From Candidatus Saccharimonadota bacterium (GTDB lineage: Bacteria > Patescibacteriota > Saccharimonadia > Saccharimonadales > Saccharimonadaceae): DNA of 49,077 bases. Below the pieces are notes generated by a model. It did no database searches. It was not told where the DNA came from and worked only from the letters and a program-made list of their open reading frames with translations. Of this stretch, positions 1-49,077 are shown piece by piece. Position numbers and translations under genes: made by a program. The DNA lies in the NCBI GenBank assembly GCA_028289015.1, contig JAQGHC010000002.1, forward strand, positions 1 to 49,077, read 5' to 3'. The stretch's first letter is position 1; the number at the start of each line of letters is the position of its first letter.

Positions 1-218
1 TTATTGTCTTTATTCGTTACGCACCAACCAGTCACGTCAATGTCTTGATCACTGTTATTGTATACGACGACAAATTCCTGTGAAGACGGAGATTGTCCGC
101 TTCCGGCCCCAGCTTGAACATGCGATATAACCACGCCGTTCGTCGCGGCATCAGCATGCGCGCTAGAAAATAGCATTATAATTCCCACCGTGAGCAGATA
201 TTGAACGGATCGTTTCAC
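1..218 (-). CDS. Partial secreted protein with lamin-tail-like (LTD) start; truncated by window edge
   Basis: GTG start at 218; translation MKRSVQYLLTVGIIMLFSSAHADAATNGVVISHVQAGAGSGQSPSSQEFVVVYNNSDQDIDVTGWCVTNKDN: signal peptide followed by LTD-like 'EFVVVYNNSDQDIDVTGWCV'. Confidence 0.6.
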   Translation of the reverse strand, partial: MKRSVQYLLTVGIIMLFSSAHADAATNGVVISHVQAGAGSGQSPSSQEFVVVYNNSDQDIDVTGWCVTNKDN

Positions 219-335
219 GACTTCCGCACTTTCTCTATTGCCTACAGTTTATCGTAGGGATAGTTATAACAAACAATCGTTGTATATACAACAAAAATTT
301 AATAGAACGCTACTTTATCTTAAGCTTAAGCAGAA

Positions 336-1061
336 TTAATCAGCAAGTTCGACAGTAATATCGGCATTAGTATGAACATTCACGACGTCGTCCAGGTCGT
401 CGAGCGCATCCATAATCTTCATCACTTTTTTTGCTACTTCCGGATCATCAACAGCCACTTCAGACGCTGGTACATACTGAAGACCAGCTTCTTTTACCAT
501 TAGGCCAGCCTCAATTAACGAGGTGCGCACTTTTGCAAGTTCTTTTTGATCCGTATAAACGGTCATTTCGCCATCATCCTCAACCGCATCCTCAGCGCCA
601 GCATCAAGAATTGTCAGTAGCGCGTCTTCACCGGAAGCCGCAACAACAAGGACGCCCTTGCGATTAAACTGGAACATGACACTACCGGCATCGGCGACGC
701 GTCCACCATTTTTCGTTAGCGCATTGCGCACTTCAGGAAATGTACGGTTTTTATTGTCAGTTGCCGTTTCGATGATAATGCCAATTCCACCCGGACCGTA
801 TCCTTCGTAAGTCGCCTCCTCCATAACAGCAGCGTTCTTATCGCTAACTCGGTCAATGGCGCGTTGGATATTTGCATTTGGCATATTCGCCTGTTTTGCA
901 GTTTCAATAGCAAGTGCTAATGCAGAGTTCATCGTTGGATCAGCACCGCTACGTGCGGCTATGGCAATCTGATTACCAATCTTTGTAAAAACTGCACCAC
1001 GCTTGGCATCTTTAGCGCCTTTTTCACGCTTGATCGTTGACCACTTACTGTGTCCTGACAT
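336..1061 (-). CDS. yebC: YebC/PmpR family transcriptional regulator
   Basis: MSGHSKWSTIKREKGAKDAKRG signature, full length; SD ggag upstream. Confidence 0.97.
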   Translation of the reverse strand: MSGHSKWSTIKREKGAKDAKRGAVFTKIGNQIAIAARSGADPTMNSALALAIETAKQANMPNANIQRAIDRVSDKNAAVMEEATYEGYGPGGIGIIIETATDNKNRTFPEVRNALTKNGGRVADAGSVMFQFNRKGVLVVAASGEDALLTILDAGAEDAVEDDGEMTVYTDQKELAKVRTSLIEAGLMVKEAGLQYVPASEVAVDDPEVAKKVMKIMDALDDLDDVVNVHTNADITVELAD

Positions 1062-1161
1062 ATAGGAATCTCCATTTATTAGATAGGGTATTTCCCTAAT
1101 TATAACAGATTAAACATCCCCACACTAACAGCACGACTACACGATTAATAAACACGTCATT

Positions 1162-2670
1162 CTATTCAATAATATTACTATCACGCAAATTATAGCCTGT
1201 TTTTCGACATACGTATAGGCACATTCCCACGATAGCGATATAGTAGCCTACTACCATTGCGGGATTAATGACAATTTCAGATTGTGACCATGGAAGTTTA
1301 GCGAGGTATATAGCGACACTCGTCATATACTGTAATAAAAAAGTAATTGGCATGCCTATTATATGTACCATAGAGGGCACAATTAGCGCGCCAATCCCAG
1401 TTATGAATGTTAACAGCATAGCCAGCGGTACAAGCGGAAGGATTAATAAATTTGCCACAATGGCGACGTTTGAAAACTGACCGAATGCCAGTACTAATAT
1501 CGGTAGTGTTACGATTTGAGCGGCAATCGTTTCAACAAGAATTTGACGGAGTAGTTTTGGCTTCTCATCACCAAACAGATACCGCTGAGCCAGTGGCGCA
1601 ACGATCATCACCCCGGCAAATGCAGCAAAGCTTAATTGCCATCCCAGATCATTCCATCCATAGCTTGGATTAACCAACAACGTTACAGCTGCTGCAAGCG
1701 GCAAGAGCACTAGTGGGTGAAATTTACGACCATAATACCACGCTAATAAACTGAGTCCAGCCACAAGGCCGGCACGCGACATACTAGGACTCATTCCCGT
1801 TATCGCAATAAACGCGATAATCATACTACTCGCGGCCAGCATCGACAAATACTTCGACACTTTAACGAACAAACGTCGCGCAAGGCGCACTAATATTGTC
1901 AAATTATATCCACTTGCAACAATAATATGCGTTAACCCTGCGATCTGAAGGGCCTCGCTTAAATCGGGCGGTAGCGCCCGTCGTTGACCAACGAGGTATC
2001 CGATCCCAAGACTTGCTTGCGGCTCAGGCACAGCGGTTCGCACGCTATCAGCAAAGGTATCGCGCACTTGTCGTGCGACGTCGCCAGGCTGCGGACGCTT
2101 CACTTGCACTATGGAGGCACGAAATATACTACCAACAAAACTACCGAATCCATCCGCCAATTTACCTCGCACTATCACTACATCTCCGCGTTTTATATCA
2201 GCATTCGTTGACGTACTAACCCATACATCTCCCGTCATGTTGTGATCGTTAATCCTTAAAACAGTTAGACGTAAAATAAGTTCGTTATCTTTGCTAATAT
2301 CAGCGTCTTCGCTAACTTTTCCAGTAATCGTCAATTGATGACCGATCAATTTTTTATACGGCGCTAATTGTTGCTGCGTACTATCACCGCGCCATAATCC
2401 AATCAAACAGCCAGCAATAAAAATGACTGGGAGTGCATAAATGCGATGTCTCCAAAAACTAATTCCTAATAATATCGCCGCTACAATCGGCCATGAGGCA
2501 GAACTAAACAAACCCGTTGGTAGATACGGCAATCCGATTACCCCACTAATAACACCCAGACATAACATAGCAACAAGCCATGACGTATGGAGATTAGTTC
2601 GCAGTCGCCAGAAATTCATTTCGTCAGTATGACATATAATTTTTTCAAATAGAAAAGAGGCCAAACTCAA
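1162..2670 (-). CDS. comEC: ComEC/Rec2-family competence DNA channel protein without an evident C-terminal metallo-beta-lactamase domain
   Basis: OB-like N-terminal part plus competence-domain motif 'GLTHIIVASGYNLTILV...GMSPSMSRAG' and many TM segments. Confidence 0.9.
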   Translation of the reverse strand: MSLASFLFEKIICHTDEMNFWRLRTNLHTSWLVAMLCLGVISGVIGLPYLPTGLFSSASWPIVAAILLGISFWRHRIYALPVIFIAGCLIGLWRGDSTQQQLAPYKKLIGHQLTITGKVSEDADISKDNELILRLTVLRINDHNMTGDVWVSTSTNADIKRGDVVIVRGKLADGFGSFVGSIFRASIVQVKRPQPGDVARQVRDTFADSVRTAVPEPQASLGIGYLVGQRRALPPDLSEALQIAGLTHIIVASGYNLTILVRLARRLFVKVSKYLSMLAASSMIIAFIAITGMSPSMSRAGLVAGLSLLAWYYGRKFHPLVLLPLAAAVTLLVNPSYGWNDLGWQLSFAAFAGVMIVAPLAQRYLFGDEKPKLLRQILVETIAAQIVTLPILVLAFGQFSNVAIVANLLILPLVPLAMLLTFITGIGALIVPSMVHIIGMPITFLLQYMTSVAIYLAKLPWSQSEIVINPAMVVGYYIAIVGMCLYVCRKTGYNLRDSNIIE

Positions 2671-2828
2671 CTACGCAAGACGTAGCTAGGTGAATATCTC
2701 ACACCTCTTCAATAACCGTCCCCTTACGATCTTGGCAACGTATCACACTTCCACCTGAAATTTCATGAATGATCCGGCGATTGTTAAATTAGAACAACGC
2801 ACTCAATTGATGACGGCTGAAAAGTAAC

Positions 2829-3332
2829 TTATGGTAGCGTTACGGCGCACTGCGTCACGACGCTACCTTCGGTAACACCTGATGAGCCGCTGATGACACA
2901 CGGCTGATTTACACCCGCTAAATAATACACGATGCGGGCGGGAGCGGCCCTATACACGGCACCTGCACGGATATTATTAGTAATACCAATAGACATCATG
3001 CTGGTCGCGAGTGTAGGCTTAGTAGACATAAAACTCGCCAAGCTAGCATCAAGCGTCGCATTCACAGAAAAAGTTCCGCTATCGCCCTGCCAGCACTGAT
3101 TACCCGGGTAGTTTGCGCCTAGACAGCCATCCTGTGTTGGGTATGAAGAATTGACAGCCTCATAACTCCGTAAGGCTTTGTAATACGCTTGCGTACCAGC
3201 AATAACCTGGGTATTCCGCGAGCGTTGTTGAATTCCATTATAAGCAACGATCGTAATCGCCGCCAAGACACCTATGACGACAATGACAATAAGCAGCTCA
3301 ACAATCGTAAATCCTTTTTGATTTTTATTCAT
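2829..3332 (-). CDS. Type IV pilin-like protein (prepilin N-methylation signal)
   Basis: KGFTIVELLIVIVVIGVLAAITIVAYNGIQQRSR; likely start is MNKNQKG at 3332, not the longer ORF start. Confidence 0.9.
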   Translation of the reverse strand: MNKNQKGFTIVELLIVIVVIGVLAAITIVAYNGIQQRSRNTQVIAGTQAYYKALRSYEAVNSSYPTQDGCLGANYPGNQCWQGDSGTFSVNATLDASLASFMSTKPTLATSMMSIGITNNIRAGAVYRAAPARIVYYLAGVNQPCVISGSSGVTEGSVVTQCAVTLP

Positions 3333-3470
3333 ATTTTCTCTTTTATTTGATGGCACGTTCAGTGTATTTAGTATAACATAAGCGTAATTGTTCTCTTGAA
3401 ATAGACAATTAGAATAAATGCGTTTTCCCATAAAAAAACATCCCCGGTAGCGATAAAAGGGATGTTCTTT

Positions 3471-3547
3471 TGGTGAAGCCGCTGAGACTTGAACTCAGGA
3501 CACCCTGCTTAAAAGGCAGGTGCTCTAACCAGCTGAGCTACGGCTCC
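3471..3547 (-). tRNA. tRNA-Lys (TTT), CCA encoded
   Basis: Reverse complement ggagccgtagctcagctggttagagcacctgccttttaagcagggtgtcctgagttcaagtctcagcggcttcacca folds as a cloverleaf; anticodon loop CTTTTAA. Confidence 0.95.
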
Positions 3548-3659
3548 ATATTTTTAATTACTTCACCGTAATTCATCAGTCTAATTCGCTCTAACTATCA
3601 ACTGTTTTATCAGCTGGCTAGAGTTGCTTATTTTCTACCGGTAATCAAGATTACATGGG

Positions 3660-3680
3660 CAGCTGAGCTACGGATCCATA
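3660..3680 (-). repeat. Duplicated 5' fragment of tRNA-Lys
   Basis: cagctgagctacggatccata matches 3530-3550 cagctgagctacggctccata with one mismatch. Confidence 0.7.
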
Positions 3681-3753
3681 CATTGTAAATTCGCACGAAC
3701 GAATAATGCTTCACAAGTGCTCTATAAAAAATAGCATTTTTAGGGGTAGTTTG

Positions 3754-4239
3754 TCAATGTTTGGTGGGAATTTTGGGGATTTTCGTAAACGCAAGATCAA
3801 TCGTAGCAGCTATTAAACAGATGGTTATAATCGCATCGCGGTATTGGACCATGAACATATACAGCTGGTCGCCAGGATTTTCTACGACAAGCGCTGCGCC
3901 GATCGGCGTCAGAAGTAGCGATACCGCAAGCAGTGCGAATAACAGTGCGCCCAATATGCGTCGTATCGTTGATTTATTTTGCTGGCCACTTGATAGTAGT
4001 AACATTGCTGGCAAGAGAGTTAATGTGACCGAAACAACGGTTTCAAGTGGTGGCTGAACTAACACAAGGCCCGCCTGCGCAATTAGCGGAGTCAGATCAC
4101 TCACCCATAGCGATGAGATCATCGCACCGGACACAAGCGCCAACCCGCGTATACCAAATCGTCGGTTACTAATATATGCGATAACGAACAGAACACTGAT
4201 TATTACAAGAAAAGCTACTATAAAGGTCATTGTTTCCAT
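3754..4239 (-). CDS. Small polytopic membrane protein (DUF2304-like guess)
   Basis: 161 aa with about 4 TM segments; overlaps the upstream gene. Confidence 0.6.
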   Translation of the reverse strand: METMTFIVAFLVIISVLFVIAYISNRRFGIRGLALVSGAMISSLWVSDLTPLIAQAGLVLVQPPLETVVSVTLTLLPAMLLLSSGQQNKSTIRRILGALLFALLAVSLLLTPIGAALVVENPGDQLYMFMVQYRDAIITICLIAATIDLAFTKIPKIPTKH

Positions 4240-4751
4240 CCCTCTACGTTCAAATCTTCAAAAAATGCCGTGCTGCCGATTCGAATCGTCTTCTGATCAA
4301 CCGTTCCGCCCGCCAGTTCAACAACATACCGCGCCAATACTTTTGAGCTGAATACCGTGTCTGGCTGACTTTCGGATGATGCATTTTTAACGATATGCAC
4401 CACTTTTCTGTCTTTATTCAACCAGATAAGATCAAACTCCGCTGTGCGGTTTTTTGTATCCATAATCCAAAACTTATCAGCGTCGTACATATGCAATATC
4501 GCCTTATCCGGCGGTAATTCTGCGACATCTCGATACGCAATTTTTTCACCAACGCGCTGATTTAATGCGCGCAATTTATACACACCATCACCAAGCCGCA
4601 ATGTTGCCTGCGTCTGTAATTGCGGGATAACAACTGAAGCCGCCGCCGCACTAACGACGACAAGTAATACGCCAATAAAGATCCATGACAATCGGTCTTT
4701 TTTGAGGCTCATAACTGGCTGCCCTGCTGTACCATAAGCATAGTATAGCAC
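4227..4751 (-). CDS. Membrane-anchored DUF192-family protein
   Basis: N-terminal TM then DUF192-like '...DADKFWIMDTKNRTAEFDLIWLNKDRKVVHIVKNASS...YVVELAGGTVDQKTIRIGSTAFF'. Confidence 0.7.
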   Translation of the reverse strand: MLYYAYGTAGQPVMSLKKDRLSWIFIGVLLVVVSAAAASVVIPQLQTQATLRLGDGVYKLRALNQRVGEKIAYRDVAELPPDKAILHMYDADKFWIMDTKNRTAEFDLIWLNKDRKVVHIVKNASSESQPDTVFSSKVLARYVVELAGGTVDQKTIRIGSTAFFEDLNVEGWKQ

Positions 4752-4775
4752 TGTTAACGATGAATTTAACTGGTA

Positions 4776-5687
4776 CTAAGCGCCGACTTTGTCTTTTTTA
4801 TTGCGACGCTTAGCGTTCATTTCAACGTACTCGATAATCGAGCCCGCAACATCGCGACCAGTTACTTTTTCGATACCAAATCCAGGACTGGCATTTACCT
4901 CAAGGATTAACGGTCCGCGATCACTACGCATCATATCTACACCAGCGATATTTAAGCCCATAGCCTTGGCTGCCTTAATGGCCATTTTACGCTCTTCTTC
5001 GGTTAATTTAATGACTGTACCTTCGCCGCCTTTATGAAGGTTAGAGCGAAAATCATCATCAAGACTTTGTCGCTTCATACTCGCAACAACGCGGCTGCCG
5101 ACGACAAATGCACGAATGTCAGTACCAGCAGATTCTTTGACGAACTCTTGCAAAAGAATATTCGTACCGTCATCGTTTGTCAGGTAAAACGCCTGCAAAA
5201 CAGATTTCGCCGCTTTCTTTGTTTCAGCCAGAACTACACCATTACCATGCGTACCACGCGCCAATTTGATGATTACCGGCATACCACCAAGTTGTTCAAG
5301 AAGATCATCGATGTCTGTCGTATTGCGTGACACGACCGTTTTCGGAATACCAATTCCTGCCTTTGCCATTAACTGCATGCTGCGTAATTTGTCACGCGAA
5401 CGGCTAATCGCAATCGAACTCGAAGTACTGTACACACCTTGCATCTCTAGCTGACGCAAGATGGCGGTGCCATACTTTGTCATATTAGAGGCGATACGTG
5501 GAATGATTGCGTCAAATCTCGTCAGGTCCTCGCCTTTGTAGCTGACGGTTGGATTGTTTTGTTCGATAGATGCGTAGCAGTCGCGATATTTTATAATCTT
5601 GACCGTGTGACCACGTCTAAGAGCCTCTTCTTTAAGGCGTTTCGTAGAGTAATTTCCTGGACCGTTCGATAAAATTGCGATATTCAT
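4776..5687 (-). CDS. rimK: RimK-family ATP-grasp (alpha-L-glutamate ligase-like)
   Basis: MNIAILSNGPGNYSTKRLKEEALRRGH ... LARGTHGNGVVLAE ... GVDMMRSDRGPLILEVNASPGFGIE. Confidence 0.92.
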   Translation of the reverse strand: MNIAILSNGPGNYSTKRLKEEALRRGHTVKIIKYRDCYASIEQNNPTVSYKGEDLTRFDAIIPRIASNMTKYGTAILRQLEMQGVYSTSSSIAISRSRDKLRSMQLMAKAGIGIPKTVVSRNTTDIDDLLEQLGGMPVIIKLARGTHGNGVVLAETKKAAKSVLQAFYLTNDDGTNILLQEFVKESAGTDIRAFVVGSRVVASMKRQSLDDDFRSNLHKGGEGTVIKLTEEERKMAIKAAKAMGLNIAGVDMMRSDRGPLILEVNASPGFGIEKVTGRDVAGSIIEYVEMNAKRRNKKDKVGA

Positions 5688-7042
5688 TATTTGTTCTGCC
5701 CTTCTTTGGCAAGTAGTTTTGCTACGGCCTTTGCTTTTTTTGCTATATTCACACCACTCGTAATTTCAGGATTATAGTTAGCTTCCAAGACGTACCATTT
5801 TTTCGTCCCCTTATCTTGAATGAGATCGACACCGGCAACCGTTCGATCGAGCGCGAGCGCTGCCTTGCGTGCGAGTGCAATGACGTCAGCACTATACTCG
5901 GATGATTTTAGCTCGCGAGCGTTTGATGAGCCGTGCGGCTTATTAAGATGGTCCTTGAGCGGGTCGCTATGTGAAGATTGGGATCGTTCGACAACATGCA
6001 CTACATCATCCCCCATAATTAGGACACGAGTAAATCCAACGCTATCAATAAATTTTTGAGCGATAATTGTTTTCTTGCCATCCAAACGAGTAGCCGCATC
6101 ATCAAAAGTACTTTGATCGACAATGAGGTAATTATCTTTCCCCCTATCGCCAAATGCATCTTTTAGTACGAACTTCGACTCACCAAGGCAGCTTACTATT
6201 TCATCGTAGGTCACTCCGCCTAGTCCACTGGAGTACACTTTCATAGCAGGCACAGGAATCCCCGATGTGGCTAGAATAAAATATTCACTTAATTTTGATC
6301 TTGATATGAAATGCGCTACGTTCTTATCGATAAAATTCACATGCCGATATTGCAGATAACGCGCTGCTGCGCCAGCATGTTCGGGATATAACGTATGCGC
6401 CTTGAAGTAGACTGTTTGCGCACTAGCGAGATCTGACCCATCGGGGAGTAAGATGCGCGCTTCACCTTCAGCATTAATGCGATAGTCAAGCAAACGATAC
6501 TTCACTGTTTCGACGTTCAATGCACCAAGCTCGGCAACGGTTGCAAAAAAATCCCTGGTCGGCTGATCAACCCGTGAAGTTAATACGACTACTTTACCGC
6601 TCACTTCTTCGCCACTGGCGTCATGCATGATATTGTGCCGAGCGACATCAACAAGGTAACGGTCTTTAAGGAAACGCTTGCCAAGCAAGATTGGAAAACG
6701 ACTACGCGAACGATCAGCCAACGTAAATGACAACCTGTATGACTTACGGGCGATTTTCATCCGTAGTTTGATCCTATAGCGGTATTCTTTGTGGCCAAAC
6801 GAGTTTTTAACACTTACGACGCGGTAGTCATCAGTTGTAATTACTATGCCTGTGTAAAAAGCTGATTGCGGAGAAAACAGTACGTAAGATAACGTTCCGT
6901 CCTTCTCTTCGATAGACGATGCCCAGATAGCAGACCCATCCGCACCAGTGTCAATTTTTGCAGGCAACGGGTCATCTGTTACTTCAGGAAGATAAATATA
7001 TTCGGTGGTGCCAATTAAATTATGTTTCATCATCATTACCAA
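5687..7042 (-). CDS. Fusion of an N-terminal retropepsin-like/RimB-type (PF05618-like) domain to a C-terminal RimK-like ATP-grasp domain
   Basis: LPAKIDTGADGSAIWA...FTLADRSRSRFPILLGKRFL then FVLKDAFGDRGKDNYLIVD...AGVDLIQDKGTKKWYVLEANYNPEI; its stop and the next start overlap at 5687. Confidence 0.85.
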   Translation of the reverse strand: MVMMMKHNLIGTTEYIYLPEVTDDPLPAKIDTGADGSAIWASSIEEKDGTLSYVLFSPQSAFYTGIVITTDDYRVVSVKNSFGHKEYRYRIKLRMKIARKSYRLSFTLADRSRSRFPILLGKRFLKDRYLVDVARHNIMHDASGEEVSGKVVVLTSRVDQPTRDFFATVAELGALNVETVKYRLLDYRINAEGEARILLPDGSDLASAQTVYFKAHTLYPEHAGAAARYLQYRHVNFIDKNVAHFISRSKLSEYFILATSGIPVPAMKVYSSGLGGVTYDEIVSCLGESKFVLKDAFGDRGKDNYLIVDQSTFDDAATRLDGKKTIIAQKFIDSVGFTRVLIMGDDVVHVVERSQSSHSDPLKDHLNKPHGSSNARELKSSEYSADVIALARKAALALDRTVAGVDLIQDKGTKKWYVLEANYNPEITSGVNIAKKAKAVAKLLAKEGQNK

Positions 7043-7047
7043 TTATA

Positions 7048-7628
7048 CTATGCCTTTCTCGCCTGAAGAATGTTTGTAATATTTTCAAATTCAGCCGGAT
7101 TAGTGTGATGATATTTGCCAATCATTGCATTGTCAATTGCTTGTTCAATGTTGTCAACATTTTGAGTTATGTAGTCTGCATTTTTACGCAAACCCTCATA
7201 GCAGACTTTTAGCTTTGTATAAATCACTGCGCGCATCCAGAAAGCAGTGCCACTTCCCACTCGCCCGATGTATGAGCGGTGTGTAAATTTCTCGCAGCTT
7301 CCACTAGCATAATCTTTTTCAGGCGGAGCTCATGGTAGGCGGCGTATATTTCAGGCTCTTCGTGGTTTGCAGATGACTCGTTTTTTGCAGCCTCTAACTC
7401 TAACACAGCTTCATATACCTGTGTTTTTTTCTCTGTTAGTTTTTGATCATCAATAAGTCCGTCAAGTTTTGGATAGTCGTAACAAGACGTATATTCTCGT
7501 TCCTCTAAAAAGGCAGCCTTTTTTGTAGCACACTCAGTGTCTACACCTTCGAAACGTGTATAGTCAGTAAAATTGCTATTTGTATTCTCATGATAGCCTT
7601 TGATTTGCTCGACGCGCGTTTCAGTCAT
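7048..7628 (-). pseudogene. Hypothetical acidic helical protein(s): two overlapping ORFs (7224..7628 and 7048..7260), possibly one frameshifted gene
   Basis: 134-aa ORF ends in ...SGEWEVALLSGCAQ while the overlapping frame continues as ...SGTAFWMRAVIYTKLKVCYEGLRKNADYITQNVDNIEQAIDN... Confidence 0.45.
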
Positions 7629-7829
7629 AATTTTACCTTATTAGTTTTATATAATTTAGCATAGATTGACGGTTTTGTCAATTAGCTTACGTTCGTATTT
7701 ACCGTTGCATCATCGCACAATTTTTTGTATAATAACACTAATATAGTATATGTACACCTCTTATAAATTCTTGTTATTTGCCTCCGCAGCCTAGAATGCA
7801 TTATTTCAGGGTGTAGAGAGGAAAGATTA

Positions 7830-8783
7830 ATGAACACCCCTGTATCACGCGAACAACTCAAAGTATCAACTCGAGTCCTTTACGACGAACTTCTAAAACA
7901 AGGGTCGTCCGTTGAAATTATCGATGGCTCGTCTAGCTTACTGGAATACACAGACCAAGCAGGAGATAGGCACTTCCTTTTTAGTACCTGTAGCGACAAG
8001 TCTTCAGCGACAGGGTTAATTATTGCAAAAAGCAAAGCCAAGTCTGTCATTATCGCCGAGCGCATGGGTATACCAACCCCCTCTCAGTTGACCTGCCGTG
8101 ACATACGCGAAGTGCGCAAATTTCACACCGAACATGCGCGCATCGTCATCAAGCCTGCATTCGGAAGCGGCGGCACGGGCGTCAGTACTAATATCACAAC
8201 AGACGATGCTCTTGAAAAGGCATACCATTACGCGAAGACTCATAGCCACCTGGTCATTGCCCAGCAGCACATTATCGGTGACGACGTGCGGCTACTTATC
8301 ATCGACGGCAAATTCTGTTCGGCTGTTATTCGTAAACCCGCATACGTCATAGGTGACGGCATAGCAACAATCGAAGAGCTAATTAATATTGCTAATGCCG
8401 ACCTTTCACGGAATGACGACACTCAGTCATCACTCATGCATATAAATATAAATGCAGCACGTCGCTTTCTAGGAGAGGTTATGTACACGGTTCCTTCGTT
8501 AAATAAAACAGTTCGCGTTGTCGGGCCCGCAAACGTCAGTCTAGGTGGCAGTCTTCATGAAGCGACGTCTGAAGTATCGCAGCAAATGATTGCGGACGCA
8601 GAGTCAATCTCTAAGGCACTTGACCTGGGTATATGTGGTGTCGATATGATGTGGGATAGAAAAACAGGCAAACACTACTTTATCGAAGCTAACGTTACTC
8701 CTGGCATCGACATCCACAATGATCCTTTCAGCGGCACATCAAGCGACGCGGCGCAGCTGTATGTAAAGTGGCTCCTTTTGTAA
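7830..8783 (+). CDS. ATP-grasp ligase, cyanophycin synthetase/GshF-like ATP-grasp module
   Basis: IVIKPAFGSGGTGVS...YVIGDGIATIEELI...GICGVDMMWDRKTGKHYFIEANVTPGIDIH; SD agaggaaag. Confidence 0.85.
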   Translation: MNTPVSREQLKVSTRVLYDELLKQGSSVEIIDGSSSLLEYTDQAGDRHFLFSTCSDKSSATGLIIAKSKAKSVIIAERMGIPTPSQLTCRDIREVRKFHTEHARIVIKPAFGSGGTGVSTNITTDDALEKAYHYAKTHSHLVIAQQHIIGDDVRLLIIDGKFCSAVIRKPAYVIGDGIATIEELINIANADLSRNDDTQSSLMHININAARRFLGEVMYTVPSLNKTVRVVGPANVSLGGSLHEATSEVSQQMIADAESISKALDLGICGVDMMWDRKTGKHYFIEANVTPGIDIHNDPFSGTSSDAAQLYVKWLLL

Positions 8784-8826
8784 ACTACCAAACTTGAGCT
8801 TATAACCTATAAGCTTATAAAGGGTT

Positions 8827-9915
8827 TTAAAATATGCTTCGTTTTTTCGTATCAAATTGTTCAAGCAATTCTTTTTGCTTTTTAGTCAATTTGGTTGGCG
8901 TATCGACGACAATACTGACGATCTGAGGACCACGTGTCGTGCTACGCAAATGAGGCACACCGTGATTTGTGAGTTTAAAATCAGTGCCACTTTGTGTGCC
9001 AGCAGGGATTTTCATACGGATCATTCCGTCGACCGTTTCGACGTCAATTTCAGTACCTAGTGCAGCATCGATCATACTGACATGCTCTTCCGATAGGATA
9101 ATATCACCTTCACGCGTGAACTTTTTATGCGCTTTGACACGGATATGTACATATAAATCACCGCGGTCACCCGCGCCGATTGCTTCACCACGCTCTTTTA
9201 AGCGAATTGTCGAACCGTCATCAATACCAGCAGGTACCTTAAGGGTGATATTTTGCTTGCGACGCTCTGTTCCTTTGCCTCGACAAACTGTACAGACTTT
9301 TTCCGGAATCTTGCCAGCACCATGGCACGTTTCGCAGGTCACCGCTTGCTGGATTTGTCCGAATATCGTGTTCATAACACGCGCTTGTTGGCCAGCGCCT
9401 TTACATGTTGGACAAACCTTCATGCTATGACCAGGTTCGACGGTCGAACCTTTACAGTGCGAGCACTCATCTTCCATGTCTAGCGTTAGTTCTTCTTCAA
9501 CACCAAAAATTGCCTGTTCAAACGTCAAAGTTAACGTTGTTTCAACGTCACGACCACGTTTAGGTCCGCGTTGTTGCTGCTGTGCGCCACCACCGAAGAA
9601 TTGACCAAAAATATCACCAAGCCCACCGTCACCAAAATCAAAGTGAACGTTCTGTCCACCAAAGCCCTCGAATGGACTACCACCGCCGCCACCGTTACCA
9701 CCGACCCCAGCATGACCGAATTGATCATAGCGTTGTCGCTTTTGCTGATCTTTTAAGACTTCGTATGCTTCATTAATCTCTTTAAATTTTGTCTCGTCGC
9801 CACCTTCTTTATCAGGGTGATGCTGAACAGCAGCCTTGCGATAGGCTTTTTTTAACTCGTCAGCCGATGCGGTTTTGCTGACTCCTAGAACTTCGTAATA
9901 ATCACGTTTACTCAT
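8827..9915 (-). CDS. dnaJ: Chaperone protein DnaJ
   Basis: J-domain HPDKEGG, Gly-rich region, four CxxCxGxG zinc motifs. Confidence 0.98.
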
Positions 9916-9934
9916 CTATCTCTATTGTATAAAA

Positions 9935-9961
9935 CTAGCACTCGATATACAAGAGTGCTAG
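9935..9961. promoter_or_regulatory. CIRCE operator (HrcA site) upstream of dnaJ
   Basis: ctagcactc-gatatacaa-gagtgctag, perfect 9-N9-9 inverted repeat. Confidence 0.95.
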
Positions 9962-9983
9962 CGATTAGTTAGTATGTTTGCTG

Positions 9984-11630
9984 TTAAAATTTTTCACGGA
10001 TGTGGCTGAAACTGTAGTCCCAATCCGCATCGGTTTTCTTGTGAGGGTTAAAGATATTTTTTGGATCATACAGATGCTTTACGTCAACCATATAGCTGAG
10101 GATGGTCGGGCTGTACATTTCTTTTAGCCATGGCCCGCGAATCATGCCGTCATTATGCTCACCAGATACTGATCCACCATAGCTAATGACTAAGTCGTTG
10201 ACTTCGGTCATCGCAGGCTTTAACTTTGCGCGCTCTTTTGGGTCTTCGATTTTCATCAACGGAATGACGTGGAAATTACCGTCACCCATATGGCCAGCAA
10301 TCGTCGCGAGTAACTTATACTTTTTAATAATTACTCGAAGCTTTGGCAAAAATTCCGTCAGTCGCGCAGGCGGTACGATAAAATCGTCGATAAACGGAGC
10401 GGTGTGCTTATCCTTTACTTTGCTGCGCAAAAGATTAAAGCTTTCACGGCGCATTAGCCAGAATTTTCGAGATTTTGCTTCGGTTTCATCCTCTTCCATA
10501 TACGTAAAATCGTATTTTTCTAAATCAAGGCGAGTCTGGTGAATCTTGTGCTTTACCTCGTCAACGCTTTCGCCCGTAAATTCAATCAATAGCACCAACT
10601 GAGGCACGCCCTTGATAAGCATCACTCCATCAGGAATCAACTGAAATGCCAGCTTGATCCAGGTCCATAAGCCAAGTTTTTTAATGAAAGAAAAAAAGAA
10701 TTTAAAACATAGCCAGAGCGTATTGTCGTCAAAACTTTCAAATGATGCCGGCTTATGCGCAAGCACCGCCGGGATAACCTCACCCAATTGGTCAATGGTG
10801 CGCATATAACAGACAAGCGTACCCGAATGAGCGGGTTTTGGCACGAGATTTACTTTGATGTCGGTAATAATACCGAGTGTTCCCTGTGCGCCAACGAATA
10901 ATTTTGTCAGATCAAAAATACCGGTATCGCGCTTCCAGATGTTCCATAAATGATACCCTGTTGAGTCTTTACTGACTTTTGGTGCGGCTGCCGCTATTTC
11001 ATCATAGTGTGCGTCGAGCAGCTCAAATGTCTGACGATATAAATTACCTTCAAAATCATCCTGGCTCATTTTTACATTCAGTTCATCACGGTTCAATGGC
11101 TTGATTGTATATTCGTTACCGTCACTTAATACCACCTTTAATTCGGTGACAAAGTTATCAGTTTTACCGAACTCAAGTGATTTTTCACCGCCCGAGTTAT
11201 TGCTGACCATGCCTCCGACCGACGCAAGGTCACGACTCGCCGGGTAACTTGGCAAAATACTGCCCTGCTTTAATGTTTCAATATCGAATTCACGGTAAAG
11301 CATCCCGGGTTGCACGTGTGCAGCCGTTGGACTAACTTCGTGCAATGCATTCATATACATACTGACATCAAGCAGGATCGACTCGCCAATCGCCCCACCC
11401 GACATATCAGTTCCACGAGAGCGTGGAGTAATATTTAACTCTGGATACTCATCCTTGTGTTGATTAACGAAGTTTACTACTGCCTTAACGTCGTCCGCAT
11501 CCCTTGGAAATGCCACAACTTGCGGTCGTAGTTCAAATAGACTGGCGTCGTGACTGTAAAAATCTAGTGCTTCTGCCGATGTATCAAGTTCACCCTTAAA
11601 AATCTTTGAAAGTTCTGTCTGTATGTTCAT
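9984..11630 (-). CDS. FAD-binding oxidase (GlcD/D-lactate dehydrogenase-like)
   Basis: PRSRGTDMSGGAIG...SVGGMVSNNSGGEKSLEFGKT...GHMGDGNFHVIPLM. Confidence 0.9.
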   Translation of the reverse strand: MNIQTELSKIFKGELDTSAEALDFYSHDASLFELRPQVVAFPRDADDVKAVVNFVNQHKDEYPELNITPRSRGTDMSGGAIGESILLDVSMYMNALHEVSPTAAHVQPGMLYREFDIETLKQGSILPSYPASRDLASVGGMVSNNSGGEKSLEFGKTDNFVTELKVVLSDGNEYTIKPLNRDELNVKMSQDDFEGNLYRQTFELLDAHYDEIAAAAPKVSKDSTGYHLWNIWKRDTGIFDLTKLFVGAQGTLGIITDIKVNLVPKPAHSGTLVCYMRTIDQLGEVIPAVLAHKPASFESFDDNTLWLCFKFFFSFIKKLGLWTWIKLAFQLIPDGVMLIKGVPQLVLLIEFTGESVDEVKHKIHQTRLDLEKYDFTYMEEDETEAKSRKFWLMRRESFNLLRSKVKDKHTAPFIDDFIVPPARLTEFLPKLRVIIKKYKLLATIAGHMGDGNFHVIPLMKIEDPKERAKLKPAMTEVNDLVISYGGSVSGEHNDGMIRGPWLKEMYSPTILSYMVDVKHLYDPKNIFNPHKKTDADWDYSFSHIREKF

Positions 11631-11710
11631 TATTACTACTTTACCTGTTTATAGGGGTAAACACAAGCAATATTAGGCTGGCAACACTGCTCGTCATATA
11701 TCCTAAAAGA

Positions 11711-13600
11711 TTACGTGTCGTCGCGCATATCTTTAATCGGACTACGAGCTAGATTTCGGGACAGAGGAAGTAGCATACTAACGAGTCCTGCCACAATAAC
11801 CGCAGCGACAACAACCCAAAGGGCACTCCACCATATCCCAGCGAGGCGGAATTTCTCTGAACCGTCAACGCCGACGAATGTCACCTGTGCTTGCGCGGTT
11901 GCTTCTGTCGCCCATTTATGATCAATCCAAAGCGCGACTACCACGCCAATGATTACTGCTACGAGGGCAATCAGAAGCGAGAGGGCGATTGTGTAAATGG
12001 TGTAAATCATCCGTATGTCATTTCGCTGGGCGCCAATTGCCCGGAAAACGGCTGTTTCCCGACGACTATCCCCAATAACACGTCCGATCATCCCCATCAG
12101 GATAAGCGCAGCTATCACGCCAACAATCAAGACGGCGATGCCAATCGTTTTAGTCGCCGTGGAAATAATTTCGGCCAACAGTATACTGTTGCTGCCAAAA
12201 TAAGAAATAAAGGGCTTACCATTTCCACAATCCATTCCCGTGCAGCCGGTCGCTGAAAATGCCTTTGCGTCAGCGACATTCGTAAACTCAACTAACTGCA
12301 CGTTTTGTGCCGGAAATGCCTGTGGGTCAAATTGTGCATTCGCAGGATCAAAAATAGCATAACTCTGTTTATTTGGGAGGGCGTCATACATATTTTGCGG
12401 CACAACCCACATACCTTGCAATGACGAACCAGCAACTGCGGATACCAGTGCGCTCATGCTTGAGAATGATTCACCACTGAACCCGTCAGGACCCAGGCCA
12501 ACGACACGAAATGTTACTTTTTGTTGAACTGGATCAACGCGACTATCGAATAGGCGATCGAATTGCAATTGCTTCTCGGCTTGTTTTTTCTCGTCTGCCG
12601 TACGAACATCGCGACTTACTATAGCCGGACCACAGGATGTTGCGGCTGGAACGCCGTAAATCAACGAGGGTTTTTGATATTCTTTATTAGTTTTGTTTTG
12701 TTCAATTTCTTTTGCGACACGAAGTGCTTCGCCTATCTGAAGTTGCGAGGCTGCATTACGATAACAAGCTGTAAAGGTCGCCGACGCAGCGTGCTTTCGA
12801 ATATATGATGAACGCTCTAGCCTTTCCTGAGATGTTGCAGACTTGGGTAATTTTTTCAAACCAAGTGCCGCTTCTACTTTTGAATATGGTGCGATAATTG
12901 GCAAATCTTGAATATTTTTTTGAGCGTCGAGATGAGCACTGTCAAGCAAGAACTGATTCGTAATTGATGCATCGAGATATGACCAGCCCCTATCTACATC
13001 CGGGGCTGGTGAATAGAAATAATTCTCTTTCGCTACGCCTTTATACTTCTCCACTCCATCAACCATTAAAGTCATTTCACCTGGCATTGCATTTGCTTTC
13101 ATCTCATAAAAACTTTTAGGATGGTACGCAGCAGCAGCTGTTTTTAACTTTTCAATCGTTGGCGGTAATGCCGCTATATGTTCTCGTATCGCTAATACTG
13201 CCGCTGGTGAAGTAAGATCAAGATAGGAGATGTTATCCGGACCTTTCGTCGTTGGCTTTTGCTCACTATTAGAATCATATTCAGCCCCTAGGCGTGCAGC
13301 CTCACGCTTTTTATCGGCAACTAATTTGATATACATCTCGTTTGCACGAGCCTGTAGTTCTGGGGATGTACCGTCATAGAGAGTGTAGCCTGAAAAATCT
13401 TGTACATTTGTGATGTAGCGCTCAGACAAGCTATCTTTTGTAAAACGTTTTGCACTATCAACCACTCCGCCGACAAGAAGTGTCGCCAATACTAATGTTC
13501 CGAATAAGAGGCTGGCGGTTATTACCGTCACGATCGTCCGTACTTTTCGAGTTCGTAGCTTTGTCAAGGCTAGCAGCGCCGCATCACTAAATCGAATCAT
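11711..13600 (-). CDS. ABC transporter permease, FtsX/MacB-like with a large extracytoplasmic domain
   Basis: N-terminal TM, long soluble domain, C-terminal FtsX-like TMs (RVIGDSRRETAVFRAIGAQRNDI). Confidence 0.85.
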   Translation of the reverse strand: MIRFSDAALLALTKLRTRKVRTIVTVITASLLFGTLVLATLLVGGVVDSAKRFTKDSLSERYITNVQDFSGYTLYDGTSPELQARANEMYIKLVADKKREAARLGAEYDSNSEQKPTTKGPDNISYLDLTSPAAVLAIREHIAALPPTIEKLKTAAAAYHPKSFYEMKANAMPGEMTLMVDGVEKYKGVAKENYFYSPAPDVDRGWSYLDASITNQFLLDSAHLDAQKNIQDLPIIAPYSKVEAALGLKKLPKSATSQERLERSSYIRKHAASATFTACYRNAASQLQIGEALRVAKEIEQNKTNKEYQKPSLIYGVPAATSCGPAIVSRDVRTADEKKQAEKQLQFDRLFDSRVDPVQQKVTFRVVGLGPDGFSGESFSSMSALVSAVAGSSLQGMWVVPQNMYDALPNKQSYAIFDPANAQFDPQAFPAQNVQLVEFTNVADAKAFSATGCTGMDCGNGKPFISYFGSNSILLAEIISTATKTIGIAVLIVGVIAALILMGMIGRVIGDSRRETAVFRAIGAQRNDIRMIYTIYTIALSLLIALVAVIIGVVVALWIDHKWATEATAQAQVTFVGVDGSEKFRLAGIWWSALWVVVAAVIVAGLVSMLLPLSRNLARSPIKDMRDDT

Positions 13601-14415
13601 ATAACTACTCCATCTTTTAGTCGTATTTCTCGATCAGCCCGGGCGGCAATTGCGGCATCATGCGTCACAATAACGATCGTCGTTCCAAAATCACGTCGAA
13701 TCGACTCGAATAAATTGATAATTGCATCACTATTGACGCTATCTAAATTGCCCGTCGGCTCGTCAGCTAGTAAAATCTTAGGTTGATTAAGCAGAGCCCG
13801 AGCAATTGCCGCTCGCTGCATCTGACCACCAGACAACTCACGCGGCAAATGACCTAGCCTATCATCAAGCCCGACAGCCTGCGCGAGACGCTGGATATCA
13901 TTCCTGCGAACACTCCGTTTAGTCCGCGCAAACATACCTGGTACTTCAAGATTCGTGCGGATACGTAAAAAAGGCTGCAAGTAGAAGAATTGAAAGACAA
14001 AACCAATTGTTTGATTGCGAAATTTCGATAGCTTGCCGTCACGCATCTTTTTTAAATCGAAACCGTCTACCATCACAATACCCTCTGACGGCTTATCAAG
14101 ACCGCCGATCATTTGCAGTAACGTGCTTTTTCCACTTCCGCTAGTGCCAGTTAATGCGACAAATTCACCTTGTCTAATCTGCAAGGAAACGCCGTCAAGT
14201 GCGGCAATTCTTTCGCGTCCAATTTTGTAAGTTTTTTTGACGTCTTGCAGATCAACAACCACTGGGCCTGCAGATGCAGAGGCTTTTTGGGCCGGCTGCT
14301 GGCGTTTGGTATGTGCGTACGCATGGACAGCGCGAACCGCCCGAAGCGAGTCATTGTCAAAAAGTCTAATAAATTCTTTAATTTCGTGATCAAATAGCCG
14401 GCTATCATCGCTCAT
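13597..14415 (-). CDS. ABC transporter ATP-binding protein, MacB/LolD-like
   Basis: GTSGSGKSTLLQMIGGLD, LSGGQMQRAAIARALLNQPKILLADEPTGNLD; start MSDDSRLF preferred; 4-nt overlap with permease. Confidence 0.93.
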   Translation of the reverse strand: MSDDSRLFDHEIKEFIRLFDNDSLRAVRAVHAYAHTKRQQPAQKASASAGPVVVDLQDVKKTYKIGRERIAALDGVSLQIRQGEFVALTGTSGSGKSTLLQMIGGLDKPSEGIVMVDGFDLKKMRDGKLSKFRNQTIGFVFQFFYLQPFLRIRTNLEVPGMFARTKRSVRRNDIQRLAQAVGLDDRLGHLPRELSGGQMQRAAIARALLNQPKILLADEPTGNLDSVNSDAIINLFESIRRDFGTTIVIVTHDAAIAARADREIRLKDGVVI

Positions 14416-14580
14416 ATAATCATTATCATAGCACGATATAAGCATTATGCTTATGGTTTTCTTAAACTGCAAACTCACATCACATTACTACGATGAGAGT
14501 TTAATGGAAGTGGCGCTTTCGTCACAATCTCGCCCACTCACTATCGCAACAGCCGGCGGAGGATTTTGCTTTTTTAAACA

Positions 14581-14612
14581 AAATTACCAGTCCCATGGGA
14601 CTGGTAATTTTT
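14581..14612 (-). terminator. Rho-independent terminator after dnaK
   Basis: aaattaccagtcccatgggactggtaattttttaa hairpin with T/A tail. Confidence 0.8.
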
Positions 14613-14628
14613 TAATAGAGACGCACTG

Positions 14629-16527
14629 TTACTTTTTCTTATCGTCTTTTTCGTCGATAACTTCACCTTCGACTGGTTCATCCTTTTTCGATTCGCCGTC
14701 TTCAGAGGCAGGTGCTTCCTCTTTGTCGGCTGTTTCGTAAAGTTTCGCACCAATAGTTTGGATCTTTTCTAGTAATTCCTTGCTAGCAGATTCTAGCTCT
14801 TCTTTGTCATTAGAATCTTTATGTTTTTTCGCTTCTTCGACAGCATCAGTGATGACTTTTTTGTCTTCATCGCTAATCTTGTCTTTGTATTCGTTTGGCA
14901 TTTTCTCTGCCTGATAAATAGCGTTTTCTAATGTATTACGAGCATCGACGGATTCACGCTTCTTTTTGTCTTCTTCTGCATGCGCCTCTGCTTCTTTAGC
15001 GGCTTTTTCGATGTCTTCTTTTGAAAGGTTGCCGCTGTCAGAAATTGTAATCTTCTGCTCTTTGCCGGTTCCCTTGTCTTTAGCGGTAACATTTAGAATA
15101 CCGTTCGCGTCCAGATCAAACGTCACTTCGATTTGCGGCACACCACGAGGTGCAGGTGCAATACCGTCTAATGTAAAGCGGCCAAGAGATTTATTGTCAG
15201 CTGCCATTTCTCGCTCGCCCTGCAAGACATGAATTTCAACTTGCGGTTGATTATCAGCGGCAGTCGAGAACGTTTCTGACTTGCTTGTAGGAACTGTACT
15301 GTTACGGTCGATCAGTTTGGTCGTCACGCCGCCCATTGTTTCAATACCGAGTGATAGTGGCGTTACGTCAAGTAGCAGGACATCTTTGACATCACCGGCA
15401 AGCACACCCGCTTGAATAGCAGCACCAATCGCGACGACTTCGTCGGGGTTCACGCCTTTAAGCGGCTCTTTATTAAAAATTGATCTCACCTTCTCGACGA
15501 CAGATGGCATACGAGTCATACCACCAACAAGAACGATTTCGTCAATGTCGCCTGCCTTAAGATCTGCATCTTTCAATGCTTTTTCGACTGGCTCAGCCAG
15601 GCGATCAATCAGGTCACCGACAAGTTCTTCTAGTTTACTGCGAGTCAATTTATACTCGAAGTGCTTTGGACCTTCAGCGTCTGCTGTTAGGAATGGCAAA
15701 TTAACTTCGTATTCAGTTGTTGACGAAAGTTCTTTCTTTGCCTTTTCAGCTTCGTCTTTCAAACGCTGCATCGCGGCTTTATCAGATTTTAGATCAATAC
15801 CCTCATTGTTCTTAAAGACATCAAGGAAGTGGTTAACGATACGATTATCAAAGTCCTCACCACCAAGATGAGTATCACCATGCGTTGAGCGAACTTCGAA
15901 CACGCCGTCACCAAGCTCAAGGACGGAGACGTCGAACGTACCACCACCAAGGTCAAAGACAACAATCTTTTCATCTTTTTTGCTTTCAAGACCGTAGGCA
16001 AGAGCGGCGGCAGTCGGCTCGTTAATAATACGCTTCACCTCTAGACCAGCAATTTTACCCGCATCTTTAGTTGCCTGACGCTGTGAGTCATCGAAATACG
16101 CAGGAACAGTAATAACCGCTTCGGTGACTTCTTCACCCAAGAAGGCTTCAGCATCCGCTTTGATTTTTGAAAGGATCATTGCCGATACCTCTTCTGGTGA
16201 ATATCCTTTATCACCCATCATAACTGCAACGCCACCGTCTTTCTTGACGATTTCGTATGGCATGATATCATGATCTTTTTGGACTTCTTTGTCGGTAAAC
16301 TTACGACCGATTAAACGCTTTACGCCATAAATAGTATTCTTCGCATTCGTGACGCGCTGACGCTGCGCAACTTGACCAACAAGTCGTTCGCCGCTTTTAT
16401 TAATTGCTACAACAGATGGCGTCGTACGATTGCCTTCAGCATTTGCAATAACTTCAGGTTTACCTGCAACCATATATGCGAATGCGCTATTGGTCGTACC
16501 AAGGTCAATTCCTATAATTTTACCCAT
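14629..16527 (-). CDS. dnaK: Chaperone protein DnaK
   Basis: [27 protein letters not shown]...; SD ggagg before ATG at 16527. Confidence 0.98.
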
Positions 16528-16578
16528 TATTGTGTCCTCCATTTGTCATTTGCTCTATAAAATTCGTATATTCTTATC

Positions 16579-16605
16579 TTAGCACTCAACGCGTGAGATT
16601 GCCAA
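16579..16605. promoter_or_regulatory. Second, imperfect CIRCE operator upstream of dnaK
   Basis: ttagcactc-aacgcgtga-gattgccaa: one perfect arm, other arm 7/9. Confidence 0.75.
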
Positions 16606-16622
16606 TATCTTCATTTTAAATA

Positions 16623-16649
16623 ATTAGCACTCTAGTGTCAAGAGTGCTA
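16623..16649. promoter_or_regulatory. Perfect CIRCE operator upstream of dnaK
   Basis: TTAGCACTC-tagtgtcaa-GAGTGCTAA, exact consensus. Confidence 0.97.
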
Positions 16650-16661
16650 ATTATTTTTTAT

Positions 16662-17157
16662 TTTATAAGTTTGCGGCGACAACATAGCGTGGCCCGCTAC
16701 CATTCAAGGCAGCGTCAAGCTGAAGAGTTTAGACGGTCGCAGTACATTATTCAAACCACAGTCATGATTTAAACCATCCTGAAGATATACGACGACCATC
16801 CTACCTAACTTACTATCGATACTTCTCGTCGTCCGGCAATGGTAAACGGGGCCAGCTTCACGCCAATACCCTATACCCACTGGCGCTTGGTGTTTTGAAT
16901 GAAGTGACGCGAACATTTTTGAGGTTAGTATTGCAGCTTGTCGTCTTGACAGCAAGTATGACACTATTGACTCACTCGTAAATATCACCTGAAAAAATAT
17001 CTGAAAGTTAATGCCACGTACTAGTTACGAGTAGGTAGGTTCCATTTGTGGCAATATAGGCAATAAGTTGTAATTGCCGTCGTATACTTATAACCACGAT
17101 GACAATAGCTAATTCGACGACCGTAAAGCCGCTCGCTGTTTGTTTTTTAAATCTCAT
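16662..17157 (-). pseudogene. Degraded type IV pilin-like gene
   Basis: MRFKKQTASGFTVVELAIVIVVISI prepilin signal then frame loss; downstream frames give pilin-like pieces, ending LQLDAALNGSGPRYVVAANL*. Confidence 0.65.
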
Positions 17158-17241
17158 TAGCATAGTACGGAAGATAATGACATTAAACTCTAACACAGGT
17201 AAAGTGTACGCCCAATGCTAGTGCGATTTAACCGCGTAGGA

Positions 17242-18315
17242 CTAAATACGATACCACTTAGTGCCGTCGCTAAGAAAATCGTTGCTTTGTCGCTGAGTAT
17301 TGACCGAAATAGTCACTTGGTCGTCAATTAGCTCCCCGCCCTGTGGCTGGACGATAATTGCGTTTACGCTGCTATCAACCTTTTTGACACTTAGCGTTGC
17401 GCCGCTTGCAACTGGAGGCATCGTAATAGTAAAGCCGCCACTCGTTGCGTTAGCAATCACAAAATCACCGTTAACTGCCGTATAGGCTGTCGTTCTAGCG
17501 ATGACAGCGACGCCAGGACCGCTGCCCGCAGGAAGAGTATAGTAACCTTTTGTGCCCGACGCATTAGTACCGTAGTATTTACCATTGCCAGGGGCTGCAC
17601 TGTCGCCACTTAAACTTAATGTGCGGCTAGCAGAGAGGTTACCACCACCATCCAAAGAGCCGCTCGTGGCAATTTGAATTGTTTGGTCAACTTTAGCAGC
17701 AAGGACCTGGAACAGTTGGCGCAGCAGCCGTGCCACCAAGGTCGCCAGCGAGCTGAACGATACCTTTTGTAGAAGCAGTGGCGTCTGAGATGTCTCCGAC
17801 ACTACTTGGAGTCGCCCAAGCCAAGCCAACGCCGTCATAGGACAGAACCTGATTGGCAATAGCACCGCTGGCACTTAACTTTCCAACAGTCACAGTGCTA
17901 TTTGCCAACTTGGATGTCGTGACACTTCCATCAGCTGTCGTCGTGGTGTTCAGTTTTGTTTGCACAGCAGCGGCTAGGTCAGCTTCGGGAACACCGCCAG
18001 CAGGGAGAGTGTATTTCACATTAATGGCTGATTGTGTCGCAGTTGAGATAGGCTTGCCAAATCACTAGCATTGTCAGCATTTGCTAAACTAACGTCTGCT
18101 TTGGTGATTGCGACTGCGCCCGTCCGGCCATTCACACTGGCGACACTATTACTTCCAATCACATTAAGTTTCGCTACGGTCGCAGAATCCAACTTTGCTT
18201 CAGAAATAATTCCGTCTTTTAATGTTCCGTCACTTCGATGTACTTGACTTAGGTAGTCATTGAGAATACTACCCCACCGACCACTATCCGAACCGGGCTG
18301 CGGTAACCGTGCCAT
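17242..18315 (-). pseudogene. Phage tail-fibre-like/surface repeat protein disrupted by two frameshifts (ORFs 18016..18315, 17693..18019, 17242..17874)
   Basis: MARLPQPGSDSGRWGSILNDYLSQ...SLANADNASDLA / KPISTATQSAINVKYTLPAGG...IVQLAGDLGGTAAAPTVPG / LAAKVDQTIQIATSGSLDGGG...; first and third ORFs share a frame. Confidence 0.75.
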
Positions 18316-18484
18316 GCGCTTCTCATTATGTATTATTTACAGCGTTATAGCATAAGTGTAGTATTATATTCTCCTTTATTCAATATAAATATATTCTTTA
18401 CCCTATAAGCGTGCGAATTAAAATACAATTAGATTTTTATCACCCTCGAATTGTCTCTCATGCTTAGTTAGATTTTGATATCGC

Positions 18485-19021
18485 TTATCCTTGTTGTATT
18501 GCCTCGACGATTGCTTGACTAAACGCCGGGATGTCATCAGGGTTTCGACTAGTAATAACATACCCGTCGATTACGACATCTTGGTCAATCCATATGGCAC
18601 CGGCATTTTTCATATCATCTTTTAGAGTCGGATAGGATGTAAGCGTTTTGCCTTCAATAATATCCAATGAAACAAGTACCCACGGTGCATGACAAATAGC
18701 TGCAACGATCTTACCGCTGTTGTACATACTTTCTACAAAATTAAGCGCATCAGGAACAATACGCAGATTATCAGCGTTCACGACACCACCGGGCAGTACG
18801 ACCGCATCGTAATCTTCTGGCAAAACCTCACTTAATTGCATATCAACATCAAATGTATCACCTAGTTCAACATGATGCAGGCCATGAACTTCTTCTTTGT
18901 CTGGTGCGATCAAGTTTACTTCATAGCCAGCTTGCTGTAAAAGTGTTCGTACGTCTTCCATCTCGGCCTGTTCGAAATAATCATGAACAATCATGGCAAT
19001 TCGTTTATTCTCTTCTTCCAT
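18485..19021 (-). CDS. DJ-1/PfpI family protein
   Basis: RIAMIVHDYFEQAEM...YDAVVLPGGVVNADNLR...KIVAAICHAPWVLVS. Confidence 0.93.
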   Translation of the reverse strand: MEEENKRIAMIVHDYFEQAEMEDVRTLLQQAGYEVNLIAPDKEEVHGLHHVELGDTFDVDMQLSEVLPEDYDAVVLPGGVVNADNLRIVPDALNFVESMYNSGKIVAAICHAPWVLVSLDIIEGKTLTSYPTLKDDMKNAGAIWIDQDVVIDGYVITSRNPDDIPAFSQAIVEAIQQG

Positions 19022-19124
19022 ACGATCAATCTCCCTTATGTAACCAATCTATAATAACAAAGTGAGAAATGGCTGTATGTGAAATATATAACTATTCCGA
19101 CGAACTATATCGTACTTTCGTCTA

Positions 19125-19589
19125 CTATTGGCGAGTGACTTTGACCATCGCATGGCGGATTGGCTGGCCATTAAGCGTATAGCCAGCCTGTAATTCTTCG
19201 GCAATCACCTCTTTTTCACCTTCGGCTTCTTCATCAAATTGAATCGCTTCGTGGAAGTCCGGATTAAACTCGACACCATTAGCGGCATCAATTCGTTTTA
19301 AGTTTAGACCTTCGAGTGATTTTTCAAGATTTTTTACCAGATTGGCAATACCTTGGACCCACTTATTATCTTTTAATTCTTCAGGCGTGTAGGCGATGGC
19401 ACGTTCGATATTATCAATAACAGGTAGCAGTTTTAGAATTGCGGCAGATTGTCCATGTGTATATGTAGCGGCTTTGTCAGCTTCACTACGCTTACGGTAA
19501 TTTTCAAAATCCGCCCGCGTACGCTGCAAATCGCCAGTTAACTCAACGATTTGCTCTTCAAGATCTTCAACTTTTTTACTTTTTGTCAT
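19125..19589 (-). CDS. grpE: Nucleotide exchange factor GrpE
   Basis: LQRTRADFENYRKRSEADK...LLPVIDNIERAI...FNPDFHEAI...GYTLNGQPIRHAMVKV. Confidence 0.96.
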   Translation of the reverse strand: MTKSKKVEDLEEQIVELTGDLQRTRADFENYRKRSEADKAATYTHGQSAAILKLLPVIDNIERAIAYTPEELKDNKWVQGIANLVKNLEKSLEGLNLKRIDAANGVEFNPDFHEAIQFDEEAEGEKEVIAEELQAGYTLNGQPIRHAMVKVTRQ

Positions 19590-19601
19590 TTTTCAAACTC
19601 C

Positions 19602-19736
19602 CTAAAATAGATTCCCAATTGCGTTAATTAAACTAATGAGCGCGTCGCCGATTGCCTGAACAACGGCAACGACCGCATTCACAATTGCACCGATGACTGC
19701 GATGAATCCATCGATAATCGTGTTGATAACTTCCAT
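19602..19736 (-). CDS. 44-aa amphipathic peptide of four 11-residue repeats, between hrcA and grpE
   Basis: MEVINTIIDGF/IAVIGAIVNAV/VAVVQAIGDAL/ISLINAIGNLF*; SD AGGAGG 7 nt before ATG; ATG overlaps hrcA stop (TAATG). Confidence 0.85.
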   Translation of the reverse strand: MEVINTIIDGFIAVIGAIVNAVVAVVQAIGDALISLINAIGNLF

Positions 19737-20449
19737 TACAATACCTCCTCTAACATTGCGCCGGCATGACGCACGAGCCGCATTACTTTTCCATAACTTT
19801 GACGTGTCGGGCCAAGGACACCGATGTAACTACGATCACTATACGGCGAACGGAAGCGGCTGATAATCAAACTTGCCCCGCTAGTTTTACCGATCGGATT
19901 TTCGGCGCCGATGTAGACATTTAACGGTTCGTTCGGCGCCGCTTCGCGTAGCCACGGCTCTAGGTTATCAAGCAACCTGGCAACCGATTGGGCGTGCGTC
20001 CCGCTCATAAATTCTGGCTGCGAGAACAGATTGCCAATACCGCTCATATATAACTCGTCCCCGATTGTTGCAATACCTAAGTTTTGCGTCAGATCAACAA
20101 GACTGTCAACAGCACTGCGAATTGCCCGATCTGCCCGTTCGCCACCATACGTATTGACTCGCGCCTCAATCGCTCTCGCACTGCGATCAAGTTCTTGCGT
20201 CTGCTCATTGGCGTGCTGTTCGGTTAACGTGTTGACGTAAAATCGGTAGCCTTGATCGGTTGGTATACGTCCCGCACTAGTGTGTGGTTGCATAATCATT
20301 CCCATATCCTCTAACCGTGCCATTTCACTACGGATTGTGGCGCTAGAAACATTAAATAATTTTGCTAGTATCACGCTACCGACAGGCACAGCTATTTCAG
20401 CGTACTGTTCGATAATTGCGGCAAGGATGGCTATTTGACGACTTGTCAT
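19736..20449 (-). CDS. hrcA: Heat-inducible transcription repressor HrcA (short, 237 aa)
   Basis: MTSRQIAILAAIIEQYAEIAVPVGS...SSATIRSEMARLEDMGMIMQPHTSAGRIPTDQGYRFYV. Confidence 0.95.
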   Translation of the reverse strand: MTSRQIAILAAIIEQYAEIAVPVGSVILAKLFNVSSATIRSEMARLEDMGMIMQPHTSAGRIPTDQGYRFYVNTLTEQHANEQTQELDRSARAIEARVNTYGGERADRAIRSAVDSLVDLTQNLGIATIGDELYMSGIGNLFSQPEFMSGTHAQSVARLLDNLEPWLREAAPNEPLNVYIGAENPIGKTSGASLIISRFRSPYSDRSYIGVLGPTRQSYGKVMRLVRHAGAMLEEVL

Positions 20450-20469
20450 AGTCTTATTTTAACGTAAGT

Positions 20470-20496
20470 CTAGCACTCTTGCAACCAGAGTGCTAG
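20470..20496. promoter_or_regulatory. CIRCE operator upstream of hrcA
   Basis: ctagcactc-ttgcaacca-gagtgctag, perfect inverted repeat. Confidence 0.95.
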
Positions 20497-20502
20497 ACGA
20501 TC

Positions 20503-21225
20503 CTATAGACTTGTTTGAATGGCTGTTAAAAGATCGCGAGCCCTCAATCGAGCCTCGTCGTCCTTGCGATGAAAAACATCAGGACTATGCGCTATTTCTT
20601 CTGCGACTACAACAGCTCGATTTAGATCATCGTTAATAATAAAATGATAATATGGCACCTCTAAGGCATGCGTCAGTTCACTAACCGCACTGTTACGGCG
20701 CTTAATCCATTCTGCTTCGAAAGCTTCTGGCGTTTCGTATCGCTGAGATAAACGCTCACGCCATATAGAATAGCTAGGTGGAATAACAAAGATTGCAACA
20801 ACATGCTGTGATAACTCCTTGTATTCTGAGACACCCTGAACATCTACATCAGTAATGGCGATCTTCTGTTGATCATGAGATTGCTGCAACTCCTCGGCGC
20901 TTGTACCGTACACTGTGCCATGGACAAATTTTGCTTCGATAAATTCATGATTTTCGAGCATCTTTTTTGCGACACTGCTGTCGATAAAATGATAATCTAC
21001 AGCAGGTATTTCACTGACGCCATTATTCAGGCGCGGAGCACGTGTCGTATGCGAAACGATATCACGAAAATCAGACTTCTTTAGAAGCTCTTTTTTGATA
21101 GTATCTTTTCCTGCACCAGATATACCAACAAGTAAAGTTATTTTTGTTTCACGCACCAGCTCGGTTACACGCTCAGACGATTCATAGGCGGCAATTAATT
21201 CGGCAATTTCGTTCATTTGATCCAT
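20503..21225 (-). CDS. gmk: Guanylate kinase-like protein
   Basis: LLVGISGAGKDTIKKELL...VSHTTRAPR...DYHFID...VHGTVYGTS...ITDVDVQGV. Confidence 0.9.
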   Translation of the reverse strand: MDQMNEIAELIAAYESSERVTELVRETKITLLVGISGAGKDTIKKELLKKSDFRDIVSHTTRAPRLNNGVSEIPAVDYHFIDSSVAKKMLENHEFIEAKFVHGTVYGTSAEELQQSHDQQKIAITDVDVQGVSEYKELSQHVVAIFVIPPSYSIWRERLSQRYETPEAFEAEWIKRRNSAVSELTHALEVPYYHFIINDDLNRAVVVAEEIAHSPDVFHRKDDEARLRARDLLTAIQTSL

Positions 21226-21234
21226 TATAACAGG

Positions 21235-23013
21235 TTAATCTCGCTTTAGCATAACCGTAAAGGCTTCGGATGGTATATCGACTTTACCAAAACGTTTCAT
21301 GCGTTTTTTACCTTTTGCCTGCTTGGCAAGGACCTTTTTTTTGCGCGACACATCACCACCATAAAGGCCGGTTGTCACATCTTTGCGATACGCAGAGAGG
21401 TCGGCGCGTGCGATAAATTTGCCGCCAATAGCTGCTTGTAAAGGTACTTGGAAATTTTGGCGCGGAATAACTTCTTTTAACTTGTCGACAACCATACGGC
21501 CAAGGTGCTGCGATTCAGAACGGTGAGTCATCACACTTAACGCATCAACAATTTCACTGGCGACATAAAAATCTACCTTTACTAAGTCTTCAGCGCGATA
21601 GTCGTCAAGTTCGTAATTAAACGATCCGTAGCCACTAGTAACCGATTTTAGCTGGTCGTAAAAATCAGTTAAAAGGTTAGCGAGTGGCGCTTCAAAACTA
21701 ATCAGGGCACGCTCATCGATATAGCTCAGATTCTTTTGCTGGCCACGCTTGTTCACAATTAGCTGGATCACTGCACCAATATAATTTTGCGGAACAATAA
21801 TCTCACCTTTGATCCACGGCTCACGAATCTCAGCAATCCGCGACGGATCAGGCAGGCTTGATGCCGACTTAATATCAAGCTCTTCCCCATTTTGTAGTTT
21901 CACTTGGTAATCCGTACTTGGATTTGTGACAACAAGATCAAGGGAATACTCGCGTTCAAGGCGTTCGCGGACGATATCCATATGAAGTAGTCCAAGGAAG
22001 CCGATACGAACACCAAACCCAAGGACTGGTGAGTTTTCCGGCTCAAATTGCAAGGCGGAATCACTCAGGCTGAGCTTCTCGACCGCTTCTTTTAATTCAT
22101 TGTAGTCTTCGTTTGAAACTGGAAAGAAACCAGCGTAGACAAATGGCTTGACGTTGAGATAGCCAGGGAGCATTTCTTCAGCGCGATGTCGTTTAACGGT
22201 TACCGTATCTCCCACTCGGGCGTCGCGCGTCGTCTTTAAATTGGTAACGATATAACCCACTTGGCCAGTCGCAATATCCAGACCCGGGCTCATTGACGGC
22301 GAAAGGGCGCCAACTTCAAGCGCAAGGCCGGTCGCACCAGTTGCAAGCATTTCAATCGCGTCACCTTTTTTCACCATACCATCGACGACCCGAGTATAAA
22401 GGACGACGCCACGATAATCATCATAGTAACTATCAAAAATCAAGGCGCGCGTCGGTTGATCGGCTTTACCTTGCGGCGGCACAATCCGCTCGGTGACCGC
22501 ATCTAATACGCTTAGGACACCTTCGCCAGTTTTAGCACTGACCTTTAAAATATCGTCTTCTGTGCAGCCGAGTAAATTAATAATTTCAGCGGATACTCGT
22601 GGGATATCAGCAGCAGGTAAATCGATCTTATTCAGCACAGGAATAATCGTTAAATCTGCTGCTAATGCCAAATAAACATTGGCGAGCGTTTGCGCTTGAA
22701 TGCCCTGGCTGGCATCTACCACTAGCACCGCACCTTCACAGGCAGCCAATGACCGACTGACCTCATAACTAAAGTCTACGTGCCCTGGCGTATCAATCAA
22801 ATTCAGTATAAACTCTTTATAGCGCATTTGCACCGGTGTAAGTTTAATCGTAATCCCCTTTTCTCGTTCCAGATCCATCGTATCAAGCAGTTGTGATTTC
22901 ATATCACGCTTTTGCACAGTACCTGACAGCTCCATCATGCGATCAGCAAGTGTCGACTTTCCATGGTCGATATGGGCAATGATACAAAAATTTCTTATTT
23001 GAGATTGGTTCAT
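21235..23013 (-). CDS. lepA: Elongation factor 4 (LepA)
   Basis: NFCIIAHIDHGKSTLADRMMELSGTVQKRDM...DTPGHVDFSYEVSRSLAACEGAVLVVDASQGIQAQT. Confidence 0.98.
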   Translation of the reverse strand: MNQSQIRNFCIIAHIDHGKSTLADRMMELSGTVQKRDMKSQLLDTMDLEREKGITIKLTPVQMRYKEFILNLIDTPGHVDFSYEVSRSLAACEGAVLVVDASQGIQAQTLANVYLALAADLTIIPVLNKIDLPAADIPRVSAEIINLLGCTEDDILKVSAKTGEGVLSVLDAVTERIVPPQGKADQPTRALIFDSYYDDYRGVVLYTRVVDGMVKKGDAIEMLATGATGLALEVGALSPSMSPGLDIATGQVGYIVTNLKTTRDARVGDTVTVKRHRAEEMLPGYLNVKPFVYAGFFPVSNEDYNELKEAVEKLSLSDSALQFEPENSPVLGFGVRIGFLGLLHMDIVRERLEREYSLDLVVTNPSTDYQVKLQNGEELDIKSASSLPDPSRIAEIREPWIKGEIIVPQNYIGAVIQLIVNKRGQQKNLSYIDERALISFEAPLANLLTDFYDQLKSVTSGYGSFNYELDDYRAEDLVKVDFYVASEIVDALSVMTHRSESQHLGRMVVDKLKEVIPRQNFQVPLQAAIGGKFIARADLSAYRKDVTTGLYGGDVSRKKKVLAKQAKGKKRMKRFGKVDIPSEAFTVMLKRD

Positions 23014-23039
23014 ACTGTAGTGTATATATTATACCATTT

Positions 23040-24662
23040 TTATCTTGCTCTACCAAAGAGCAATGACTTTACGCGCTTTATAACAGGTTTCGCTTCGGAC
23101 AGTTTAAGCAACTGACTAAACCAGACGTATGATCCTAGGCTAACAAATACAATGACAACGAACTTTGGGAATGTTTCTAAAAACTTTTGATCTACCTCTT
23201 GTAGCTGGAACAATTGCACTAATATGTAACTAATTACTGCCATCAGCCCTGTTGCGCCAAGCATACGCCCGATCGCATGCATAAACTTAACATCAAACAA
23301 ATCCGGCATTTTTTTCGACATAATAACGAACAAAATTACGACTTCAACCATCGCAACAATTGACTGCGCCCAGGCTAGTCCATACGGACCCCAATCAAGT
23401 ACCATAGTAAACCAAACCGCAAGAGCAACGTTTAGTGCAATCGCAAAAATAGAAACGTATAGTGGCGTTTTAGTATCCTGCTGGGCGTAAAAGCTACGTG
23501 CGGCAATATGATATATCGACCGGAATAAAATCGCGACGACTAAGGCACCCAATAAGTTAGCCATCAACGAATCCCCGCCTTCTTTTATAAAGTTGACAAC
23601 ATAGCCGCGTGCAAAAAACGCAATTGCTGCAACTGGCAAAATAATCCACGTGATTACCCGAATAGTGCCGCGCAATTCTTTAGTAAATAAGTCGACTCGA
23701 CCCTCACCTAGACGTTCGGTCAGACTTGGGAAAGCCGCTGTACTGATCGCCACACCGATTAAATTAATCGGCATTAGGTGCAATGTCAAAGCTTGGTTAT
23801 AGGCACGTATTGTTCCAGATGCCATTCGGGAAGCCAGGTTGGTTTCTGCAATGCTAACGACGTAATCCATACCCTGATCCAAAGAGCGTGCCGGTAACAA
23901 GGATAATACTTTCCGAAACCCTTTGTTCTTCCAATAAATTTTAAATCGGTAATCAAACCCAAGGCCAAATAACCCGATCGTACTGACGAGTAGTTGCATG
24001 ATAGAGCCTAAAACCACACCTAATGCGACGCCCATAATCCCGCCTTCAAATATCTGCCAACTGCCAATACTGATTCCCTGCGTAAAAAATAACGTCCCAA
24101 TGATAATGCCGACATTATAAATAGTCGGTGCCAAAGCGAAGAACGTAAAGCGACCTATCGCTTGCTGCATGCTTGCGATCACTGTCGCAATTGCGAATAG
24201 AAATGGGTTGACGGCAATGACCCGCATCATGCTTACCGCCAGCGCCCGACTTGCTTCGTCTAAACCTGGAGCCACAATATATTGAACAATGGGTTCGGCA
24301 AATATGATAATAAGAACACTGGCCGCTAGGGTAATAAGCGCCATAAAATTAATTAGGCTTGTTGATAGTTCCCATGCTGAACGCTTGTTACCTTTTGCTA
24401 GTCGCTGATTAAATACAGGAATAAACGTCACGCTTAACGCGCCCGACACCAGAATAATAAACATAAAATCCGGTAGCGTAAACGCAACGGTGTACGCATC
24501 AATCCCGGTTGGGTAGGTATCGTAATACGCACGGTTCAAAAAGCGTTCACGAAGAATGCCCAGCAGGGCTGATAGCAAAGTAGATCCAGCCAGCAGCACG
24601 GCTGCAAGCTGGATCGGCACTTTCTTATTCGCTTTCGCGACAGCGGCTTGGACTCGGCCCAT
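23040..24662 (-). CDS. murJ: Lipid II flippase MurJ/MviN-like
   Basis: MATE/MVF-type polytopic protein: LSALLGILRERFL...DAYTVAFTLPDFMF...SVTFIPVFNQRLA. Confidence 0.93.
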   Translation of the reverse strand: MGRVQAAVAKANKKVPIQLAAVLLAGSTLLSALLGILRERFLNRAYYDTYPTGIDAYTVAFTLPDFMFIILVSGALSVTFIPVFNQRLAKGNKRSAWELSTSLINFMALITLAASVLIIIFAEPIVQYIVAPGLDEASRALAVSMMRVIAVNPFLFAIATVIASMQQAIGRFTFFALAPTIYNVGIIIGTLFFTQGISIGSWQIFEGGIMGVALGVVLGSIMQLLVSTIGLFGLGFDYRFKIYWKNKGFRKVLSLLPARSLDQGMDYVVSIAETNLASRMASGTIRAYNQALTLHLMPINLIGVAISTAAFPSLTERLGEGRVDLFTKELRGTIRVITWIILPVAAIAFFARGYVVNFIKEGGDSLMANLLGALVVAILFRSIYHIAARSFYAQQDTKTPLYVSIFAIALNVALAVWFTMVLDWGPYGLAWAQSIVAMVEVVILFVIMSKKMPDLFDVKFMHAIGRMLGATGLMAVISYILVQLFQLQEVDQKFLETFPKFVVIVFVSLGSYVWFSQLLKLSEAKPVIKRVKSLLFGRAR

Positions 24663-24668
24663 ATATTC

Positions 24669-26540
24669 CTAGACGGTTGTCTCGTGAAGCATTACTTCTT
24701 TTGGAAGTGTCGTGTTTTTAAGAATCTTATTTACCGCAACTTCTTCAAGTGTCTCTTCATCAAGTAGTGCGTCTGCTAGCGCATCCAAGTGCTTACGGTT
24801 CTTGAGGATGACAATTTCCGCGCGCTGTGATGCTTCTTTAATCAAAGCTTCAACTTCTTCGTCAATAATTTTTGCAGTTTCTTCGCTATATGGACGTTCG
24901 TGTGTCATTTTATCAAAGACCATTCCGCCATTATCATCATGGAATACTTGATCGCGTAGTTTGTTTCCCATGCCTTGTTCGATAATCATATCGCGTGCGA
25001 TTTCAGTCGCTTTTCGAAGGTCTGATCCTGCACCAGTCGTAATACCATCAGCGCCATAAAGAATCTTCTCCGCGACGCGTCCACCCATTGCCCTAGCAAG
25101 AATATCTTTAAATTCATAAACGTTTGTATAACTTTTATCTTCAGGGGGTAGAAACCATGTCACACCGCCCGTACCGCCACGTGGAATAATAGTCACTTTG
25201 TGGACAGGGTCGCTGTCAGGCAAAATGTGGCCGACAATAGCATGACCCGCTTCGTGATAGGCAGTCATCTTGCGTTCTGTTTCGCTCATCACCTTTGTCT
25301 TGCGCTCTGGCCCGATAGCTACCTTTTCGAATGCTTCGGTAAGGTCTGCGTTACTAATTTTCTTAGCACTACGGCGAGCCGCAACAATCGCTGCTTCGTT
25401 GGCAATATTTGCAAGATCAGCACCACTTGAACCTGCTGTTTTTGCAGCTAACGATTCTAGGCGGACTGTTTCATCAACTGGCTTATTCTTAAAGTGAACT
25501 TTCAATATCGCTTCACGGTCGCGGCGCTCAGGCAGCATAATGTTCGTTCGTCGATCAAAACGACCTGGTCGTAGTAAAGCAGGGTCAAGGACATCTGAAC
25601 GGTTAGTTGCAGCGAGGACAATAACGTTCGTACCAGTCTCAAAACCATCCATCTCGACTAGGATCTGGTTAAGAGTCTGTTCGCGTTCGTCATGTCCGCC
25701 GCCCATACCGCTACCGCGTTTGCGGCCGACAGCATCAATTTCGTCGATAAAGATGATTGCTGGCGCGTTCTTTTTAGCCTTGGCAAACAAGTCACGCACG
25801 CGACTCGCACCAACACCAACGAACATTTCAACGAATTCTGAACCAGAAATACTAAAGAATGGCACATTCGCTTCACCCGCAACAGCGCGAGCAAGCATTG
25901 TCTTACCAGTACCAGGGTTACCAACCAATAATACGCCCTTTGGAATTTTCGCACCAAGAGTTTCGTATTTTTTAGGATGTTTCAAGAAATCAACGACTTC
26001 TTCAAGGTCTTGCTTTGCTGAATCGTTACCAGCAATATCATTAAAAACAACTTTTTCTTTATCAATACCATAAAGTTTTGCTTTTGATTTGCCAAAGCCC
26101 ATCGCTTGATTGTTCTGGCCTTGCGCCTGGCGCATCATGAACATAAAGAATGCAACGATAATCAGTACTGGGATGATGATAATCGCCAAGTTCCAAATCG
26201 TATTGCCTGTCTCTGATGGAGGTACGACTGTTACTTCGGCCTTACCCTGCTGAAGTCCTTGTTCTATCAAGCTACTTTCAGGTTCTTTACGAGACTTTTC
26301 AGTCGGCTTATCTGCGCCCTTTGGAGTCACCTTTAGGTCATTACCCTGAATTTCAATCTTACTAATTTTACCTTCGTTAGCGCGGTTGATCACATCTGTA
26401 ATTGTAACGCTTTTAAGGTCATCGTTTGGAGTTGTTACCGCAATAATTGCCAATACTGAAAATACCAGAATCGCCCAAAAGAGACCTAAACGTACAATAT
26501 TATTCCATTTCCTCTTAGGAGGTTGCTGTTTTGTTGCCAT
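24669..26540 (-). CDS. ftsH: ATP-dependent zinc metalloprotease FtsH
   Basis: AAA+ [21 protein letters not shown] region, [12 protein letters not shown]. Confidence 0.98.
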
Positions 26541-26607
26541 AACTATAAATTATCCTTTCAAATAACGATTCATATAAGAAAATATCACTCTTATAATAAT
26601 AACACCG

Positions 26608-27450
26608 CTAAGGGGTTTCAACAATAAAAGTACGTATGTAGAACTTTAGCCGTACGCCCGCTCCAACTTCAAATATCGCGCCAGGACGCGCCGTCTTTAT
26701 CGCTATAACTGCCCGCGTCAGCTGTGGACGCGTCGGACTCAGCTTGGTTTTTACGACTATCACCGCTCGTAAAAGCTCGATTGCCGACTGACTATCGATT
26801 TGATTAAGATAATAACGTGAGTATTCGTTTTGGTGGGCGAACGACTTCACCTCGTCTTCGACAGCATCCTTAAGACTCAACTGACGTTTCCAAATATCCA
26901 TTATCGCCCCTCTGCGCTCGAACGTAAGCCGGGCTGCAAATAACCGGCGCAGTCGATTACGCAAATACTTATCGCTGCCGTTCGTACTATCCTCTACCCA
27001 TTCCAAGCGCTTTTCTAGCGCGTATGCTCGTATCTGCGCCTTCGTCATCGATAAAAGAGGACGAAGAATACCTGGTGTCTGCATTACCGCCGCGCCGCGC
27101 CAGCCCGTCCCCCGCTGAATGTTAATAGCGATTGTTTCGATAATGTCGTCAGCATGATGAGCGGTCACTATAATCGCCTGATACTGTTGAGCCATCGTTC
27201 GCAAAAAAGCATACCGCTGATGCCGTGCGCGCTCTTCACTTGCCTGAGCACCCAATACTTCCCGCTTCATAACGAATGGCAGGCCGTAACTTGCCGCTAC
27301 CCCTTTGACGAATCTTGCGTCGTCGGCTGAATCGTCGCGGATACCGTGATCAAAATGAGCCACTATTAAATCATGATCACCACTAGCGACTAGTTGGTGT
27401 AACAAAACCACCGAATCAATCCCCCCACTGACTGCGACAAGATAACGCAT
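26608..27450 (-). CDS. tilS: tRNA(Ile)-lysidine synthetase TilS (short form)
   Basis: MRYLVAVSGGIDSVVLLHQL...AHFDHGIR...TAHHADDIIETI...LRPLLSMTKAQIRAYA. Confidence 0.93.
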   Translation of the reverse strand: MRYLVAVSGGIDSVVLLHQLVASGDHDLIVAHFDHGIRDDSADDARFVKGVAASYGLPFVMKREVLGAQASEERARHQRYAFLRTMAQQYQAIIVTAHHADDIIETIAINIQRGTGWRGAAVMQTPGILRPLLSMTKAQIRAYALEKRLEWVEDSTNGSDKYLRNRLRRLFAARLTFERRGAIMDIWKRQLSLKDAVEDEVKSFAHQNEYSRYYLNQIDSQSAIELLRAVIVVKTKLSPTRPQLTRAVIAIKTARPGAIFEVGAGVRLKFYIRTFIVETP

Positions 27451-27556
27451 ACCAGACTCAACCCCGCCGTTTCGCTACAACAGTAGCTACCCATACACCA
27501 AGCATCGTCATCTTTTTGTTCATATTTTTAGTATAGCCCACCTACCGTTGGTGGGT

Positions 27557-28789
27557 CTACAAATACCGCGTACTGCCAAAAGGAATCTTTTGTTTCACAT
27601 ATGCTCCCGTCCCTAGCGTATCCGCCACGTGAATCGTCCGATCACCATATCGCCCGTTTAGCTCATCCATTGCTTGCACTAATTTTTTTTCACTGGCAAT
27701 TCTGTCACCAAATAGATTCAGTTGCGGGTCAATGTCATCCCCTAACTCATAACAGCTAACGCCGATCTCCCGGATATGCGCCGGCGCTGCCGCAAACAAC
27801 TGACTAGCCTGCGCATAAATTGCCTGATTACTAAAAAAAGGCATCTCACACATCCGACGAGCGTGCCAGTATTTTCGTTCATACGTCTTAGCATACACAA
27901 GAACCCCCCGAGCGACTTTGTTTTGACTGCGCAACTTCGCTCCAACTGATTCCGACAGATGATGGAGGCGCTGTTGTATTTTTTCCGAGGATAAATGGGG
28001 ACTCTCTAGGACATACTGCCGCCCGACGGTTTTTAAATCAAACACTCGGTCGTCCACCTCGTATCCACGCAGACGCTGATACCATTCGTCGCCGCAAATA
28101 CTTTTAAAGACCATTTTGTGTAGGATTTCGACGCTCGTATCCAAGAACTGTAATGGCGTATCAATCCCCACTGCGTTGAGGCGGTGCTCGTTCTGTTTCG
28201 CAATCCCCGTCAGATCAGTCAATTTCATAGTGGCAAGCGTAGCGCGCAAATTTTCATGCGTAATAATATCAAGCCCATCGGGCTTGTGTAGACCTGCTGC
28301 CGTTTTTGCTAAAAAGCGGTTAGTACTAATCCCGACATTGCAGCGCATCGCAACGCCAATCTCATCCCTCATACGCTGTTTTATTTCCATGCCGATATCA
28401 CGCAGATCACGTGATCGCACTTGCTCGGTGGCGTGCTTAAAATCAATCACCCCCTCATCGATACTTTTCATCGTGACATGGGATGAGTAGGTCTTCATCA
28501 TGTCCATCATCTTGTGATAAACGAACCGGTATTTCGCCGGATCGGTCTCGATGACAATAATATCCGGCACTAATAATTTCGCCTCCTTGAATCGCATACC
28601 AACCTTGACACCGTATTTTTTTGCTTCATAGCTGGCGGTAATAATCGCCGTGTTTTCTGTACGCCGATTGACGATGGCGATCGGACGACCGCGAAGAAGC
28701 GGCCGAGCCTGCTGTTCAACTGTTGCAAAACAGGAATTAAGGTCGATATGCATCACCAGTGGACGTTCAGTATTGTAGTCGCTATTCAT
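27557..28789 (-). CDS. Y-family DNA polymerase (DinB/UmuC-like)
   Basis: MHIDLNSCFATVEQQARPLLRGRPIAI...TASYEAKKYGVKVGM...SIDEGVIDF...GISTNRFLAKTAA. Confidence 0.95.
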   Translation of the reverse strand: MNSDYNTERPLVMHIDLNSCFATVEQQARPLLRGRPIAIVNRRTENTAIITASYEAKKYGVKVGMRFKEAKLLVPDIIVIETDPAKYRFVYHKMMDMMKTYSSHVTMKSIDEGVIDFKHATEQVRSRDLRDIGMEIKQRMRDEIGVAMRCNVGISTNRFLAKTAAGLHKPDGLDIITHENLRATLATMKLTDLTGIAKQNEHRLNAVGIDTPLQFLDTSVEILHKMVFKSICGDEWYQRLRGYEVDDRVFDLKTVGRQYVLESPHLSSEKIQQRLHHLSESVGAKLRSQNKVARGVLVYAKTYERKYWHARRMCEMPFFSNQAIYAQASQLFAAAPAHIREIGVSCYELGDDIDPQLNLFGDRIASEKKLVQAMDELNGRYGDRTIHVADTLGTGAYVKQKIPFGSTRYL

Positions 28790-29049
28790 AGTGATCCGCC
28801 TCTCGCGTCAAATGCCAGGTCAACCGTTCACTATCGAACTCTAGGCGATAATCAGCACCCCCATTAGTCACATCAAAGATATGGATCGTCCGTTTTCCTT
28901 GTACGGTTGGATGGCGCAGGCCAATCTCAGTGACCTCAATTTCCCTCCCATTAGGACGACGAAAACGGATAGGCCGACAGGGATTTAACCCCTCACCAAA
29001 GACAGTAATCACTTCAATTCGTTCGTTTAACAAAGTTTCATCATTCATA
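28782..29049 (-). CDS. Small protein coupled to Y-family polymerase
   Basis: MNDETLLNERIEVITVFGEGLNPCRPIRFRRPNGREIEVTEIG...; overlaps polymerase start by 8 nt; TATAAT 20 nt upstream of ATG at 29049. Confidence 0.75.
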
Positions 29050-29190
29050 GCAAAAATCCTCAAAATTATAGTTTGAGAAACGATTTTAGTGCTGTATTGC
29101 CCGTTTATTTGCCCGTTTCTAGCAAAATACCCGAAGACAATTGAATGATCCATTCGTGAGGGACGCTTTGCTTTTTGCAGCCAGTGAGTG

Positions 29191-29424
29191 TCACGCGGAA
29201 GTACTTTTAGTATACACCTTTAACCTCGAACAATATAGCTCAAGCTCACAGGTAAATTGCCGACTATGCAAGTTACTGCGTCGTCGGTAGGCGTTATTTC
29301 TTCCATCGTCACGATTTTCGTACACATACAGCTTATGATACTGACCCTTCAAAGAATCACTATCGATCACCCAAAGTAACGGGCATTGCAGTCGCTCGAC
29401 GCTACCACCGGTGTCAATTCATTT
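29191..29424 (-). pseudogene. Possible degraded CDS
   Basis: Open frame without good start: DTGGSVERLQCPLLWVIDSDSLKGQYHKLYVYENRDDGRNNAYRRRSNLHSRQFTCELELYCSRLKVYTKSTSA*. Confidence 0.3.
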
Positions 29425-29582
29425 TTGCCGCGTCCGACAAGTCAGTATACAGTGAACTACTTTGTAGGTATAACGTCTTACACACGCTTCTTTTCATCAA
29501 TCAGTGGACTTATGGTGACGTAGGCAAATTATTACACACTTTTTTCGATTAAAATGCAATTACCGCTGGTCCTAACGTATGA

Positions 29583-30038
29583 TTAATATTCGACGGCTAT
29601 ACACCTAGTAGCCGTAAAATCAACGCCGTCTAAAAGGCAATCAATAAATTCGACACGCCGTAAATCCGCTTTCAAAAAGTTCGCCCTATCTAATTTGCAA
29701 TCCCTAAAACACACATCATGAATGCTCGTATTACTGAAGTCAATACCGCTCATCCGGCAATTAATAAATTCGACACGAACCAACATGCCGTTATCAATGT
29801 AAGCTGATGATAGGTCAGTTTGTCGAAAAATCACATCGCGCGCAATCATCCGGCTAAACTGTGCACCGGTAAATTGCACGTTCTCGATGACCGTGTCAAT
29901 AAGTTGCAAGGCTGCAACGTTGCAGTTAATTGCCGTTTCACCCTCTAGCTGCGCTGATTTCAATTCTCCGTCAGCGACCATCGTCTCGACAGTATTATTC
30001 TCAAGATCGATTGATATTTTTGGACGTGCTAGTTTCAT
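29583..30038 (-). CDS. Pentapeptide-repeat-like protein
   Basis: Repeated A(D/N)LXX-like units: RDVIFRQTDLSSAYIDNGMLVRVEFINCRMSGIDFSNTSIHDVCFRDCKLDRANFLKADLRRVEFIDCLLDGVDF. Confidence 0.85.
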   Translation of the reverse strand: MKLARPKISIDLENNTVETMVADGELKSAQLEGETAINCNVAALQLIDTVIENVQFTGAQFSRMIARDVIFRQTDLSSAYIDNGMLVRVEFINCRMSGIDFSNTSIHDVCFRDCKLDRANFLKADLRRVEFIDCLLDGVDFTATRCIAVEY

Positions 30039-30060
30039 GATTTTAGTGTAGCAGGTTGTA

Positions 30061-30827
30061 CTAACGAAAAATATTTAGCGATGAACTGTTGGTTTTTCCG
30101 TGATGAATGCGGTTACGGAGCCGAGTGCCAGACATTTTCGTAAATTGCCACATTACCGATGGATGCAACAAGGCCCGTGCGCCCAATTTTGCGTGCGCAA
30201 TACTCGCACCAATTAGCGGCTTATAGTAGTGCATATCGGGCTGTATCGCGATCTTTTCTTGGCGATAATCGTGTCGCGCATCAGTGATCGAATCAATAGT
30301 ACAGGCGACTACGCCCAGTGAGCGTATTGCTGGCAAAAATCTTTCAGTAAAGTTTGGTTGATTTTTAACATAATCCGTTGCACTATCATGTAAAAATTGG
30401 CCGTTTGAATACCTTCGTTGACGCGCAACTTTACGAACCTCTCTGGTGTCTCGGCGCGCGCAATAAATTGGCCGAGCTTCAATAGTTTTTCAGTTCTATA
30501 CAGTAAAGCCTCGGATGTTTCACTACCCAGTATCTTCGGTGACAGCGCGGGATATCGTTCATCAAATTCAGAAAAATGACGCAATCGCTGCATAGCTTCG
30601 TCGTTCGTAATCGAGGTGTCATCTACCAGGGTGTCAAATTCACGCAGCAGCGCCATTAGCTGGCGCCAACGATCATGTGTCACGTCATCAACAGATACAT
30701 GACTGTGTCTTTGGGCAATATACCAGGCAACATCGCCAACTTGCAAAAAACTGTCGGCGCGATCATCAATGACTTGTGATGCCTCCATGATTCTATTGTG
30801 CCACAACCGTAGATAATGTGACGGCAT
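30061..30827 (-). pseudogene. Isoprenoid-synthase-like (squalene/phytoene synthase-like?) alpha-helical protein split by a frameshift
   Basis: ORFs 30309..30827 and 30061..30336 join at a T5 run (gatttttgcc) to ...NQTLLKDFLPAIRSLGVVACTIDSITDARHDY...; two DxxxD motifs (DTLVD, DSITD). Confidence 0.5.
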
Positions 30828-30893
30828 GAGCGCAATAGAGCGACATGCATAAATCCGCTTACTCTAACGATGAAAACGAGATAGAATAACATT

Positions 30894-31922
30894 ATGAAGA
30901 TTTTACGCATGATAGTAGCTGGTCTTGCGGGCTTTGCTTGTGCCGTATCCTTAGTGGGTATAGTGTATCTATTCACCCTACAAGCCACTGTCATGAACCG
31001 CTCTGCGGTAAAGAGCTGGATCAGTGACAATAAAATATATGACGGGAAACTCATAACAGCTCTTGTTCAGACATCCAGTGCAGATAGTCCACAGAGCAAC
31101 ATTCCGTCGTCGGCCATTAATGTCTCGCCGGAAATCATTAAGTCCGCGATGGTTGCTACTTTTCCACCCGATTTCGTTCAGATGCACACCGAAGCCGTTA
31201 TCGACAGCGCATATGACTGGATTGAGGGCAAATCACCCGAATTTAAGTTTTCTATTCCAATCGACCAAAAACGCGACACGTTCATCCAGCAGCTCTCAAA
31301 ATCTCTTGAGCCCCAAGTTACCGTGCTGCCTGTCTGCGGATCTGTACGTATCGCACAAAATATTGCATGCCGACCACCAAACCTTACCGCGGAACAGTTT
31401 GCGGTACAAATAACGACGCAAAGTCTTAGTGCGTCAGAAACATTTACTACACCACTTACTAATGAATCGTTCTCGCAATCGACTCAAAACGATACGCCGC
31501 AGCCAGGCACATCACTCCTTCCTCGATTACCGATGCTTCACGCCGCAACTGATATGTTGTTCGTTATCTTGCCGACCATCGCTATTATTAGCGTCCTGAC
31601 TGTCATATTTGTGAACACAGCCGGACATCGCCTTGTCGCGTCTGCACGATTGGCGCGACTTATCTTTTTCAGCATGCTGGTCACTTTCACCCCCGCGCTC
31701 ATCATCCTGTTTATTCTAAAATATAATGATTTCGGCCTAGTGAATCTATTCGGCGCGCAAATGGGCGAACTGATCGTTCCGCTGATAAAAACGATTATTA
31801 TTGATATCGCCTACAACCTTGCGATATTCAGCGGTATCGCTGGCATACTTGCTGTGATTACATGGATTATACTTAGCGTTCAACAGCAAAGACTGTTAAA
31901 AAACACGGCGCAAATACAGTAA
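30894..31922 (+). CDS. Hypothetical membrane protein
   Basis: 342 aa; N-terminal TM, extracytoplasmic region, C-terminal TM cluster. Confidence 0.7.
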   Translation: MKILRMIVAGLAGFACAVSLVGIVYLFTLQATVMNRSAVKSWISDNKIYDGKLITALVQTSSADSPQSNIPSSAINVSPEIIKSAMVATFPPDFVQMHTEAVIDSAYDWIEGKSPEFKFSIPIDQKRDTFIQQLSKSLEPQVTVLPVCGSVRIAQNIACRPPNLTAEQFAVQITTQSLSASETFTTPLTNESFSQSTQNDTPQPGTSLLPRLPMLHAATDMLFVILPTIAIISVLTVIFVNTAGHRLVASARLARLIFFSMLVTFTPALIILFILKYNDFGLVNLFGAQMGELIVPLIKTIIIDIAYNLAIFSGIAGILAVITWIILSVQQQRLLKNTAQIQ

Positions 31923-32227
31923 TGGTCCCTGCAAAAAAATACTCCGAGAAGTAATAACATAATGCCTCCCAGAACTGATATTAACATCCACCCCTGACCC
32001 GATGTGAGCGATCCACCCTTTTGTGCCATAACCTTCAATGCTGCTGTCGTGTGCATGCCTGAGACAACATGGTAGGTTAAGCTATTGCAAATGCGACTCT
32101 GTTTTATTAGACAAGAAAGCGTGCAGCACTATGGTTATCAGGGCGTTCTCTTACCGCAATAACCACACACGTATAACACCTCTAGAAATATTCGTTGTGA
32201 TTTGATACAATCAATCAGTACTTATGT

Positions 32228-32304
32228 GGCAGCGTAGCTCAGTTGGTTAGAGCGTAGGACTCATAAGCCTGAGGTCACAGGTTCGAACCCTGTCGCTGCT
32301 ACCA
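32228..32304 (+). tRNA. tRNA-Met (CAT), CCA encoded
   Basis: ggcagcgtagctcagttggttagagcgtaggactcataagcctgaggtcacaggttcgaaccctgtcgctgctacca; anticodon loop CTCATAA (a lysidine tRNA-Ile2 cannot be excluded). Confidence 0.93.
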
Positions 32305-32344
32305 AGAAAATTCCCTCATCGCAAGATGGGGGTATTTTCTTGGT
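32301..32344 (+). terminator. Long hairpin overlapping the tRNA CCA end
   Basis: accaagaaaattccctcatcgcaagatgggggtattttcttggt: 11-bp outer arms exact, plus inner stem. Confidence 0.6.
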
Positions 32345-32525
32345 AATAACGTCCGAGTGCAAACCTGATACTTTTTGTGCAAGCGAAAGAGGTTTTAGCC
32401 AATAACCTGTCGCTGCTCGCGGATGCGTTTAGAACTTTTTTGATGCTGCAATCAGCGTTTGCTACCCCGTATGATTGCTGGTGATTGTTTATGGAATTGC
32501 TACCGTAATGTTACGATATGCATCT

Positions 32526-35500
32526 CTATTGTTTGATCGTTTTAGTACTCATTAAACGCCAAACTACAATTGCGATTAAAAGTAACCCCAAGAAACCGAG
32601 AAGTAAGAACGTATAGCCACGTAGGAAATATAGTACTGCGATTGCTGACGCGCCCAATCCCCACCAGATTGCCCAGCTTTTAGATAATAATGCGCCAGCT
32701 ACCAATAGGGCCAGATGCTCGATCAAGAAGAGCAGTTGATAGTTACCGCCGTTCATAAGCGCATACAGCCCAGAGGAAACAGTAATGAACGCGATTGCAA
32801 TCATCCAGCGTGTACGTTTATGTGCCTGTCTGGTAATTGCCATGATCGTAATAATAATCGCCCACCAATGCGCGTAGGCAACGATATTAACTTCAGGATA
32901 CACATATTCAACAATCCTCTGCAAGCCAAACGTCGCAATGTATACTGCGGACTCTATTATAGCGTAGCGATTGACTCGCCGGCCCTCAATGGCAAGGGTT
33001 GCAGCAAAGGCAATAATCGTAGAAGAGACGGCGATTGTCTGCGAGACATATAGATACTTCAGCCATATCGCTAGTCCGAGGACAACCCAAGTTGACCATA
33101 ACAGAGCTTGGCTTCGCCACGTGTCGCCTAATCCTTTGAGAATCCAGTGCCCAAAGTAAAATACAGCAGCCAATATCCATGCCACGCCTAGCACCATCCA
33201 CACACTACTAAAGTCCATCCACCACCAAAATACTGATAACGCGATAACGAGTAGTACATTCCCGATCAAAATCATCGCGGGTTGGCGTTCGGCATATGAT
33301 GCCACCCAGAAGATAATAACTCCGACAGTGAAAGCGAGAACACTCCACAAAGTCGATAATGAACTTAGTAGTAACAGCGAGCCTACATAATAAACCGGAT
33401 AGGAAGCATAATAGAGTTGACTGTAATCGTGTGACCTGTCTCGACACCACCATCGTATCGCCAGCGATACAACAGCCCAAATCAATAAGATTATGAATGA
33501 TGTCAACGTCGCTTTATAATGTCCGCTCATGCCGCCAAATATAATTAGGAACAAGCTAATTTGCGCCGACGTGGCCATAATAAATTGTCGATCAATTTGT
33601 CGGTATGCATAATGCAACCCAGTTGCAGCATAGAAGACTACTGCTGCAATACCAAATACGAACAGTGCGAACCACTGGACGGGCAATGTGATAATAATCG
33701 CAGCGACCATCAATGTCGCAATAACAAACAGGTTAGCTATAACCTGTATCCTGGTTTGGCGTTCGACATACGATGCTACCGCAAATAACACTGCTCCAAG
33801 AGCCAACATCGTCGCTAACCACTCAATATTAAGCGTCGCCGCGATCATCAGCACGATCGCAAAAAACACTGGATACGAATAACTATAGACTCTCCGCACA
33901 GCCAAAAGCCCGTCTCGATACACCCAGCGAAGCGCGAGTGAGCCGAATGTAGCTAGCAGCAGTATCAATGACACCACGCTACTCGCCTGCTCATTACCAT
34001 GTAACACGGCACCGGCAATGACGAGCAAAATTATCTGCCCTGAAGTCAGCATAACGATTTGCCGGAATGTCTGTCGCAGGTATTCATGCACGATACTCAT
34101 ACTCCAAAATAGCAGCGCACCAATACCGCCAACGAATAACATATACCACGGTTGTTGTATATCTAAGACATCTCCGAGCTCTATAAGTCCTAAAAAGGCT
34201 AAAATCGGGAGGAATATCTGCACCCTTGGCATCCTGCTGACATATGAAGCAAACAGCGTCACTGCTGCCACCGTGAAGTACGTTGCCGTCAGGACAAGCG
34301 GCGTGCCATCACACCAAGCTGTGAGCACAGCTAATACCAGATAGGCAGTATAGCTGACGGCCACAAAACGACGCAATGACAGTGTGCGGTGGCGCCATCG
34401 TAGGTGCACGTACACACCGGCAACGGCCGCACAAATAAACACCGTCGTTACCGTCCACCATTCTAATGCAGGACTGGCAAGCTCACGGGCTACGACGATT
34501 GGTAATATCAGGGACGCTATCAGCCCAATAATAGCAATTGGCACCGTTCGGAGTCGCCACGCTACTACGAAACTCGTCGTTCCGATAACGATTAGGCCGA
34601 CTGTCGTAAACAGTGATGCTAGTGAATAGTCTAGCCAGAATAGGAATAAAATCGTCTGGACTGCAAATAGTGACCGGATCCAGATTCGCTCAACTAAATG
34701 CCGGCCTTCACGCTTAACCATTAGGAGCGAGTACGCGTACTGAAGTGTTAATAGCAGAAATATAGCAAATGCGATTACTGCATGGTCGCCGTCATATATA
34801 TTCCACGCTATCAAGCCAGCAACAACGTATGTCAGGACACGGATAATTGATTCGTAGATAATATCTCGTGTTTGCATCCAGGCAACAATATAGTGCACTG
34901 TCGCTACTGTAAAGACAATTTGATAATCAACTAAATGTAATACGTTGAATACGAACAAACTCGCTACCAGCACTACCGGTGTGACGATTTGGCCAGAATG
35001 CTCAATAGGCTTGCTAAATACCTTTGGCATCCACCCAGGTTTGATATACGCGATACTACTTGCCGCAAGCGACACGCCGATCATCACGACGAATTGCCAA
35101 ACTATAGCCGACACGCCCGCTGCGGTCATCGACCCCACTAGCGACAGAACAAAGGCCATGGTTAAATATGCGACCAATTGACTCTGTAGTCGGATAGCTA
35201 CGACAAAATATGCGATCAGTCCGACAAGAGAAGTAATAAGCCAAGACTGAGTCACACTCAGACTAGAGTACTGCTCTATAGCGAGCCCGGCGAATGGAAT
35301 TATCGCCAGACTTGTCCCTAGAAAGGCGATCGCTGCAGGTTGCAAGCGCACACTTTTGGTATGCACGATAAAGCCTACAACGTAAAACAACACGATCACC
35401 GCGGCGACCGTCACTAGTTTTGTCTCTGCAGACGAGGAAGATGCAATAAAAAGTGCAGCCGCCGCAACAAGTAAGAAACTTGCCGTGTATAGAATGATAT

Positions 35501-35870
35501 TTAGATTACGCAAAGATCGACGTGCCTTCACCTCGGCTGTCTCCTGCACGGTCATCTCATTGACGATGGCAGGTTGTTCAACGGATGCAATACCGTCGTA
35601 AAAATCATTCTCTTCAGCGTACGTATCGGCTACAGACCGATCATCGCCCACTGTCAATGTTGAGATGGTATCATTTTTGATACTTCGTGTCAGCATATGT
35701 AACGACGTAACGTCAGTATGACCTGAGGCGATTAGACTTTCAAGCACGCTAGACACAGCCTTTTTCCCGTCGCTATACCCTTTAGCATAGGAATCGGCAT
35801 CGCTTTTTTTACGTCCGGACAATAATAAGATAGTCAGAAAAACAGCCACTAAAAACCAGAAACCACTCAC
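32526..35870 (-). CDS. Giant polytopic membrane protein (1114 aa, many TMs) with internal repeats
   Basis: N-terminal TM and linker followed by dozens of hydrophobic segments; recurring ASYVERQ-like motifs. Confidence 0.85.
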   Translation of the reverse strand: MSGFWFLVAVFLTILLLSGRKKSDADSYAKGYSDGKKAVSSVLESLIASGHTDVTSLHMLTRSIKNDTISTLTVGDDRSVADTYAEENDFYDGIASVEQPAIVNEMTVQETAEVKARRSLRNLNIILYTASFLLVAAAALFIASSSSAETKLVTVAAVIVLFYVVGFIVHTKSVRLQPAAIAFLGTSLAIIPFAGLAIEQYSSLSVTQSWLITSLVGLIAYFVVAIRLQSQLVAYLTMAFVLSLVGSMTAAGVSAIVWQFVVMIGVSLAASSIAYIKPGWMPKVFSKPIEHSGQIVTPVVLVASLFVFNVLHLVDYQIVFTVATVHYIVAWMQTRDIIYESIIRVLTYVVAGLIAWNIYDGDHAVIAFAIFLLLTLQYAYSLLMVKREGRHLVERIWIRSLFAVQTILFLFWLDYSLASLFTTVGLIVIGTTSFVVAWRLRTVPIAIIGLIASLILPIVVARELASPALEWWTVTTVFICAAVAGVYVHLRWRHRTLSLRRFVAVSYTAYLVLAVLTAWCDGTPLVLTATYFTVAAVTLFASYVSRMPRVQIFLPILAFLGLIELGDVLDIQQPWYMLFVGGIGALLFWSMSIVHEYLRQTFRQIVMLTSGQIILLVIAGAVLHGNEQASSVVSLILLLATFGSLALRWVYRDGLLAVRRVYSYSYPVFFAIVLMIAATLNIEWLATMLALGAVLFAVASYVERQTRIQVIANLFVIATLMVAAIIITLPVQWFALFVFGIAAVVFYAATGLHYAYRQIDRQFIMATSAQISLFLIIFGGMSGHYKATLTSFIILLIWAVVSLAIRWWCRDRSHDYSQLYYASYPVYYVGSLLLLSSLSTLWSVLAFTVGVIIFWVASYAERQPAMILIGNVLLVIALSVFWWWMDFSSVWMVLGVAWILAAVFYFGHWILKGLGDTWRSQALLWSTWVVLGLAIWLKYLYVSQTIAVSSTIIAFAATLAIEGRRVNRYAIIESAVYIATFGLQRIVEYVYPEVNIVAYAHWWAIIITIMAITRQAHKRTRWMIAIAFITVSSGLYALMNGGNYQLLFLIEHLALLVAGALLSKSWAIWWGLGASAIAVLYFLRGYTFLLLGFLGLLLIAIVVWRLMSTKTIKQ

Positions 35871-36276
35871 TTTTTTCTCCCTTTAAACTACACTAAGCTT
35901 ATCGTAAGCATAGGCAATATACTAGCCTAAAAGTCCGCCAGCTTTCGCTCATCGGATTGATAAAGTATTAAGAGTCAGCGATAACGAGAAATTGCTAAGC
36001 TGGGGCGCATTTTAACTACAATCTTATGCTATCGAGATCCATATGCCAACCAATATGCGACATGCAATTAGTATCATTTCTTCTCGATTATGAGGTCTGT
36101 AACTTGATTAATTTAAGTACATGTACCGTAAACCCGCACTATCTGCTTGGAGTTAGCCGTCATCGTACCGATACATCAAGAAATAATAGTGTCATTTACT
36201 AACTCCATTAGTTCTCAATCCCACGAGCTATAAACCCTAGTTAGCCGTTCAAACTCATAAGCCTAGCGATGCCCCA

Positions 36277-36350
36277 ATCTGATCTTTAGTCGCATCATTC
36301 CCTGTACCGAAAACATAGGAATGATGCATCCTGATGCGTTAAAGTCAGAT
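36277..36350. repeat. Extended imperfect inverted repeat downstream of PadR operon
   Basis: atctgatctttagtcgcatcattcc ... ggaatgatgcatcctgatgcgttaaagtcagat. Confidence 0.6.
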
Positions 36351-36931
36351 CACTCTATAACAAAGCTATGCTTGCGATTGTAATGCCAGTCAAAGATACG
36401 AGTAATCACTGCATTCACCAGCGGCGCTATCACAAGTCCGATAAACAGCATAAACACCACATGACCAATACCCGGCATCTGCAGACCGATGTACATCGTA
36501 GCCATATAAGCGCTTAAAATCAGAGGCAACAGACCACCAATTGTCACGAGTAACACGGTAGCTCCAACAGGCTTCGCAGTCGTGCGGTGTTTACGGAGAT
36601 AGTGATACACAGTCCCGATAATCGTGACTGTAACAATTAAACTTAAAGCGAGTAGGTACATCGTCGCAGCGTCCATATACTTAGCCTCAGAACTCTGGGC
36701 CACTTTCTTATACTCATCAGAATCCATGATAGTCGTGAAATCCTGACCCGACATCATATTTACGCTAAACACGTCAAGCTGACGCGCAACCGATCGATGC
36801 GATTCAGTTGGGTAGTTCAGTGCTATCGTCACTACGTTAAGTAACATATTTACTGCGAATACTGCAGCGATAATAGCAGCGTAAATACGCCATTTGCTGG
36901 CTGGTTCTTCTTTCTTAATCATGTTGTTCAC
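36350..36931 (-). CDS. Membrane protein in operon with PadR regulator
   Basis: 193 aa with about 4 TMs; start overlaps PadR gene end. Confidence 0.7.
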   Translation of the reverse strand: MNNMIKKEEPASKWRIYAAIIAAVFAVNMLLNVVTIALNYPTESHRSVARQLDVFSVNMMSGQDFTTIMDSDEYKKVAQSSEAKYMDAATMYLLALSLIVTVTIIGTVYHYLRKHRTTAKPVGATVLLVTIGGLLPLILSAYMATMYIGLQMPGIGHVVFMLFIGLVIAPLVNAVITRIFDWHYNRKHSFVIE

Positions 36932-37307
36932 CTTTCGTCTGCACAGATTGCAGTAATTGAATAATAGACGGCTTTAGCAGGGGAGCAATATTCAACGCAA
37001 CAAAGCGCCCAACTACCTCTTCGCCTTTTTCTGTTAATTGATAATATTTTCGCTTTGGCCCGCTATTTGGCGACTCTTCAAGCGACATTCGCACTAATCC
37101 CATGTCGTCAAAACGACGAAGCGCCCGATATAAACTTTGCTCTTTAACTTCAAACACTCCGTCCGTAGCGTCAGACATAAAATCGGTGATCTGGGCAGCA
37201 TATTTCTTACCGTCAAAAACCGCCAGCAGGACCCACAGGCTAAGCTGGCCTTTTTTGTAGACTTCATCCCAGTCTGCAACCATTTCATCAATCGAACGAC
37301 TACTCAT
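36915..37307 (-). CDS. PadR-family transcriptional regulator
   Basis: LSLWVLLAVFDGKKYAAQITDFM...QSLYRALRRFDDMGLVRM...GPKRKYYQLTEKGEEVV. Confidence 0.85.
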   Translation of the reverse strand: MSSRSIDEMVADWDEVYKKGQLSLWVLLAVFDGKKYAAQITDFMSDATDGVFEVKEQSLYRALRRFDDMGLVRMSLEESPNSGPKRKYYQLTEKGEEVVGRFVALNIAPLLKPSIIQLLQSVQTKGEQHD

Positions 37308-37324
37308 TTTTCTCCTTTTATAGT

Positions 37325-37357
37325 ACTATTCCTGAAGTATAATACCTAAAGAATAGT
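37325..37357. promoter_or_regulatory. Putative PadR operator/promoter
   Basis: ACTATTC-N19-GAATAGT inverted repeat spanning a TATTAT/TATACT -10-like element upstream of the PadR gene. Confidence 0.45.
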
Positions 37358-37589
37358 CTGTCAATACTTTTTATTCTGAGCATAATAGCAACTACATAAA
37401 ATAGGATTATTAGAGCGAGATTATGCGTACGCTGGTTTTATTGCGTTTGTTATTGGCAGCAATATCGTTAAAAGTAATCGCATTCAATCAGATGAGAATC
37501 ACAATTAAAATACAGATAGCCCCACCGAAATTATCTAGAGGGTGACTGGAGACAAGCATTAAAAGAAACGATAGACGCATTAAAAAAAT

Positions 37590-37627
37590 AAAAGCCTCCC
37601 GGCACTTGCAGCCGGAGTAGCCTTTTT
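37590..37627 (-). terminator. Rho-independent terminator
   Basis: minus strand aaaaggctactccggctgcaagtgccgggaggcttttattttttt. Confidence 0.75.
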
Positions 37628-37843
37628 ACGACCCTTTCATTTTTCCAATTTCAGCAGCGAGTGTACTACTGTCACCGCCCTCGTTATCGACCAAGCTCAA
37701 ATTTCTCAAATCGTCGGCTCTCTCGACACCTATTTGTTTAAGGGTGTGGCAAGCCTTATCGGCACACGATTAAAGACTTTATCAGGCAATGCCTTAATAG
37801 CAATATTTACTATCTTGCCTTCAAACAAACGCAGCAACGACAT
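37626..37843 (-). pseudogene. Small frameshifted gene immediately before terminator
   Basis: frame A MSLLRLFEGKIVNIAIKALPDKVFNRVPIR; frame C DKACHTLKQIGVERADDLRNLSLVDNEGGDSSTLAAEIGKMKGS*. Confidence 0.35.
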
Positions 37844-38015
37844 CACAATAAAGCATTGCATTATTTAGAGTTCATATGCCCTGTGCGCACTTCACGTTTG
37901 CGCAACGTATGAGAGAATATAGACCCCCTAGCCTACTTTACTCTCCTGCTCATTCCAATCGGTTCCGTATGTCACACAAGAGGAATAGAAAGCTCAGCGA
38001 TCACCAGCCTAGCTA

Positions 38016-38639
38016 TCATTTCTCTATCTTATCTGCAAAGACCACATATCGATGAGAATAACGTTTCTTCACGTTATCCCAAGTACCGCTACAGGTAATG
38101 AGATTGAGATAACTGCCGTCAGTCTTATTGAATATCTCATTTGGACGTTCATCTTGTTTATACATTCGTGTTTTACGCACGGTAAATGACACCGTCTCAT
38201 CACGATCATTTCGAACTTTTATCGTGTCGCCGGTTTGCAACTTATCCAGATCGATAAACACGCCTAAGTCTTCAGTACCCTCCAGATGACCTGCGATAAC
38301 AGCGCTACCTTGCTCGCCAGGCTTTGTGCCGAATTTATACCAGCCGACAGTAACAAGATCTGGCGGGACGTCCATTTCCCCGCTTGGCGTCAAACCCATG
38401 TAAGATATGGCGGCATCTATCTTTAATTTTGGTATAGATAACCGCATCGGCAAACCATACTTCACTTCATCGGCAACTTTGTCCGAAGCAACCGCTTTTG
38501 CAGGCTGCATGGTCGGCGCAGTAACACTTTGCTTTTGCCTATCAAAGAAATACAAAAGAGCCATCACTACGAGCGTCACAATCGTCAATAAGATAATTGT
38601 CGTTCGTAGTCGATGGCTCTGAGGCGTACTCAATGTCAT
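38016..38639 (-). CDS. Sortase
   Basis: N-terminal TM, VIAGHLEG (His), LITCSGTW (Cys), RYSHRYVVFA (Arg). Confidence 0.93.
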   Translation of the reverse strand: MTLSTPQSHRLRTTIILLTIVTLVVMALLYFFDRQKQSVTAPTMQPAKAVASDKVADEVKYGLPMRLSIPKLKIDAAISYMGLTPSGEMDVPPDLVTVGWYKFGTKPGEQGSAVIAGHLEGTEDLGVFIDLDKLQTGDTIKVRNDRDETVSFTVRKTRMYKQDERPNEIFNKTDGSYLNLITCSGTWDNVKKRYSHRYVVFADKIEK

Positions 38640-38644
38640 ACGTA

Positions 38645-39511
38645 CTATAAAGAGCGTTGCTTTTTAAGAGCAAGGGCGCCAAGTACAGCTACAGCAAGCG
38701 TAGCGGCTGCAGCAACTGCTAGCGTCGTAAATGATGTCGATGAACCACTACCCGTGTTTGGAAGTATAGGAGCTGACGTTGGACCAGCTGGCGTTGCGCC
38801 TCTTGAAGTGTTACATGTAGGAGATGTAAACGTATCATTATCAGTCGTTACTGTTCCACCAAATGCCAAAGCTTGGCCATTCCATATCACACCGTCGCCA
38901 ACACTGATGCCAGCTGCATCGATATCCGTACCCGCAAAGGTAGAGTTGGCGCCAAGCGAAGTTGCTTGTGTTGGCGTCCACCATACGTCACACGCTGACG
39001 CACCGTTGATCAATGACACGATTGAGTTTGCACCCGTCGTTAGTGCGCCGTCCATTCGGAAAATATAAACTCCCGCACCGTCCAGAGTGACTGTTGCACT
39101 AGCTGTGACGCTAGCGGCGCCAGTCATACAATAGACCCCTGGGGTGTATACGCCGACCGGGCCGTGGGTAGTATCAGTCGCGAGGTTGATAGGGCCTGGC
39201 GCAAAATTAAACGTACATGGCTGACTATTAAGAAAAGTTAATGCATTGCCTTGATCGATGCCCGCTTGGTTATAAGTACTGTTTGCAACATGTGTGTTGC
39301 CGCCTACAGTCGGAGCTGTCGCTGGACCAGTTGTATATCCTAAATCGCCTGCAAGTGTCGTACCCGGCGTCGTATTGACATAGCTGCTAGAAAGCACATT
39401 AAAAGTATTCGCCGCGCCCAAGCCTGGCGACGTGGCAGCAGATGCCATTGGCGATATTATTAAAGACGCTAAAATCAAAGATGTAATTCCCGTTTTTATA
39501 AATAATTTCAT
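38645..39511 (-). CDS. Ice-binding-like (DUF3494/PF11999-like) surface protein with LPXTG-type anchor
   Basis: Signal peptide; LGAANTFNVLSSSYVNTTPGTTLAGDLGYTTG...GVYTPGVYCMTGAASVTASATVTLDGAGVYIFRMDGALTTGANS...; C-terminus LPNTG + TM + KKQRSL. Confidence 0.93.
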   Translation of the reverse strand: MKLFIKTGITSLILASLIISPMASAATSPGLGAANTFNVLSSSYVNTTPGTTLAGDLGYTTGPATAPTVGGNTHVANSTYNQAGIDQGNALTFLNSQPCTFNFAPGPINLATDTTHGPVGVYTPGVYCMTGAASVTASATVTLDGAGVYIFRMDGALTTGANSIVSLINGASACDVWWTPTQATSLGANSTFAGTDIDAAGISVGDGVIWNGQALAFGGTVTTDNDTFTSPTCNTSRGATPAGPTSAPILPNTGSGSSTSFTTLAVAAAATLAVAVLGALALKKQRSL

Positions 39512-39681
39512 GTTTTTTCCGCCTTAGTTTTAGTGAATTATTTAGCCTAAGCTTAGCACAAGCCTAATATTATTACTATAAGCAACTTAACCCACCCCTA
39601 CATATGACTGCACATACGATTGTGGATAAAAAAACCTCACGTAGAAGTGAGGCGTTCTTATGACAATATGAACTGCGCAGA

Positions 39682-40197
39682 TTAAGGGGTGAGACTATCG
39701 TCCACTACAGTATTAAGATTGAGAGTTATATTCGGAGGAGTCGCGTCTTGTAGTACAGGTGGCGTAGTGACTGCCGGTGTTTCCAGGGAAGGTTGTGGTG
39801 ACGCATCATCCGTGATTGCACCCACCGATGATGAGACAACGGAATTAGCGGCCGCTGTGCCACTTGCAGCTGCATTGTAGGTAGGAGTAGCGTTAAAAAT
39901 ACGCGGGTATTGCTGTGGCGGTAAGTTTCCGCTTCGAACAGTAAGCAAACTTTGCTCAGGGAGTGGCGTCACCGATGCGGTGGGTTGACTCTCTGATTGC
40001 TGCACACCTAATCCCGCCTTATTACCTTGTGATGGTTTTCTATTGATTGTCTCGACGACAGATACCCCGCTCGAAGTATTATCTTTTGTAGCAAACTGGC
40101 GAAGCATAGTTAGTGTGCCGGTAAATCCAATCAACATAGCAGTTGATCCGTACATAGCCATTCTCTTGACAGGAAGCCTTAGTGGAATAGTTAGCAT
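39682..40197 (-). CDS. Hypothetical membrane-anchored, Ser/Thr/Pro-rich protein
   Basis: N-terminal TM then low-complexity S/T/A/P tail. Confidence 0.6.
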   Translation of the reverse strand: MLTIPLRLPVKRMAMYGSTAMLIGFTGTLTMLRQFATKDNTSSGVSVVETINRKPSQGNKAGLGVQQSESQPTASVTPLPEQSLLTVRSGNLPPQQYPRIFNATPTYNAAASGTAAANSVVSSSVGAITDDASPQPSLETPAVTTPPVLQDATPPNITLNLNTVVDDSLTP

Positions 40198-40403
40198 ATG
40201 ATTGTTCCTCCTTATTCCTATAGAATACTCATTTATTTTAAAGGAAGCTGTAAGATATTTTACTTTCAGGTACTTTATGCTTTAAGATGGATATGGCTAC
40301 GCAAGCTTACCTTGCTTAATACTAAGATTAGTGTCATTATAGTGTCACTTAGGATTATCGATTCTAGGCGCAGTTTTCCATCTATAACGGTAAGGATCAT
40401 TCA

Positions 40404-40730
40404 ATGTATCGCAAAGATTATACACTTGAATTAAGTGGGGTTGGTAAGGTTCGTGATTTCAAACTCATCGAACTCGCCAGTAATTATCCCCTCCCACAGG
40501 TTATCAATCCTGTGCTGCAAGTTGACGACGATTCTATGAACACCCCAGAAGGTCGTTATGCACAGTACGTAATGAAGGGGAGCGGCTTAATCGAAATTAG
40601 GTACGTCGCAGAAACCCATTCCGTCCGCGTCACAGCGGCAACTGACCACGCCTGGGATGATACCGAATTTATCGAAATCATCGTCAGGTGCCACATCAAC
40701 AGTCACTTCAATGCCGCAAAGAACGCCTAA
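40404..40730 (+). CDS. Hypothetical protein (108 aa)
   Basis: Complete ORF followed by terminator. Confidence 0.65.
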   Translation: MYRKDYTLELSGVGKVRDFKLIELASNYPLPQVINPVLQVDDDSMNTPEGRYAQYVMKGSGLIEIRYVAETHSVRVTAATDHAWDDTEFIEIIVRCHINSHFNAAKNA

Positions 40731-40761
40731 CTGCCTTCGCCCCCTCATCCGCACCTAGCTT

Positions 40762-40791
40762 AAAGCCCTGCGTTGTATGCCGGGGCTTTTT
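40762..40791 (+). terminator. Rho-independent terminator
   Basis: aaagccctgcgttgtatgccggggcttttt. Confidence 0.8.
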
Positions 40792-40830
40792 GCTTTTCAC
40801 ACTAGAGCCTGCTGCAGTATAATCATGCTC

Positions 40831-41049
40831 ATGATAACTTTTCTTCAATTCACCGCCTCTCGATTTCTCTTTCTAGTAACACTCATCGTCACCCTTTTTT
40901 CTGGAAATGCAGCGCAGGCATGGTTCCCTAAGAAAGAAGATTTGGAAGTAATGTCACTTCGTAGTGCCATTATTGTTAACGTCGTTTTCCTCGCCCTACT
41001 TACAGGCCTAGCTCACTTCGTCGTTCAACTTGTAGTGGCTACCATTTAA
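40831..41049 (+). CDS. Small membrane protein (72 aa)
   Basis: MITFLQFTASRFLFLVTLIVTLFSGNAAQAWFPKKEDLEVMSLRSAIIVNVVFLALLTGLAHFVVQLVVATI; two TMs; TATAAT just upstream. Confidence 0.7.
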   Translation: MITFLQFTASRFLFLVTLIVTLFSGNAAQAWFPKKEDLEVMSLRSAIIVNVVFLALLTGLAHFVVQLVVATI

Positions 41050-41075
41050 AAAGCACCCGACATTGGGTGCTTTTT
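41048..41075 (+). terminator. Rho-independent terminator
   Basis: aaaaagcacccgacattgggtgctttttaa. Confidence 0.9.
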
Positions 41076-41092
41076 AATAAGCATTCAACGTA

Positions 41093-41380
41093 TTACTTTT
41101 GTATTGCTTTCGTTTCCGTGTATGCATCATAGGCAAAGGCGACAGTAACGATTAACAAAGATAGGCTATCAAGTAGCGACATTTTCGGTAATGTTTCATT
41201 GCTAAAATACCAGATCGATTGTGGGTCAAAGGTTGCAATCAGACCAACAATAGAAGCGATGACAAGCATCCATGCAAATTTTTTACGCACACCGGCATAT
41301 AAATATCCGACGCCGGGAATCAAGATATTTAATATTGCGGCAAGAACAGGCTTTTTCGATTGTGTTTTAGTAGTCATACT
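41093..41380 (-). CDS. Small TM protein, TM2-like
   Basis: MTTKTQSKKPVLAAILNILIPGVGYLYAGVRKKFAWMLVIASIVG... Confidence 0.65.
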   Translation of the reverse strand, partial: SMTTKTQSKKPVLAAILNILIPGVGYLYAGVRKKFAWMLVIASIVGLIATFDPQSIWYFSNETLPKMSLLDSLSLLIVTVAFAYDAYTETKAIQK

Positions 41381-41443
41381 AAAATTGTAGCATATGTATT
41401 TATAAATATAGCCGATGAGCAATAACAAAAGTCACCAGTGTTA

Positions 41444-42250
41444 CTAGGACGTTTTTCGACGGAACAACCATGAAGCAATTGGGATAGCGACACCTAAGAT
41501 AACGACACTCCAGATAACGGACATGAGGATATGTTCGTTTGCTGGTGTACCTAACATCAATGCACGGACTGCTTCGACCACATGTGTGATTGGCTGATTT
41601 TCGGCGAATGCCTTTAAGATCGGTGTCATGCTTTCCGTTGGCACAAAGGCGCTGCTGGCGAATGTTAATGGAAAGATAATAATAAACGTCAACCACTGCA
41701 CACCTTCGACACTTTTTGCCAGGACGCCGACGATTGCAGACAACCAAGAAAGGGCGAGGGTGAATAGCAGGATGATCCCGGCAATTGACAGCCAATCTGT
41801 GATATTAGCATTGCTACGAAAGCCAATCACCAATCCAGCTAGCAGCATGACTACTGTGGATATACCGTTACGAAAAAGATCAGAAATGACATGACCGTTT
41901 AATACTGCAAGATTTGCCATCGGCAGTGAGCGAAAGCGGTCAACGATTCCTTTTTGTAAATCACTACAAACTGCAATTGCCGTCGTTGTCGAACCAAAGG
42001 CAACTGTCTGTACAATAATTCCTGCCATTAAAAAATTCAGATAACTGACGCCTGGCGGTAAAACAGCAGAAATCGCCCCACCGAACACAGCGGCGAACAA
42101 TATCAGAAACATAATTGGCTGAAAGAATGTTCCAAGTAACTGATCCGTATTGCGGATAATGTGCTGACTGCTTCGTTTGGTCATAATCAATGAATCAATA
42201 AATGCAAGGACGACCTTTGGCTTTGTTTCAAACTCTAGATCAACTGCCAT
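41444..42250 (-). CDS. ABC-2 type transporter permease (DrrB-like)
   Basis: NTDQLLGTFFQPIMFLILFAAVFGGAI...SLPMANLAVLNGHVISDLFRN...FVPTESMTPILKAFAENQPITHVVEAVRALMLG. Confidence 0.92.
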   Translation of the reverse strand: MAVDLEFETKPKVVLAFIDSLIMTKRSSQHIIRNTDQLLGTFFQPIMFLILFAAVFGGAISAVLPPGVSYLNFLMAGIIVQTVAFGSTTTAIAVCSDLQKGIVDRFRSLPMANLAVLNGHVISDLFRNGISTVVMLLAGLVIGFRSNANITDWLSIAGIILLFTLALSWLSAIVGVLAKSVEGVQWLTFIIIFPLTFASSAFVPTESMTPILKAFAENQPITHVVEAVRALMLGTPANEHILMSVIWSVVILGVAIPIASWLFRRKTS

Positions 42251-42251
42251 T

Positions 42252-43205
42252 TTATTTCTCGCCCTTTTTCTCTTTACCTGTCAGCGACAAGAACACATCA
42301 TCAAGCGTCGGTTTGTGCACCGCCATAGCAATCAATTCAATTTTCTTCTTTGATATAATATCAAGCGCCCTTTTTATATCTTCATTCGTATCATTAATTG
42401 CGACAGTTACCGAATGCTCTTTTTGGTTAAACGAAGTAACATCTCCACCTAATACTTTTTGTGCCGCCACAAGCGCTTTATCATCTGCAAATGTTAACTC
42501 TAAACGATCTTTACCTACCTTGCCCTTTAATTCCTTTGCTGTGCCTTCCGCAATTACTTTACCGCCGTCGATAACAATAATTTGATCAGCCAGCTGGTCG
42601 GCTTCTTCCAGATACTGCGTGGTCAATAGAATCGTCGTACCGTTTGCCATTAAATTCTTGATGATATGCCACATCGCAATGCGTGAACGCGGATCCAGGC
42701 CGGTTGTCGGTTCGTCTAAAAAGATGACTGGTGGCGTCGCAATCAAACTGACTGCCAAATCCAACCGTCGACGCATACCGCCAGAATACGTCTTTGCCTG
42801 GCGATCAGCCGCATCAACCAAATCAAACTCTTCGATTAATTCGTTCGCGCGAGCAATCGCACTGCGTTTTGTTAAACGATATAAGCGCCCCATCATCACC
42901 AGATTTTCACGACCAGTTAGTAGTTCGTCGACTGCAGCAGATTGACCAGTTAAGCCAATCACGCTACGGACCTTGTCGGCATCTTTCGCGACGTTAAATC
43001 CTTCAACTATCACCAAGCCATCATCAAATTTCAATAACGTACTAAGAATGCGCACTGTCGTTGTTTTACCTGCACCGTTCGGCCCTAATAACGCTAGCAT
43101 CGTACCGCGTTCGACTTTTAAATTGATACCCCTCAGAACCTTATTTACGCCGTATGATTTGGTAAGGTTTTTTACCTCAATCACGTAATATTTTTTAGGC
43201 ATCAT
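42252..43205 (-). CDS. ABC transporter ATP-binding protein (DrrA-like)
   Basis: LLGPNGAGKTTTVRILSTLL...YSGGMRRRLDLAVSLIATPPVIFLDEPTTGLDPRSR. Confidence 0.95.
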   Translation of the reverse strand: MMPKKYYVIEVKNLTKSYGVNKVLRGINLKVERGTMLALLGPNGAGKTTTVRILSTLLKFDDGLVIVEGFNVAKDADKVRSVIGLTGQSAAVDELLTGRENLVMMGRLYRLTKRSAIARANELIEEFDLVDAADRQAKTYSGGMRRRLDLAVSLIATPPVIFLDEPTTGLDPRSRIAMWHIIKNLMANGTTILLTTQYLEEADQLADQIIVIDGGKVIAEGTAKELKGKVGKDRLELTFADDKALVAAQKVLGGDVTSFNQKEHSVTVAINDTNEDIKRALDIISKKKIELIAMAVHKPTLDDVFLSLTGKEKKGEK

Positions 43206-43345
43206 TGTTCCTATTTATCTCATTAAATCTTATTTTGCCATATTAACACGACTATAGACAATCAGGTTGACCACATAGAAAATAAGCGGGCAGGGTAGGT
43301 AGATATAAAACACGACAGGTCATTTCATCTGCCATTTTTATGATG

Positions 43346-44302
43346 TTATCGTCCTAACGCACCAAGAAATGACTCAGCAATAGCCGTCTGACCAGCAGCG
43401 GTCGGATGAATCGGCGCATCCGCTTCAAGCCCCTGGACCCATGGATCTGCAGAACATAGCTCATGCCCGCTAAAATCTATCGGCACAAATTCAGCAAAGC
43501 TGAATAACGGAACCACGCTACGAATTGCCTGGTTCATACGAACTGTCTGATCGTTTAGCCACGCCACTTCAGCTGCTGTTATTCGATTACTTGCCAGACA
43601 TTCAGTACTATCGATCGGTGAATAGTATCCACTCAACAAGACACGTGGTGGATTGCCAGTGCTGCGCGTATTAATTTGGTTCAGCATTCGAGTTAACTCA
43701 ATCCGTACGTCCGCCCGATAAAGCTTAGCCCGTGCACTATCGACAGCAAACCCACATCTCGTAACATAGCACTGCCGAATAAACTGCGTCCAACGAATAT
43801 CATTTGCACCGACGGTCGCCGTTATAATATCGGGCGTTCCGTTAGCAAAGGCAACGGGCAATTGTGCTACAATTTGCACCCCGGCCCGCACCTGCAAACC
43901 GTATATCCCCTCGTCTACTTTGGCGCCGCTACATGCCAAGTGAACAACTGTTGTCTGCAAACGTTCGGCAATGCGATACGGGTAAGCTTGTGATGAGCGA
44001 TCGCATATTTCATCCTGTGTCGTTGCGTCAGCCAATGCTGGCAACCCAGCTCCAGCCGCGACCGAATCACCCATAGCGACATACACTGCCCCATTTCCTA
44101 TTTGGTTCGGCGCCCTAATACTCCTTGCAGACGTAGATGGAGTTTTTACTGGTGTTGCCACCGCACTGCTGCCACTGGCGCCGCTTGGGTGCGAGGATTG
44201 TAAGGTACCGCCAGTAGGACTGGCACTCGAGTGGACCATCGGCCCAGCTATTACTCCAGCTAATAGCATCGTTCCAATGAATGACAAGACATACCGTCGC
44301 AT
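43346..44302 (-). CDS. Secreted SGNH/GDSL hydrolase
   Basis: Signal peptide; MGDSVAAGAGLP; VGANDIRW; DAPIHPTAAGQ. Confidence 0.9.
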   Translation of the reverse strand: MRRYVLSFIGTMLLAGVIAGPMVHSSASPTGGTLQSSHPSGASGSSAVATPVKTPSTSARSIRAPNQIGNGAVYVAMGDSVAAGAGLPALADATTQDEICDRSSQAYPYRIAERLQTTVVHLACSGAKVDEGIYGLQVRAGVQIVAQLPVAFANGTPDIITATVGANDIRWTQFIRQCYVTRCGFAVDSARAKLYRADVRIELTRMLNQINTRSTGNPPRVLLSGYYSPIDSTECLASNRITAAEVAWLNDQTVRMNQAIRSVVPLFSFAEFVPIDFSGHELCSADPWVQGLEADAPIHPTAAGQTAIAESFLGALGR

Positions 44303-44322
44303 AATAGCTCCTTTACTTATGC

Positions 44323-44637
44323 TTATGCATCTTCCTCATGATCTTTATCTATATATTCCTCATCACGCGCGCCATCCTCAGCTTCCAAGCTCTTTAGGTC
44401 AAACGCTCTTTTGCCTAATTCAGGACCATAGCGTAATTCCTTTACATCTTTTTCGGCAGATACCAATGGGTTTGAGTCGTTTTCATAGCTCAGCCATTCT
44501 TCTCTCAGTGTGTCAGCAGTTGACGGATCTATTAAATGGTCGCTGTATAACATGTCAGCGGGCGGAGTATCCCAGATATGTGGGTTGCGAGGTAGATCGG
44601 GTATGCTTACCTTATTATTAAGCGTATCGTGTCCCAT
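44323..44637 (-). CDS. Hypothetical acidic protein
   Basis: 104-aa ORF, many D/E; SD-like aggagaa before ATG. Confidence 0.55.
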   Translation of the reverse strand: MGHDTLNNKVSIPDLPRNPHIWDTPPADMLYSDHLIDPSTADTLREEWLSYENDSNPLVSAEKDVKELRYGPELGKRAFDLKSLEAEDGARDEEYIDKDHEEDA

Positions 44638-44740
44638 AATGATTCTCCTTTTCTGCTTACCACTAATGCAATGTTAATAGTACCTTCCTAAGGCAAATAA
44701 TAATGTAAAAAAAGTTACAGTTTTGAACATTCATTAAATA

Positions 44741-44780
44741 TCAAAGCCCGCAAATTTTAGCTGACGGGCTTTGAATTTTT
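44741..44780. terminator. Hairpin terminator
   Basis: tcaaagcccgcaaattttagctgacgggctttgaattttt. Confidence 0.8.
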
Positions 44781-44796
44781 GATATTACGCGTACTA

Positions 44797-45201
44797 TTAA
44801 ACGTCGCTGCGATTGCTCGTCAGTGTAAATAACTTAGATAAACCGATTGCTAACAATGCGTACACAATAATTGCGACGATCGTGCTGATTTCAAACGTCG
44901 ACTGACCATAACTAGGCTGATAGCTAAAGATGCCGTAAAACGGCCATGCAAATACGCTACTTAGCGTGTATACAAAGTCGACGAACGGTGCGCCTTGGTT
45001 TGCTGCAAGCAATAATAATACGAGTCGCAGTGCCAATAGGGCAATGATAAATCCTGCGATGTAATAGATGACTCGGCGAGCAACCACGCCATTGCCTACG
45101 CTTTGAGATGTCGCGATGGATTGACGTCGTACGTTTGCACCGTCTTGCACAGCATTTGATTCGCGCACTTCTGTAACTTGCTCATTTTGTCCAGTATTCA
45201 T
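44797..45201 (-). CDS. YggT-like membrane protein
   Basis: ARRVIYYIAGFIIALLALRLVLLLLAANQGAPFVDFVYTLSSVFAWPFYGIFSYQP. Confidence 0.75.
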   Translation of the reverse strand: MNTGQNEQVTEVRESNAVQDGANVRRQSIATSQSVGNGVVARRVIYYIAGFIIALLALRLVLLLLAANQGAPFVDFVYTLSSVFAWPFYGIFSYQPSYGQSTFEISTIVAIIVYALLAIGLSKLFTLTSNRSDV

Positions 45202-45265
45202 ATAATTAACTCCTTAGTTGTATGCACATCATACCATAAATAAAGCGAGCGAACTGTGAAATGAA

Positions 45266-45415
45266 TTACTCTAGTTCAGTATCGTCAGGTAGGCGATTAT
45301 GGCGAGTCTGGATGAAACTTTGCAATTCTTCTGTGCTACGTTGACGGTTCCAACTGGCAAGATCCAGGATATCACTAATGGTTACCGATTCAATGTTCGT
45401 GGAAGTATATTCCAT
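45266..45415 (-). CDS. Small 49-aa protein
   Basis: MEYTSTNIESVTISDILDLASWNRQRSTEELQSFIQTRHNRLPDDTELE*; SD aagga upstream; not in supplied ORF track. Confidence 0.5.
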   Translation of the reverse strand: MEYTSTNIESVTISDILDLASWNRQRSTEELQSFIQTRHNRLPDDTELE

Positions 45416-45562
45416 TATTTTGCGTCCTTTTTGTTTTTATTGTCTGATGTATTTATTTAAGCATAAATGGTATAAAAAAGCAATAGCTACATGCATTAAT
45501 TTTGACCTACCTACCGCGCTTATGCTATAACTAAGACAAAGGTAGTCTAAAAACAAAAAAAC

Positions 45563-46279
45563 ATGATAAATTCGTTCGCCATCATAGCTTTCGCGGCACT
45601 TATCCACGCTAGTTTTCAACTCAGCGTAAGCATGCTGACACTTATGAGCGGCCATACAATTGGCAGCAAATCTTCACACGCCAAATTGCTTCGTTTAACG
45701 AACACATTCTCACTAGGTGTCGCTATCATGACACTACTGATCTTTTCGTTTATCGCCTTTGTTTTGCAGCAGTATTTTGATGCGGCAGTTCCAGCTATCG
45801 CATGGGCATCGGCATCTGGCTTGCTGATTGGCCTTGGTGTTGCAGTATGGGCATTTTATTACCGGCGTAACCCCGGCACCAGCTTATGGATACCCCGCGG
45901 CATGGCCCGGTATCTTAGTGATCGTACAAAAAGCACAAAACACAGCGCCGAAGCACTTGGCCTGGGTATGAGTAGCGTTATCGGTGAACTTATCTTTATA
46001 TTTGCCCCTATGGCAATCGGCGCGCTTGCTTTATTGCAGCTTGAACCAGGGCTGCAGCTTATTGGTGCTGCCATGTATACCTTTGTTTCATTATTACCAT
46101 TATTAATGGTGAATGGCTTAATCGGTAGCGGCCACAAATTAAGCAGCATCCAGAAATGGCGTGAAAATAACAAACGCTTTTTGCAGTTTGCAGCCGGCAG
46201 CGGATTGTTAATTCTTGGCTTTTATCTATATGTCGATAAAGTTGTCGCCGCGTCAGCACTTACCGGCGGAGCCCTATAG
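45563..46279 (+). CDS. Polytopic membrane protein, first gene of ATP-cone/FAD-oxidoreductase cassette
   Basis: 238 aa, about 6-7 TMs; stop TAG one base before next ATG. Confidence 0.75.
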   Translation: MINSFAIIAFAALIHASFQLSVSMLTLMSGHTIGSKSSHAKLLRLTNTFSLGVAIMTLLIFSFIAFVLQQYFDAAVPAIAWASASGLLIGLGVAVWAFYYRRNPGTSLWIPRGMARYLSDRTKSTKHSAEALGLGMSSVIGELIFIFAPMAIGALALLQLEPGLQLIGAAMYTFVSLLPLLMVNGLIGSGHKLSSIQKWRENNKRFLQFAAGSGLLILGFYLYVDKVVAASALTGGAL

Positions 46280-46280
46280 C

Positions 46281-46568
46281 ATGACTAGCACTACTATCAA
46301 CATCATCAAACGTGAAGGTAGGCGACCAAGCGAATCATTTCAGCGCGCCAAGCTTTACGCCAGCATTCGCGCTGCATGCCTGAGCGTTCGCAGCCCGGAC
46401 GGCGTAGCTGAAATGACCGCCAACAATGTCTGCGATGCCGTTATCGTCTGGCTAGAAACAAAACCCGAGGTTACCAGCGCCGACCTCCGCCGAAAAGCAA
46501 CCGATACCCTAAAATCATTTCACCCCGAAGCTGCATATCTATATAAACATCACCGTTTGGTTATCTAA
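46281..46568 (+). CDS. Stand-alone ATP-cone domain protein
   Basis: INIIKREGRRPSESFQRAKLYASIRAACLSVRSPDGVAEMTANNVCDAVIVWLETKPEVTSADLRRKATDTLKSFHPEAAYLYKHHRLVI. Confidence 0.85.
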   Translation: MTSTTINIIKREGRRPSESFQRAKLYASIRAACLSVRSPDGVAEMTANNVCDAVIVWLETKPEVTSADLRRKATDTLKSFHPEAAYLYKHHRLVI

Positions 46569-46581
46569 GGAGATACATATT

Positions 46582-47961
46582 ATGGCAAAAAAAGTAACAT
46601 TTGATTATGACCTTATCGTTATCGGAAGCGGCGCTGGCGGTAGCGCTGCGGCCACACTTGCCGCCCGAGAGGGCAAAAAAGTAGCCATTATTGAAGCCGA
46701 CACTTTTGGCGGTGACTCACCCAACTGGAGCGACGTTCCAACTAAAGCGCTGCTCCACGCCGCACAGCTATACGACGAAGCGCGCCATGGCGCTCGTTTT
46801 GGGCTGCGTTCATCAACGCTCGGTTACAATTACCCGTCACTTCGCACCTGGAAAGAACTAGCCGTCAAACGAACCGGGGCAGGGGGGAATAAAGGCTATT
46901 ATGAAAAAGAGGGGATAGCGACTTTTAGTGGTCTCGCCCACTTTTTAACACCGAATGAAATTAGCGTCAACCGCCGTCATTTGTCGGCTGGCCATTTCTT
47001 AGTTGCCACAGGATCACACTGGGTTGCACCGAACATTCAAGGATTAAAAGACATTCCCTACCTTACCCCGCGAACAATCTTAGAAGCCATGCGTCCACCA
47101 AAAAGCTTATATATTATCGGTGCTGGTACTATCGGTGTCGAGATTGCACAGTTAATGGCCATTTTTGGAACGAAAGTTTACCTTGCCGAAATCGCTAGCC
47201 GTATTCTGCCAGGCGAAGATGAAGAAGTTGGCGTATTGATGGAGCGCGTCCTCCGCGAGCAAAAAGGCGTCACTAGCCTCACGCAAACCCGTACGCTTGC
47301 GATTATCAAAGACGGCATCGGTAAACGTGTCACTTATACCCGTGGTGGTGTTGAAAAATCAATCAAAGTGGATGAAATTTTAATTGCGACTGGTCGTACA
47401 CCATCGGTCGACCTCGGTCTTGAAAACGCTACTGTCAAATATTCGCCGAAGGGCATTACCGTTGACGCACATTTGCAGACCTCTGCGCGCCATATCTTTG
47501 CCGCTGGAGATGTCCTAGGCCATAATAGCCACACGCATACCGCTTTACTGGAAAGCCAGATTGCAGCGCATAATTTTATGCACCCGAAATCAAAATTAAC
47601 ACCCGACTATACCGCTTCTTCCCGCCTTACCTTCACTCAACCAGGCATCGCCTCTGTCGGACTATCAGAAGATGATTGCCTTAAGCGCGACTTACCTATC
47701 AATAAAGCCGTCGCACCATTAAATATTATTGCCCGCAGCAATACGTCTGATTTTCGTGATGGCTTTGCAAAGATCATTACCGATAAGCGTGGTGTCATTC
47801 TTGGTGCGACCATTGTTGCTCCACACGCTAGCGAAATCATTCATGAACTAGCACTAGCCGTCAAATACGGCCTAACCGCTAGCGAAGTCGCCAGCACGCC
47901 CCACGCGTTCCTTAGCTGGAGCGAAGCTGTCCGCGTCGCCGCCAGCAAATTAGTTCGCTAA
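46582..47961 (+). CDS. NAD(P)/FAD-dependent oxidoreductase (dihydrolipoamide dehydrogenase/mercuric reductase fold) lacking redox Cys pair
   Basis: DLIVIGSGAGGSAAATLAAREGKKVAIIEADTFGGDSPNWSDVPTKALL...YIIGAGTIGVEIAQLMAIFG...IFAAGDVLG. Confidence 0.92.
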   Translation: MAKKVTFDYDLIVIGSGAGGSAAATLAAREGKKVAIIEADTFGGDSPNWSDVPTKALLHAAQLYDEARHGARFGLRSSTLGYNYPSLRTWKELAVKRTGAGGNKGYYEKEGIATFSGLAHFLTPNEISVNRRHLSAGHFLVATGSHWVAPNIQGLKDIPYLTPRTILEAMRPPKSLYIIGAGTIGVEIAQLMAIFGTKVYLAEIASRILPGEDEEVGVLMERVLREQKGVTSLTQTRTLAIIKDGIGKRVTYTRGGVEKSIKVDEILIATGRTPSVDLGLENATVKYSPKGITVDAHLQTSARHIFAAGDVLGHNSHTHTALLESQIAAHNFMHPKSKLTPDYTASSRLTFTQPGIASVGLSEDDCLKRDLPINKAVAPLNIIARSNTSDFRDGFAKIITDKRGVILGATIVAPHASEIIHELALAVKYGLTASEVASTPHAFLSWSEAVRVAASKLVR

Positions 47962-48074
47962 TCGGCCTTTTCACCTTTCAGCTTATCCATTACCGCGCGC
48001 AGACCTGCGTCTCCTAACTGTTTTAAGCGTAACAAAAACTCTGAATCGATTTTGGCGTGGCTGTTCAGCGTCAT
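47958..48074 (-). CDS. Possible 38-aa small protein
   Basis: MTLNSHAKIDSEFLLRLKQLGDAGLRAVMDKLKGEKAD*; weak SD; not in ORF track. Confidence 0.35.
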   Translation of the reverse strand: MTLNSHAKIDSEFLLRLKQLGDAGLRAVMDKLKGEKAD

Positions 48075-48114
48075 CAACTAGACTATTCTTCTCGTGATTG
48101 ATTACAATCACTTA

Positions 48115-48948
48115 TTAGCCTTCGCCGATCGTATTAGGAAATAAACGAGGGACATTCTCAACAGTCTCTAGTAGTTCTTCGCCACTCATAAAACGGTCGT
48201 CGGGCAATGATTGCCATTTTCCCTCAAACGGAGAGTTTTCAAGATCATCAGGCTGCACCATGCGACGCCAGCCAATATACGGGCGAATATCATTACTATC
48301 CTCTGGATTAACGCGGGTATACCAAAGAATCGCACAGTTCCCAATGCGCTGCGTTGGATCGTTTGAAACATCATGCCATGTCTCTGGCAGCATATCCTCG
48401 AATACGTAACGAACGACACCAATCGTATCCCCATGGGTTACCGCGATTAGGTTTTTATTGTCCCATTTTCGCTTTGCCGTATCGCGAAAGTCCCTAACGC
48501 GCAACGTCACACTATCCGCTAGCGCCTCGCCGCCGTCCATACGGGCATACAGCGGCGCGTCCTGCTTTAGCTGCGTTGTTCGAGGAAACTTCTCAGCCTG
48601 CTCGCTTCGCGGCGTCGTCCCAAAATGCCCCCAATCACGTTCATGAAGCATACTGTGTTTTCGCCACTGCAGCGCTGCTCCCCCTAAATGAGCAGCGGTT
48701 TCACGAGCCCTGATAAATGATGAGTAGTAGCGCGCTTCGAAAGTCTCATCGAGGTCGCCGATATTTTCACTAATCCATGCACCGGCAAGCTTTGCCTGTT
48801 CGACGCCATGCGGAGTTAAGCGCTGCATCCAATCCGGCCGATCGCGTAGCTCTGGCGGAAGATCAAGAGTCTCGCCCCTTTTTTCAGCCTGTTGCAGTAT
48901 ATTTGCTTCAGACTCTCCGTGACGGACAAATACAAGATTTCGCGGCAT
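48115..48948 (-). CDS. Histidine phosphatase family protein (phosphoglycerate mutase-like)
   Basis: MPRNLVFVRHGESEAN...YYSSFIRARETAAHLG...IAVTHGDTIGVVRYVF. Confidence 0.93.
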   Translation of the reverse strand: MPRNLVFVRHGESEANILQQAEKRGETLDLPPELRDRPDWMQRLTPHGVEQAKLAGAWISENIGDLDETFEARYYSSFIRARETAAHLGGAALQWRKHSMLHERDWGHFGTTPRSEQAEKFPRTTQLKQDAPLYARMDGGEALADSVTLRVRDFRDTAKRKWDNKNLIAVTHGDTIGVVRYVFEDMLPETWHDVSNDPTQRIGNCAILWYTRVNPEDSNDIRPYIGWRRMVQPDDLENSPFEGKWQSLPDDRFMSGEELLETVENVPRLFPNTIGEG

Positions 48949-49014
48949 TCCCATAAACAAACTCCTTTTATGCGGTAATTATACCATAATTTCAAGTAAT
49001 TTTAAGGTCTCCGA

Positions 49015-49054
49015 CAAGAAAGAACACTCACTTTTCAGTGAGTGTTCTTTCTTG
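49015..49054. terminator. Strong hairpin/terminator
   Basis: caagaaagaacactcacttttcagtgagtgttctttcttg. Confidence 0.85.
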
Positions 49055-49077
49055 GTTGCGGGTTAATTACCGTATTT

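Follow-up and report, generated by a model that had tools for sequence, protein, structure and literature searches.

A conserved 44-residue amphipathic micropeptide gene between hrcA and grpE in a heat-shock operon of Saccharibacteria

Bacterial heat-shock operons are usually viewed as protein-folding machinery only. In the 49,077-nucleotide stretch of Saccharibacteria DNA analyzed here (the window), a reading frame of 44 codons is wedged between hrcA, which encodes the heat-shock repressor, and grpE. A gene of this length could easily escape gene callers, and the locus raises the question of whether the frame encodes a peptide under selection and, if so, what such a peptide might do among chaperones. 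An earlier note on the same DNA had proposed a membrane-binding, pore-forming or membrane-protecting micropeptide that is co-regulated with heat shock and possibly relevant to an episymbiont.

In this study, we report that the frame is well supported as a real, conserved micropeptide gene. The gene was previously unclassified: no Pfam or NCBIfam model matches the peptide, and no relevant report of an hrcA-grpE micropeptide in Saccharibacteria was retrieved from the literature. The peptide probably lies on the membrane and steadies it during heat stress. If this is true, the operon would also contribute to membrane protection, as known from yeast Hsp12, through a micropeptide that binds membranes and is co-translated with HrcA and GrpE. 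In addition, this unusually regular natural 11/3 helix has a length accessible to synthesis, which would permit direct tests of lipid-packing and helix-design ideas.

The gene and its heat-shock operon

The peptide gene occupies positions 19602-19736 on the minus strand and was recognized by its ORF, conservation, dN<<dS and predicted helix. Read from 19736 to 19602, its 44 codons give MEVINTIIDGFIAVIGAIVNAVVAVVQAIGDALISLINAIGNLF*. Re-reading of the ORF confirmed the features originally described, i.e., a polar column (D9, N20, D31 and N42), a second polar column (N5, G16, Q27 and N38), a column of Ile residues (I7, I18, I29 and I40), the lack of Lys, Arg, His, Cys, Pro and Trp, and a net charge of -3 (E2, D9 and D31). 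Upstream lies hrcA (19736-20449, minus strand; PF01628, E=3.1e-18, and PF03444), whose TAA stop overlaps the peptide ATG (TAATG). Downstream, grpE (19125-19589, minus strand; PF01025, E=1.5e-38) has its own GGAG, and its ATG follows the peptide stop by 12 nt. Both the overlap and this spacing are as the earlier note had read them.

A strong Shine-Dalgarno sequence had also been claimed for the peptide, and AGGAGG (19744-19749, minus strand) is indeed located 7 nt upstream of its ATG, within the 3' end of hrcA. The motif is AGGAGG in 13 of 14 peptide-positive loci and AAGAGG in the other (G050). However, it is encoded by conserved C-terminal codons of hrcA (..LEEVL), is present also where grpE directly follows hrcA, and is thus shared with grpE in peptide-negative genomes. 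As a part of hrcA codons that serves whichever gene comes next, it is not by itself evidence for the peptide ORF.

The operon is preceded by an exact match to the CIRCE core, GCACTC-N9-GAGTGC, with exact inverted-repeat arms, at 20473-20493 upstream of hrcA. This operator, the co-directional and tightly packed order hrcA-peptide-grpE, and the overlap with the hrcA stop place the peptide gene in the CIRCE/HrcA heat-shock regulon, in agreement with the initial assignment. The description of the peptide as lying "behind a CIRCE" needs qualification: an exact CIRCE is present upstream, but it is ~740 nt from the peptide ORF and ahead of hrcA, and it therefore controls the operon rather than the peptide ORF specifically. 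An exact CIRCE was found before hrcA in 13/13 peptide-positive loci that could be tested (those with upstream sequence present) and also in nearly all peptide-negative loci; thus, its presence identifies the operon rather than the peptide. A gene for GroEL, the usual HrcA modulator established in other bacteria, is present as well.

Two further exact CIRCE matches occur in the window, at 16627-16647 upstream of dnaK (14629-16542; PF00012) and at 9938-9958 upstream of dnaJ (8827-9915; assigned from the ORF sequence). With exact cores at 9938, 16627 and 20473, the chaperone genes are split across separate CIRCE units. Elsewhere in the window, at 17242-18315 (minus strand), three ORFs overlap in different frames and together resemble one broken tail-fibre- or adhesin-like gene; two of these ORFs were scanned and had no Pfam match.

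Conservation, selection and history

A first search of 101 relatives identified 9 genomes, including that of the window, with the peptide at the hrcA-grpE junction. A profile built from these 9 peptides was run over 394 genomes of the window's family and detected 5 more at E<1e-10. In all 5, the peptide was again located between hrcA and grpE, although the junction was not part of the query. The resulting 14 genomes represent 12 of 61 sampled genera of the family, and the peptide invariably occupies the same site; it is 44 residues long in 13 of them and 41 in one. The profile search revealed a single copy in genome G000.

Comparison of G000 with its nearest relative, G001, showed changes at 22.0 of 31.7 synonymous sites and at 4.0 of 100.3 nonsynonymous sites, with 21 of 26 nucleotide differences in third codon positions. 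Only 4 amino acids differed, compared with a mean of 15.3 under random placement (minimum 8 in 20,000 trials). For the same pair, pN was 0.04 for the peptide and 0.06 for grpE; the constraint on the peptide is like that on its neighbor. Across all pairs of 44-residue members, pS was 0.75 and pN 0.29, and in the two shifted frames pS dropped below pN. Selection therefore acts on the protein. The earlier note had tied its case to a conserved ORF with synonymous-biased substitution at this locus, and this is what was observed in 14 genomes (dN<<dS), identifying a protein-coding, selected and conserved micropeptide gene. A chance ORF is ruled out by conservation, dN<<dS and the shuffles described below, and a conserved RNA element is disfavored by the almost saturated synonymous sites (pS about 0.75).

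The peptide is present in 14 of 394 family genomes; since most of these genomes lack it, it is dispensable. No members were found at hrcA-grpE in 393 genomes of the class outside the family, and the oral-taxon loci examined (L181, L190 and L192) do not carry the peptide. On an HrcA tree (a quick tree with SH-aLRT support only and many open forks), the 14 peptide rows are scattered and require 11 changes. After removal of one genome from the closest pair, peptide distances correlated with HrcA distances (r=0.34, p=0.005) and with GrpE distances (r=0.35, p=0.003) about as strongly as the latter two did with each other (r=0.38); peptide divergence tracks both proteins. Loss is seen within the same genus: G002 and G004 have grpE immediately after hrcA, and the HrcA of the peptide-negative G002 is 92-93% identical. 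The gene looks old and repeatedly lost. One old gene with many losses fits better than repeated arrival because of the constant site and the co-divergence; transfer of the entire junction is conceivable.

Two stand-alone amphipathic look-alikes were observed away from hrcA, both of unsure kinship: a 46-residue peptide of similar design near a sortase-like ORF (L021; G025:C29:19125-19253) and a 41-residue peptide (L208; G457:C3:75998-76117). In addition, a Saccharibacteria-type hrcA-peptide-grpE junction (L120) occurs in a probably mislabelled record, which is titled Chloroflexi (isolate PMG_070).

Periodicity, predicted helix and candidate roles

The peptide had been described as four "exact" 11-residue repeats. 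The pattern does recur, but the sequence does not: within the window's peptide, a residue recurs 11 positions later in only 11 of 33 cases. Lag-11 identity was 0.405, the highest among lags 2-22. The hydrophobic moment of the peptide at 98.2 degrees was reached by 0 of 200,000 shuffles and ranks first among 21,116 44-residue stretches from the six frames of the window, and the moment was maximal at 98-99.5 degrees in 14/14 members. A strict 11/3 amphipathic periodicity is real and common to all members, bearing out the helix periodicity that had been proposed.

Hendecad classes 3, 4 and 7 are Ile, Leu, Val, Phe or Met in 100% of cases among the 14 members, and class 11 in 98%. Polar residues make up 94% of class 5 and 85% of class 9, and Ala or Gly predominates in classes 6 and 10. 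Projected on a helix, classes 3, 4, 7, 11, 8 and 1 form a bulky aliphatic face of ~200 degrees that stays in register over 42 residues, and classes 5, 9, 2, 6 and 10 form an opposite face of Asn, Asp and Gln with Ala and Gly. There are almost no basic residues. AlphaFold2 predicted a single helix over residues 2-43 (pLDDT 93.9), an outcome expected from such a sequence and not proof of lipid binding.

Mean identity between genomes is only ~50%, and V23, I40 and F44 are invariant. The residues change between genomes but their chemical character persists, a pattern more in keeping with a lipid interface than with a specific protein partner; the three invariant residues may be exceptions to this rule.

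Tentatively, and with slightly less than even confidence, we propose that the micropeptide, under CIRCE/HrcA control, is a 3-11 amphipathic helix at the membrane surface and stabilizes the membrane in an Hsp12-like role. In this reading, the gene is coupled translationally to hrcA and grpE on either side, its transcription starts at the hrcA promoter under CIRCE control, and heat shock should de-repress it together with GrpE. The product would form an uninterrupted α-helix of ~42 residues that makes three turns every 11 residues and may enter the membrane surface by hydrophobic insertion, filling packing defects like lipid-packing-sensor helices. It could thereby brace the cytoplasmic membrane while chaperones rescue proteins; in principle, this would make it a bacterial equivalent of yeast Hsp12. 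We infer heat induction, membrane-surface binding and membrane protection, the latter two being plausible.

Several known systems are comparable. Yeast Hsp12 is a stress-induced protein whose amphipathic helices stabilize membranes; it has 109 residues and four separate helices with both charges on the polar face (PMC6164224). Like Hsp12, the peptide is a small heat-shock product, largely an amphipathic helix, with a proposed direct, non-enzymatic action on the membrane; it differs in being bacterial, under CIRCE/HrcA control, and a single 44-residue helix of aliphatic and acidic character, whereas Hsp12 is itself charged and less hydrophobic. 3-11 helices, built of 11-residue repeats with 3.67 residues per turn, serve, like Hsp12, in membrane binding and stabilization (PMC6164224). 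The 3-11 helices of synuclein, apolipoproteins and perilipin share these repeats, but they are longer and have charged polar faces, whereas the peptide stands alone and has a polar side of Asn, Gln, Asp, Ala and Gly. In ALPS motifs, as in the peptide, the residues of the polar face are small and for the most part uncharged, which would leave binding to the hydrophobic effect (PMC6164224). ALPS motifs have sparse bulky residues and a polar face of Ser/Thr/Gly, unlike the dense Ile/Val/Leu face and Asn/Asp of the peptide; with few charges, but an Asn/Asp/Gln/Ala/Gly polar face and a dense bulky face, the peptide falls outside the ALPS motif. Synuclein, perilipin, apolipoprotein and Hsp12 families gave no Pfam match and no meaningful PDB sequence match. 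The homology to synuclein or PSM-beta that the earlier comparison might imply was not borne out in Pfam, NCBIfam or PDB sequences, and pore formation was not supported. Phage tape-measure proteins were also considered as an origin and rejected: PHROG matches were weak (best 4e-4) and probably reflect shared hydrophobic periodicity or composition, and the 44-residue ORF lies in a chaperone operon.

Two properties sit uneasily with surface binding. With GRAVY values of 1.4-2.0 across members, the peptides are more hydrophobic than typical surface helices, and an acidic helix without basic residues disfavors binding to anionic lipids. Best 19-residue octanol sums are favorable in 13/14 members (down to -7.7 kcal/mol) and leave transmembrane insertion open as against a surface-only reading. 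The peptide might then resemble YohP of E. coli, a 27-residue protein that lowers membrane fluidity and potential and is protective under stress (PMC12719787): partially inserted or oligomeric, with the Asn/Asp/Gln stripe facing inwards, it could lower membrane potential or slow metabolism. Besides this precedent and the octanol sums, the small residues of classes 6 and 10 recur in a small-x3-small spacing that lends itself to helix packing, and other occupants of the slot have clear hydrophobic spans. YohP and other stress-induced small membrane proteins share a length below 50 residues, an association with stress and action at the membrane; YohP, however, is essentially a single transmembrane span, in contrast to the predicted amphipathic helix of 42 residues encoded in the chaperone operon. 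Because this helix is roughly double the length of one membrane span and shows no obvious turn, few basic residues are available to set topology, and the 11/3 pattern is unbroken from end to end, we consider insertion rather unlikely.

A role as chaperone partner or regulator, in which the peptide binds HrcA, GrpE or DnaK (e.g., as a membrane tether or by titrating DnaK to tune HrcA feedback), is more unlikely still. It would account for the strict position between hrcA and grpE, the matched amounts suggested by coupled translation, and a divergence that parallels HrcA and GrpE, but vertical inheritance alone also predicts the latter. Moreover, the peptide is frequently lost with no visible change in HrcA (as in G002), its conservation is chemical rather than residue-specific, and unrelated small membrane proteins take the same slot.

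A secreted, membrane-active peptide directed against a host or competitors is very improbable. It would be akin to the staphylococcal phenol-soluble modulins, which are likewise short amphipathic helices without signal peptides, and the peptide is also acidic; one of 9 members matched NCBIfam PSM_delta at chance level (E=1.2). However, there is no homology to modulins (PSM family models gave no Pfam match, and no PDB match was found), the peptide has an 11-residue repetition and lacks an export or quorum-sensing context, and a host-directed role is unsupported given the lack of a secretion signal, the chaperone operon and the absence from the oral-taxon loci.

Other occupants of the hrcA-grpE slot

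The slot was surveyed at 124 distinct junctions, which were picked by HrcA similarity, so that the proportions are not family-wide rates. The gap was shorter than 60 nt in 68 junctions and longer without a coupled ORF in 15; a coupled ORF was present in 40, and grpE was not nearby in one. These numbers also bear on the least likely alternative, a coupling or leader ORF whose translation matters to grpE and whose product does not: the start overlapping hrcA and the stop close to grpE fit it, but amino acid selection is strong with synonymous sites near-saturated, and most relatives couple hrcA to grpE directly (68/124).

Among the 40 coupled ORFs, 32 are strongly hydrophobic: 14 are the 44-residue-type peptide and about 18 are other hydrophobic ORFs (counting L048, which has two). 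As a new observation, other genera fill the same slot with different small, mostly hydrophobic candidate ORFs. One family combines a single span with a P-x-W motif (G..P-x-W) and begins with a short amphipathic stretch; its full score was reached only in its 7 defining genomes, all in the hrcA-grpE slot. Several other occupants are two-span proteins, as judged, like all spans in slot ORFs, by hydropathy alone, and the ORF of L111 looks soluble. Repeated filling of the slot by small hydrophobic proteins in these reduced, small-genome symbionts suggests a recurring need. It is arguable, if doubtful, that the slot is a "membrane arm" of the heat-shock regulon, in which an ancestral 11/3 micropeptide coated and stabilized the membrane until, in several lineages, unrelated small membrane proteins took over its function.

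In peptide-negative genomes, small hydrophobic ORFs, most of which have one or two likely transmembrane spans, were seen in the slot at L043, L044, L048, L052, L054, L055, L060 and L068, and further junctions with such ORFs are L074, L080, L084, L088, L096, L101, L106, L110 and L164. At L168 and L170, 26-residue slot ORFs combine a short amphipathic start with a strongly basic tail and are possibly shortened relatives or functional equivalents of the peptide. At L049/L130, in the position that a slot ORF fills in other genomes, hrcA is followed by a 123-nt non-coding gap built of short AGTAGATGGTAGTTAG-like direct repeats.
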